Shown here: piece after piece, positions 1 to 64,000 of the stretch
How positions within the stretch are numbered: the first letter of the stretch is position 1
How the letters are laid out: every line of letters begins with the position of its first letter
Assembly (NCBI GenBank): GCA_951799425.1
Contig: OX637393.1
Coordinates: forward strand, 28,877,744 to 28,941,743
Direction of reading: 5' to 3'
Length of the DNA stretch: 64,000 nt
From: Ilex aquifolium
Taxonomy: Eukaryota; Streptophyta; Magnoliopsida; Aquifoliales; Aquifoliaceae
Notes under the pieces: generated by a model
The model's database searches: none
What the model saw: the letters and a program-made list of their open reading frames with translations, nothing else
Told to the model about the DNA's origin: nothing
Translations under genes and position numbers: made by a program

Positions 1-3000
1 TTGACTTATTCTGGCTCTATTCTCAACTATCTTTAACAACTTTTCTCTGAGTTCCATTTTTTCCTACAGTAAGATGAAAACTTGTTGTTTCAGCTTGTCC
101 TCACTTTTTTTTATTTGAAGTAATTTGAGGAGCAAAGACTTTCCCAGAATCAATAAAGCCTATTTTATTCTTCATTTCATCTTGGAAATAACAGGCTTGT
201 GAGATTTTGGTCTAAAGATGGGTGCCCATATAGGTCACATGATGTTGTTCTTGTTTTGTGAAGTAAGCAAAAATGACAATATAAATCTTGGCCAGGCAGG
301 AGATTATGGTAGAGGGTCGCCTTGGATGATTTGATCAAGGGAAAGCTCAAATAATTTAAAGAAAAGTGAAAATTTTTACTTCAAAGCTTCTTCGATAGGA
401 GGGAGAGAAATGCTAGAAGTAGATACAAAGTCAACTACCCTTATGAATTCATCTACTTTATGATAGATAGCTTCAATACCAGAGTCTGAGATTTTGATGT
501 GAGAGGCAGATTCAAGCATTGACCGCAAAAGAAAGAAGAAAGTTGGTTAGGGAACAACAAGAAAAGATACAAGAGAAATGAAGCAATAGAAGGATTGTTA
601 AGAACCTACTTCATAGAAAAAGTAAATGGAAAGGACTTCTTTAGTTGATCTGTTTGGCCATCAGGATTGGCCAAAGGGTCGTTAGTAGGAATTGGTATAG
701 TAGGATCCTAGTATGCAGCTTCTTCAAGAATAGGACTTGGTTCAGTAGGAAGGACTTGCTGAGGAGAATCGGATTGAGGTAAGACAGCTTGACTCTCAAT
801 GTAAAACACATGAATTGGAATGGTAGAGTCTTTGCAAGCAGGTTCCTCAGGAATGATATTAGTCTCAATAGGATAATTTTGTTGAGGAGGTGTTGGTTGA
901 CCCTCAATAGGCAAGAAAGACATATATTGACTCATAGGAGTGACAATGACTATAGCTACCATTGTGTTGCCTCCTTGGTCCTCTGGGATAATTGGGAAGA
1001 ATGGTTAGGACTACAGTGCTCTAATGACACAGTCATCTTTTTATCCTCTCTTTGAAAGAAAAGAGATTGACACATTATCAGGCATGGTTAACAGTGGAAA
1101 AGAATGAGAAACATGAAGATATGTGATTCTTACTTTAGCAGCCATTTTGGAACTTTTTCCAGTTTACTTGGCTATAGGGATAAGCTTGCTAATCAACATG
1201 TCCCCATTGTTATATAGAGAAGGAATTACTTCATTATCCCCCTTCAGAGAAGGATCAGTTGCACTAGCAATGGAGGTCCCTTCACAGAAGTTGTCTCTTT
1301 TGATATATCCAAGGAAGAGGGATTACTTGTCTTTTTGTGGAGAAGAGGAGTTTCTTCAGTCTCTTGCTCATCGATGGTAGGCATCTACCTGAAAAGGGTT
1401 AACCCTCTTTGAGGGATGAACAACAATATCATGAGCATCGATAGTAGATTGTAGCAAACTTGGAGAAGAACCTCTTTGCCTTTTCTTCTTTGGCTCCTCA
1501 ATCAAGATTGTCCATCATTTGGATTAATAGGGGGAGAAGGGACAAGAATGAAAGCCTCAATTGTTTTCTTCTTTCGGCTGGCAGAAGTTTCATTTTCTTT
1601 TCGATTATCAAAACACAACTTGGATACATATTCATCTATAGAATAGATGAAGATTAAGGTTGAAATAATCTACCACCACTCTAAATGAAAGGAAGATTGA
1701 AAATATGTCAAATTGTCTGGCAAAATGACTAGGATTGTAGCTTTCAAAGCCACAATTGAAAATTTTAGAGGCAGATACAAAGCCACCCACATGAAGATAA
1801 CGAGGCAGAAAGACACTACTTTAGAAAATATGCTGCAATTCGTTAACCTCTTCAGAGGTAGTATCTGGATCAACAAAGAAAGATTCAAGAAGGGAAGAAG
1901 AGTAGAGAAGCTTAGAAAAAAAAGTTGTGTAAGGAGTTTGATCTATCTTTGCTAAGAGTAAAAATGGTTCTAAAATAAGAATCAAAAGTTTTCTCTGTAT
2001 ATAAGAATTGGGAAGACAAAAACTGATGAGCATAGCTCAGAAGTTCATATTTGGGCCTAGGCAAAAACTCAAGAAGCCAAACCTCAGGAAAATAAGCATA
2101 AAGCCAAGTCTAGAAGATCTTGAAGGGTCCTCCACATCTGATGGTAATTTTATTGTCTGTCAAATTAAAAAGACTTTTGAATAATGCCCTAAAACAAAAA
2201 AGGGCCAAGACAAGTTTCTTTCTTTTAGCCAATTGAATGACTGCTCCAACATATTCCTTGGTTACATTAAAATCGAGAACACAAAGAACAAATCAACAGA
2301 GCCAATAGAGAAGAAAGGCAACATGTTCCACAAATGAAGAGTTAAGAGACTGAGTGGCAAATAAATGATTAATAAGTTCACTATACCCCATATTGGAAGG
2401 GATATTGATGAATTCACGACCAGTATCGGTAGAAATGCAAGCATTTACCTCCATATCTATCGATGGAAGTCCCGTTAGATGAAAATGTCCAGTATTGTTT
2501 GGGACATAATAACAATAGGAAGGAGAATGACATTGCATGATTCGGACCAAAAACATGCGACAGAGCCAATTAGCCACCGATTCATGTGCATTTCACAAGT
2601 GGAGAGCTTAATCATTTCAAAGATACTTGAGCGTCTCCATTGAGGGGCGAAATGAGGCTCTAACTTTGCAAGCCAATTGACTCAATGTTGATCAGGGTGA
2701 ATCCACGAACGAAGAGGATTAGTCCCCTAATCCTAGGATTTCCATAGGAGTTAGGACTGATTCAGCATTAGGGTTTCACCTTCGTGAACAGGGTAGTGGT
2801 CTGAGAATCCTTCATGGACATATGACTTAAAGGAGGGACCAAGATCAAGAGTCCCACTAGAACTGGGGGGTAGGAATCAAAATCCTATGGTCTACCGAAT
2901 CATGTGTTGTTTGCTTAATGTTAGTAGGAAATCTCGATGAGAAAGGGATTTCAGATGAAGATGAAGATGGAGGGTTTTGCTTCTTTGGAGCCATCTCAAA

Positions 3001-3179
3001 TAGTGGGAAAAGTAATCACTGGAAGAGAAGGAGGATAGGAAGAAGGAAGAAAACAGAAGAAAGTGAAATGAACAGTTTAGCCACCAAAACTATTTAATTA
3101 GGTGTTTTGAAAGAAACGGCGATCGTGACCATTCATTCATTTGGATTATTAATTAAATCCAATTAAATGAGGGGGACAT
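1..3179 (-). mobile_element. Plant-mobile-domain (PMD) ORF relic in an LTR element
   Basis: Broken coding sequence read on the minus strand. It appears to begin near 2992 (MAPKKQNP then a serine run) and runs toward position 1. Around 1820-2580 the translation resembles the aminotransferase-like plant mobile domain family (PF10536): a stretch reading EHVAFLLYWLC, followed downstream by AKIDQTPYTTFFSKLLY. Further on come a proline/glutamate-rich part (about 640-960) and a charged, coiled-coil-like end (about 1-540). PMD proteins occur both as host genes and as passengers of MULE and gypsy elements. The adjoining purine-rich tract and LTR-like start at 3180 on the plus strand suggest an antisense ORF of a gypsy element. 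It is an old fossil with several breaks. The family call rests on recalled motifs, not a search. Confidence 0.5.
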
Positions 3180-3690
3180 TGTTTGGACACAAAATATTAA
3201 AACTTATGAATATTCAATGTATTGGCGTCTGACAATCTGGGTGCGCTAAGAAGATGTCACATGACAAAATCTGAAGAAAGGTGAGAGATGATTAGCCACA
3301 GCCATATTTTAAAAAAAAAAATAGCTAATTGGAAGTTACCAGTCAAATAATCGTTGATGGAAGCAAAACCGTCATAGACAATGGCTATAAAATGGCATAT
3401 GGCATAAAAGATAGATGATACATTCAAACTCCCACAAAAAACACGATCTGGACATTTTTAAGAATAGTTTTATATTAGTTTTAGGAAGCAATTACTACTA
3501 CAATCAAGACTGCTTATTCAATTTTTTTTGTAACTGAAAAATTAATAAAAGAATCCTCTGAGTTCCCTGCATTGTGTGTTTGTCCATTAAATTTATCAAA
3601 GAAAGTCCTGAAACAAGGCATTTGAAGTCCTCACAAACAATCGCCTGAAAACTATCTGTCGATTGAAATTCTTCTAACGATCTCAATATA
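3180..3690 (+). mobile_element. Probable 3' LTR of the element at 1-3179
   Basis: A purine-rich tract (ATGAGGGGGACAT) ends just before TGTTTGGACAC at 3180, which fits a polypurine tract followed by an LTR start. A TATA-like CTATAAAATGG lies near 3385 and an A/T-rich polyadenylation-like region follows. The right boundary is a guess, since no partner LTR is in the window to define it. If correct, the element reads on the plus strand and its PMD ORF is antisense. Confidence 0.4.
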
Positions 3691-3857
3691 TTTTGGAGTA
3701 ATAGAAGACCATTTGGATTTTTAATAGGAACCTAATATAACAAAACAAAGTGTCTAACTATATAAGAATGTAACAATAATACTGCAATTCAACCAAGTAG
3801 AATGGTAAAAAAAATTAATTTTGATTGATTTGAGTTTTGTTGATGTTATGTATTTTA

Positions 3858-4202
3858 GGGTTAAAAACACTTTTGGTCTCTAAAGTATGCTCATTTTATC
3901 AGTTTGGTTCTCATTATATTAATCTTGTAAATTTGGTCCTTAAAGTTTCAATTTATGTCACTTTAGTTCCTAATCAGACAATTCGTCAAGTATTTTTATG
4001 GAAGTAACCGTGTGTCATTCTTTCAGATGGTATCACATGACCAACACGTGATAATTATATTAAAAACTTATCGGTTCATTTATGTATGAATAATTTAAAT
4101 ACGAATTGAATATTTTAGAGACCAAATTGACAAAATTAATATTTTAGGAATCAAATTGTCAAAACATACATACTTTAAAGACCAAAAATATTATTAACAC
4201 TT
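3858..4202. mobile_element. MITE with about 30-bp inverted ends (family A, copy 1)
   Basis: The left end (GGGTTAAAAACACTTTTGG, continuing as TCTCTAAAGTATG) is matched by the reverse complement of the right end (GTGTTAATAATATTTTTGG, then TCTTTAAAGTATG). The middle is AT-rich and contains GATGGTATCACATG followed by CAACACGTG. No ORF is present. A truncated relative in opposite orientation lies at 25226-25450. The superfamily is not resolved because no clean target duplication is visible. Confidence 0.65.
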
Positions 4203-4725
4203 AATTTTATTTTTTATTGCAGTTCATCTCTAAATCCCCTTCTCTTGCTTTCTTTCACATATTTAGTTGATTGCATTCACACCATTGTGATTTTTTGATT
4301 TACCACTATTTGAATAGAAATCACTATTTGCACCATACCAAAGATGAATTGGTCATTGAATAAGGCTGAAATTGTTTAAGGGAATGTTTTTAGAATACAC
4401 TCTATAAATTTGTTTTAAAAAAAATAGTGGGCCCATATTATATTGACCGAAGATTTTCTTCAGTTTTTTTAGTTGACGATTTTTTGTGTGATAAAGTGTC
4501 TTCAAGCACCGGAATTTATTTGTGATTTTTTTGTTTATTACTTAGTATCTTCATGCACCACCAATTACTAATAGTAAAATACAAGATCTCAACATCACAT
4601 GTACACTTTTTTATTGCTATAGCTAATTCTTCATTGTAACGACGATTTACAATTAAACTCTTACATTTACAAAAACTGATCACCTATAAAAGCCATGCAC
4701 ATAAAATTTCAAAATAAAGTTAAAG
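4203..4725. other. Intergenic, 3' of the DUF688 gene
   Basis: AT-rich, no ORF or repeat recognised. It should contain the 3' UTR and polyadenylation site of the minus-strand gene that stops at 4726. Confidence 0.5.
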
Positions 4726-5313
4726 TTAAACCCTTTTTGCAACACCAGCCAGTGTTGCCATAATCTTCCAAGGACTGCAATACAACGAGCCATCTTGCAA
4801 ATCTCTGTGGACTTTTGATTCTTTAAGAGCTGTACCATTCGAAGAAGACGTCGATGAAGACGAGCAAGAACTTGAATTACCAAACGGAAATTCAAATTCT
4901 CTCTCAGAGTTGCTATGCTCAAAGGTTTCAAATTTATCAGAGGTAATATTATCATCATTTGTCACTCCTGGTGCTTCCACTTTTTTCTTGCTTCTGCTTT
5001 TCTTCTTTCTCTTCCAAAACAAAACCCACCTTCTGTTTGAGTCTTTAGGCTGGTCATGAACACAAGGCCTAGGAAGCCCCAAACTCTGCATGGCCGGTGA
5101 AGGACTGAGTGGAGGAATTAGTCTGCCTTCCGGCAAATTTTTTGGTGTCCCGGGACGCCTCTCCCATTTGAATGGTACCCCTTCAGCACTCCGATAATAT
5201 ATACGTGAGGATTGGCCGACGGAGGACTCTCTTGACAGAATTCTGTTGAAGTGGAAACCATCTCCATGAAGCACAGAAACTCTCTCTTTCCCTTTGCCAT
5301 CCTCTTTGTCCAT
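4726..5313 (-). CDS. DUF688-family protein, 195 aa, single exon
   Basis: An uninterrupted 195-codon ORF that looks like a real host gene. Near residues 44-60 it has GVPFKWERRPGTPK followed by PPLSPSP, the signature of plant DUF688 (PF05097) proteins, whose N-terminal part carries a [GV]PFKWE..PG.PK motif. A basic stretch (WKRKKKSRSKKK, about residues 100-111) could be a nuclear-localisation signal, and a serine-rich tract (about 145-160) follows. The end (SPWKIMATLAGVAKRV) is also typical of short members of the family. No signal peptide or membrane segment is seen. Biochemical function is unknown for the family. The start at 5313 is the first ATG in this frame, and a TATA run lies about 150 bp upstream. 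An overlapping ORF from 5411 is in another frame. The family call is from motif recall. Confidence 0.85.
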   Translation of the reverse strand: MDKEDGKGKERVSVLHGDGFHFNRILSRESSVGQSSRIYYRSAEGVPFKWERRPGTPKNLPEGRLIPPLSPSPAMQSLGLPRPCVHDQPKDSNRRWVLFWKRKKKSRSKKKVEAPGVTNDDNITSDKFETFEHSNSEREFEFPFGNSSSCSSSSTSSSNGTALKESKVHRDLQDGSLYCSPWKIMATLAGVAKRV

Positions 5314-5464
5314 TGAACTATGAGTATAATGTTGGTACTTATTGGAATAACCTTTCCAAGGTTTTGTGGGTTATTAGAATTCTGATGATGAATTATAGAA
5401 TGAGGCTGCAAAGTTCAAGAAAAACTAGGTGTGTAGAAGACTGAATAAAGTGATCGATCAATTG

Positions 5465-5478
5465 TATATATATATATA
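5465..5478 (-). promoter_or_regulatory. Candidate TATA box of the DUF688 gene
   Basis: A (TA)7 run about 150 bp upstream of the ATG at 5313 on the minus strand. The spacing fits a TATA box plus a 100-120 bp leader. It could also be a plain microsatellite. Confidence 0.5.
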
Positions 5479-5560
5479 GAGGACTCCCATTTCAAAGGCA
5501 AATGATGGAGTAGTAGGGCACATGACGCTGTTGTGTTGAACACCAAACAAGTTGACTTTT

Positions 5561-5993
5561 AGGACAAAATACATTAATGGCCCATAGAGAATGTAATTCA
5601 AAAGTGTCCATTCTAGTCCTTAAAGCATGCATAAAATATTACTTTAGTCCCTTGTATATTTCTAACGGAAATATACCATATTTACCATGTATGTTCAAAC
5701 ACAAAATGTCGTGTGTGCCTCAATTTAAACGCCGGTTATCGCTTGAACTCTTTTAACTAAAAGGAGAAAGTTTTAATATACAATTGACAAAGTTGATACT
5801 AGACAAAACAAGTGACATTTCTTGAATAATTTTATGGAATGCATGTGACATTTTCCATCAATACTTTAAACATCTATTATCCATTCGAACATTTTCAATT
5901 TGAAAACTTTAAGGATTAAAGTGATATATTTGAAAGAATGTCTATCAAAGTGAGACGAAGTACATACTTGTGGGACTAAAAATGTATTTCCTC
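5561..5993. mobile_element. MITE-like inverted-repeat element
   Basis: The left end (AGGACAAAATACATTAATGG) pairs imperfectly with the reverse complement of the right end (AGGAAATACATTTTTAG, then TCCCACAAGTATG). The interior is AT-rich and non-coding. It lies about 250 bp upstream of the DUF688 ATG and so bounds that gene's promoter. Superfamily not determined. Confidence 0.5.
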
Positions 5994-6683
5994 TCCGACT
6001 TCTAGTTATTTTGCTTATGGTCTTCATGTCTTTTTTCTACATTCGTGTGCTTTACTTTTATGTTCTTTTTACTGTATTTAGACGACTTGGATTCTTTTTA
6101 CATGGTAAGCAAAGAAATTAGCTTTGTGTTGAAGGTTACGTTAAAAAGGTTTGAGCATGTGAGAAGTTCTGAAGCATGTGCAATTACCAAACCCTGAAGT
6201 TATGGCTAACTTTTCTTGACTTATAATCTGCACTCCAGTCTGGAATTTTGCTACAAGCAGGAAGCTGATATCGGCATTTGTTGGCCCCAGATTTTCCATT
6301 CACGCTAGGCTCTATGTTTGGGTTACGTCATTTTCGATTCATATCATTTTCATCTTATGTTCGAATTGACATGCATGATTCATGGACGGAAAATTCTAGA
6401 GTTAGAACTCTTTTCAACGAAATCCACCACACGAACATTGTCCACGAGTTGAGAATTTACTTCTTTGTTTTTTTTAGTTTTTTTTGGGAGGGATGAGAAG
6501 CAGAACTTGAACCCTTGGCCTAAAAAAGATAAGAAGTACCATTAGACCAAAAACCAAAGACCCATTAGTAGTTGAGAATTTACTTAATCCACATCCTAAC
6601 AAACGAAAGCCTACACTTTTCATACACTGCCAAACAATACTATAGAACAAGAATTGAAAAACAAAATAAGGGAAATACTATTT
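5994..6683. other. Intergenic, no gene seen
   Basis: Nothing convincing. Around 6500-6550 the text (AACTTGAACCC, later ACCATTAGACC) faintly resembles a tRNA-derived SINE head, but no A box, tail or target duplication could be shown. The 72-codon ORF at 6278 has no recognisable features. Confidence 0.4.
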
Positions 6684-6836
6684 GGACCTAATTTGGAGAC
6701 CTTATTTAGGGACCTAATGATATACAACCATTGGATTAGTTGTGGACTCCATCTAACATTGGAACTCACAACTAATCCAATGATTGTATTGAAGCCACAT
6801 CATTAAGTCCTTAAATAAGGTCTCCAAATAAGGTCC
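6684..6836. mobile_element. Short near-perfect foldback MITE (about 153 bp)
   Basis: Almost the whole element is one inverted repeat. The left arm (GGACCTAATTTGGAGACC, then TTATTTAGGGACCTAATGAT) matches the reverse complement of the right arm with few mismatches, down to a short loop near 6755-6765. This is a single-hairpin MITE. No clear target duplication. Confidence 0.75.
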
Positions 6837-7350
6837 CTCTAGCACTGCTCACAAAATAATTATTTATTTCAAGTGGGTGCTAGGTTCGATTTGTATACGG
6901 TCGTTTAAAAAAGTAGTCACCCAACTTCAATTGTATGTTATCATAGGCATTGTGGAGGAACCTTGGGATTGATTCATTGAATTAGTACCACATTAATATT
7001 TACAAACTTTCGTTGACCTTTTGGGTGTTTTTATTCTCTGCATGTATCTTTGACTAAGCAATTAGATATGATTATATTAGCTGGATTATAAGTAAAGTAC
7101 GTTCTAACCAAAAGTTGTTAACCAAATCGAAGAAAAACAGGCCTTCATGTAAATAACAAATGCTCACCGGCCTCAAGAACGAAACCCCACACGATTGATT
7201 TGGTAAGAAATGTCCTGTGTAAACACTCTCCGTTTTCATGAATCAATAAGATTTAAGAACACTGAAGGAAGAACCCCAAGAATGTGTAGCATTCAATACA
7301 CAAACAAAAAAATTTAATCATTTGCAGAGTGAAGCTAGAATATTGAATGA

Positions 7351-7980
7351 CTAGTTATTCCCCGTGCCTGAAGGCACGGAGTAATAAAAAAATGGTCAAC
7401 ATATTTGTATTCACACCCAAAATTAAATCACAAACATAGAGGAGAGATAAAAAAATTTAAGTACCGATTGTAATAGAGGTGAGCGGTGGTAGTGGTGGTG
7501 GGTGACAATGGTGATGATGGGAGATGGTGATGGTTGTGGTGGGTAAGGCGACGATCGTGGTGGTGGTAACAGCCGTGGGTAGCAATGGTGATGGCAGTGG
7601 TGGTAAGGTGGTGGCAGCGACGGCGGTGGTGGTGGTAAGGTGGTGGGTATGGTAGGGTGGAGATAGTGATGGCGGTGGTGGTGGTAAGGTGGTGGGGTGG
7701 TGGTGGTGGCAGTGGTGGTGGTAGTGGAGCGGTGGGGATAGAGGTAGTGGTATGACGATTTCAAACACTATTTTTTTTTAAAGTACTTATGAGAAATAAT
7801 TTCTAGAAGTACTTTTAAAAAGTCACTTCAAACACACTCTTAGGGGCCTATTTTTCCTATTAAATTTGGGGTGTTAATATTAATTTTAAAATAAAATTTA
7901 AAACGATCTCAACCGTGAATAGCAAAAATCATTTTGTTTATCTTTTGAGATTTGAATTGTATTTTACTTTATTATATAGA
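7351..7980 (-). mobile_element. Non-autonomous Helitron, copy 1 (630 bp)
   Basis: Read on the minus strand it starts TCTATATAATAAAG at 7980 and ends in CTAG at 7351. About ten bases before that end is a strong hairpin, CCGTGCCTTCAGGCACGG. A 5'-TC start, a 3' hairpin and a CTRR end are the Helitron signature. The flanks are A on the left (7350) and T on the right (7981), matching the A|T insertion preference without target duplication. It encodes no Rep/helicase. The interior is largely a TGG/GGT-rich microsatellite. A second copy with the same ends is at 21350-21713. Confidence 0.8.
7478..7750. repeat. TGG-rich imperfect microsatellite within the Helitron
   Basis: About 270 bp of imperfect GGT/GGTGAT repeats. 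It produces spurious proline/histidine/threonine-rich ORFs on the minus strand. Confidence 0.9.
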
Positions 7981-10006
7981 TGGTATAAATATTAAATTAC
8001 TAAAAAACCCTCAAAATAAATAGTGATATTTATATTCTTGAGTTACCTAAGGATAAAAATGTCTTTTAGGCAAATAAATCCCAATAAGACTATTTAAACC
8101 CACCAAAAAAGTGGGTTTATTTAAGAAGTTGTATGCGGTATTAAATACACTACTCATCCGAGTCCATATTATTTTTAGGTGATAATACCGGACCTAAAAT
8201 GTGTATCTAAATATGAGCATAAGAGGGATAAAGTGGGCCTAGCGTCATCTTTTTCAATCCCTCTTTACTAATACCTAAAACAAACACACCCCAAAAAGTT
8301 TTCTCACTTGTCATGTTTCTTACATTCACCTTCAACTATGATTATTAGTTTTATAAGCGGCAAGTGCATAAATCCATAACAAATTGAATAAAAAACGCAC
8401 TTTATCCCGAATTTAAATGATTATGTTTCACTTTGTCACAAATTTTACTTATATGTGAATATTTTCTATTCAAAACACAACAGAAGCTTAGTTTTGAGAC
8501 AAAGCTAGCCCAATTCAAAAAAAGTGAGGAAACAATGAAAAAAACTTAATAATAGAACGATGTAATTAAATGTTTTTGGATTTCAATCGCAAGGAGCTGG
8601 ATGAGAAGAAACTCAAAGCCCAATTTTATAGTAGAGATATAATTCAAAAACTACCATCAACAATAACCCTTAGAGAACAAGATTCCGTAAATAACATAGA
8701 TGACAAATGATGGGAATATCTTATCGAGGTAATCGTATTTATATTGATAGATATGCTCTTCAAGCACTTGAACCCACTTGGATCACATTTAGACAAATAG
8801 CAGGTTCCAAAAAAAAGGAAGACAAAAGCTTACGTAACTGAATGACTTGTATAACTACATACCCTCCTAGACCATTATAAAGCTTTTTTACACAAATGCC
8901 ATTAGTCTACGCACTAACAACTTTCAAGTTATTCAACTCTAGTATGAATAATCCAAGTGTTGGATCAAATCCTACGAAAAACAGAATATAATAGTAAAAG
9001 AAAAACAAATCAAAACAGGGTAGAAATTTTATTTTGGACAGTTCATCAAATGTCTCAATACCATAGTTTTAAAATCGAGTTTCTCTCCATGTTTTACTTA
9101 TCGAAAAAAAAAATCGAAATCCTACCTTGGATCAATGAGGGAGGTTAAAGGATCGAAATCCGATCAAGAATGATAAAGATCTTACAAATTGAAAAAATGA
9201 GACAATAAAATATATGTAACAATAAACAATCTTATTATATATTCAAACAAAAATGTTATGACAAATGAAATTATAATTTGAGAAATTTGAGTAATTATAA
9301 TTTGAGCATTGAAGCGGGTTAAAAATCAAAGGTGAACTATAAAAATGAAAAATTAAAAGATTATTGAATAAACAATTTTTACTATTTAATGTCCAGCAAC
9401 TAAAAAAAACAATACAAAATGAAAAATGATCATTCGCCAAGAGAGTTAGAGAGACAAACAAATGAAGAGAGCGTTCTGTAACGAAAAGAACCTCAACTTT
9501 CTGTAACTTTTTTCATCCATCGAAATTCCCCGATAAATTGACAATTATACGAGACAATCACATTTTGATTGAGTCTTTAAGCGTTAGAACAATAAATATA
9601 AAGCAAGCTAGCTCAATAACTAAATGAAGTTTTATAAACAGAACAACAACTTGAATAAAAAAAATTACAATTCAAATGATAACCTATGATCCATTAAGAC
9701 CCAGGATCATAATTCATTAAGATACTATGAATTATGAATTTTGTAGGAGACTCGGATCAATTTGCCAATACTATATTGTAAAATTGTAAGATCCAGATAA
9801 AGACTTTGATAACCATCCTCAGTAACACACTTACAATAAACTATTGAATAATGATAAATGTCACTTAAATGCATAAAAATCGCCAGTATTGTCTTGTGGG
9901 CATACACATTCACTAAGGAACAGCTAGCTACTGATCACATTAGCATACAGCTTAAACGTAAACCCTCGAGGTCCAATCTTAGATAGATTGACTAGTACAT
10001 GTGGTT
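7981..10006. other. Intergenic, 3' of the ADIP gene
   Basis: AT-rich, no ORF above 90 codons with recognisable features and no clear repeat. The part next to 10006 should hold the ADIP 3' UTR and polyadenylation site. Confidence 0.5.
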
Positions 10007-12862
10007 TTACATGCTTCTCAGCCGAAGTTGAGATTGGAAGTACAAACTTCTCGATGCCAAAATAAACTGAAAATCTGAAGCTTGCCCAAACGGTTGGCTC
10101 AAATCATTTGATGGCTTCACAACCCCTTCAAGCAAATGAAATAGTTAGATCAGTACCGATTGTTGAAGTATAAGTACGTAAGTTACACTTTCTCTACCAA
10201 CTTAAACTTTTAGAGTAGATGATTATTCTACATGATATCAAAACAAGAAATCTTGTATTCGAATCTCGCCATCGCTCTACTTATTAAAAGATTTTCACAT
10301 GTTAAGCCCAAAATCTAACCAACATGTGAAGGAGCATATTGAAGTATAAATACATAAGTCACACTCTCTCTAACAACTTAATTTTTTAGAGTATATGGTT
10401 GTTGAACACCTATAACAGAGAAAGACTTCGAAACCTACAAAACCAAGTTTGACTAGTAGTATTAGTCCATTTGTTTGTACCAGTCTGATTTTCTCCACTT
10501 GCATACCTCTGTCAACTGACAAACCCAACCATTCTGCCAAGCCAGGATTACTGGGAAAACTTGGCATCTTCTAGTATCTCAGAATATTGTAGGGCATTCC
10601 CTTTTAAACGAAAAATAAAAAATATGAAATGAATTGATAATTTTTACAGGTCGAAAATAGGTTCACTGCAGCACTGGAGTATGGGCTTATCAAAAAGTGT
10701 ATGTGCTCCACAGTTACATATTTCTAAATTCTATATTCAATTAACGCTTCAGATTGAACGAGTGGCTTCTCAGAGTCTTTTCAAAACAGCATTAGCTGTC
10801 CACTTTGAGAGTGAACAGATCTATTAGCATAGTGAAGTTCCAGGCAACCATCAATAGAAATGAGTCAAAATAATCATGCTTATTTTCCCACATTACCACA
10901 TCAAATCACAGGCAACTTCATATAATTGTATTAGGTGAGAAACTCAATTTAGGATTAAACGGTTCGTAAGTGGCAAGGCAAGAAGGCGGCATATACTTTA
11001 TACCTCAGGAGGAGATATCGAGCCCCTATCCGAATTTAAGTGGCCACTGAGTCTCCTGCATAATGTCATATAACTTCTTAGATATTTACTAGCTGGGAGG
11101 AGAAAAAAGAAGTGAGGTCCCACAAAGTATTACCTTGGCCTTTCAGACTTGGCAAGATGCTTAGACATTATGGATGCCTGCAATGTGACAACATTAGATT
11201 TCATCATTATCGCAATGAAAAGAAAAATTGCGCAGCAAACATGTTCCAAAAATCCAAATAATCAGGCTGCATTTCAAAATGCCCACACTAGCACCGTGAA
11301 GCACAAGGCATGAACACAACCGGAGGGTAAATTATGATGGTTATTAAACTTCTATTTTTAGTTCAGAGTGTTGAAAACACTTCCACAAAGACCAACATTT
11401 AAAAAAAAGGGTCACATTGTTACCAAGAAGAAAGAAAGAAGGAAATGTTAACACAACAAAATCCATGTCTCACATGTAGGACTCATATCTAGAATCTTAC
11501 AGAAGACTAATCATCAGTTACTTCAAAATATATGCATAAGAGCATGCTTTGAATATACATTACTAGCTCCAAAACTATATCGTCTTCGTTATCCAGCATA
11601 TGGAACTTGCTTCGCCATTCCAATATCTAAGGCCAAAGGCTACATAACAATAATATAAAGATGTGTGCGTGGATATGTGAGTGTGTGATGCAAAACTAAG
11701 TTTATTCTTCAGGGTTCCTCCATGTGAATTTGGATATGCAAGTTTTATGTAACAGATTCACAAGCAATTGACTTGTCCTTAACATGTCATAAAATTACAC
11801 TCCTGTCAATGTCTATAAATAGTGAAATGCTACAAGTAATTTGATTACAAACATGACTCCATTGATAAGACCAGCAAATATGCTTGGTTCACCGGAGACT
11901 TCTTAAAAAGTTTCATTGCGTGCATTTATTGGGAAAAAATAGACATTTCAAAATAAAATTCTACAGTAAACATCAAAACCCTCCCTGAAGTTTCTGATAA
12001 TTTCAGGGAGCTACTCTCTTGTTCGGAAAATATAGAAACCCGCTAAACATGGCATTACAGTACAAATACCCCCCCCCCCTTTTTCTTCCCTCCAATGTTG
12101 TCACTTCATCACCAACAGCAACCGATTTTTCTCATGTCAGCCTAAAAAAAGAGTCAAACAACCCAAATTACTCTTGAAAAGCCAAGCAAATCATAACAAT
12201 TCTTCATATCATGGAAAATGCAACACTACAGTTATCTTCTTTTCACCCAGAATGAATGAGGTTTCAAGGTTTAAAAAATCAGCCAAGTTGTATCCAACTT
12301 GGCCTCCACTGATCCGAAAACCATAGACGATACAGAGATATCACGAGTCTCGTATGAATCAGTCCTAATTTAGTACAACTTGGTGCAACTCAGACGATTC
12401 ACAACTGAACCGAATCAATACACACAATATGGCTCACCAAATCTCAGATAACAGTGAAATGCCAAAGAAAAAGGCAAAAGCGATGAAGTTGGAGACCCAC
12501 ATTCCCGAAAAAGAAGCAACTTGTAAGAAAAAACCAACCAAAAAATGGATTAATAGGAAAGAAAGGGAAATGGCACAAGCAATTGTCCACTATTTAACCA
12601 TAAATCAGATCCCTTTGCCATTACATAGACAAAACAAGGAATTCCTAAATTTTGTAACACAAACCTGTAAATGTCCTTTAATATAGAGATCCCCTCGTCC
12701 TCCTTCATCTTCTTCTTCTTTGTGGCAAAGACCCAACATGGTTGATAGCACATCACAGCTCTACGCTATGGCAGAGACCCCTTCTATCTTCCTTTGATAG
12801 CTTTGCTATCATTCTCTTTCTCTTCACCACTCTGGGAAGCTCTCTCTTCTCATCTCCTTGCT

Positions 12863-12901
<39 letters not shown>

Positions 12902-15900
12902 CACATAAAAGGGAACCAAAAGGAATGAAAGACAGTGGCCAAGTCTGTCCTTAAATGTCTTGGTTTTGTTATTTTGTTATTTTTGTTCCCCTCTAATTTC
13001 CATTTTTAATAGGACTAATTTTTGTTTTGTTAACTGTAAATATTGCTCGATTCTTAAATGTGTAGGTGAAGTTTTTTTTTTTTGGTGAGTATAGTTAAAT
13101 ATCTAATATATTTGAAAATATTTTATTTGTAACACATATCAGTGTTAATGACTTAAACATGTTAAATTAATAAGGAGAATGTAATTGGTCATATAGTAAG
13201 GAGAATGATCCACAGACATACGTACGTTAATGATAAACATTCACAATAACGTCCTTATAATCCATTTTTACTATGTTTGATGTGATAGGTAATGTATTTT
13301 AAGCATATGATGCATCAATATTGTTTATGGTATTTAAAAAATTTTGTTATTTTTTTAGATTTTTTTGGACAATCTATTCTAGTATTTTGAGCGTATCCAC
13401 TTATACCGTGTGGCAATGACGCGACCAATGTGTATCAATACCTTCCGAGTCAACGACCAATACCAAGACTTTGAACCATGTCAACCATTGTGTTGTTACC
13501 ACTGCTTTCTCCCTCTTCATTTTCCTCTCATTCCCTCTATTTTGTGTCAATTGATTAACATAGGTACCTATACATCCATAATTTATAAATAATCCACCAA
13601 TAAAACTCTCATAACCATGCTCCCTAGCATACTCTGAAAACAACCTGGCACATATAGGAGTAAATATTTGTTGCAATAGTGATAGTACAATACCAAATTA
13701 TTGACACATGATATCATCATCTATATGGACATAGTGTGCCCTACATAATCGAATCAATCACCACCACATCTACTAATAACTACCAAATGTGCACGTAATG
13801 TTCACCAGACCATATGGTAGTTTATTATTTGATGATGATACCTCGTGTCGATCATAATGTAGTACCACCATTGAAATGAATATTTAATCTACAGCTAGTC
13901 CCCATCACTCTATAATCCACTGAAGCTGACCACACACTATAAATTTATGAGATAACCCAATTGATCATCTAACACTTCTCTATTGCAAACCCCATGCCAT
14001 GAACCATCTCCTCAATAAACCAAAAAACACACAAACAGGTATACTATCTCCACAAAACCATCATTGACCATCCAATCATCATCATCAACACGTGATAGTT
14101 TGATACCAAATCATCATTAACACATGATATCACCATCTAATAATAAACCTTCATATGGGTATAGTGAGCCCTACATAATCCAACCACCACCACATCCCCT
14201 AATAACTACCACATGCATATGAGGGTTCACGAGAACACATAATAGTTTATTATTGGATGACGATACCATGTGTCGATCATGATGTGATATAACCATTGAA
14301 ATGAATATTTGATCTACATCCAGGCCCCATCACTCTATAATCCACCGAAGTCAACCACGCTATAAATTTTTACGACAACTCAATTGATAGTCAACCACCT
14401 AATATTACACCACCACCTCCTGGTCTAACCCCATCCATCGCCCCCATATACCAAGCATCATTTACACACACAAGCATGTATACTATCCCAACACAACCAT
14501 CATTGACCAAAGTCCATTATCCTTGAGCCCCTTGCAACATAACATTGTTAAATAGACCACACCTAGAGTAAATTTCATATCCACTTAATCTAGAACAAAT
14601 TCCACGGATAATATGCCAATAATAAAGTCATCTTTTAATTTGCACAAATGGTAACAGTTCACACCTGCTCTTGAATAATGCTCCTTGCCTCAACAAGTTG
14701 AGCTTCCAGCTCAAGCTCCCTCTCAGTTACTTCAGAAGTTACTTCTGCTTCCTTTTGTGCATCTTGTAGTTGACCCATCCGCTCCTATAAATTTAAGAGC
14801 AGTAATGCAAGCATTAAGAATTTCTCATCAACACAGACCATCAAAAGAAAAAAAACATGTCAAAATTACCTTTATAGAGGCCATCTTATTTCTGAGACTT
14901 TCTTCTATTTGATCTCTAGCCATGTGAAAAGGCAAGTCAAAGACATCCTGCAAGGTAAGAAACTCTTAATTCTCACTTTTCAATAGAGCATTTGACTCTT
15001 CAGGCAACAATCCATATGCATCATTTCCAAAATTCTGGCATACCGTCCGCCCGCCCAATGGGGAGTGTGAGGGGTCAGCATCCAACCTGTCATTGACAGG
15101 AATAGCTTGCTTGGATGGACCATTTGGAGCATTTAAGAAATCTCGCATGTCCACCTATAACCAAGCAACAACTTATAGAAAATGAGAGCATCTTACAACC
15201 TTTTTCAGGCCCAAAAGTGTATATAGTCTGGACCAATCTAAGAGGCTGCATCAAGTTGTACAAGGACTAAAAAAATTTAAACATTAACATAACTCTACAA
15301 TCTTGACAATTGGAAGACCACATCACTCTGCATTTTCTCCTTCATACGTTCATGAACGAGAGTAGTTTTATCAGGAAACATTTACCATCATGCTTTCCTC
15401 AAATTATCTAAGCATGCATTCCATTACCAATCCATGCATGGATTCTTTCAAATATTGACAATCACTCTGCCGTTTTATGTCTTTCAGTTTCTCGAGATAT
15501 AAAAGATAATAAATAATAAACTTCCAATCATACGGCCATTCGCATGCACACACAAAAATAGAGATAGAACGGAAAATTGAAAATACAGTCGCATAAAACA
15601 ACTTAAGACACATAAGTTTATACGGATTTCTGATGATGCCATACCAGATTCCATCTTCACATGTAAAACTGTCGATAGCGACAAATAAGCATAGACAGGA
15701 CCATTCTCACCAGCCTTTAAAGCCTTGGAATAAGTTTTTGTTGCTTAATTGTAAATCAAACTGTATAAAGCACCAATACAACAAACCTACAATTATGCTG
15801 CCTATGGTTGACCACATGGCGAGTTTTGGTTCCAGAGAGCTTCTAGAGCTTGAATTTTCGCAAAGTAAAAGAAAAGTACTAGGATTTGTTGTTGTAAAAG

Positions 15901-18900
15901 AGCAGCGACGTATCTTCAAAATGGCATGCTCAAGGAAGTTCAGAAGAAACTTAATAAGGGTTGTGGTTGCAAAAGGTATCAATGTATCTTAAAAGTGGGA
16001 TGGTGAAGAAATCAAGGAGTGTGTTGCAACTTTCTGCACAGCATGTGTTATGAATTTCGGTGTTGAATCAAAATCCAAAGGGCAGGATTTGGGTTACAGT
16101 AAATTAGGAATTGATAAGGCAATAGATAAGAACGTTTGGAGACTGTTCTGATTGCTGTCAGCAAAACTCATAAACAACAAGTTTAGTCTTGTTTATGATT
16201 TTTTAGTGGTTACGACCAAATTTTTTAGATGATTGGACTTATTAAAGAAAGAATTTTTAGCACAGATATTCCGCTAAGGTCAACATACCGGTATCGGCTA
16301 CCATATAACATATGATCATCGTTGAATACTTGAGAATACGCTTCAAATACACACCCTACATTTTTATTAATAAATAAATTATTTGAATACATAGCATATA
16401 CTTGATCCAAAATGAATATGCATCGGATATAGAGGTGAATACAAGGAGCAATATGTAGAATTTTTTATTATAATCTCTACGCTATCTTCTCGAATTCACG
16501 TACAATACAACATAACAGATATAGAAAAACTCATATGACTTTAAAGACACATAGGTGTTTTTTAAGCATTATCTACTATCAAATGTCAAAGAGCCTAAAA
16601 TAATTAATTACACCATATCTCTTGACAATAAATACTTTTAAGCATACAAACTAGTTAAATATTTGCTCCGATTGCTTTAATCAATCACGGTCCCTATGTG
16701 GATTGCCATAATGAGACAATGCATATTTCTTTCAAACTAAAAATTGCTAATTTTTGGCATTGTTTTTAAAAATTTACTAGAACTTTCATTTATGAAGTCA
16801 TCAGATAAGAGTAAAAATATAAAACACATTCTCTTAGTGACGTATCGTGGCCATATAAGTAACCAATTTTAGGTTTTACTATATTGATGTATTCGTACCA
16901 TATCGTACTCGTATCTTTGTTCCTAGATTTTTCTGTTGAGATAGCGAGAGAGATTTACAAGCTTGAAGTTAGAATATATAAGAAAACTAGAAATATAAAT
17001 GAGGGTAACGAATAATCAGCGAGGAAAAACGTCTAGAATCTTCAATGTTTCACCCACACAGGGTCATGTCAGCCCAGATCACATAGCACCACCCCAAAAT
17101 CTCATTTACTAACTACGCTACTGAATGAAATGAACAACGAATCACAAAGGTTAAACAAATAAATTACAGTACTTCTTCATTTCTTTCTTATTGACCCTAA
17201 ACCACCACCCATTGCACCCTCTACCATTTCCAAATGAAATTGTTACTGCAACAAAGATGGTCAAAGAATTTATGCCTGCCACCATATCCGACCACACCCC
17301 GTGCAACACACCATTATGTCCTTACCAAACATCACAACAGTGGTAAATATACTCTCCCAGCAACCTCATCAAACATCGGGATCAACACTACAACAACCTA
17401 GAAACACAACACTTTGCAAGTTGAGCAATTCAAAATCTCCATAACCCACCATCCAATTATCTTTGTCTCTAAACTTACCATAAATCACTATTTTAGTTTC
17501 TCTCTAAATCATATGCAGTTATCTCTAGATAAGATTTTTAATGATACGTGAACTCTTCAAAAAGGGGGTTCCATTAGCAACGTTAGTTAAAGCATAATTA
17601 TAATGCCACTAGATACTAGTATTGTTGATGGAGCCATCAGAAATGGCAAGCGATGTATGAAGTCATAATAAAAGTTAGGGTAAATGATAGTTGATAGTGG
17701 CTTAGAGGATGATAGTGGGAGGGTGACCGGTGAGATGCTTTTCTTTTTAAAGATGACCACAAAAAAGGTGTCAAAAACTTATTGGTCATTAGTTATTACC
17801 ATCAATCAAACTATTAAAAAATATGTATAGCTCTAGGAAAATTTGCCTAGGGGGATTCCATGTCACATGGGGGAACTATCACATTCAAATATATAGCAAA
17901 ACAAAAATCATTGAAAACTATTGATTCTACTGTGGCTTGATAAAATATGACCAATATGCATCATCAAATTCATGATTGATCTGTATAGCTAAAGGTCCCG
18001 GTGGTCACTACCTAAGTCACATAATTTGTTTAAAACAAGTCATGCTCCAACGCTGCGTGCATGAATTTGCGCTTTAAGAGCGAATTCATGATAAATTTGT
18101 GAAATTCGAAAACTTAAAATTACAAATTCAATATTTATTATTTAAACTAAAACTAAGCCACAAGCCCAAGGTAGCACCTTAGAGACCTCGGCTAATATAA
18201 AATATAATTTTTTGTAGTGTATCCCTAATGTGTCCGTGGCTTACTTTTTGAAAAAATGTTGTATCTACGTGTCCATATCGTGTCGTGTCCGTGTCCTATA
18301 TCCGTGTCCATGCTTCTTAGTTTATAAGCATAACAGAAATCAAGCACATGTAAAAACTAATGAATACCTATCAAACTTGACACCTGGCATTGTATATCTT
18401 TTTATACAAGCACCATCGAACAAGATTATAAATCCCAATCACCGTATATGCATGTAGTGTGTGTGTCTGTTCATAAATGTGCAGACACACATACATAATT
18501 AAGGTAATTAGAAATGGAGAAAACAAAAGATTGAGCTCACAAGAATTAAGATAGCATTGCACCCACGAAACATTATTAGCAAAAACAAATATGGTTAGCA
18601 TTTAGAACTACCTGCATCGAACGTAATAAAGCCCTCAAATCAGCATTCTCTGCCACTAGTTCTTGATTTTTTGCCTCATAAGCATCAACCTACCAATAGC
18701 ACATGGTCACAGATGAGTCAAATAATGGTGACTGAAACTTAAAAGTCAATCATGTTTCTTACAATCTTTTTATAAAAGTCATTGTCAGCCTTCTTTCCAT
18801 TCCATGTCCCGCGTTGCCGCCCTTCTTTCTGTTGACATGTAGCTAAAGATCACTAAGTAAAGGAATTAAAAATTTTATACAACCCATAGAAAATCTCTAA

Positions 18901-21071
18901 TCACCTGGAGTAAATTCATTATCTCCATGCCCGATCGGGATTCCTTCTTTTTCTCCATCAAGACCTGGTTTAGCCTCTCCTGCAATAAAAACATGATCCC
19001 TCCCTCATTCCATGTGTATCAAGTATCAACTACTCCAAATACTTACTCATGCTATATTAACCAGCTTATTATACTAGATTCATTTCAGAGGCTAATAACA
19101 CATTTCCAAAAGACCCCTACCTGCAATTTTATATACTCTTTTTCCTTTTTCTTCATCTCATGTATTTGTTGAGTTCTCACTTGCTTTTTGCAACATAAAA
19201 AAATGTTAGAATAAGTACAGTTCGGTACACTATATTAGCAAACTGTAAAAATGAGTAAGATAAACTGAAGAGTCCGAACCTGATTACCAATAACCATCCT
19301 TTGGAATTCATCTCGCTCCTGCTGCAACTTCTCAATCTGGGCCTTAAAAGTTGCGGTAGCTTTGGCTTCCTAATTGTTATTGAATGAAAATTTCAACGCA
19401 ATATAGAATGATAGCCACCATATCAAGAGGGATTTCTCATCATAAAAATGAGAGCATTTCTAACCGTTCTAGTAATTGTTGCTATCTCTCTATCTTTGGC
19501 GGATAACTGCGACTCCAGCCTCTCTACTTTGGCCTCTAATCTCGATATGTCCGAGATAAATCTGTGGGAAGAGAAAAAAGTAAAAATTATCTATGTACAT
19601 GCCTCTGGAATACAAGACACCATTAAACATTGAGGCTCAAGCCCATACATCAACATAAACTTCCGCCACCAGATCTGAGTAGAAATGCATGCTTGTAAGT
19701 TTTGCAAAATAAAATCCTTTTTATTCTTACTACATGCCATTTTTTCAAATGAAACAACTTTTTGCCTACGTCACTAATGTTCTAATTTTAACATATAACC
19801 AATGTCTTGGCCTGATCAGAAAGTTAGAGCTACTAAAGAGTGAGGCCTTAATAGTCAATCCCATCAATGGAAATAAGATAGTACACCTATTTTATAAATT
19901 GCAATGACGCTCCACAGGTAAATTGAAAGTGACCATCCACCTTTCTTTGCAAATACCATACCAATTTCATCACTTTTTTTCCCACAAAATGTCTCTATTT
20001 CTAAAATCTAGTCACTGATGTGAATTGCCAGCAATCTAAATTCTCTAACTCAGCCAAACTGTTAAACCAACAAATTTTAAAGATCATAACTGCTAAAGAA
20101 AGTTAATCAACCCAAATTAAAGCAATTCTGAATGTTCAATTAAAAAAGGAAATACACTGGTAAATCATGTACCGTTGCCTTTGTTCATTAGCAGACTCTC
20201 TGAATTCAATGTCCCTTTGCCTCTGCTGTAATAAAGAGTATAGACAATTGCAAGTTCGCGCAATTGACACCTATATCAACCAAAAACTATTAAGTACTCA
20301 AAAAATTCAAATTTCAACCCAAATATGGTAGGAAAAAAAAAGTTCATTGCCCATTTTGGTCCCCATGAATCAGGGTGTCAAGAAGGATGGACCTAGAAGA
20401 CATTAGCAGCACTAGATTTTTAAAATTTTAAATCACCCCCACAAATTCAAATGGAACACATTACTATATTCATGCAGGTTCTTCATCAATTCATTATGGG
20501 TGATCCAGAATTCATGGAACTGGGAGAATTTAGTAGCAAGAGAATCATTATAGGATATAGACTTAATATTCCCATTATTTGCACAAAGTGGTAGCCTCAG
20601 GACCACAACCTTAGAGTTAGAGTTGTTAAGGTTGAAACTCTTTGTACTGCACCAACCAATCAGTATACAAAGAGTTACAAAAAATATTATAATAAAGGAA
20701 TAAAAAGTACAGCACCGGATCATTTGCGAAGAGATCGAGCGAAGCCGGGAATCCAAAGGTGACGAGGGTTTGGTTCAGGTATTTGGCGCAATGCTCCAAG
20801 TTGTTAATATCAGCAAATGCGGACTCACTGAGAACGAATCGGAGCAGCGATTTAGTAGAAATGGGAAATGCGGAACTACAAAATCGGAGAGAGTTAAGAG
20901 AACACTTACCTGAATCCCAAACTACTGGACTGAGTGGACGGCTGTGAAAAGTTTGAGTCAGAAAATTTTGAATTAGATAGAGAAAGAGAGTGAAGACAGA
21001 ATTGTGAAGTGCATTGTTACGGTTTTGAGAGAGCGTACTCTGAGATCGAAGTCTGAGTCTGTTGATAGCAT
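10007..21071 (-). CDS. ADIP (afadin/alpha-actinin-binding)-like coiled-coil protein, 449 aa, 17 exons
   Basis: Exons 1-17, in transcript order: 21071-21021, 20941-20910, 20827-20716, 20270-20173, 19561-19465, 19369-19280, 19183-19121, 18979-18905, 18828-18763, 18689-18612, 15154-15044, 14947-14870, 14784-14665, 11177-11134, 11055-11004, 10570-10507, 10125-10007. All introns are GT-AG. The coding total is 1350 bp and phase is kept at every junction. Residues about 35-53 read NLEHCAKYLNQTLVTFGFP, the conserved head of the ADIP family (PF11559). From about 80 to 205 the protein is heptad-rich coiled coil (RLEAKVERLESQL, then KAQIEKLQQERDEFQRM). A second coiled coil lies at about 315-365. No membrane segment or signal peptide. 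The animal relative SSX2IP acts at adherens junctions and centrosomes; plant members are described as afadin-binding or microtubule-associated, with role poorly defined. The start MLSTDSDF is chosen because an in-frame upstream ATG (21167) falls in a CT-rich leader. Exons 16-17 are the least certain. Confidence 0.88.
12867..12898. repeat. (TC)n microsatellite
   Basis: About 16 TC units inside intron 13 of the ADIP gene. Confidence 0.9.
13691..14510. repeat. Diverged tandem duplication, unit about 0.42 kb
   Basis: Two direct copies (about 13691-14100 and 14104-14510) share a long ordered series of matches. Examples are ACACATGATATCA, CCCTACATAATC, TAATAACTACCA, ATTGAAATGAATATTT, CATCACTCTATAATCCAC and GTATACTATC. 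The copies differ by many substitutions and small indels, so the duplication is not recent. Confidence 0.75.
15155..18611 (-). other. Intron 10 of the ADIP gene (3.5 kb)
   Basis: Lies between exons 10 and 11. I saw no coding exon, tRNA or well-bounded transposon in it. The 119-codon ORF at 15633 has no recognisable domain. Confidence 0.7.
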
Positions 21072-21096
21072 TGTCGAGAGCTTGCACACAGACGCA

Positions 21097-21117
21097 GAGA
21101 GAGAGAGAGAGAGAGAG
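21097..21117 (-). promoter_or_regulatory. CT-repeat (Y patch) in the ADIP 5' leader
   Basis: A (GA)n run on the plus strand is (CT)n in the transcript, 26 bases upstream of the chosen ATG at 21071. Pyrimidine patches of this kind are common in plant core promoters and leaders. Confidence 0.6.
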
Positions 21118-21222
21118 GGTTTAAGAGGACTGTGATGGAGGTCTATTGAGATCTGGAAGTGGGGCAATTTGAAATTGAAATTGAGAATTCAAATTGCAAT
21201 TGAATTTTACGTTACAACAAAG

Positions 21223-21229
21223 TGACGTC
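21223..21229. promoter_or_regulatory. TGACGTC bZIP-type ACGT element
   Basis: TGACGTC lies about 150 bp upstream of the ADIP start codon. It is a canonical bZIP (TGACG/ACGT) binding core, but occupancy cannot be judged from sequence. Confidence 0.4.
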
Positions 21230-21265
21230 GTTTTTTAAAACAATACATTCTATTTTTAATTTTTT

Positions 21266-22134
21266 GGATTAATTGCACTGGAAGTCCCCAAAGTGTAGTG
21301 CGTCCCCAATATTTCAATTATATCATTTTGGTCCTTGAAATATTGAATATTAGTCATAACTCATATCTGAAGGTACGATGAAATATAAAATTCGAGCGTC
21401 CAAAAAATCGATAATCCCACTATATTAAATAATAATTTTTATTTTCTTCGTTTATTTGATTACATCATTTAAATTTTATTTCTACCTATTATTTTTTTTA
21501 AAATATCAACAAAAATAAGTAATTCGACAAATTTTCTCAACATGTGTATACTATCATGTATAAATAATGTCTGAAATCAAAATTATATTAAATTATAAAA
21601 TAATCAAATATTAAATGATTAAACATATGATAGAAATGAGTGATTGGATAGTTTTGGGGGGGAAAATATGTATGGAATAAAATTTCAAACGCCTGGCTAT
21701 TTTATTATATAGATATTTCTATGTGGTCCTTCAAATAGATAACATCCAAATTACTAACAGTTATTTATCATAAACTTATTACGTAATATCTAAATATAGA
21801 ATGTGGGTAGCTCTTAAACAAAAATGTGTAATATAAGTTTCTCTTGACCAAAATTTAGAAACCTTATGACCAAAATTATGTAATTTGGGTAGCTATTTGA
21901 CCAAAATTTGGATAAAAAATTGGTCAAGAGTTATCAACATTATTTTTGTATCCATATTAAAGTATCACGTGACAAGTTTATTATAAAAAATTGTTAGCAA
22001 TCTGGACGTTGTTTACTCGAGGGACCACATAGAAATATATTCAATATTTTAGGGGTCAAAATAATGCAATTGAAATATTAGGGATTCAAATGAGATAAAC
22101 TCTATAGTTTGACAACTTCCCGTACAATTAACCT
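21266..22134. mobile_element. Foldback TIR element, interrupted by a Helitron
   Basis: The outer ends (GGATTAATTGCACTGGAAG against the reverse complement AGGTTAATTGTACGGGAAG) open two arms. These pair through AATATTTCAATT and AATATTGAAT, then through CTATGTGGTCC and further inward. Pairing continues only if the 364-bp Helitron at 21350-21713 is skipped, so it landed in the left arm after the palindrome existed. Non-coding. It begins only about 40 bp from the TGACGTC element of the ADIP promoter. Confidence 0.75.
21350..21713 (-). mobile_element. Non-autonomous Helitron, copy 2 (364 bp)
   Basis: On the minus strand it starts TCTATATAATAAAATAG at 21713 and ends GACTAA at 21350, a CTRR end. Near the 3' end the CTTCAG loop sequence of copy 1 survives in a decayed hairpin. 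The left ends of the two copies align throughout. The insertion site is A|T (21349|21714). The empty site is confirmed by the opposite arm of the palindrome it sits in, whose reverse complement reads TTGAATATATTTCTATG with nothing missing. Confidence 0.85.
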
Positions 22135-22427
22135 AATTTTTTCTCTTGAATTCAGTGGATCATCAATATAGCAATAGAAAGAGTAAACGTAAGATTGGAA
22201 CAAGAATCGAATTATAATACACAAGAAAGAAGTATTCTCAATCATTGAGCAGTCTCTTTTTTCAAATGGGTGAGAGTATCCTAGGTGCGAAAAGAAATAT
22301 AAAAGCTAAATTTATCATTAAAAAATATGTAGAGAGATTAAAATTACATGTTAGATATAATTAAGGTGATAATAGAATTTTTATTGTAACTTTGTAACTT
22401 CGATTCTAAAATTGAAACCATTACAAA

Positions 22428-23442
22428 CAGGGGCGGAGCCTGAAAAATACTTTAGGGTGGTGGACACATTAATAAATTTTAATTTTTTTTTATCAATATT
22501 ATAGACTTAATTCAATGTAACTGTTATTTTAGTTGTAAATTTCAATGTTAGATGAAGTTTACTTTCAATCAAAGGGGTGCATTGAATTATGTCATCAAAT
22601 TAGATCTAAATAGCATTTTTCATTTTTTTTTTCAATTGACCGCAGAAGTTCATAAATTCATATTACTATAATTATGCGTAAAAATTTATTAAACATAAAA
22701 GATTAAAAACGATTTGCATGGAATGAACAAACAAAAAATAAAAGTAAATTAATTAAAATTTCGTATGAGACTAATTATTATCATTTTACAATTGAATCTG
22801 ATTATTGTTTATCATTTAAAAGAATTACAAATCAATGATATCAATAAATACTTTTTTTCTATATACAAAATCGTAATAACAGTCTTTCATTTATTACCCT
22901 GTAATTTATTACATAATGACGCTCATTTCTATACAATAACAAAATAATCCTATAATTTAGAAAAATGACCGCGATATGTCTAATAATTATTCGGACATGT
23001 CTGTGTCTAAAAATTTAAGAATAATAGTAATTGCATCTAATTCAAAATTTAATTTTATATCTTGATCAAAAAAATTTCAAAATTTAATTGGTAGGAATCA
23101 AATGGTTTGTGACAATCGGATGGATAGTAGACGTTATTAAATGTATGGACTCACTATTAGATTTAATATTATAATGTATTAGTTCCAATAATATTAGTTA
23201 AAAATTAATTATTATTTAAGTAACCGTCTATCTTAATTGATATCGCAATCATAAGGTGGGCACAATTAAATATGTCTAAATTTTATTTTAAAAAGTATAT
23301 ATCTAATGTAAAAAAAAAAAAATTGAGGGTGGGCACAATTAAATATATCTAAATTTTATTTTAAAAAATATATATCTAATATCAAAAAAAAAATTTGAGG
23401 GGGGCACGTGCCCACCCTGGTCCAAGGGTGGCTCCGCCCCCG
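22428..23442. mobile_element. Non-autonomous hAT element, copy 1 (1015 bp)
   Basis: The left end CAGGGGCGGAGCC is matched by the right end, whose reverse complement is CGGGGGCGGAGCC. The element is flanked by a perfect 8-bp duplication, ATTACAAA, at 22420-22427 and 23443-23450. The 8-bp duplication and CAGGG-type ends identify hAT. No transposase is encoded. The subterminal sequence GGGTGGGCAC is shared in style with copies 2 and 3. Confidence 0.92.
23256..23403. repeat. 73-bp tandem duplication inside hAT copy 1
   Basis: Two direct copies beginning GTGGGCACAATTAAATAT at 23256 and 23329, nearly identical, each ending in a poly-A run. Confidence 0.85.
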
Positions 23443-23450
23443 ATTACAAA

Positions 23451-25225
23451 CCAATGACATCTAGAGATGTTGAAAATTGTATATTTTGAAAGAAGGATAA
23501 ATGATATATGCAAACTTAAATGACGTTTTCATCTTAAGTTTAAAGTTTTGGTTTGACTAATTTTGCCGTCTTACCATTCATAGTCTCCATTGCTTTTGTG
23601 ATATGAATGCCGTCTATATATGGTTATTCAATTAGAAGTTATGTGCCATAATCAAAGGATGAAGGGAGATAAGTAATTGATATGTTTTTTAATATTTTAT
23701 GGTTTATTATGGTTGGTGAAGACATGCTAAGTTCATCCACCCCCAAGGTTTTGAACCTTCAATATTTGGTTGACCCTTTTAGGGAAAACTTTTGGTTGCA
23801 GCATATGAGCAATCAAGTTGTGGATTTGGTAATTTGGAAACAAATATTTTTCAGAAATTAACCTCACTTTTTGTGTAATTTACACAAAAAAAATCGTCTA
23901 GTAACCCAAATGTATAAAGTTTAACACTTCTCATACCTCTTAGGGGTCAATCATCCTTGTTCTTCGGGGGATATATTCTAAATCCACTCGAGCTACAATG
24001 ACCAATATCCAAGTTTAAGGGAGTAGTAGGTACAAGTTTGAACACCCTGTCAAAAAAACAAAAATAAGAAGAAGAAGAAATAAAATCAAAATCTCCATGC
24101 ACATTATTGGGCCTAGAGTTAGTATTCTGTAACACCAAATGAAATGTTGTTGCTAGCCCAATAGGTGTCCAGTGTCACAGAGTGGGTGTATGAATAGGAT
24201 CCATTGTCACAGTGTGGGTGAGATCAGAAAAGATTTACTACAATTTTCAGTATTTGAGTTAGGTTTAGACCAAAAAAAAAAATTCACCCTAACATAAATT
24301 TGGGTGGTATTTAAGTTGGGAACTTGGGGATTTAGGACCCAACTCGAACCGTCATGAATTACTAATTAAGGTTCAACCTTAAATTCAATTCGAATTATAT
24401 ACTCTAGTTCAACTTGAATTGCCACATGAATTATAAATCAAGTAGAACTTGAATTTCAATCCAAGTTGTGTAACCTCTACATTTAACCTCAATCAAACAA
24501 TAATTTCAACTTGGTAATTGGATTCAAAACTAACTCGAATTCAGATCTTGTTGAATTACTTAAGTTCAAAAATCTAAAGAAGGTGGCGTTTGAGTTAAGT
24601 TCTGATGAGTAATAAAGGTTTAACACGTGTTGAATTTGAGTTGATAGTTTTTTAGCTCGAGCAGAGTTTGGGTTAACCTCTTAACTCGTCCGAGGTCAGT
24701 TTATTGTGATTCACAACTTGATTGTTGCATATTTTTCATTCTCCATTCTACCACCAAAATTGAAATAAAATATGGGAAATAAAACAATGAATATCCTATT
24801 AGAATTCTTACCGCCAAATATGACCATAAGTTTTCTTTTCTTTTTATTTTGGTATGTCATATGGCCATAAGTTTTCTACGGAGAAAGAGAAATGAAGACT
24901 TTAAGATAAACTACAAACTCTGACATATTGAGTTCAAATTCTATTGGTGTTTCTTAGGTTTATAACTGATATCTATAATTGACGAATGGTTGCAAGTATT
25001 CAAAGTTTATTTTAAATGACTAAGTTGAATGTGACCTTAATTTAAAGAGGTTCTTCGTCATAAATAAATAAAATATAAGAAAGATTCCAACTCCATAATT
25101 ACTTTCTCTCCCACATGGGAATGTACCATGAATTCCATGAAGGTGGGCATTCGTCTCCTATTTTGACCCGGGAAGGCTCCTTGTTTGCTTTGACTACTAT
25201 GCGTTATCATGTGGACAAAAAGGGA
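23451..25225. other. Intergenic, no gene seen
   Basis: AT-rich. Around 24300-24700 there are loosely repeated AACTCGAA/AACTTGAAT motifs, but no well-bounded element and no supported ORF. Confidence 0.4.
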
Positions 25226-25450
25226 GTGATAATAATATTTTTGGTCCTTTAAGTATATATTTTTTGTCAGTTTAGTTCTTAATATATTAATTTTGTTAAT
25301 GTAATTTCTAAAATATTTAATTCGTGTCATTTTGGTCTCCACATAGATGGATCGTTAAGTTTTTGACAGAATGATCACGTGTTGGGCACGTGATACCATC
25401 TGAAAAAATGACACGTGCTCACTTCCGTCAAAAAACTTAATGATCCAAGA
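25226..25450. mobile_element. Truncated MITE (family A, copy 2)
   Basis: The reverse complement matches 3858-4202 over its 3' part: TTTTTCAGATGGTATCAC, CAACACGTGAT and GGACCAAAAATATTATTA. It is inverted relative to copy 1 and lacks the outer 100 bp or so of the other end. Confidence 0.6.
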
Positions 25451-25972
25451 GTAAATTAGTGAAGTGAAATGTTGTGAATGCCTTCTCTAATTTTTCATCT
25501 TTAGAAATAGTTTGTCCACATAGTTTCAGTTGTGAAACTGATTTTGAATATTTCAAATTGTCCACAGAGATTTAGTAGATCCTTGTTAGCAATATATTCG
25601 TTTTTTAATCCTTCATCAATATGACGACGATGGAAAATTAAGACTTTCGCTCGATCTTGCGTGGATACTATGATTGTGTCCTCAAATTTCATGGCAGTTA
25701 GGTAAGTCTCAGCATCAATGACCTATACCAAATAATTACTTCCAATAATGTCACAATACGTACACAAAAAACACAAAAGAAAACTACTAAATAAATAAAT
25801 AGAAAGAGACGCAGAACAATGCGCGACACATGCAATTATTTGAATGAAACGACAGTTTGGACTAATTGATGCTAAAACATTCAGTTACACTACCAAAGAT
25901 CTAAGCCAAATAAAACCAAGTTCTACAAACTCCATTTAATCACCCCCAAGCAAAGCCAAACTAATCTCAAGC

Positions 25973-26742
25973 TCAACCATCGAAACCATACGGGGGCTGT
26001 TTGGTAAGGGGTATTTTTTTTTTGGGGGGGGGGGGGCTTGGCAAGAAAGGTTTGGAGAAAATAGTTCAAAGGACCCATAAATCTCATGTTTGTATAGAAA
26101 ATTTAGTCCAGATTTCTAAACCCGACCAATAGTTGGCCTAAAAATTAAACCTATGATCATGGGTTTCGTCAAACCTAGGGAGGGGGTGAGTTTGGGAAGA
26201 TGGGTAAGGGGTTAAGGATTCAAAAAATAATTATACCCCTTAATATGAGTATGAATTGAATTGATGAAGTGTAAAATAGTCATTTACAAGACAAATAGCT
26301 GTTAATAATTATGATATATCCGTGGATCCTACATGTGTATGTGTTGTATATTAAACATGGGTATGAATCGGATTGAATGTTGAATCCCTTCTTTGTAAAG
26401 AGGGGTTTGAGTTTGGAAAAATCAATCCAAACTCCTACCCAAAATTTATCCAAACAAACCCACAAAGGCTTGCCTAGCCTCTTCAAGGCGTAGACAACGT
26501 CCATGGCGGTCACAGTCCTCCTCCTAGCATGCTTAGTGTATGTCACATCTCCACGAATCAAATTCTCCAAAAAAATCTTGAGAACCCTTTTAGTTTCCTC
26601 AAAGATCAACCCACTGATCCTCTTCAATCCGCCTCTTCGCAAGCCTCCAAATCGCAGGCTTGGTGATACCTTGAATGATGTCTCTCAAAATCTTGCGGTG
26701 GCGCTTTGCCCAGCCCTTCCCTCCCTTGCCACAACCAGACAT
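25973..26742 (-). pseudogene. Histone H4 pseudogene, split by a MITE
   Basis: Minus-strand reading starts [17 protein letters not shown], continues [16 protein letters not shown] and then, in another frame, [40 protein letters not shown]. This is clearly histone H4 (103 aa in plants, nucleosome core). Defects: the N-terminal LGKGGA segment has lost four residues, and a 1-bp loss near 26643 shifts the frame just before RRGG. The sequence for the last residues (YGFDG and stop, 25973-25991) is cut off from the body (26462-26742) by a 470-bp insertion. The usual YGFGG has become YGFDG. Plant H4 genes are intronless, so it cannot be told whether this is a dead gene or a retrocopy. Confidence 0.9.
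25992..26461. mobile_element. MITE-like insertion in the H4 pseudogene (470 bp)
   Basis: The left end GGGGGCTGTTTGGTAAGGGG resembles the reverse complement of the right end, GGGTTTGTTTGGATAAATTT. H4 sequence resumes exactly at both edges, which fixes the boundaries. The edges share only GT, so target-duplication length is unclear. Non-coding, with a G11 run near 26026. Confidence 0.75.
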
Positions 26743-29400
26743 TTTTGGGTAGAGAGAGACAAATGGATAGTTTCAAACCTTTGTAACCTCTCATAAGTAA
26801 ATGCACAAATGTCGAACCTTTATATGTAATGGGCATACAAGTGAGTACATGATAGAAATACCTGATAGAATAAAAGCACATGGTTAATGATGGGTCTGTT
26901 TGGAGTTAACTTAAATAACCAATTTTTAAGAATTTTGGAGTAAAATAAGTTAAGCCTATTTAGACCTTGCAGTTTATGCAATAACTTTTTAAACGCAAAA
27001 AGACTTATTTAAACTAATTTTATGAACTTTTCTTTCGACTTTTTTATAGTTTTGTCGTGAGTTTCACATAATTTTTTAGTTTATTATATTCATAAAATAT
27101 TATTAATGATGTAAAAAAATGAAAAATTCATATTTTAAGAACTATTATGCATAATCTATACATACATATAATTATTATTTTTTTATTTTAACACAAAAAA
27201 ATAAAAAAAAACTAGAAAATCACTCTAAACAGACTTTTCTAACTTTTTTAGCTTTTTAAAAAATATCTCAAACGATTTTGGGAGAATTTTTTAATTCTAA
27301 CTTTTTTACAAAAAATTTCAAACCGCAATTTTTTACCTAAAAAAATTAAGCTCTGCCCAATATCAAACACATAATAAAAGAAAAACTTGAACATTACATC
27401 AATTACCAAAAACTTTGATTGAATCTAGAAGGCATCAACATCACCACCACCCATAGAGCCACCAAAACATGCCTTTACTGGAAAGGGCAACCTAAATCTG
27501 AGTGTCAATCAAACGCTAACAAAAACCTAAGCATAGACCAAAATATGTGTGAAGTCTGAAATACATATTTATAAAGTTAATAATAATTTAATAAGTTTGA
27601 AACTACGTTATTCTAATTAAGAATTATAAAATTAATAACGGTAAACCGTGGGAAAAAATTGATTCCCACCAAATTATCTTTTGAGATCATTTTGCCCTTT
27701 GAGTGAAGTCTGATTTTTGCAGTCTACTTGTGCAATGTGTGTGAGAGAGAGAGAAATTAATGGATGAATTCGATATGGGTCATCATAATTGTCACTATCA
27801 ACAAAACAACTCAATCATCGAGAGAGAAAAGCAACAAAAAAAGCTATGGGTGAAATTCAAAAAACTATTAAAATACTTTAGCGTAAACTTTTTTTGAGAA
27901 TGACCCTTTTCTTTCAAGTTTCCAACCTTTCAAACCAGAAAAAAAAAAAAAAAAAAGAAGCTACCAAGAACTTTATATCCCACTCAGTGTTATGAAATCT
28001 ATCATACACACACATCTCTCACATTTGTTTCTATTTTATTCTATAAAGTAGGATTAACGATGGATGCTAGCTAATGCCATAATGGGCTAAAAAAAGTAGG
28101 TATAAAGAACCACCAAAATGGAATTAAGTATTGAACAAAAGAACAATGGTTAAAATTGTAATGGAGCAAAATGAGCTTACAATAATGGACTTGTTGATCC
28201 TGCAAACAAAGGTTTCAATTATAAATTAGTCCAAAAGAACAATCAAAATCCAAGGAAGGAATAGTTGCAAAAATCGAACAACCCATTACTCACAGAAAAC
28301 CAAGACACCAAATCCCTATCAGTCATTTTTTCAAACATCTTGCGAGAAAAACCCAAAAAGTGGAAATCAACAAAATTGTAAGCCTACTCAAAATAAAAAA
28401 AGAGCAAACTCAATTGGACATTGGAATCAGGGCACAATAGCAAACAAGAATCAGTGTGTGGGAAGGGGTATGATGTGTGTGTGAATGTGACGTGTGTGTT
28501 GCTCGATGGAATTTGGATACATTTAGATCAATGGATCAGGATTTAGTAGGTGTGTGTTTGTCTTCTATGTGTAGCGGAGAGGAAGGGATGGGAGTGGGGT
28601 TGAGTTTTCGGTTGTAGTGAAATGAAGGGGATGGGGGATGTGGGTTCGACGGTGGTGGTTGGAGGAGGTTGGCAGTGTGCATTTAGGAGGGGGTGGGGGT
28701 GGTTAGAAAGAGGAAGGGGGAAGGGTTTATGTGCATTGGGGGTATTTAGAATTTAGGAAGGACAAAATCATGGATTGATATTTTTTTTGATTTTTTGATC
28801 TGCATATGTGCAATAGGCAGTTGCTTATTGATAGTACATACCACTCACATGTACATTTATCTTAAAAAATTGACAACAGTTATATATTATAGTGATATGA
28901 AATAAAATTGATTATTTAGTGTACAATGTGAGAAATTTTATAATTGAAGGTGCAAAATGAAATAAAGATAATAGTTCTAGAAGGTAAGTATAATTTACCC
29001 CTTGATTAAAGTGATGGGATAAAAATATGTGAGCGTTGGATCGATAATTTTGAGATGATCTAAAACATCGATATTTGAGATAAAGTTGAGATAACATTGT
29101 CCATTGAATGAAGTTATTTTTTAGGGTAACTTTCACTTTACCTCCTTGTGATTAACCCGCTTTGCACATCAACTACTTGTCATTCTAAAATAGTACTTAA
29201 TCCACTTGTGATTTATGGACTAAATTGTACGGTCATATTTTTCATCCACTTTAACAACTTGTATGAATCACGCGCATTCTCAGTGGCTTGGCATACAAAA
29301 TAACATGTTTAAAAGATAGAAAAACCCATCAAAGTAACACACTCTCTCTCTTTCTCTCTCTCTCTTCCAGCCCTTTCTCCCTTTTCAATTACTCTGCTTC
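26743..29400. other. Intergenic, no gene seen
   Basis: AT-rich. A region of about 26888-27370 begins GGGTCTGTTTGGAG and may be a degraded MITE. (GA)n near 27743-27757 and an A-run near 27940. 28440-28740 is G-rich without an ORF. Nothing further recognised. Confidence 0.35.
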
Positions 29401-29429
29401 TATCTCACCTATGGGATGCTCTGTTTCAT

Positions 29430-30690
29430 TTGCATCCTGATGGGACATTTCTGAGACAGAAGCAGATCACGACACGTGTCCTCGGCATCAAGAACATCCT
29501 CCTCCATGGTGAAGACACGTGTTTTCGGCGCCGAGGATATTGGCCTCCATGATCAAGACACGTGTCCTCGGAGCTGAGGAACATTGCACTCAGGCAGTGT
29601 CCCCTCGGCCCCAGAAGTTCTCCAAATCTCTCTACTACGTACCCTCAGTGCCGAGGGTACATTCATCCCAAGATCCCCATGTGTCCTCGGTGCCGAGGGA
29701 TACTGGTTGGGGCCGTAGCCATGCCGCATGACTCCTACTTCCTAGAAAAGCTACCGACTGACAGTTGATCAGCCTTGGCTAGACTAGGAATCATGAGAGC
29801 ACTCTGCACAAGGGGGTCAGAATGTCAGGACCGACACGACACCCCACCAAGGGGAGCAGGACGCGTGGCATAAAGTGCATAATAAGGAGCGGGTAGACAA
29901 GAATACCCCTGTTGACATGTGGCTATTACATGCAAGCATTTAATGAATCCTCAACTGATGGGATATCTACATTGGCGCGAGACGCCAGAAAGGGATGGGT
30001 GTTAAATGCTCCAGCATCAGGACATTTAATGACTCATCCTTGAAGGAAGAGCATTGAAATGCTCCGGGATCCCAGCATTTAATGTCCTTGCATAGAAGGA
30101 AGAGTTTTGATTGCTCGGGGATCCGAGCAATTAATAATGGGGTCTTCCCCATACGAAATTGGGGGCACACTGCCCCATCTCTGAACCCTACCTATTTTCT
30201 AGACTATCAGCAATGATGAGTCCGAGTGGGTATAAATAGCTTCCAAAAACACATTGCAAAGGTACGCAAAATCACCCCCAAAAGAACATTGCTTTTCTTC
30301 TTCCCCTCTCTTAAAGAACTGACTTGATTGTCGGAGGGGATACGCCGGAAAACACTCCGGCGCCCTTCTTAACCTGTTTTCTGTGTGTCAGGGAGCCATC
30401 GTCGACCCACCTGGAAGGATCGAGCGACCCGTAGCAACAATTCATCACCACTCCTTAGGCCCTCTCAACCCTTTCCTTGCTAGGAGATCTTCGACGTTTG
30501 AGGCCGGTACGAGTTCATCAAGGGAGAGATCTGTTTTTTCCATCTATTGTGCGAAATTCATCGCGCACACATCCCATAGCCATCAACAAGCAGACCACCC
30601 CTTAATGCTTTGTAGAAATCACACAAACACATATGCAGGGCGCCCTTTATGGGATGATCTGTTTCGATTAAACTTTTGTTTTCTCCAGAT
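29430..30690 (+). mobile_element. LTR fragment or solo LTR, probably gypsy (Tat-like)
   Basis: A GC-richer island with repeated ACACGTGTCCTCGG motifs, a TATA box (GGGTATAAATAGC near 30229), and downstream the text CTGACTTGATTGTCGGAGG, which I recall as a common phrase in the R/U5 region of plant Tat-type gypsy LTRs. A duplicated segment near 30010-30140 repeats GCATTTAATG-type text. No primer-binding site or gag follows, so it is a fragment or solo LTR. Boundaries are approximate; it is old. Confidence 0.5.
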
Positions 30691-31699
30691 TTTGGATTGA
30701 TTCTAATTTGGATTCAATTTTTATTTGACTTTGGATAATTTTGGTTCGTTTCTGATTTTTGTTTACGATTTTGATTTAATTTTGGTTTATTTTGAGTGAA
30801 GCAAAATTTAGTTCTTGTGATTTTTTTTTTGCATTGAATCTCGATTTTGTTTCTATTTAATTTCAATTTTGGTTTGTTCTGATTTTGTTATGGGACTTTG
30901 GTTCAATTGTGAAAATGAGATGTTGGATTTCTAGATGTTTTTACTCTAAAGGAGGAAGGGAAGAGAGAGAGAGAGAACTTGGACCGACATGAGAAGGATG
31001 AGTCAAATAATGTCGTACCTAAAAAAACACAAATATTATGTTTTATTGGACAATGATTTGAACTCACCATTCATTTGGTCTTGCTCAACAAAATAGCTAC
31101 TCAAAATATATTTAAATATTCAATTCACTACTTTAGCTAACAACTTTTTAAAATTCACTCCAATCATACTCTCTATTTTAGCTAACTACTACACCCAACT
31201 TTCACTAACTTCCAATAATTTAAAAAAAGTAAAACATATATATAGAGAGAGATAGAGAGAAAAAAAGGTAGAGATAGAATTTAGAGAGCTCAAATTTCTC
31301 ACCACATTTGGTGAGCCATTTGGGTTAACTAGGAAATAGAGAGTGAAATAGAGAGTGGGTTGGAGAGAATTTTTTGTGTTTGGCTAGCTAGTAGCTAAAA
31401 GAGAAGAAATAGAGAGTGGGTTGGAGATGCTCTTAAATCTCAAATAGACGTTATAATAAGGATTCATATATAGTACAAACCTTAGGCCCACATTTATTTA
31501 TTTTTTTAATTCTTTCCCAATGGACAAGTAAGTCAGCGGTTCATAGTTAGCCACGTCAACCAACAGTTATATAATTTTTCTCCTAAAATATGGAATAAAT
31601 ATAATTGTTCTTCAAAGTTTTAAATAAATACAATCAAATATGGTGACTATTTATTACTAAGATCATGTCACCTATGCGTGTCGTGAGATGGAAAGTAAT
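30691..31699. other. Intergenic; possible MITE end near 31436
   Basis: T-rich degenerate TTTTGGTTT text to about 30950. Then a stretch ending in TTGGAGATGCTCTTA (31421-31435), a sequence typical of plant MITE termini, with ATAGAGAGTGGGTTGGAGA repeated just inside. The partner end near 31060 is not clear. Confidence 0.35.
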
Positions 31700-32672
31700 G
31701 GCAAATTATACTCACTCCCCATAGAATCCATTAAAATTGCAGATGTTACCCTCATATTTTGGAAATTATATTACACCGTTCTAATTGGATTTCTATGTCA
31801 CGGATATTCTCCATTAGTTAATCGATAGAAATACCAACGACATCTATTGATATCATCCACTTTTCTACGTGAGCACCAATTTTATCCATATGATCCCCAA
31901 TATAAAACCAAAACAAGTTAACCCAAACTTAAACCTAGTCAGACGATTCACTTGTCTCTCACCACCACCACCATTGTTGATTGTACTCTCTCCCTAACTC
32001 CAAACATCTATCTTTCTAACATCACCCCATCGTGTACCAAGCATAAAAGAAACACACACACACACACACATACACACTATCGCACCATCAATTTTTCAAC
32101 GCGACAATATCATTTTGCTTCGGTCGAATCGTATTTATTTGCATACAAATAAAGTGGAAGCAAAAAAGAAAGGGAGAAAAATACATTCCTCTGCGTAATG
32201 TTTGTGCAAGTATGTATACCTATGAGAGGTGTGTGCGCTAAATTGTGTGCGTGTGTGCTAGAGTACTAATTCAGTTGGCTAATTTGAGTGGTTGTTAAAA
32301 AGGGTGGAACAAATTTGGGTCGTGGTTAGGGAGAATAGGTGGAGGTTGGAGAAGGGAGGCAATGGCTAATCTGTCGATGGCCCGATGGAGAGGGTAATGA
32401 ACTTGGCGGGGTTGGAGGCCGATGGGGAAGGTGCAGGCTGTGGAGGGCTTTTGTTCGAAAATGACGAGAAGAAATTGTTGCACTGCTTGGGATCTTAATT
32501 TTAATTTTTGATTTTATTTCAATAAATGATACAATAAAATATGAATTTTAGTTATAAAATTTAAAATATTTGATTTTGATTAGAGTATTTTTGTTCGAAG
32601 TATAACATTTTAAACTTGAGGGGTTTAAGTATTAAACGCCTACAAATTTTAAGGAGTCTGAGTGTAATTTAC
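31700..32672. mobile_element. Candidate TIR element (about 1 kb)
   Basis: The left end GGCAAATTATACTCACTCC and the reverse complement of the right end, AGTAAATTACACTCAGACTCC, match and continue imperfectly for about 70 bp. A short (CA)n lies near 32054. No coding region recognised. Confidence 0.5.
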
Positions 32673-33115
32673 TAACAGATATACTAACAGACATTGATGA
32701 CAGTGGTCTAAGTACACGCGTACAATAATTATACTTGAAGGTAAAATAAAAAAATAATAATTAAGGAGACAATTGAGACGAGGATTACATATAGTTGAGC
32801 AAATCAAAACATAGTTTTCCCTTTAGAGCATTTCAGTTGGGATTATTTCATTTCATGATTCGTGAAAAAAAGAAAACATAAAAATTAAATGATAATTCAA
32901 ATACCACGTATGTAACAATTATTTTAGGGGAGAGACAGCTTGAGAAGTTTGCCCTCCCCAAATATAAAATTTACTTGGTTTTGGATTATTTAGTTAAAGT
33001 GCATTGGTATCTTCTAATTAAATCCTTTTAAGTGGCCTATGTAACTACTCTCACCATCTTTTAAATTACTTCAAACTTAAATTTCTCACCATGTTAGGGT
33101 GGGGGTGGGAAGGCA

Positions 33116-33973
33116 AGGGCAGAGCCAGTAATCTAGTTTAGAGTGGGTACCTTAACTACAAGATTTAATTAGTTTTTCCAACTGATAAATATATAAGAAT
33201 AAATTTATATCTATTTATATAGAGGTTTATGAAAATTAAAAACTAGTCATAGATCAAGTGCAAATAATTTCTTATTTAAAATTAAGAATACATACCAAAA
33301 ATCCATAAATAGACAAATCAAATGCCAGTAACAAAAAGTTTTAACACAATAAAAAACACGAAACAAAAAAAAAAAGCACTATTAGAATAAAAAAAATTAA
33401 ATAAGAAAAAAACAAGCATGTGTAAAAATGTTAAAAATTAGCAAAAAAATCATGCATAGTTTTGTTATTGATTGACTAAATCTCATATAAACAGTTAGCA
33501 AGAGGTCAAATAATTACCAACTTCGTATTCTTCTCTCTTCATTTCTCTTAAACTCTCTTAGTCCCTTTCTTGTTTCTGTTTGGTGAAAATAATCTCACCT
33601 GATAAAAATATTTGTTTATATATTTTTTTTCAAGTCCATATGTTTTTATCACTTCGTTTTATGAAAATGATTTTATATACTTACAATATGATAAAATTTT
33701 ATATTTTATCACATAATAATCCTAACAAAAAAAAATCATATTTTCTTTAAAAATTCACAAAATGACTTTTCACGTGTCCAAAATATATCAAAACGTACTT
33801 GAAGCATGCCCATATGTGTTAATTTGCCATTTTTTATTATTTTATACTAAAATATTAGAATGGGCACAATCAATTACACTTGAAAAATATTTTAACAACC
33901 AGATATATGTATCTATATAAAAAAATTCTAAATTTTTTAGAGTGGGCCAACACTAAGGTGCCTCCGCCTCCTG
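33116..33973. mobile_element. Non-autonomous hAT element, copy 2
   Basis: Left end CAAGGGCAGAGCCAG and right end with reverse complement CAGGAGGCGGAGG, with GAGTGGG subterminal text on both sides, as in copies 1 and 3. The 8-bp duplication is not intact, so this is the most worn copy. Non-coding. Confidence 0.65.
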
Positions 33974-34041
33974 GGGAGTAAGGGCTCATGGTAGAATGGT
34001 AGTTCAAAAATATTGCAAATTATGTGCATCACACATGACTA

Positions 34042-34517
34042 GGCCTTTCAATGGACATAATTTTCAGTCTGAATTTGATTCGAATTTAAATCCATTTAAT
34101 CGGTCCAATATTTTTCATCCGTTTAGATATTTTAAATCAAATATAAATATGAATATATACAAATTTGATCCGATAAAAATTCGATCCGGTTAATATATAA
34201 ATATATATGTGGGGTGTGTGTGTGTGTTAGCCTTTATTACATATAAATATATATATTTATATATAATATACACATATATGTATATGGAGTATTTGTATTT
34301 GATCTAAAAAAAATTATTTGTTGAAATTTTGGTGGAATACTATTATGGATCGAATCGGGTAGTCAAACCTGGTGTTCGATTATCTTGGATTTGGATATGG
34401 ACTAACATTTTTCTATTTGTCGGGTAAATGGATCGGATTTAATAACATATTTTTTAATCAGATTCGAATTCGAATGGACCCAAATCCAGTCCAAATCCAA
34501 TCAATTGACAAGCCTAC
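34042..34517. mobile_element. Candidate TIR element of AT-rich type
   Basis: The left end (AGGCCTTTCAATGGAC) and the reverse complement of the right end (AGGCTTGTCAATTGATTGG) match. Both are followed inward by GAATTTGATTCGAATTT-like text. The centre has (GT)n and (AT)n runs at about 34207-34290. Confidence 0.45.
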
Positions 34518-34580
34518 ACGTGACGTCAACTACTCTATCTATCTATCTATTCTACTTCTAAAAGATCACTACACAAAATT

Positions 34581-34890
34581 TGTTTTTCCCATAACTACCC
34601 CTAAGAAATTGTATAAAGACAGAAATATATATATATATATATACAAACATCCTACTTCTACTCCAGTAATAATTGGTGTGATATTATATTAAATACCCAA
34701 TTGAGGAAATTTTTTTTTAGAGAAAATAGGTATATTTTTTCCCCATAACTACCCCTAAGAAATTGAATAAGGACAGAAATATACATATACAAACATCAGA
34801 CTTCTATTGCAGCAATATTTGGTGTGGTATTATATTAAATACCAAATTGAGGGAAATAAATTTAGAGAAAGTGGGTATTTATTTTCCCCA
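34581..34890. repeat. 154-bp tandem direct duplication
   Basis: Two adjacent copies share ATAACTACCCCTAAGAAATT, AGACAGAAATATA or GGACAGAAATATA, ATATTATATTAAATACC and TTTAGAGAAA in the same order. Divergence is moderate. Confidence 0.75.
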
Positions 34891-35023
34891 AACAAGTAAC
34901 TCACTCCAACTAAAACTCTCCCGTTCTCTATTTTCTCTGTCTCATCGCCTACAGTCACTATTTTCCCTTCTCTCTCCCCGACGTTAAAACTCTCTCTCTC
35001 TCTCCATCCAGCGCTATAAGCCA

Positions 35024-35418
35024 AAATTATCAGAATTAATTACCAATCTACAACAGATTTAAAACATAAATACCAAAGTACAACAATTTTGAACTTAATT
35101 ACCATTCTACAACACTTTTTAAAAGCGGAATCAACAAATCCGATTTCATGTGAAAGCGGAATCAGCAACTACGAATTCATTTGAAAGCGGAATTAGAAAT
35201 TACGAACTCATCATTAAATCGGATTTGTAGAATCCGCTTTCATATGAATTCGTAATCCTCACATCCGCTTTTAAAACAATAGTGTGTCCACTGAAAGCGC
35301 ATTCAACACATCCGCTTTTATTAAAAAGCGGACTGAACACAACCGCTTTTTAATAAAAGCGGATGTGTTGAATCCGACGTCTAGTGCAAGCGTATTTAAT
35401 TCATCCGCTTTCAAATGC
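35024..35418. repeat. Left terminal inverted repeat of the MULE
   Basis: About 395 bp, inverted to 38897-39224. It contains roughly ten AAAGCGG or CCGCTTT boxes in alternating orientation spaced about 25-45 bp. Several pair with one another, so each arm is itself partly palindromic. Confidence 0.8.
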
Positions 35419-36118
35419 CTGCATATCCATCCCCTCCCAATCCCAAAACAAACATTAAAAAAGTAATAACTATCGCTTGATACTATTTCTACACAAGATG
35501 ATAACAATAAAAATAATAATAACCTGAGTGGGACTATTTCTACGTATCCCCACAAATGAAAATTTCATTCCCAACCCCTATTAAACAAAAATAATGTTCA
35601 CTTTTTTTATTTTTCAAAAAGAGTACCCATCGTACCGCTCCCCACCCCACCCAAACAAAAACTTAAATCCTAAACAATAAAAAACCTTACCCGGTGAAAC
35701 TATTATTATCCAAAAAGAAATTACCAATCGTACCACCAAAACCCAAGCAACAAACCCTAAACCCGGGGAGAAAGAGATTTTATTTCTTTAGCGATAAAAA
35801 CATTACAAAAAAACATTCAAAGTGAAGAGACTTTATGTCTTTTGTTGAAAATAGAATTATAAGATTTTATTTTAAATGATATAATACCGACATATTAGTC
35901 ATAATATTTCTAATGACGATCATATTTTCAACAACATAATGGTGTTCCATATAAGCAAAGAGTAGTAGGGAGAAATTTTCAACACAGACGATTGGTGGGG
36001 GTAGACAGTTGGGAAAGTTCATCATTGGTGAAGAAAGAGGACGATGGCTCATGCATACGAACAGTGTCTTGCACTATAACTGATGGACCATTTTCATCAC
36101 CGTCATCATTAATGTTTT

Positions 36119-36868
36119 TCATATCATCCAGCAATGTAATCTCCTCGTCCTCAACGTCTGTGTCTTACACACGATCAACTGTACACATTCCATTGGTCGC
36201 CAACAAAATACTGTCCTTGTTTTAGCATGACATTGGAAACCAACATTCGAAGAAGATGTGGTGTATCCCAAAAACATCGACGTCTGCATACTAGGCCCTA
36301 TATGCAATTCAAAGAAAGCAGGCTCGGCCTCCGAAATTCCATGACCTGAATTAAACTTTGCTGCAAATGTATCGTCCACCATAAAACCGTGCGCATATTG
36401 ACTACTCCCTTCAACATAGTAAGAGTTAACAAGCGCAGGTGAACTGGGACACAAATTGATGCTCTCCTATGTAAGCAATTGGATATATGGGCCATACTCA
36501 TTCCCCATTGGCTAAGGAAACTGTTGGATGTGCTCTGCCTGTATGTACAAGTCAATACTATTCAGTGCTTGGTTTTCAAATACAGCATCTAACATCGCCG
36601 CCACACCATCATCATTTTTAATTTCAAATTCTATGTACTGTTGCATGCGATCCCCCAAAAATGTTGGAAACCGACAAATTAGTTGTAGTCGTGATGTTGA
36701 ACTGTCCAGCTGTATTATCATGTACATAGTTCTTAACAATTTCTCATATGTTGTTCCGTGTTTTAACTTTATACAATGTTGAGATTTTCCATTGTACGAT
36801 AAACAACCTTCATTGTATATAATATTACCTCCCCAATAGCACATTACTGTGGCGCGTCTCCTCGACAT
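36119..36868 (-). pseudogene. MuDR-type transposase, N-terminal remnant
   Basis: From ATG 36868 the frame reads VMCYWGGNIIYNEGCLSY, then KLKHGTTYEKLLRTMY, LQLICRFP and IEFEIKNDDGVAAMLD. This matches the pattern of the MuDR N-terminal domain (WGG.I..E...Y, then ..L...Y, then C+YP, then I.ddddV..M). The same frame is closed by TAG at 36512-36514 and again at 36467-36469, then continues open to 36119. About 250 codons are left of a protein usually 700 or more. The catalytic region is missing. Transcription would have run inward from the right TIR. Confidence 0.75.
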
Positions 36869-38214
36869 TTTATACCTTCAATATAAAATATAATATCAAA
36901 TAATTTTCATATTTTAATTACTTCCTTGGGTAGCATGACATATTTTAATTTTAAACCTATTAACATACTTACAAAGTGGGTAAGATTGACGATGATATCA
37001 AAGAGTTTTCCTTAGAGGGGGTTGTTGGTTGATTTGAAGTCATGCTTTATGCCTATTTTTTCTCTAATACTTTGTTTAGTGGTTGGAAAAATTTCGGAGA
37101 GAAATGCAAATTTTAAATGAGAAGCTATGGCTATTAGGAAACTAATGAAAGGTGACAAAATTTAAAGTAAACATAAATGAAAATAAAGAACTTTCTATTC
37201 ATGATTGATGGGTGCCGATAAATGAAATGATGACTTCAAATGGGTTTTATAGCATCATTTGGTTTGAAGATGAGTCGAATTTTTCACTTGGTAAGGACGA
37301 ATTAAAAGAAGTTATGACTTTATTATCCATTTCAATATTGGTTATCGAAACTGGGTATGTTAATTGGTTTATGTTTTAAAAGCACACTCTCTTGAACGTG
37401 CATCTTGCCTGTGTATTTCCAGGATCTCTTGGCCTTAGGGATGTCTTACATAGATACTGTATGTAATTAACAATTTGAAATGAAAGAATAAACCTTCTAC
37501 TGAAGTGATGAACCAGATTAAAGCTTATGATTGGGCGAGAATTACAGACCTTTAAATCAAGATTACTTATTTGCATTTGTGAACAGATCTGCTATGTCAT
37601 GATTGCTCAACATTTCTAAAGCCTGGTATTTTCCCCAAAATGCAGGTGTTTTCTAGCTTACCCTTTTTCTACGTTGTCATTTTAGTTTACATATAATACT
37701 CGAGGTAAGGAGAGAGAGATAAAGCAAAGCAGTGTATAGCATAAATCAATTGCTTGCACATGATGATGATAAAGATAGAGAACATGCATTCTATAGCTGA
37801 AATCAACTGCTAGCAGAGGATAATGAGAACAAAGTTCTTGCCACGATGATCTATCTGGAAGGGAATTCATTGAATTCATGTTTTGTGTGCATGTTTTGGA
37901 ATGATATAACGGAAATTAACTGCTAACAGAATGATCAGAAATATGCAATAATATCAAAGAAATCAGGTTACCAACCCCAAACTTGAACATGATACAGAAT
38001 GTATAAGACAATAAGCACTCACAAGGGAATAATATTCAATAGCAGTCGAAGGTGAATTCAACAACATTCAGTATATATTGCATGGATGCAGTTGAAATTA
38101 AATTTCTGAATAAAATTATACCTTCACACTGTAAATTTCTAAAGTAAGGATGCAGTTCAAATTACTAGAAGCAGTAATGGGGATTGAAAATTGAAAAAAA
38201 TTGGGGATTTTCAA

Positions 38215-38411
38215 AATCACACAGTAATTGGGTTTGGGCAATGAGGATTGAAATTTTGCAGTTACACTTAGGAAAGTCTGAATTCGACAGTCATGGGGAT
38301 TGGGCAATGGGGGAATCACACAGTAATTGGGTTTGGGCAATAAGGATTGAAATTTTGCTGTTACACTTGGGGATTTCTGAATTCAACAGTCATGGGGATT
38401 GAGCAATGGGA
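38215..38411. repeat. 99-bp tandem duplication inside the MULE
   Basis: Two direct copies of a unit starting AATCACACAGTAATTGGG and ending CAGTCATGGGGATTG, with a few differences. It gives rise to a repetitive but meaningless ORF at 38184-38402. Confidence 0.85.
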
Positions 38412-38896
38412 AATTTTTTTCTAAACTTGGGATTTTTCTGAATTACAAACTCAATGTAGCGTACTTGGTTAAATAAACGCTTTCTATTCAACACGAGAAC
38501 CCCTGTCTTCTCCTTGCTTCAGACATAGCCCACGGGTGTGTACCAGTCTACTGCTTCATTTGACAAAACACTGAATAATCTAGGGCCTATTAAGAATCTG
38601 ATAACTCGAATTAGGGGTTAGAAGGGAACCTCAGGCGAATCTCACAAAACTGAATCTTGCAGAAGACCTCAGTTGTCTTCTTCGAACAAGCTAGGGCTAC
38701 GCTTGGATTTCCTCTGTAGGGTGTGTGCATTTAAGGGCTGAGCTTAGGGGATGGCGAAATCAAACACAATAATAGAAGAGAGCGGAGGAATCAGTGAAGA
38801 GAGAAGATAGATGAAGGTCTGAGCTTCCACAGAGAGAAGAGAGGAGAGAGCGGCGAACTCGTGAAATAACAGAAATGGCGCCTTGGTGGGAGGTTG

Positions 38897-39224
38897 TGTA
38901 TTCGAATGAAAGCGGATTCATTATATCCACTTCATTTGATAAAGCGGACTTAGAGAATACGCTTTCCATTTGAAAACACATTTGTACAATACAATTATTC
39001 AAGTAAAAGCGTATTTCATAAATACACTTTTAAGCATAAAATCAGATTTATTGATTCCGCTTTACAAGACAAAGTCGTTAATGTTAATTCCGCTTTCAAA
39101 TGAAATCGGATTTATTAATTCCGCTTTTAAAACAGCCGTAGATTGGTAAATAAGTTCAAAACAGCTGTATGTTGGTATTTATGTTTTAAATCTGCCGTAG
39201 ATTGGTAATAGATTCTAAATTATC
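38897..39224. repeat. Right terminal inverted repeat of the MULE
   Basis: About 328 bp, inverted to 35024-35418, with the same AAAGCGGA/TCCGCTTT boxes. The outer part (CAGCCGTAGATTGGTAAATA and GCCGTAGATTGGTAATAG) repeats the ATTGGTA motif twice. Confidence 0.8.
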
Positions 39225-39267
39225 ACCCCTCCTAATTATCTACAGTTACAACATTCCTCTTTCTCTT

Positions 39268-39307
<40 letters not shown>

Positions 39308-39869
39308 TCAAACCTCCCTATTCTGCAACTCACCGTTTGTTGCCCTTACTCTATGTGGCTATACGCATTCTAGGTTTTAGAGTCTGCAGTTGCAATGCCT
39401 ATATCAACAATCAATTTGAACATCAACAATTCCATTACTCCAAATTGGAATTTGATTCAATCTAGGCATTTCATCATACTTCACTATGTTCATTTGAAGC
39501 AAACGATTTGTATCGCTCTACTCCGGAACCAGTCGTATATTTTTTGGTATGCTATTCCACTGATATCTGTCATTCATTTTTTGTTTATTTTTTTATTTTA
39601 AGCATCATTAGCTTGTTCACTAATAGTTTTACCACTATGTGAAATTTAAGATTTTGTATGCCGATACCCTCTGGTGGATGTCATTAGTTTACCAATATTA
39701 GGATGTGAAGTAATACAGTATTCTTTCACATATTGTATTGGTTTATTTCTCTTTTATTGTAAACCTTTATCTTCCATTTTATTGACTTTTAATCATATAT
39801 AACATATAATGGGTTTTCGATACCTCTTGAAGAACCAAAAAAAAAAATAATAATAATAATCAGATCATC
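39225..39869. other. Intergenic with a (CT)n microsatellite
   Basis: (CT)n at about 39271-39305. A matching short (CT)n lies just outside the other end of the MULE at about 34989-35003. No supported gene. Confidence 0.5.
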
Positions 39870-40299
39870 ACTTGTTGTTACGAGCTTGAATATGCCAAAC
39901 ATGAATCACGATTTCGTTGCTTCCTCGCACACCAAAATCTTGTCAAGGCAAAGGAGTGGCTACCATAGTTCCTCCTTGTAATCCCACGTTCACAAATCCA
40001 AGGGCCATTGGTGATAGGCCAAGAGAGATAATATGTGTAGAGAAATGTATCACACGTACCTCTTAGATGTTTAGAGACAAATATTTATAGGTGATTGTAA
40101 CCACTTAGATAAGCATGATTCCATGATCTCCTAAACTGATTAGGAGATAGAGATATATCTCCTATAATCTCCTAAACTAATTAGGAGATAGAAACATATC
40201 CCTAACTGACCACCAATGAATGGGTCAAGCCCAGTTGCCCCATGTGGGTAGATTAAGGTTAGTGTTCGGGTCCAAATACTGGCTTATAAAATACTAACA
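39870..40299 (-). repeat. 3' LTR of the copia fossil
   Basis: Starts with TG directly after the polypurine tract. Contains repeated CTCCTAA/TTAGGAGAT text at 40128-40200. The end near 39870 is approximate. Confidence 0.6.
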
Positions 40300-42319
40300 T
40301 CTCCTACTTGCCCACATATGGCAAGTCATCTCTCAAAAAAACTCTCTTTCACTCATCTTTTCATACAGGAAATGGAATGTGAGACCTCATGAGAAACGTA
40401 CGCAAACAAGAGGAGTATTATGTTAAGTTATAACCAAACTAACACAGTACATCACTTAGAAGCAACTTGTACTAACCTAGACCATTTGATTACACCTGAT
40501 ATAGTACTCTTAACCCTTCAAAATAAGCAATGCTAAACCCCAACTATGTAATGCACTAATGACTTTATCGAAAAAAAAAATACTACAAAGTTGCCCAGGT
40601 AATGAGTCACAATACATGGTGTATCATCGAATAATCTTCCCCGGCCCTCATGTCAATCCAACTAGACTCAAATGCTTTCCTAGTCATGCCCCGCGAGACC
40701 GCATCAATCATTTTTCTAGGGTACATGCTAAAGTAACAATATTGAGCATCCTCTTCATGACATAGTCATGGATCAACAAGGGTGTATATATAAGAAAAGA
40801 ATCCATGTGGCTCACACAGTGTTGAAGCAGGGATTCATTTGACACTCCCAGTATCGGTTAACTTTAAGCACATACAGTATAAAATGTATGCCATCGCGTT
40901 GTCCTATAAAATAATAGGCGTGTCACGTTTGAAAGAAAAAGAACGTCATACGAATCTTAGTCTAGTTGTTAAAGAAGTGCCTAACCTGAGTTCTCTAACC
41001 TCGTCACTCTCATAGTGCCTATATGAAAACTCACATTTGGCTCTATTTAGGCTTCATAGAGTCATGAAGATACTCTATGATCGACCTAATGAGGTCTCAT
41101 CTTAGTTTTAACTAAATGTCTCATCTTGCTCACTTTCTCAGCACTAAGGTGAATCACCCGTGTGAGTGGGTCAATTCAAGCCTAGTGATACCTTTTGCAT
41201 AAAGTTGTGCATTTACATAATGCAACAACCATTCCAATTAGAAATCATATTAGGAATGCGTACTCATAATAATGCCAATTACAAAAAGGATTCCATACAT
41301 ATCAAACCATACGAAGTCCCATGCTCCTAATGTGGGACAAAAACACATCCCTGGCAATAGGCTTAGTTAATGGATAATCTACCATATTGCCAGTGGAGAT
41401 ATGCTTCAGGAATACCTCTCCTTACGTACCATATCTCTACTATAGTGATAACTAACATCGATGTGATTGGTTTTCGCATGATACTTGAGATCCCTCACAT
41501 ATGCCAAAGCGGATGTGCTATCACGATATACAAGTGCAGCCTCGCCTACATGGGATGTAATATCTAACTGCTAGAGGAATCTCCTCACCCAAACAACTTC
41601 CTAGACAGCTGTTGAACAAGCCACATACTCTAATTCCTTCATGGATAGGCAATGCAAGTTTGCTTCTTATTGCACTATGAAATAGTTCCACCTCTTAGGG
41701 TGAATGTGTAACCCAACGTGGATTTACGCTCATCTTTTTCACTAGCCTAATCAGCATCGCTATAACCTCTCAGTCTAAGATCTCCACCCTGATAACATAA
41801 GACAAGGGCAGTGGTCTCATGAAGGTATCGAAGAATCCTCTTTACTGCTTTCCAATAAGCGGGTCCAGGATTACTCTGATAGTGACTGACCATACCAACT
41901 GCATAGTTGATGTCGGGTCGAGTACACAACATAGCGTACATCAAAATCCCTACCACAGCAGCATAAGGCACTCTAGACATTTGATTCTTTTCCTCATTTA
42001 TCTAAGGGCATTGGTCTAGGCTTAAGGTATATCCCTTCTTCATTGGAGTGTCTGTGGCTTTTGAATTTTGCATGTGAACATGCTCAAGGATCTTCTTAAT
42101 GTAAGTCTCTTGAAACAAACTAAGAGATCTCCTTGCACGATCTCGCACTATCTTAACCACAAGCATATAGCTTGTCTCACCTATGTGCTTCATTTCAAAA
42201 GTAGAGGACAACCACACTTTAGTGGCGACAATGGTCTCCATATTATTCCTAGCTAAAAGGATGTCATCAACATATAATGTGAGGATAAAAACACTTTGCT
42301 TAGATTGTTTAACATACAC
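39870..42319 (-). mobile_element. Ty1/copia fossil: RT, RNase H and 3' LTR
   Basis: On the minus strand, translations at 42002-42319 contain LYVDDILLA, the copia reverse-transcriptase active-site block. 41747-41980 contains YLHETTAL and RGYSDAD of the RNase H region, with further RNase H-like text to about 41350. A polypurine tract (GTGGGCAAGTAGGAGA) precedes an LTR that begins TGTTAGTATTTTATAAGCC at 40299 and runs to about 39870, with a TATA-like CCTATAAATATTT inside. Only the 3' part of the element is present. It is broken in several places and old. Confidence 0.8.
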
Positions 42320-42778
42320 TCAGTGGTCTTCTTCAATCATCTCAAAATCAATAGAAGTGATTAGTAATGACCTAATTTAAATCATACACCCAATTATAAG
42401 TGGTCAAATTTTAGTATTACTCAGTTAAGTCCGAAGTCGAACCCATAGGAAGCTATCTGTTGGGATTTAAAATAGAAAATATAAAATTGTCGTGCACGTA
42501 GTGTGCTTTACAATAGCTTGTGGTGTAAACTTAATTAACAAAACTCCTCTATGTGAACATGCATAGTTCACTATCACTTGGAGATCTCATATGTCGAATT
42601 GCATGGTTCACAATGTTAAATTCTTGTTTTTTTTTCTTTTTCCCTGCAATGGCATAGGCGCAATGCCGTTATGGGGGCATGGCAGTGTCCTTTTTTTTTT
42701 TTTTTTTAAATGGCTCATGATGTTTACATCGTTAACGCTTAGTTTATTCTATCTATTTTCTTACCGATAACATTTTAC
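42320..42778. other. Intergenic, nothing recognised
   Basis: AT-rich with T-runs at about 42629-42640 and 42691-42707. No ORF or element recognised. Confidence 0.4.
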
Positions 42779-42815
42779 CAGTGTTATAAGAATCAGACTA
42801 GACTGGCCAGTCGGT

Positions 42816-43990
42816 CAGGGGCGGAGCCAGACATCTTCTCCAGTGGGGGCAACTTAAACTATATTAATATTAAAATTTAAAATATTCACAAAAATATAAT
42901 TTTATTAATAAAACACCAATTAAAGACACAATTCATATACATGAGTGATATACAAAAGGAGCCAACAAAAAAAAAGTCGTTATAGATTTATCTATAAGAC
43001 CTAACAAAAAAAATTTGAACCGCAAAATTGGGCTAAATCATATATTAAATTTTAAGAAAAATTTTCATAACTAATTCAAAAATTAATTTGTTCAATCACA
43101 AACTTAATATTCATCATTAAATTTTAACAAACAATCGAAACTAACTTAAACTATAATTATTCTAGTAAACTAAACTTAGGTATATGAAGTACTTAACTTA
43201 TCACAATAAAACTATTCAAACTACCAAATCAAAATAATTTAGTCTAATTATAATGGAGGACTACAAGTCTCAATTCCAATTCTACAAATAAAAATAAAAC
43301 AAATGAGACGACTACAAGTCCTAATTCCAATTCAACATATAAAAATAAAACACTAGAGAGGACTACAAACTCAAATATCAATTAAATATATAAAAAAATA
43401 AATCATAGAAGAGGACAAACCCCAATTTTATTTCAACATAGAAAAATAAATACAGGACTACAAATCCTAGTTTCAATTCAATACATAAAAAATAAAACAT
43501 AAGAGATGATTACAAGCCCCAATTTCATATTTTCAATTCAACACGTAACAAATAAAATACGAAAGAGAGCTACAAACGCTAATTTCAATTCAACATTTAA
43601 AAAATAAACCACAAACTACAAACCCTAATTTTCAATTCTATCATATAAACATAAAACAAAGAAGAGGACTACAAGCCCCAAATTTAGTTCAATGTATAAA
43701 CATAAAACAAATGAGAGGGCTAACCTATTTCGTAGCATATTAGTTAATCTTTAAATGCCCAAATTTTTGATATCATCTTCCATTGATATCATCTTCCATT
43801 GATATTCACAAGTGAGACTCATATATTTGTCAAAATAACATAACTACCCTTAAATCTTTTAAAAAAAATTCAGTGGGGGCAAATCTTTAATAAATTCTAA
43901 ATTTTTTAAAATTATACTTAGTCCCCAAAATTTTTTAAAATTCCAGTGGGGGCAGCTGCCCCCACTGCCCCCACTGTGGATCCGCCACTG
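42816..43990. mobile_element. Non-autonomous hAT element, copy 3 (1175 bp)
   Basis: Left end CAGGGGCGGAGCCA, right end with reverse complement CAGTGGCGGATCCA. It is flanked by a perfect 8-bp duplication, CAGTCGGT, at 42808-42815 and 43991-43998. AGTGGGGGCA is present just inside both ends. No transposase. The interior is largely a degenerate tandem array. Confidence 0.93.
43255..43725. repeat. Degenerate tandem array, unit about 55 bp, 8-9 copies
   Basis: Successive units follow the pattern GGACTACAAG, CCCCAATTTCAATTCAACA, TA(A)nTAAAACA, (A)GAGA, with substitutions and indels in each copy. It fills about 40 percent of hAT copy 3. Confidence 0.8.
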
Positions 43991-44727
43991 CAGTCGGTGG
44001 TCTGGTTGAACCGAAGATCCGGTTATGTAGTTAGACCACATAAGGAAGAAAACCGCCTGAAAATCGCTGAATCAGCCCGTTTTGGATCAAAATCGTAAAC
44101 TGAACGGTTTGTTCAAACCGGATGGTTGGAATTGCAAATCTTATATAAAAAAAATCTTTTTTTTTGGGCCATTTTTGCCCTAAATCAATCGCAAATTTGC
44201 AGTTCTGTGAATCGAACGATTAGGATTTCAGTGGTCTTCGTCTTCAGTGGTCTTCTTTCGGTTTGTCTAGTGGTCTTCATCTTCCTTCAGTCCTCCTTTT
44301 TTCCGGTGACAAACAGGCAGCTTAGTCCAGTGGTGTTCGACTATTCGTCTTCCTTCGGTCTGGTCATGTTCAGCTCTTCGTCTTTCTTCCTGAGTCGTCT
44401 TTGGATCAGAATGAACTGTTCATTGAATTTAGCCAAGTCCCTCTTCTTTCTTTCTCTCTCTCACACACACTCACTTACTCACAGTCACAGACTCACTATT
44501 ATAGTTTATAACTCTTATGTTTTATAATTTTTATAATACTCAAAATATTAACCATTAATTGACAATACTTATACCTATAATTTTATTAGTTAAATTATTG
44601 TATTTTATAATTTTTATAATATTTTTTATTATACGACCGGTCCGATCACTTGACCCAACGGTTGAACTAGGGAACAATTGATATGGTCCTCTTACCGGTT
44701 CGATGACCAGTCCGGTTCTAATAACAT

Positions 44728-45502
44728 TGCATTACACTACCCAAAAAAAAATCAATATCGTACAAAAATTTATAATTTTTAAAAGTCAAGTTATACGTTT
44801 TAAAAGTGAAATTACAATTAAATGAAGTTATTCATGATTAATCACATATTGTCCATGAACCATCATAACGTGTGGGGTTGGTGTTTTTCAATTTACAGTT
44901 GTAACTTATACCTCAAAAAATAATAAATTGACTTTAAGAAATTATAATTTTCGGTACAATACCTTCTTCCCCTAATGTAGTCTTTCTCTTTACTCAACTG
45001 TCGTGATTTTTAAATTTGTTAAAATGAAAATCATATTATTGGACAAAAGGATTAATTTAATATTTGAATATTTTGAGATGCCTAATTTATCCCTTATAAT
45101 GTTTCTTTGATTTTTCCCTCTCTTTTTCTTGGAGACAAGAGGAGGGGTTGATGATAGGAAAAATATATAGCTAGGATGTCCATTGACTGGAGTCACTTGG
45201 TAGGATGAATGCTTTTTTCATGGTATCGAATGCCTATGCTACTGTAACAAAGCGAAAGAGGTGGAACCTACATGGGTTTTGTGTTCAAATTCTTCAAAAT
45301 ATAGATAGAAAAACGTATTTTTTAAATTATCATGGGTTAGTCTGGAACTGGATTGCCAAGGATTCACCTTTGATATGAGAGGTTTGAGGCTTAAGCATTG
45401 CTACACACTAGTCCCAAGTCTACGACACGAATCCGGCTATTAGAAATGCCTCAGTGACTCGGGTTAAAAAGTAAAAGGTTTGAAAATTGAAATTGATTTT
45501 CT
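44728..45502. other. Intergenic, nothing recognised
   Basis: AT-rich sequence with no supported gene. It directly abuts the young LTR element. Confidence 0.4.
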
Positions 45503-45507
45503 AATAC

Positions 45508-46456
45508 TGATGATACCCAAAATACACCCTAGACACGAGCTTAGAAAGAGAGCTCAGCTCAGGAGTTCCGGGAAAACAAGCAGAACTCATCCAGCCAGGG
45601 ACTGAGCTCTGCCAGCTGGTATTAAAACTCCCAGCTAAGGACACGAGATAAACAGTACCAAGGGGACAACAAGGTGACACCGGATACCATTATAAAGGAA
45701 GTAGAACCAATCCAATTCAAATAAGCTAAGAAAGCCCAAAGAAGAGTCCAATCCATTACCCAAGCCCAAGCCCACTAAAGAGAAAATTCTAGAGAATGTT
45801 AGATAAGAATTTGAATGTTAGATAAATATTTGAATGTTAGATAAATATTTGAAGGTTAGATTTGAATGTTAGATATATATTTGAAGGTTAGATTTGAATG
45901 TTAGATAGGTATTATTTAATTTGTGTGGTTTGGATTGATTCACGTTGTACGGCTAGGATTGATTCCCTACTACTATAAATATACCACCCATTTGGGTGTT
46001 CTAGCATCAAGAAAGAAGCAAAGCTTCTAAGAGTGAGTTTGAGAGAGAGTTCTCTTGAAATTCCTAGTATGCTCTGTGGTTGCAGTTTAGACTGATCTGC
46101 CACATCAGAAAAGATTTCTAGAGATTGAGAGTGTAAGTTGTGAGCTTCCTATTGAGTGTTTGCTTCTCTCCCTCTCTCCCTCTCAAGCATTGTAAAACTC
46201 TCCGGAGTACCACCATGATTGATCAATAAAACATCCAGGCCATCGTCGCCGTTCGAAGAGTGGACGTAGGTCATCCGAGACCGAACCACTATAAATCTCT
46301 TGTGTGGATCTCTTTACTATTGTTTTGCCATTTATTTACCATTGATTGCTCATTAATCACCCTTGTGACTATTGATATAGCACCACGTTCGCATCTCCCG
46401 TCAGTACGACCAAATAATCCAGTCCCATAGCTCATACGCGCAGGTTTACACCATCA
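45508..46456 (+). repeat. 5' LTR (949 bp)
   Basis: Contains a TATA-like CTATAAATATACC near 45974, a run of six or so GAATGTTAGATA/GAAGGTTAGATT repeats at about 45792-45912, and AATAAAA near 46226 as a candidate polyadenylation signal. Confidence 0.95.
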
Positions 46457-46519
46457 GTTTGGCGCCGTCTGTGGGAACGACTGTTCCTTCTTACAAATAA
46501 ACTGATCCTTCAGTGACTG

Positions 46520-48874
46520 ATGGTAACAACACGCAATATGAGCAGAAGTCAAACAAACCTACCACGGATGCAAGACCAGCAAGAAGCTACCAACGCCAGA
46601 CAACCCGGAAATCTCCCAGAGGACAATTCTCCTGTCAATAACGAGATGGAGGCCCTTCGCCTCGTCAATCAGCGTTTACTAAGGGAGAACGCAGAGCTAT
46701 CAAGGCTCGTACAGCGCCCACTGGAGGCACGGCCGGCCCAAGAAGGCCAGTACAATCCCCCTCATAGGGACCAACGACACTGGGACCCCCTTAGAGAGGT
46801 CAGCGAAGGAGGAGAAGGCAGCCAGACCAGGGGACACACTCCTTACATACCCCCAAGGAATGGTCATAACGACGAAGGACAAAGTCAGAACAACGAGGGT
46901 GACAGGGATGACTTTTTCCCTTATCCGCAGGATAGGAAAGAGCAACGCTGGGAGCAACGCTTCAAAGACATCCAGCAGGAGCTCAGCCACATGAAGGAGG
47001 CTGTAAAAAGCAAGGCTCCAGTTACAATGGATGTCCTAGTTCAGCAAACCGAATCCCCATTCACCACGGGAGTGCTACACTTCCCTCTCCCACCAAAATT
47101 CAGAATGCCTCAAATAGAGGTCTTTGACGGAACGAAAGATCCCGTGGATCACCTCAATACCTACAAGAACCAGATGGAACTGCATGGATACCAGGATCCT
47201 GTGCGTTGCAGAGCTTTCGCCATCACATTGAAAGGTTCCGCCCTAGCCTGGTTTCACAGACTCCCACCAGCCTCGATCCCATCTTTCAAAGAGCTCTCCA
47301 TAGCTTTCGTATCTCACTTTATAGGAGCCCGGACATACAGAAAGCCGAGCTACCACCTGCTGAACGTGAAACAGGGGCCTCAAGAAAACCTGAGGTCCTA
47401 TGTCCAAAGGTTTAACTCAGAGACACTAAAAGTAGATGTTCCAGATGAAAAATTTGCCATTACTGCCTTTATTGCGGGTTTGGGAGTGCAGTCAAAGGAT
47501 ATGATGTTCTCCATATCAAAGAACCCTCAGGCAAGCATGGCCGAGGTGTTGGCCAAAGCAGAGAAGTACATTAATGGTGAAGAGGCACTTCTCTCCAAAG
47601 TAGGGGACACGTCCTCGCGAAGGGAGAAGGAGAAAGAAGAGAAAAGAAGGGACCGAAGTCCCAAGAAGGAAAGAGGGCGAGAAAGGTCCCCCAGAAGGGA
47701 TAGGGATCGTTCGCCAGAGAGAAGAGGAAATGTCAGAGATCGCCTGGGCCCCATGCAGCCTGAACTACAGCCCAGATATGGACCTCAACGATTCACCCCA
47801 CTCACTGCCGCTGTGTCGCAGGTTCTATATGAGGTCCAAAACGAGGAGTTCTTACGATGGCCACCCCGGATGAAGGCGGATCCAGCCAAAAGAGACCCCA
47901 CTAAGTACTGTGATTACCACCGAGATCATGGTCACCACACTGATGACTGTATTCAGTTAAAGAAGGAGATTGAGTTCTTGATCCAGCGAGGTCAGCTGCG
48001 CCGTTTCGTAGCCTATGACAACCAGAACCGAGCTCTTCCACCTCCACCGCCTCAGCAGCAGGCACCTGTGCCACATCAGCAGCCTCTGGGTGAGATCAGA
48101 GTAATATCTGGAGGGTTTGCGGGAGGCGGAGAATCTAGCTCAGCCAGGAAGGCACACCTCCGCCGGATCAGAGCCGAAGAAGCTCTCGAAGTGCACGCTG
48201 TATCCAAAGTACCACGCTTGGATACAACTATCACTTTTTCAGACGCAGATTTAGAGGGGTGCCAGTACCCTCATGATGACCCATTGGTGGTGCGAGCTGT
48301 GGTGGCTAATAGAACCGTTCATCGGATCCTAATCGACAATGGGAGCTCGGCGGATATCATTTTCGCACCCGCGTTTGACAAGATGGATATAGGAAGGCAG
48401 AGACTTGAGCCAGTAAGCACCCACTTGTTGGGATTCTCTGGGGAAAAGGTGCTCCCCTTAGGCTCAATTCAGCTCGTGCTCACCCTGGGGGACCCACCTT
48501 GCCAGGCCACTACCACCGTAAAATTCCTAGTGGTCGATGCACCCTCGGCACACAACATCTTGCTTGGAAGGCCATCCCTTAACTCTATCAAGGCGATCCC
48601 ATCTGTCTATCATTTAGTCGTGAAATTCCCTACAGATAGCGGAATAGGAGTGGTCCGAGGAGACCAGCGTGTAGCAAGAGAATGTTACATGGCATCTGTA
48701 AAAAGGAAAGAGGTTGAGAACATCCAACTGGATGAGCTTGACATGAGAGATGAGCTAGAAACGAGACCAATGCCCTCAGAAGAGTTGGAGCCAGTACAAC
48801 TTGATGGGGAACTACGAATTGCAAACAGAGGAAGGAAAGGTCCTACCTCATTCATGGAATGCCGAGCACCTTAA
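46520..48874 (+). CDS. Retrotransposon gag-protease polyprotein, 784 aa
   Basis: One open frame. Residues about 195-310 form the gypsy gag domain (PF03732-type; text such as VDHLNTYKNQMELHGY and ALAWFHRLP). About 370-405 is Arg/Ser/Glu-rich. A zinc-knuckle-like motif follows at about 464 (CDYHRDHGHHTDDC). Near 606 is the aspartic-protease active site in the retroelement form DNGSSADIIF. Gag would form the virus-like particle and the protease would cut the polyprotein. The frame is much longer than chance and its base composition is far less AT-rich than the surroundings. It looks whole. It stops at 48874 with no pol frame after it. Confidence 0.93.
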   Translation: MVTTRNMSRSQTNLPRMQDQQEATNARQPGNLPEDNSPVNNEMEALRLVNQRLLRENAELSRLVQRPLEARPAQEGQYNPPHRDQRHWDPLREVSEGGEGSQTRGHTPYIPPRNGHNDEGQSQNNEGDRDDFFPYPQDRKEQRWEQRFKDIQQELSHMKEAVKSKAPVTMDVLVQQTESPFTTGVLHFPLPPKFRMPQIEVFDGTKDPVDHLNTYKNQMELHGYQDPVRCRAFAITLKGSALAWFHRLPPASIPSFKELSIAFVSHFIGARTYRKPSYHLLNVKQGPQENLRSYVQRFNSETLKVDVPDEKFAITAFIAGLGVQSKDMMFSISKNPQASMAEVLAKAEKYINGEEALLSKVGDTSSRREKEKEEKRRDRSPKKERGRERSPRRDRDRSPERRGNVRDRLGPMQPELQPRYGPQRFTPLTAAVSQVLYEVQNEEFLRWPPRMKADPAKRDPTKYCDYHRDHGHHTDDCIQLKKEIEFLIQRGQLRRFVAYDNQNRALPPPPPQQQAPVPHQQPLGEIRVISGGFAGGGESSSARKAHLRRIRAEEALEVHAVSKVPRLDTTITFSDADLEGCQYPHDDPLVVRAVVANRTVHRILIDNGSSADIIFAPAFDKMDIGRQRLEPVSTHLLGFSGEKVLPLGSIQLVLTLGDPPCQATTTVKFLVVDAPSAHNILLGRPSLNSIKAIPSVYHLVVKFPTDSGIGVVRGDQRVARECYMASVKRKEVENIQLDELDMRDELETRPMPSEELEPVQLDGELRIANRGRKGPTSFMECRAP

Positions 48875-48966
48875 GAAGTTTTTTCAGTAAGTGTTACTTG
48901 TAATAGGGCTATTTTTTAAAGGAGCAAATCTTTTATTCACCTTTCAAAGACATCCAAAGCAAAGGC

Positions 48967-49590
48967 ATGAGCTCTTCAGCTCATAAATGCACGATAAGCT
49001 TCAAAGCTTATAAATACAAGATGAGCTCTTCAGCTCATAAATGCACGTTAAGCTTCCAAAGCTTATAAATACAAGATGAGCTCTTCAGCTCATAAATGCA
49101 CGATAAGCTTCCAAAGCTTATAAATACAAGATGAGCTCTTCAGCTCATAAATGCACGATAAGCTTCAAAGCTTATAAATACAAGATGAGCTCTTCAGCTC
49201 ATAAATGCACGATAAGCTTCAAAGCTTATAAATACAAGATGAGCTCTTCAGCTCATAAATGCACGATAAGCTTCCAAAGCTTATAAATACAAGATGAGCT
49301 CTTCAGCTCATAAATGCACGATAAGCTTCCAAAAGCTTATAAATACAAGATGAGCTCTTCAGCTCATAAATGCACGATAAGCTTCAAAGCTTATAAATAC
49401 AAGATGAGCTCTTCAGCTCATAAATGCACGATAAGCTTCAAAGCTTATAAATACAAGATGAGCTCTTCAGCTCATAAATACACGATAAGCTTCAAAGCTT
49501 ATAAACAAAAGATGAGCTCTTTGAACTCATAAACAAACGATAAGCTTCCGAAACTTATAAAAAGCAAGATGAGTTCTATAGCTCCTCAGC
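48967..49590 (+). repeat. Tandem array of 54-55 bp double-hairpin units
   Basis: About ten near-identical units, then one or two worn ones. Each unit contains hairpin 1, ATGAGCTCTTCAGCTCAT (7-bp stem, CTTC loop), and hairpin 2, ATAAGCTTCAAAGCTTAT (8-bp stem, 2-base loop). They are separated by AAATGCACG and AAATACAAG spacers. Differences between units fall mostly in the hairpin 2 loop (CA, CCA or CCAA), while stems are kept. The array lies between the gag-protease stop and the polypurine tract, so it would be in the 3' part of the genomic RNA. Confidence 0.92.
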
Positions 49591-49889
49591 TCGTGCAAGC
49601 CTCTAGGCTCGTCAAATTAAAGGCTGATCTCATCTTGGAGACACCAACAGTCCTTGTACACCGCCTACCCACTCAAATATGTTCAGAATAGCAGGGAAAC
49701 ACCTACGAAGTCAGAAGGGACGTGGGCTTAAACATGCGCGAGAATCGAGGAGGCCATGATTGCCAGGAAACCGTCAAAAAGGCAGTACCTCTGCACAACT
49801 CTAGTCTGATTCTAGCTCGGTGTAAAAACAGCTCTAGTCTGATTCTAGCTCGGTTTAAGATAGCTCAGCCCCTGTCCAAGCTCGCTTGA

Positions 49890-49909
49890 GCCAAGGGCTG
49901 GGGGGCAAC
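49890..49909 (+). other. Polypurine tract of the young element
   Basis: AAGGGCTGGGGGGCAAC directly before the right LTR at 49910, the expected plus-strand priming site. Just upstream, CTCTAGTCTGATTCTAGCTC is present twice (about 49798-49850). Confidence 0.75.
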
Positions 49910-50858
49910 TGATGATACCCAAAATACACCCTAGACACGAGCTTTGAAAGAGAGCTCAGCTCAGGAGTTCCGGGAAAACAAGCAGAACTCATCCAGCCAG
50001 GGACTGAGCTCTGCCAGCTGGTATTAAAACTCCCAGCTAAGGACACGAGATAAACAGTACCAAGGGGACAACAAGGTGACACCGGATACCATTATAAAGG
50101 AAGTAGAACCAATCCAATTCAAATAAGCTAAGAAAGCCCAAAGAAGAGTCCAATCCATTACCCAAGCCCAAGCCCACTAAAGAGAAAATTCTAGAGAATG
50201 TTAGATAAGAATTTGAATGTTAGATAAATATTTGAATGTTAGATAAATATTTGAAGGTTAGATTTGAATGTTAGATATATATTTGAAGGTTAGATTTGAA
50301 TGTTAGATAGGTATTATTTAATTTGTGTGGTTTGGATTGATTCACGTTGTACGGCTAGGATTGATTCCCTACTACTATAAATATACCACCCATTTGGGTG
50401 TTCTAGCATCAAGAAAGAAGCAAAGCTTCTAAGAGTGAGTTTGAGAGAGAGTTCTCTTGAAATTCCTAGTATGCTCTGTGGTTGCAGTTTAGACTGATCT
50501 GCCACATCAGAAAAGATTTCTAGAGATTGAGAGTGTAAGTTGTGAGCTTCCTATTGAGTGTTTGCTTCTCTCCCTCTCTCCCTCTCAAGCATTGTAAAAC
50601 TCTCCGGAGTACCACCATGATTGATCAATAAAACATCCAGGCCATCGTCGCCGTTCGAAGAGTGGACGTAGGTCATCCGAGACCGAACCACTATAAATCT
50701 CTTGTGTGGATCTCTTTACTATTGTTTTGCCATTTATTTACCATTGATTGCTCATTAATCACCCTTGTGACTATTGATATAGCACCACGTTCGCATCTCC
50801 CGTCAGTACGACCAAATAATCCAGTCCCATAGCTCATACGCGCAGGTTTACACCATCA
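49910..50858 (+). repeat. 3' LTR (949 bp)
   Basis: Same length as the 5' LTR and, by eye, one difference (near position 34 of the LTR). Confidence 0.95.
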
Positions 50859-50863
50859 AATAC

Positions 50864-52199
50864 AAAAATGAAGATTTATTAAAAAATATATAAAAGCAAA
50901 AAAGTAACATATAATGTTGATTCAAAAGTTAGTGGGATCATCTATAGAAAAGCTCAAACTTATGGGACTTTCTTAAACAAGGTCCTTTATTTTTGGAAAC
51001 TTCAAGCGTGTTCAATTGATCCCACTCACATGGATGTAGTAGCTCTGCCCATGAGAAAACAAGGATCTCTGTTTATGGCCATTATTGCATTTCATAATTT
51101 GTGTTTTTTCTTTCCCATAAAAGTTGTTTTCTCTCATGCTTTTCCGTTTTCAAAAGTAAAAAAATTAAAAAGGATAGGCTAAAATGTTCTGGAACCTAAG
51201 AAGATATGGGTGGAGCAGAGACTTCAAAGTTTGGAGCCTCCTATCCTTCATACTCTACACCCATCTTTTTTTATGGTGTCAATTCACATTCAATTATATA
51301 AATTCTCCATCGAGTTTATTCCGGACTCGAATTTTACCCGAAATCTTCAACTTGAATATAACTCAAATTAAATCTATATTCATTTCTCAGTATACATTTT
51401 GGTTCAAAATTCAGTTCAAAGAAGGTTGAACTCAAATTCAATTCGAGTTGGATTGTAGAATTACACAACCTAATTGAAAATTCAGATTTAATTTGGGTTA
51501 GATTGTAAAAACCTAACGCTTCCATCTCAATAACATTCTTGTTGATACTAGAAATTGCTCTCCACGCTCGTTGGATGAAATTGATTTCCGAACGACCAAA
51601 GGAGGTACTTATAAGGGCAAGTCCAAGACCGGAGGGGCTCTGGGGTCGACTCTTCGATGCTTTAGTTAGATGAGGAATTTGGGATGGATAATATTGATTT
51701 GATGTGATTATTCCCTACCTTGGTTGATCTCCGTTTTTCCCTTTTTATAGGTGCCATTGGGGATTCCTTATCCTTTTATTCATATGGAGGCAATTACGCT
51801 GGGAGTGGTGGAAATGGTCTTCTTGGTTAAGTGGAGGCTTCAGTTGAGTTGAACTAGTCAAAGTTGTGAGGGGGCTAGACTCTGTTGAGCTGCAGGACAA
51901 GCTAGTTGTTGAGTTGGACGTTTTACAAGCTATGGAAATCCTTAGTCCGAGCACGTGTTCAAACTCCAATTATCAGTTTCCCCCATTTTAACTCAGCGTG
52001 GCTTGTACATGGTCCTCATTTAATGCATTTGTCCGTTTAGTGTAAAACCACGTACAAAATTTAATGATGGATAAAATGGACTTAAGAGTACTTCCAAATG
52101 AGGATAAGAAATTTGAATTATTGTGAAAAAATTGATCATGAAGTTTGAGTTCGCACGTATAGACTTCAGGGTCAAACTTATTTATGGATGTGTTTAAAC
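50864..52199. other. Intergenic, nothing recognised
   Basis: No gene or well-bounded repeat seen. The right part may already belong to the LTR that ends at 54335. Confidence 0.35.
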
Positions 52200-54335
52200 T
52201 TGAAAATGGTGATTAGGTAAGTTTTTAAATGTTTTTAGGTCAAAATAAGGACACTATTGAATTCAGAAGAACAAGAAACCTTGGGAGATGTGATATGAGG
52301 TGTATTAGAAGTTTGGAAGTATTCCAGGGTTGAAATGCATATTGGAGGGAATTCGGGTAGAATAGAATTTGACACTACCTCAGTATTTGGTTCATAAATT
52401 TTTACCATGAAATTCAATTATTCTAATTGTTGGACAGTAGAAACTAGATTTTAAGGGCTATAAAAGTGTATTTTATGAAAATTTCTTGAATCGACTTCTA
52501 AATATGTCAAAACTTCCTTGGAAGTTTAGGAAGAAATGGGTTTCACATTTGAACATGAACTGACGTTCGAATCTGGATCAGAGCAGAATTGCAAAGTTTG
52601 ACAGAACCTGAGATACTAGGAGCAAAGTCCATTTGAATGCCAATCTCTATTTGAACGTGGATGCGCGATTTCCAGCGATCAGTTTTTAAATGTTTTTTTT
52701 TTTTCATTTTTAACCCTATAAAATACCCCAATGACGTTCTTTAGGTTATTTTTCAACAACTTTCAACCCTAGGAGGCTAAGGAGAATTGGGAGAATGATG
52801 AAGGGAGAGATCATAAATATTTACGTAGGGAAAATTAGAATAAAACATGTTAGAATCACGATTCAAGGAGATTAAGGTAGGAGTTCTTTCTCAAATTCAT
52901 TCATTGATGATTATGGCTATATAATATATCTTTTTCATCCTTATTATGATATAAATAATTAATCTACAATTTTTTTTTACTTTCATTTGAATCCATGATT
53001 CATTTCTTAAACAAAATACATGATATGCTTTTGAAATTTATTCGTTCTTATTTTACAAAACCTAATTCTTCAAAAATACATGAGTTATGAATAAGATCTA
53101 TTCATTCTAAATTGAAAAATTCTAGTTCTTAATTTATAATTTTATCTATGTGATAGATCTTCAACGTTTTATATTCCTTTTGAATATATACTTAAATTCT
53201 TGAATAAACACATGATTGACACATAAATACATGTTTTACATCGAAAGATCATATGTTTTGATTAAAATCCTAGATTTGGAATATTGTGAACATGAATGTT
53301 TCTTTTTATGATCTCTTGCATGTTTTGCTTTGATTATTCTTCCACTTGAGAATTTTGGAACAATGGATTTTGGTATATACGTGATTTTTGGAAAAAAAAT
53401 GTTGTTATTATCTTTTGTATTGGTGAGTGTGACGAACGTGAATTACGCTTGAATGTGTATCATAGAGTGTTAGAGGTTTTTCTACCTTGAGGGGTTTGGT
53501 GGTTGTCTAACCCTCGTAAGGGGGTTTGGTTTCTTGCGAGAGCCAACCACTATTTGTCCACATAGGTTCGAGGTTGAGGGCTAGTATACTATTCCTAAGA
53601 AATGATACGTCAATGTTAATACGTCGGTACATGCCATTCCTAAAGTATTGTAAGTATTGTGACCCTGTGGGGATTGATTTGAGATGGTTTGTGTTTGTGG
53701 GTGGACGAGATAGGTTTGGTGTGTAGGTTCATGCTAGTCTACCTATGTACATGAGATATTATGTTATGAATTTTGGTTTTTGTGAGTGAGTCTATTCTAC
53801 TATGAACTTTACTGTTTGTACCATGAACTTAAGATATTTATTAAATGTCACCATTTTATCTCAAAACTATGTATGTTGTTTTGTAACTGAGACTTACCTC
53901 TTTTTATGATTTTCTAAACCTTGTTTGGGTTTGAGAATGTTTTCTTACTGGGCTTTTTCCTCACCCTGCCATAACATTTTTCAAATTTTGGACTTGAGGG
54001 AGATATAACCTTAGATGAGCAGGTTGAATTTGAGGTGGCAGCAGATCAAGATGTAGATACAGACATTAAGACTTAGAGAGTGTTTTTCTAGTTTAAATTT
54101 CTAAAATTCAGTTATTAGGCAATGTTATGAATATTTCTTATTCAGTTAGTTGAAAGACTATTATTTTGGTTTTGGATGTAAACCTCAGAATTTATTTATG
54201 TTTCTCTAAGAAATTGATCTAGTTAGTCATTGAATGTGGAATGGTTTTTATTATTTAATGATTATCTTAGATGCTTTCATGGTTGTATGTTGTATAGATA
54301 GTGATGTCTTCCAAGGTGGATTTTGGGGCGGTACA
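52200..54335 (+). mobile_element. 5' LTR of a gypsy (chromovirus-like) fossil, start uncertain
   Basis: Ends GGGGCGGTACA at 54335 and is followed by GGTATTAGAAC (54341-54351), which resembles the initiator-Met primer-binding site GGTATCAGAGC. A TATA-like CCCTATAAAATACCCC lies near 52717. CTTACTGGGC followed by TCACCCTGCC (about 53945-53970) is typical of long chromovirus LTRs. The left end is not located and the coordinate is a guess. The element is old. Confidence 0.5.
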
Positions 54336-54690
54336 AGTTCGGTATTAGAACTTAGTAATTTGGTCTTATATGGAGATTACTCACTAGAGATTTAGGTATA
54401 GGTTAAAGAAAATCTAGGCTTGAATCATCTTGGAACTGTGTGCTTATAATATAAGTGTGGGTTGATGCTTAGTTAGGTTATGGATTGGTTATTCGAATTC
54501 ATGAGTTTTGGCCAGCTTAGGAGAATTGATGAAATTTTTGAGATTTATATGCTAGCTGCCTACCATACTGCTATGGACTATTTAAGGAAACGGATGGTGT
54601 TTTGTTTTTGATTACTAAAGGATGCTAGACTTGAATCTTTTGGCAATTACATGTTTATGAGTTAAGCATGAGAGGGTATTTATAGCGCTG

Positions 54691-56317
54691 CTAGTTGTTG
54701 TCCACGTGCGTTGCATGTGAACTATTTTCATCAGTATCACTATATTTTGTATGCAAGATTTCAAATACAACCACTTAGATAGAACATAACTAATTAAGGT
54801 ATTTATTTTTTTTGGAAAGTGCTTAAGGTATATATTTATTGATAAAAAATTTATAGGAATCAATTATGCATTTAATCTCTTAATTCTTGTTTTTTTTCTC
54901 AAGTATGCAATTAAACCAATTATACTTTTGATTGGATTGTTGGTGAAGTGAAATTTTATAACCGATTTGGCCTTCCCATTAGCATGCGGGCTTGGATAAT
55001 ATTGGCTTATTCTGATTTTATTGATCAATTTGGGTATATACACATGTACAAAAATATTTCGTAGTCATTGCGAATCCTTAACCCAAAAAAAAAAAAAAAT
55101 TGTTTGAATCTCAAGTAACTTCTCCAATAAGAGACTTCCAATCTAATGATTCTTCTAAATAGTGCTCGAAAATTAAATCTAAACTTAGTTGATATATTTG
55201 AAATTGAATTCATTTTATAATAAAATCAAATAACCCTTTTCTTTGTCTTTATTGGATACCCAAATGGTAGATGGTTTCCTTCCAAGACATTATCATGACC
55301 TTCAATTCATTAGTTTTTGGTTTATGTGGGTAGGAAAGAGCAATGCTCGTAAGCAACATATAAGCGAAAATCTTAAAATATCGCAAAGTTCAAATATGTA
55401 GTCTAGCTTATTATTTAACCCATGCTAACAAACCGAAGGAGAAACCTTTGACTAATACAATCAAGCACATGAGGAAACCCTCACTAGAAAATTAAGAAAG
55501 ACAAAAAAAAAAAGGTGTACCTCTTCATTGCAGAGCTTGGCGAATTCTCATCTATCGCGCCATCCCTTCTGCCTCCCACTCCTTTGTTTGACCTTACTCT
55601 ATGCGACCACAAATTTAAACTCGATCTCAATGACGAATTATCCTATTTCACAAGAAAATCTAACATTGAAAATGGAAAAATTGTACACATCATAAGCATA
55701 ACAAATCAGAATATATTTGAAGATCAATGGTTATGGGCCTTATGGCCTTGTCAAATTTAGTTTTCCACTATTCTGAGATTTCATAAAACAAGATAAACCA
55801 AACACAAACAAGAGTTATTGAATCACTACTTGTTGTGGTAGTATAGTTGGTTGAGCCATGCAGAGACACAAAATCTAATATTTTTTCGGTTTCAACTGCC
55901 AAGTGAAATGTGATTGAGCCATGCAGAGACATCCTATTCAAGTTGATAGATAGTTATGTATATATTCATTGCATATTGAATGTTTTAGTTTTAGAATTTG
56001 TATGATCAAGAACATAAATTATTGTTTCTATTGAACATGGATAATGTTTGTTTTATAAAGCTTTTCTCTATAGTTAGTTGAGATTTATAAGTAGATATAG
56101 ATATAAATAATGTTTGTTTTATAAAGCTTTTCTCTATAGTTAGTTGAGATTTATAAGTAGATATAGATATAAATAATGGTTTTATTACAACAATAATTAC
56201 AAGATTTAAAAATTTCATTAACCATACAAAAGATAGTATAGGGATTAGTTGTTTTATTAGGGGCATTATAGTCAATCAAAAGGTTTTCACTTAACTGCCT
56301 TTTATCAGTAGTATAGA
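54691..56317 (-). mobile_element. Non-autonomous Helitron, second family (1.63 kb)
   Basis: On the minus strand it starts TCTATACTACTGATAAAAGG at 56317, close to the TCTATACTATTAAAA start I recall for Arabidopsis Helitrons, and ends CTAG at 54691. A hairpin, CACATGCAACGCACGTG, lies about ten bases before the end. The right flank is T as expected; the left flank is G rather than A. It lies between the primer-binding region and the gag relic of the gypsy fossil, so it inserted into that element. No Rep/helicase ORF. Confidence 0.7.
56042..56173. repeat. 66-bp perfect or near-perfect tandem duplication
   Basis: Two adjacent copies beginning AATGTTTGTTTTATAAAGC inside the Helitron, with no difference seen by eye. 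A recent duplication. Confidence 0.9.
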
Positions 56318-56339
56318 TTAAGGAAACTAACTTGTGCTT

Positions 56340-59300
56340 TGTAGAATGAATGGTAGACGAGGATGTGGACGCACGACTAATCTCGCTAAAAACTAACCAC
56401 CACCTCTAGATGCCACAAACAACATCTACCAGTGTCTACACGAGTTGACCACTCTGGTGCAGAATAGAATGGGAATAACAACAATCATAACGGGGTGGTT
56501 TAGCCTCTAGCTCAAGAACAATTCAACAAAAATGAGAACCAGAGGATGATGGTTGTCAAGGAGTTCTTGAGTCAATGCCTGCCTACTTTTCAAGAGAGTT
56601 CCAATGCGATGGATGCAAATAAATGGATCCGTAAAGTTAGGAAGATGTGTGACAACATGGGGATCGCTGAGGATCTTCAAGTCGGTTTGGCAACATACCT
56701 GCTAGAAGGAGAGGTAGATCATTGGTGGGATTCAGTGAAGAGGATGCAAAATGTAGATGGCATGACCTAGGATGCCTTTGATCAAGTGTTCCAAGATAAG
56801 TATTTTCTAGAGTCGGTAAAGATAAGATGAGTGTAGAATTTTTGGCTCTAAGGCAGAGCAACATGACTATAGTTGAGTATGAAAGGAAGTTTGATGAGCT
56901 CTCCCGTTATGCAATAGAGTTCGTGTCTACCGAGGTCAAGAGGGCCAAATGGTTCATGTAAAACCTGAGAAAATTTGAACTTTTTATGAAAAATGGCAAA
57001 ACGGTAATTTGCCACTAGAGTGCAGGTTGAAAACCCATATTTTCCTAGAGCTTTGATGACGAAACGAACCTCACTGTTGGATTCGTCTCGTAAAATCTAG
57101 TTACCCAGATAATTTTCGTTGAATTCCGAGATAGTCAGGTTTTTCACGTTTGTCGAGGCGACTGGGGGTCGGGTGACCTAAAAAATGACCCCAAAAATAA
57201 AATTTCTAAAATTTTATTATAATTTAAAAGAAGTTCTTATAAAAATATTTTGAACTTAAACCGGAACGAAATTTAATCATTTTGGGGCGAAAACGGACCC
57301 GGGAATAGAGAACGCGTGGTGCGACGTGGACCAAGCATTAAAGGGTATAAATAGGAGACAAAAATCTGATTTTCTACACAAAATCTCTAATGGGTTTTAA
57401 CGTTGGAAGAGGAAGAGAGGAAAAAAAGAGAATTTCAAACTTCTCTTTACGATCTACGGAGTTCTGCAGGTCGGAATCATTCGGGCCAAGTATTAAAGTC
57501 AATCTACGCGACGAGGGCTATGCAATCATACCAAAAAAGACGGGTTTCACTGAAGTTCAAAGGCGGGATTTTGGGGAAAGCTTGGTTTTGGGCAAGATTT
57601 GTGTTCTTGGAGCTTCCTAGCATTGTCTTACGCTTCAAGAGGTAGGGTTTTCATCCTAACTAAGTTTATTTCCAACCCAGGACGACTATATGAAATGAGT
57701 GGGCTGTTATATGTATTTTAACACTTGCCTATTGTAGTTGATTTAATGAAAATGGGTAAATTCAATGCTTGTATGAATTGGTAATTAGAAATTGCTAGCT
57801 TGTGATTTCTTGAAAGTTTGGATAAATGGGGTATGTAGAAATCATTTAATGTGATTTCTTGAGTTATGTGATGAATTTGAGCATTTTATGTGATTACATG
57901 ATTTAGTGCCTTGAAGATGTTTGATTAAATACCTATGTGAAATAAAGTGTGTTAATTACATGAGATTATGTGAAAACATGCTTGAGAGTTGTTGTTAGAT
58001 AAAAATGTTGATATATGCTTGATGATGTACTGGCACTGTGATGATTTATGAAAATTTTATGTTTTGGATATAATTGCCCATGGAATGTGTTGAAATGTGA
58101 TTGAAATAGTTCATGTGACATTCATTACATATTGAACATGATATTGATATTGCAATGGTTCATTACATTGCATATGCACGAAAACATCGCATTTGGTGGG
58201 TGTGTGTGCATGGTTTGATCAAACACTATTCTTGGTGGATGATACTTGGGCTCGGGGAAAGTTGGATCGAAGATTCGACTGATTCGCATGGTTTGCATTG
58301 AAAATAGGGTCGGGTTAGCAAGAAGAGCTAGACAATCCATCGGGTGCAAGACCCAGTTAATTAGGATACACACTCCTTTGGTTTAGTCCATGAAGTGTGT
58401 CGGTGTACGGGGAACCGTTGGTGGAAGTCCATAGATTCCGTGTCAGTTGGGTACCCGTTGGTGTATGTCCATAAATACCCACCCCAAGAAAGACCTTAAG
58501 ATTTATAATGGTCAATTGATGTGTAACATAAATGGCGGATTCATACACATTGGTATTGCATGTGTTACGGGAGTCAGTAAGGGCTCGGGTTGAAGTGCAT
58601 GAGTGAGTCTCATCTCATTTCATGGCATGACATGGTGATTTTCTACATTGAATTGCATATTCTTGATTGGAATAGTTGTTGATTGTTGAATGTTGCATGT
58701 GGACATTTCATATGCACTTAGGTTGGGGAGTGGCCTCTTTAGGAGATACCCTATTGAGCGTGGCTCACCCTTTATGGGAAAACATTTCAGCTGCGGGTTA
58801 TACACCGGTGGACGGCTCGTATTTGGGGCCTCAAGGATGAAGAAAAGCCGACTTGTGGCTTTTAAACCTTGTTTTGTAAAACTTTTGTGAAATTCGGTTT
58901 TGGACATGTAAATCTATGGAAATGATTGTAATCGAACTTATATTAGCTATGTTTGATGCATAAATTTATGATGTGGGAGTATGAATTGATGTATATTGGA
59001 CCTCGGATGGGTCATGTGATTAAATGTTGTATGATTGTACATGTTGTGTTTTGGGTAGAGTTTCCCGTACAAAGGAGACTCTGCCCGAATTTTGTTAAAT
59101 TATGGATCCCAGTAAATGGGGCATAACGGCGTGATATCGAGTTACACGGTATCCACGGGTATTTTGCGGGTTGATGGGTGATCAACGGGTTGACAAAGGA
59201 CCCCCGATTTTCGGGGCGTCACAGTTCAAGTAGGGTCTAAGGCCTGCTATTAGAAAGAAGCTTGTCGCTCTTTAGATTCGAGAGTATGGAGGTCTGGTAG

Positions 59301-59510
59301 ATAGAGATGCATTGGTGGAGAGGGAGACAGAAGAGACCCGACGTTGACAAACGTTAGCTAGAGGAGGCCCATTTTGAACTGACAATAGTAGTGGAGGAAT
59401 ATAGAGAGTGTTTCCATATCGCTAGTTGGATCAGGCTACTGGACAGAGCAATCAACCAGTTCATGGAGCTGGGGGCTCCCAAGAAAGGATAGTTTCCCTT
59501 TTCCCCTTGG
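56340..59510 (+). mobile_element. Gypsy gag relic, interrupted by a solo LTR
   Basis: Plus-strand text at about 56546-56950 has the Ty3/gypsy gag pattern (PTFQESSNAMDANKWI, then YLLEGEVDHWWDS). Gag-like text resumes right after the solo LTR at 59224 and fades near 59500. This probably belongs to the same element as the LTR ending at 54335. It is broken in several places and older than both the Helitron and the solo LTR inside it. Confidence 0.7.
56957..59223 (+). mobile_element. Solo LTR, gypsy type (2267 bp) with 5-bp duplication
   Basis: Starts TGTAAAACCTGAG, ends GGGGCGTCACA, and is bracketed by GTTCA (56952-56956 and 59224-59228), a perfect 5-bp target duplication. It has a TATA box (GGGTATAAATAGG near 57343) and a TCACCC block near 58766. 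No internal region is present, and gag text of another element lies on both sides. It therefore arose by insertion and later LTR-LTR recombination. The orientation is from the TATA box. Confidence 0.85.
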
Positions 59511-59534
59511 GAGTGGTCCCACAATATCAGTCGC

Positions 59535-62500
59535 CTATTGGGAAAATGACCATGGACTCAATATCGGAATGAGCTCTAGGGGAGGTAGCTTTGGAATAGT
59601 TGCAAATCTTTGGCATTTCTTGCACTTTTGTACATAAATCCAAGTGTCCTTTTTCATTGTTAGATGGAAATACCTTGCCTTAACACTTTGTGGGTTAGGG
59701 CATGTCTTTTCAGATGTTTTACACAAACTCCTTCGTGCAACTCCTCGAGCACATACATTACTTCACTAGGACTCAAGCATCTTAAGTATGGGAACGTTCC
59801 CTGGGGCAGAGTGCCATGTTGTAGGTATGCAAATATCTCATCCATCCAACTCGCTTCTTGAGCTACTGGTTGAACAGCCGGGTTTCGGGTGCTTGGGTTA
59901 CGTAAAAATTCAATGGAAATGGTTTTAACTATATCATTAGACAAAGCTGAGGCTATTCTTGCAAGGCGGTCTACTTGTGAATTCTGCGATCGAGGTATCT
60001 GAGCAATCTTGAAATGCTCAAATTTTGGCATAAGTTCCTTTATAATGGTTAAGTGGGAGCTCATTTTGGGCTCCCTAGCCTCATAATCTCCCTCTAGCTG
60101 ACTCACGACTAGCTGCGAGTCACTCTATGCATAAAAGCATTTTACTCCAAGGGTTTCAGTGAGCTTCAAGCCTACAATGAGGGCCTCATATTTGACCGCA
60201 TTATTTAAGGCCTTGAATACGAAGTGCAGAGCATTCTCAATATTTTCTTCAATTGGTGAGATGAGTATTAGTCTAGCTCCTCCTCTAAATGATTTGGAAG
60301 ACCCATCAATGTACATTTTCTATGCGGGTTGCTAAAGATCTTGATCCACTTCCGGGTGCTTAGCTTCCCCAATTATAAATTTAGCTATCAAATTGGCTAC
60401 CATTTGACTCTTAACAGAGGTTTGTGGATCGTACTGTATGTCAAACTCATCTGGGTTGATGGATCACTTTGCTAACCTCCACGAAACATCAAGCTTCTGG
60501 AGGATTCGTCGCAAGGGGATATCAGTGATGAACATAATGTTATGTGCTTGAAAATAGGGTCTCTACTTCCTAGAGGCTATAACCAATGGAAGGACTACCT
60601 TTCCATAGTAGGATACCAAGCTTCTGCCCCCCTCAGCATTCAGCTTAGGTAATAAACTAGGTGTTTAATCTTTTTCCTTTGGCTAACTAGGACTACACTT
60701 GTGGCTTCTTATGACATTGCAAGGTACAAGTACAACCTTTCTCCCTACTCCAGTTTAACTAATAGTGGGGCCTTCTTGATGTATTCTTTTAGGGATTTGA
60801 AGGCTTCTTCGTACTCCATCCTTCACGTCTTCCTTAGAACTTTGAAAAAGGTGAGACACTTATCACTAGCCTTGGAAATAAATCTATTTAAGGCTGCCAC
60901 CCTTCCTGTGAGAACCTAAACTTCCTTGGTGCTCTTGGGGTACCTCATGTCTAGGAGTGCCTGGATCTTCTTAGGGTTAGCCTCTTCCTCTTTGGGTTAC
61001 CACAAAGCCCAAGAACTTCCCTAATGAGACCCCGAAAGCACACTTGGCACGGTTGAGCTCTATGTTATAGTTTCTGAGGATTTCAAAAGCTTCCCTCAGA
61101 TGGTCTATGTGCTCACAGGCTTGTAGGTTTTTGACAAACATAATGTCCATATACACTTCCATGAAGCTCCCTATGAGGTCTTTAAACATCTGGTTGACCA
61201 TCTTTTAGTAAGTGGCTCCTGAATCCTTTAGACCAGAGGACATCATCTTGTAGCAATAATTTCCCTCTTTTGTAATGAAAAAAGTCTTCTCCTAATCCAG
61301 TTTATGCATCATGATTTGGTTATAACTAGAGAAAGCATCCATGAACTTAAGTATTTCATACCTTCTTGTAGCATCGACCAGGACATCAGTTCTAGGCAAT
61401 GGGAAATAGTCTTTCGAGCATGCCTTGTTCAAATATGCCAAGTCCACAAACATACGCCACTTTCCATTAGCCTTTTTTACTAGCACCACATTGGCTAGCC
61501 ATTTTGGATATTGTATTTCTCTTATTGTACTAGATTCAAGGAGTTTCATTACCTCTTCAATAATTTCCTTGTTCTACTATGGGGTAAAATTCTGGCATTT
61601 TTGTTGTACTAGCTTAGAGACTGGGTTGACATTTAGTGTCCTCTATAACTGATGGGTCAAATCCCTTTCATATCTGACTATTTCCAGGAAAAAAACATAT
61701 TTGTTGGAGCGCAAGAACTCCACAAGTAACTACTTTCATATTTTTCTAAGCATCTTCCCTACGAAGGTGTTCTGCTCAGGCCGTTCCCCAATTTGAATTG
61801 GCTTGAGCTCATTGATAGACTAGGGGTGCTCGACCTTGTCTCTATGATATAATGACTCTATTTGCAGAGTTTCCTATTGCCTATTTGTCTCTCATGGAGG
61901 CTATGTAGCACTCTCATGCTTCTACTTAGTCATCTTGTACTTCCCCCACACTTGTCTTCGTTGGAAAGCATAGAAAGAGATGGTATGTTGATGCACTGCT
62001 CTCAATTTGGTCGTCCTAGGATGAAATTATAGGCTGAGGGGCAGTCCAACACATGGAAATTGGCCATTATTGTAGTTTGGTGTGGGGCTTGTCTAGTTGT
62101 GATTTGGATAACAATGGTTCCCAAAGGATAGACCTTTTCCCCTGAGAATCTGATCAATGGAGCATGATATCTACAGAGCTCTCACTGTCTATGAGGACTC
62201 TGCACATGGCTTATGGGTACTGAATTTCTTTAAGGTCATTGTCCGAGAATGTGATTAGCTGGCTTATGTGAGACTTCTTTCCTAGGTTTACTAAGCTAAC
62301 TTATTGCTCAGTCTTTGCTCGACGAGCATGGGATCCCCTAGTCAAGCTGCTTTTTCCCCCCTAACAAATCCTTTAGCGATTACTCTTACTTCCCCAATAG
62401 GTTTCTGATGCTGCACCTCATCTCTATTGGGTTGCACATCCACTTTCTTTTGGTGTCTGTGCACATTACAATTGCCAAGGTGCCTCTTATAAATAAGGTC

Positions 62501-63240
62501 CTCTATTTGGTTTTTTATGACCAAGCAATATTCGGTATTGTAACTGTGATCCCAATGGAATCTGCAATAGTTGTTTCTAAGCCTCTTGTTGGGGTGAGTC
62601 CGCATTTTCCTTGTCCTTTTCAGGACTCAGTCATCCAGAATCTAGAAAAGTATCATCTCAACTGGAGTGTCTAACGATGTATATCTATGAGTCTGCTCAT
62701 TTGGAGCCCGGGGACCTAGACGATCCCTAGCACTTTCTCATTCAATCCACTTCTTCTTTGGCCTGCTAGCTCTATCATTTCCACTTATTTGGTCACATCT
62801 TTTCCTTTCCTCGTGCATTTCTTTCTGGCTCATGCGAGCAAGGAGGGTGTCTTAACCATTCATATGACTGTGCTTTTGAGAGCAGATCGGTCATAGTCTA
62901 TGGTGGATCTTTGGATAGGAAGAAGAGGAATTGAGAGGGTTGGAGTCCTCCAATAAAAGTAGTGAGTGCTACTTTGTCATCCACATTGTCAATTTGGATA
63001 GACTTTATGGTGAATCTATCCTAAGCGTCTCATTTCTCGTCTACTTTACGTTGAGGAGATAAGTGGGTGGCCTTCTGTGTGTTCTCCCTCCAATGAAGTG
63101 GGTGATAAATAAGGTGTTGAGCTCGAAAAACTAGCTAATGGAACTGGGCTTTAACTTGTTAACCCAGTGCCTTACAGTGCCCTCAAGGGTAATATTGAAG
63201 GTCCTACAAATAATCTAGTCTAGGATGCTATAGGGCATCA
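59535..63240 (-). mobile_element. Tat-like gypsy gag-pol fossil
   Basis: Minus-strand parts in order: gag with zinc knuckle (62342-62605 reads CRFHWDHSYNTEYC, then PIGEVRVIAKGF), protease-like region (about 61.7-62.3 kb), reverse transcriptase (61292-61549 with VVLVKKANGKWRMFVD; 60977-61201 with YMDIMFVKN), RNase H (59.9-60.3 kb, YIDGSSKS) and the zinc-binding start of integrase (about 59535-59726, CKKCQRFA). The gag end resembles the young element's gag (PLGEIRVISGGF), so both are in the same lineage. It is broken in many places, and no LTR of its own is identified in the window. Old. Confidence 0.85.
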
Positions 63241-64000
63241 TTAGAGACTTGTCGTTTTCAAGGAATCATATGATAAATGCAGCGGAATTTAAAAAAATAA
63301 ATATTTGATTCCTCAGTCCAAGATCTATTCATGTTTAATACTAATCGAGAAACCTTAAATCTATAGAAAAGATTAAGGGTTAACTTTTGAAGTGTGCTTT
63401 TAACAATCTTCAACCTTTCTAAAAAACTTTGAATCTTCAAATCTAAAGTTGATCTTTGCCCCAAGCCTCACAATTATTTGGCCTCTATAAGTATCTACCT
63501 TAACCTTTGATAAACTAGTAGAGAGAGAGAATGATGGGTGAATTTTCTTGTGCTAGTAAGAGAATTGTTATCTCATATATCCACATCCTATATGAAGGTA
63601 TTTATAGAGCCTTAAAAGACTTTAATCCTAGTTTGGGTCAAGTTATAATTGTCTCATAATTACATATAACCATTTATTAATCATTAATTATAATAAAGTC
63701 CCTAATTAACTCTTAATTAGGTTTCACCCCAATTAATTCTTAATTGATTTTCTCTCATTTATCCTTCAGTTTTCAATCAATTCTATTATGTGTGACCTTA
63801 TAGGTTCAAGCATACTCGGTTGTTGACATTCGATAGTAACTACAAGTAGCATTTCAAATTAGAACCCTTTCTAATTTAGCTTGAATTAGAACTCTTCTAA
63901 TTTTCCCTTTATGAATAATAATTAATATATTTATATTAATTTCATTCTTCGGGCTTCTATTGATCATGAGTGACACCTAGCAGCATATTATGATCAACCT
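63241..64000. other. Unassigned AT-rich sequence, possibly LTR-derived
   Basis: Begins with TGATAAATGCAGCGGAATTT, which resembles text near copia LTR edges, and contains (AG)n near 63520 and a TATTTATAGAG TATA-like site near 63600. No ORF with a recognisable domain. The window end prevents a call. Confidence 0.3.

What the first reader, a model, noticed from the sequence alone, without database searches (positions are those of the whole stretch)
48967..49590. Array of about twenty small perfect hairpins in a young gag-only retrotransposon
Seen: about ten 54-55 bp units, each with two different perfect inverted repeats (7-bp stem with 4-base loop; 8-bp stem with 2-4 base loop), with variation mostly in a loop. 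It sits between the gag-protease stop and the polypurine tract. Inference: the array could act in the RNA (packaging, dimerisation, nuclear export or stability) for an element that must borrow pol, or it could be neutral slippage. Stem retention with loop variation favours structure, but the units are so alike that recent homogenisation is an alternative.
Basis: partly seen in the sequence, partly recalled or inferred. Interest (0 to 1): 0.72.

Follow-up and report, generated by a model that had tools for sequence, protein, structure and literature searches.

The report
Hairpin repeats in plant jumping genes
A tandem array of about twenty tiny hairpins sits in the tail of a plant retrotransposon; it was inherited from full-length parent elements, changes its length quickly, and keeps its hairpins while the letters between them drift, which makes it a good place to ask how such arrays arise and whether they do anything.

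Summary
The array is real: window 48967-49584, about 11.4 units of 54 bp, 10 A and 10 B hairpins. It lies in a young 5.3 kb gag-only LTR element (LTRs differ at 1 of 949 bp), which is a roughly 3.1 kb internal-deletion derivative of a Tat-like Ty3/gypsy family. Full-length copies carry the same array just behind pol, so it is not tied to borrowing pol. All 42 copies sampled by their pol end have it, with 5.6 to 23.7 units although the first 30 have pol ends listed as 100% identical. Across 64 arrays the majority unit differs at 9 of 18 spacer columns and 0 of 36 hairpin columns: family-wide variation is in spacers, not loops. Covariation is weak: no two-sided change in 638 core units; three compensated pairs (one is the A/B difference, the others in degenerate or related units) against many uncompensated changes. 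Junctions of other defective elements fall at or inside the array. Best reading: a known kind of hypervariable 3' UTR repeat, turned over by copying jumps, whose hairpins persist because they promote the jumps or have a cis RNA role; these are not separated. A neutral array remains possible.

The parts
45508..46456 (+). 5' LTR (TG...CA, 949 bp)
   Evidence: identical to 49910-50858 but for position 45543; boundaries read
45503..45507 (.). target-site duplication AATAC, left copy (right copy 50859-50863)
   Evidence: sequence
46460..46476 (+). probable primer-binding site tggcgccgtctgtggga, 3 bp after the 5' LTR
   Evidence: sequence; the assignment is recalled, not tested
46520..48874 (+). gag (to protease-like) ORF, 784 aa
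   Evidence: PF03732 Retrotrans_gag E 2.7e-15; PF13650 below cut-off
48806..48811 (+). GGGGAA, where similarity to the pol end of full-length copies begins: junction of the internal deletion
   Evidence: about 3.1 kb missing, from the spacing of protease and pol-end hits; whether the protease side also had GGGGAA was not read
48806..48890 (+). remnant of the pol 3' end (..WNAEHLKKFFQ and stop), out of frame with the gag ORF
48967..49584 (+). hairpin array, about 11.4 units of 54 bp: A hairpin, 9-nt spacer, B hairpin, 9-nt spacer
48967..48984 (+). first A hairpin ATGAGCT-CTTC-AGCTCAT (10 copies, last begins at 49458)
   Evidence: fold -7.2 kcal/mol
48994..49011 (+). first B hairpin ATAAGCTT-CA-AAGCTTAT (10 copies, last begins at 49485)
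   Evidence: fold -5.0 kcal/mol
49512..49584 (+). degenerate last units, shared with several related copies
49585..49909 (+). rest of the 3' UTR, with the probable polypurine tract (ggggggcaac before TGATGAT; recalled assignment)
   Evidence: full-length relatives have about 357 extra bases here
49910..50858 (+). 3' LTR

Best explanation
The array is the family-specific, hypervariable 3' UTR tandem repeat of a Tat-like Ty3/gypsy retrotransposon, kept by a gag-only copy that lost about 3.1 kb of pol and has since multiplied to at least four near-identical copies. Shown: full-length copies carry the array at a nearly fixed place behind pol; its edges are stable while the number of inner units changes quickly; hairpin modules stay constant in array majorities while spacers drift; defective relatives have junctions at or inside the array. 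Inferred: unit gain and loss, and the junctions, arise by template jumps during reverse transcription of co-packaged RNAs, and units with intact hairpins take part in these jumps more readily, so the hairpin module maintains itself. A cis-acting RNA role may add to this.
For: Full-length parents: arrays follow the integrase end in 8 of 9 loci translated (domains), with protease and pol end 3.2 kb apart in relatives such as C12:25.74M, C8:2.53M and C9:32.40M against about 0.1 kb in the window. Turnover: 5.6-23.7 units among 30 copies whose 300-bp pol ends are listed as 100% identical to the query; gag-only copies L003 and L004 each lack one, different, unit of the window's array. Hairpin constancy: 0 of 36 hairpin against 9 of 18 spacer columns differ from the guide unit in the majorities of 64 arrays (chance 9.1e-6 if columns were independent, 0.012 if only four independent changes). 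Variants present in two or more units of an array: spacer 105 against 93 single-unit, stem 16 against 64. Junctions: L023 joins the protease region to the array at a 14-nt near-match (13 identical); L013 and L094 join foreign sequence at a B hairpin start, L026 at an A hairpin. Published view: such repeats are hypothesised to arise by abnormal strand transfer between co-packaged copies (PMC7004042, Discussion section read).
Against: Reverse-transcription jumps were not observed; DNA-level unequal exchange would give the same arrays. Counting each allele once, stem and spacer do not differ in propagation (9 of 32 against 17 of 38 alleles, p 0.21). In the 14 arrays chosen by array sequence alone there is no difference either (spacer 16/29, stem 6/16, p 0.59, terminal units included). 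Some broken-stem variants were propagated (T1>C in 3 arrays). Junction evidence rests on three junction types in five loci.
Confidence: 0.5

Rival explanations
1. The hairpins are a cis-acting RNA element (packaging, dimerisation, export or stability), kept by selection on the element in full-length and gag-only copies alike.
For: 42 of 42 copies read by pol end carry the array, and so do seven further pol-end places already in hand (L005, L007, L014, L015, L017, L020, L021), the lowest with 3.8 units; array kept by three kinds of defective element; hairpin letters constant against spacers in array majorities; two-sided changes G-C/G-U/A-U at stem pairs 3 and 5 and one C-G at pair 2; a related family has different repeats with hairpins showing U-A, U-G and C-G at one pair.
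Against: One-sided inherited stem changes are 18 pair-keeping (G-U) against 34 pair-breaking cells, with no clear excess of pair-keeping; no two-sided change in 638 core units; 3 of 6 loci of a related defective family lack this array and 9 of 9 loci of a more distant family lack it.
Confidence: 0.2
2. A neutral, satellite-like tandem repeat: one palindromic 27-mer happened to be amplified and homogenised; hairpins have no role and their constancy reflects few independent changes.
For: Within-array homogenisation is strong; spacer differences may trace to few lineages; hairpin-rich tandem repeats also occur elsewhere in the window, 3 of 22 control units being as extreme against shuffles (0 of 200); allele-level test not significant.
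Against: Hairpin columns are 36 of 54 yet hold none of the nine columns with differences in array majorities, although single-unit changes do occur in stems (64 events).
Confidence: 0.25
3. The constancy is at the DNA level: the 18-bp palindromes are sites for a DNA-binding protein or for palindrome-templated repair.
For: Loops are conserved along with stems in array majorities; stem changes show no clear bias towards those that keep a G-U pair in the sense RNA, as a strand-symmetric cause predicts.
Against: Templated repair of stems would not by itself keep the loop; no binding site was identified; TATA-like letters across the B stem and spacer are not conserved, because columns 47 and 49 vary.
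Confidence: 0.05

Closest known systems
Hypervariable 3' UTR tandem repeats of Tat-lineage (Ogre/Retand) plant retrotransposons
   Same: Same position (pol to 3' LTR), family-specific unit, variable array length (PMC7004042 Discussion; PMC11963269 Discussion)
   Different: Here each unit is two short hairpins that stay constant while spacers drift; 'hairpin', 'inverted' and 'secondary structure' have 0 occurrences in the main text of PMC11963269, and 'hairpin' 0 in PMC7004042
TR-GAG elements (LTR elements with only gag)
   Same: LTRs, gag ORF, no pol domain found, several near-identical copies
   Different: This one is traceable to a full-length family in the same genome and keeps an out-of-frame pol remnant and the array; the definition of TR-GAG is recalled, only a search listing was seen
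MIR8024 (Rfam RF03567, reported from potato: passages of PMC7811781)
   Same: Minus strand of the array matches the whole 86-position model at 33.2 bits, E 0.0008; the model consensus printed is itself a repeat of hairpin-like units
   Different: Below the gathering score of 57.3 everywhere (best 34.1 in L007); a structured-shuffle control reached the alignment score in 3 of 2000, for one family picked out of 4227; not accepted as homology

Membership tests
Tat lineage (Ogre/Retand) of Ty3/gypsy | second, archaeal-type RNase H between RNase H and integrase in full-length members | tested here: inconclusive
   RVT_3 (PF13456) 73.4 bits and, over the same stretch, RNase_H (PF00075) 31.1 bits, both above cut-off, lie upstream of the integrase region in full-length copy L055; the region further upstream was not read. 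Criterion from passages of PMC6317226
Tat lineage (Ogre/Retand) of Ty3/gypsy | position in a reverse-transcriptase tree | not tested
Tat lineage (Ogre/Retand) of Ty3/gypsy | tandem repeats between pol and 3' LTR (common, not defining) | tested here: met
TR-GAG (gag-only LTR element; definition recalled) | two LTRs, gag domain, no pol domains | tested here: met
   only gag matched above cut-off in the ORF; the pol remnant is 85 nt
TR-GAG (gag-only LTR element; definition recalled) | mobilised in trans | tested here: inconclusive
   four near-identical copies with the same protease-to-array spacing of 187 bp imply movement after the deletion; the helper was not shown
MIR8024 | reaches the Rfam gathering score | tested here: not met
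   at best 33.2 bits in the window and 34.1 in 15 loci searched, against 57.3
RNA structure conserved by covariation | compensated changes in excess over broken pairs | tested here: inconclusive
   47 inherited hairpin variants, 329 cells: 3 of 7 pairs with two-sided change; 24 cells two-sided, 18 one-sided and paired, 34 unpaired. Number of such pairs reached by 386 of 500 shuffles; cells paired, two-sided cells and covariation score by 0 of 500, a control that ignores relatedness

The most novel reading that the evidence does not exclude
The 18-nt hairpins are a self-propagating module: hairpin units act as preferred strand-transfer sites in reverse transcription, so they expand themselves, resist decay while spacers drift, and serve as landing pads by which defective elements pick up or keep a working 3' end; sister families evolved arrays of unrelated hairpins for the same reason.
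Probability: 0.2. Interest if true: 0.65.

Novelty: new variant of a known kind. Interest (0 to 1): 0.4.

Why it matters
Tandem repeats in the 3' UTR of Tat elements are a known source of plant satellite DNA (PMC7004042), but their origin and function are stated to be unknown (PMC11963269, Discussion). Here one genome holds many recent copies with nearly identical pol ends and very different arrays, with spacers as an internal yardstick and defective relatives that show where sequences were joined. That makes both questions directly testable: do hairpins drive array growth, and does the element need them?

Tried and rejected
Loop variation as the main variation: rejected for the family, true only inside the window's array. 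Link to borrowing pol: rejected, since full-length copies carry the array. TATA boxes: the B unit reads TATAAATA across the stem-spacer border, but columns 47 and 49 vary. MIR8024 homology: not accepted. Strand-specific test (changes that keep a G-U pair against those that make A-C): no clear bias, propagated 8 against 6, single 29 against 20, transversions 2 and 15. Architecture test: 6 of 10 unit rows from 3' UTR arrays of this element and its relatives, against 3 of 22 other tandem-repeat units of the window, reach 2 or fewer of 200 shuffles; the related rows are not independent, an LTR repeat did not (52 of 200), and two of the 22 controls (46313, 48731) lie in the element's own LTR and gag; simple, short and overlapping rows were left out. 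Literature searches on hairpin or stem-loop repeats and on strand transfer in retrotransposons listed no paper that, from title and abstract start, describes this (one search found none).

Filters and dropped rows: one search left out 41 full units of 64 arrays (over 5 differences from their array's majority, or over 2 inserted bases); one search also left out the last two full units of each array, because terminal units hold old changes. Inserted bases, such as the longer B loops of the window, are not counted as column differences. The arrays of L091, L094, L095 and L097-L104 are not among the 64 (L091 is the place of L026, which is). From the inherited variants, four B variants were left out of the covariation alignment: two for length (16 and 20 nt) and two found in one array only; the second hairpin (type D) of the 40-bp units was not tested. 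L065, L071 and L075 missed the automatic pol-end match and were parsed.

Full report
What is there. The window holds an LTR element at 45508-50858 with LTRs of 949 bp that differ at one site, flanked by the 5-bp duplication AATAC. Its long ORF, 46520-48874, has a Retrotrans_gag domain; a protease-like stretch is below the Pfam cut-off. From 48967 to 49584 lies the array: 11.3 to 11.4 units of 54 bp, each made of two 27-mers, hairpin A (ATGAGCT-CTTC-AGCTCAT) and hairpin B (ATAAGCTT-CA-AAGCTTAT), each followed by a 9-nt spacer. There are 10 A and 10 B hairpins. A single unit folds as two hairpins (z -3.3). The whole array folds far better than shuffles (z -12, 20 shuffles), but a chain of small hairpins and a long nested fold compete, so the RNA form is not settled.

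Where it comes from. The assembly has 800 Mb. The window array gave 87 matches from 40 scored of 1114 first-look candidates, so counts are lower bounds; a 35-base pattern occurs 498 times, its reversed control 0 times. In 8 of 9 other loci translated, the array follows a pol ORF end (..SWNAEHLKKFFQ or ..KRFFQ, stop), which carries integrase domains in the copies scanned; in 27 copies the array starts 61-67 nt behind that stop, in the window 76 nt. The window copy keeps the last 85 nt of that ORF out of frame behind gag. In relatives such as C12:25.74M, C8:2.53M and C9:32.40M the protease hit ends 3.2 kb from the pol end; in the window about 0.1 kb. The window element is therefore an internal-deletion derivative of a full-length family; similarity to the pol end begins at GGGGAA (48806-48811). 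Four near-identical gag-only copies exist (C3:28.9M, C2:7.6M, C3:3.4M, C7:6.1M), so it moved after the deletion. An RVT_3-type RNase H lies upstream of the integrase region in a full-length copy, which fits the Tat lineage (passages of PMC6317226) but does not prove it.

How the array varies. To avoid choosing arrays by their own sequence, copies were taken by pol-end hits. (Two of the three query pieces, from L006 and L045, came from copies first found by their array; the third, L020, by its 3' flank.) From 40 hits, 30 loci were read; from the 80 hits places were read. All 42 carry the array, as do seven further places already in hand (L005, L007, L014, L015, L017, L020, L021). Among the first 30, listed as 100% identical to the 300-bp query, the array ranges from 5.6 to 23.7 units; among the 12, from 6.8 to 12.3. 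The shortest seen were 3.6 to 4.0 units (L020, L021, L023, L026). The ends of the arrays are similar within a sub-lineage, while inner units are gained and lost. Two gag-only copies each miss one, different, unit of the window's array.

Hairpins against spacers. For 64 distinct arrays (50 found by pol end or 3' flank, 14 by array sequence or the window itself) the majority unit differs from the guide unit at 9 of 18 spacer columns and at none of 36 hairpin columns, loops included. If columns were independent, nine of nine in spacers has probability 9.1e-6; if only four independent changes lie behind it, 0.012. Leaving out terminal units, variants present in two or more units of an array against single-unit variants are 105 against 93 in spacers (18 columns), 16 against 64 in stems (30 columns) and 8 against 14 in loops (6 columns): stem p 3.1e-7 against spacer by events, which are not independent; 0.047 without C>T and G>A; 0.21 when each allele is counted once. 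By columns, terminal units included, a propagated allele is seen in 7 of 30 stem, 12 of 18 spacer and 3 of 6 loop columns (stem against spacer p 0.0055). In the 14 array-chosen arrays alone the event test shows nothing (p 0.59). So stems are hit by mutation, but such changes seldom spread through an array; loops are intermediate. This could be selection, biased amplification, or few independent changes.

Compensation. In 638 core units no stem pair had changed on both sides. Over 47 inherited hairpin variants, including degenerate end units and units of related arrays, three of seven pairs show two-sided change: pair 3 (G-C, G-U, A-U; it separates A from B), pair 5 (G-C, G-U, A-U; the intermediate ATGAGCT..AGTTCAT lies near ATGAACT..AGTTCAT in the same array of L094), and pair 2 in one variant. 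Against this, one-sided changes were 18 pair-keeping and 34 pair-breaking cells, and the number of pairs with two-sided change is not above shuffles (386 of 500 reach it); cells paired (89.7 against 86.1%), two-sided cells and the covariation score exceed all 500, but that control ignores relatedness. Covariation is suggestive and not proof.

Relatives. A defective family with unrelated inner sequence has LTRs 92-97% like the window's where they match. Of six loci read, three carry this array (L091, L094, L095) and three do not (L092, L093, L096). L094 and L095 carry one B-type and several A-type 27-mers followed by 40-bp units, some with a compensated A hairpin, and a second hairpin, TGAGC-CACGCA-GCTCA. 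The three without it carry other repeats in which CTGTT-CTCA-AACAG, CTGTT-CTCA-AGCAG and CTGCT-CTTA-AGCAG occur; of 15 such hairpins found by outside anchors in these three loci 11 are fully paired. Nine loci of a more distant family that share the 3' UTR end and LTR start lack this array; TRF shows no comparable array before the match, though L036 has unrelated simple repeats. The array sequence is thus replaceable, and in some relatives absent.

Junctions. L023 is a second deletion type: its protease region runs into the array at ATGAAAGATGAGCT, where the window's protease sequence has ATGAGAGATGAGCT and the array of L013 has ATGAAAGATGAGCT. L013 and L094 pass from ..CAAGGGTCGCC into CGATAAGCTTC of the array, where L092 has ..CAAGGGTCGCCAAAAAGCTTGG; L095 looks the same as L094. 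L026 passes from an A-rich stretch into GAGCTCTTCAGCTCAT. These fit jumps between templates at the array, a mechanism already proposed for such repeats in general (PMC7004042, Discussion), but they are few.

Judgement. Its kind is known: family-specific tandem repeats between pol and 3' LTR of Tat-type elements, with origin and function called unknown (PMC11963269, Discussion). What seems less ordinary is the modular conservation, hairpins constant and spacers free, together with fast unit turnover and junctions at hairpins. I favour copying jumps with hairpin-favoured propagation (0.5), then neutral homogenisation (0.25), a cis-acting RNA role (0.2) and a DNA-level cause (0.05). The corrections made on checking (identity figure, minimum unit number, junction position) did not call for other odds.

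Noticed in passing
window 49156-49229 (minus) and other places in the array: Weak full-length match to the Rfam family MIR8024 (33 bits, below gathering); the consensus printed by the search is itself a repeat of hairpin-like units, which suggests that the potato locus may be a similar repeat.
   Followed up: partly
window 35294-35363, 40126-40204, 43767-43805: Other tandem repeats of the window with units that fold much better than shuffles (z -5.0, -6.5 and -4.0), outside this element.
   Followed up: no
window 45794-45893 and 50196-50295: The LTRs contain their own 19-bp tandem repeat (GAATGTTAGATAAATATTT, 5.6 copies), with other copy numbers in relatives.
   Followed up: no
L005, L014, L015, L017, L020 between the matches to window 49720 and 49714: Relatives have about 357 extra bases in the 3' UTR, near the place where the window element has two copies of a 33-bp repeat (49795-49858).
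   Followed up: no
L013, L026, L091-L096: Defective LTR family with an inner region that has no Pfam match in the one piece tested, A-rich stretches and a G+C-rich inverted repeat (GGGCCAGCCGCCCATGTGGGCGGCGCC in L026).
   Followed up: partly
L029, L031-L038: A further family sharing about 160-260 bp across the 3' UTR end and LTR start at 76-79% identity, with different upstream ORFs.
   Followed up: partly
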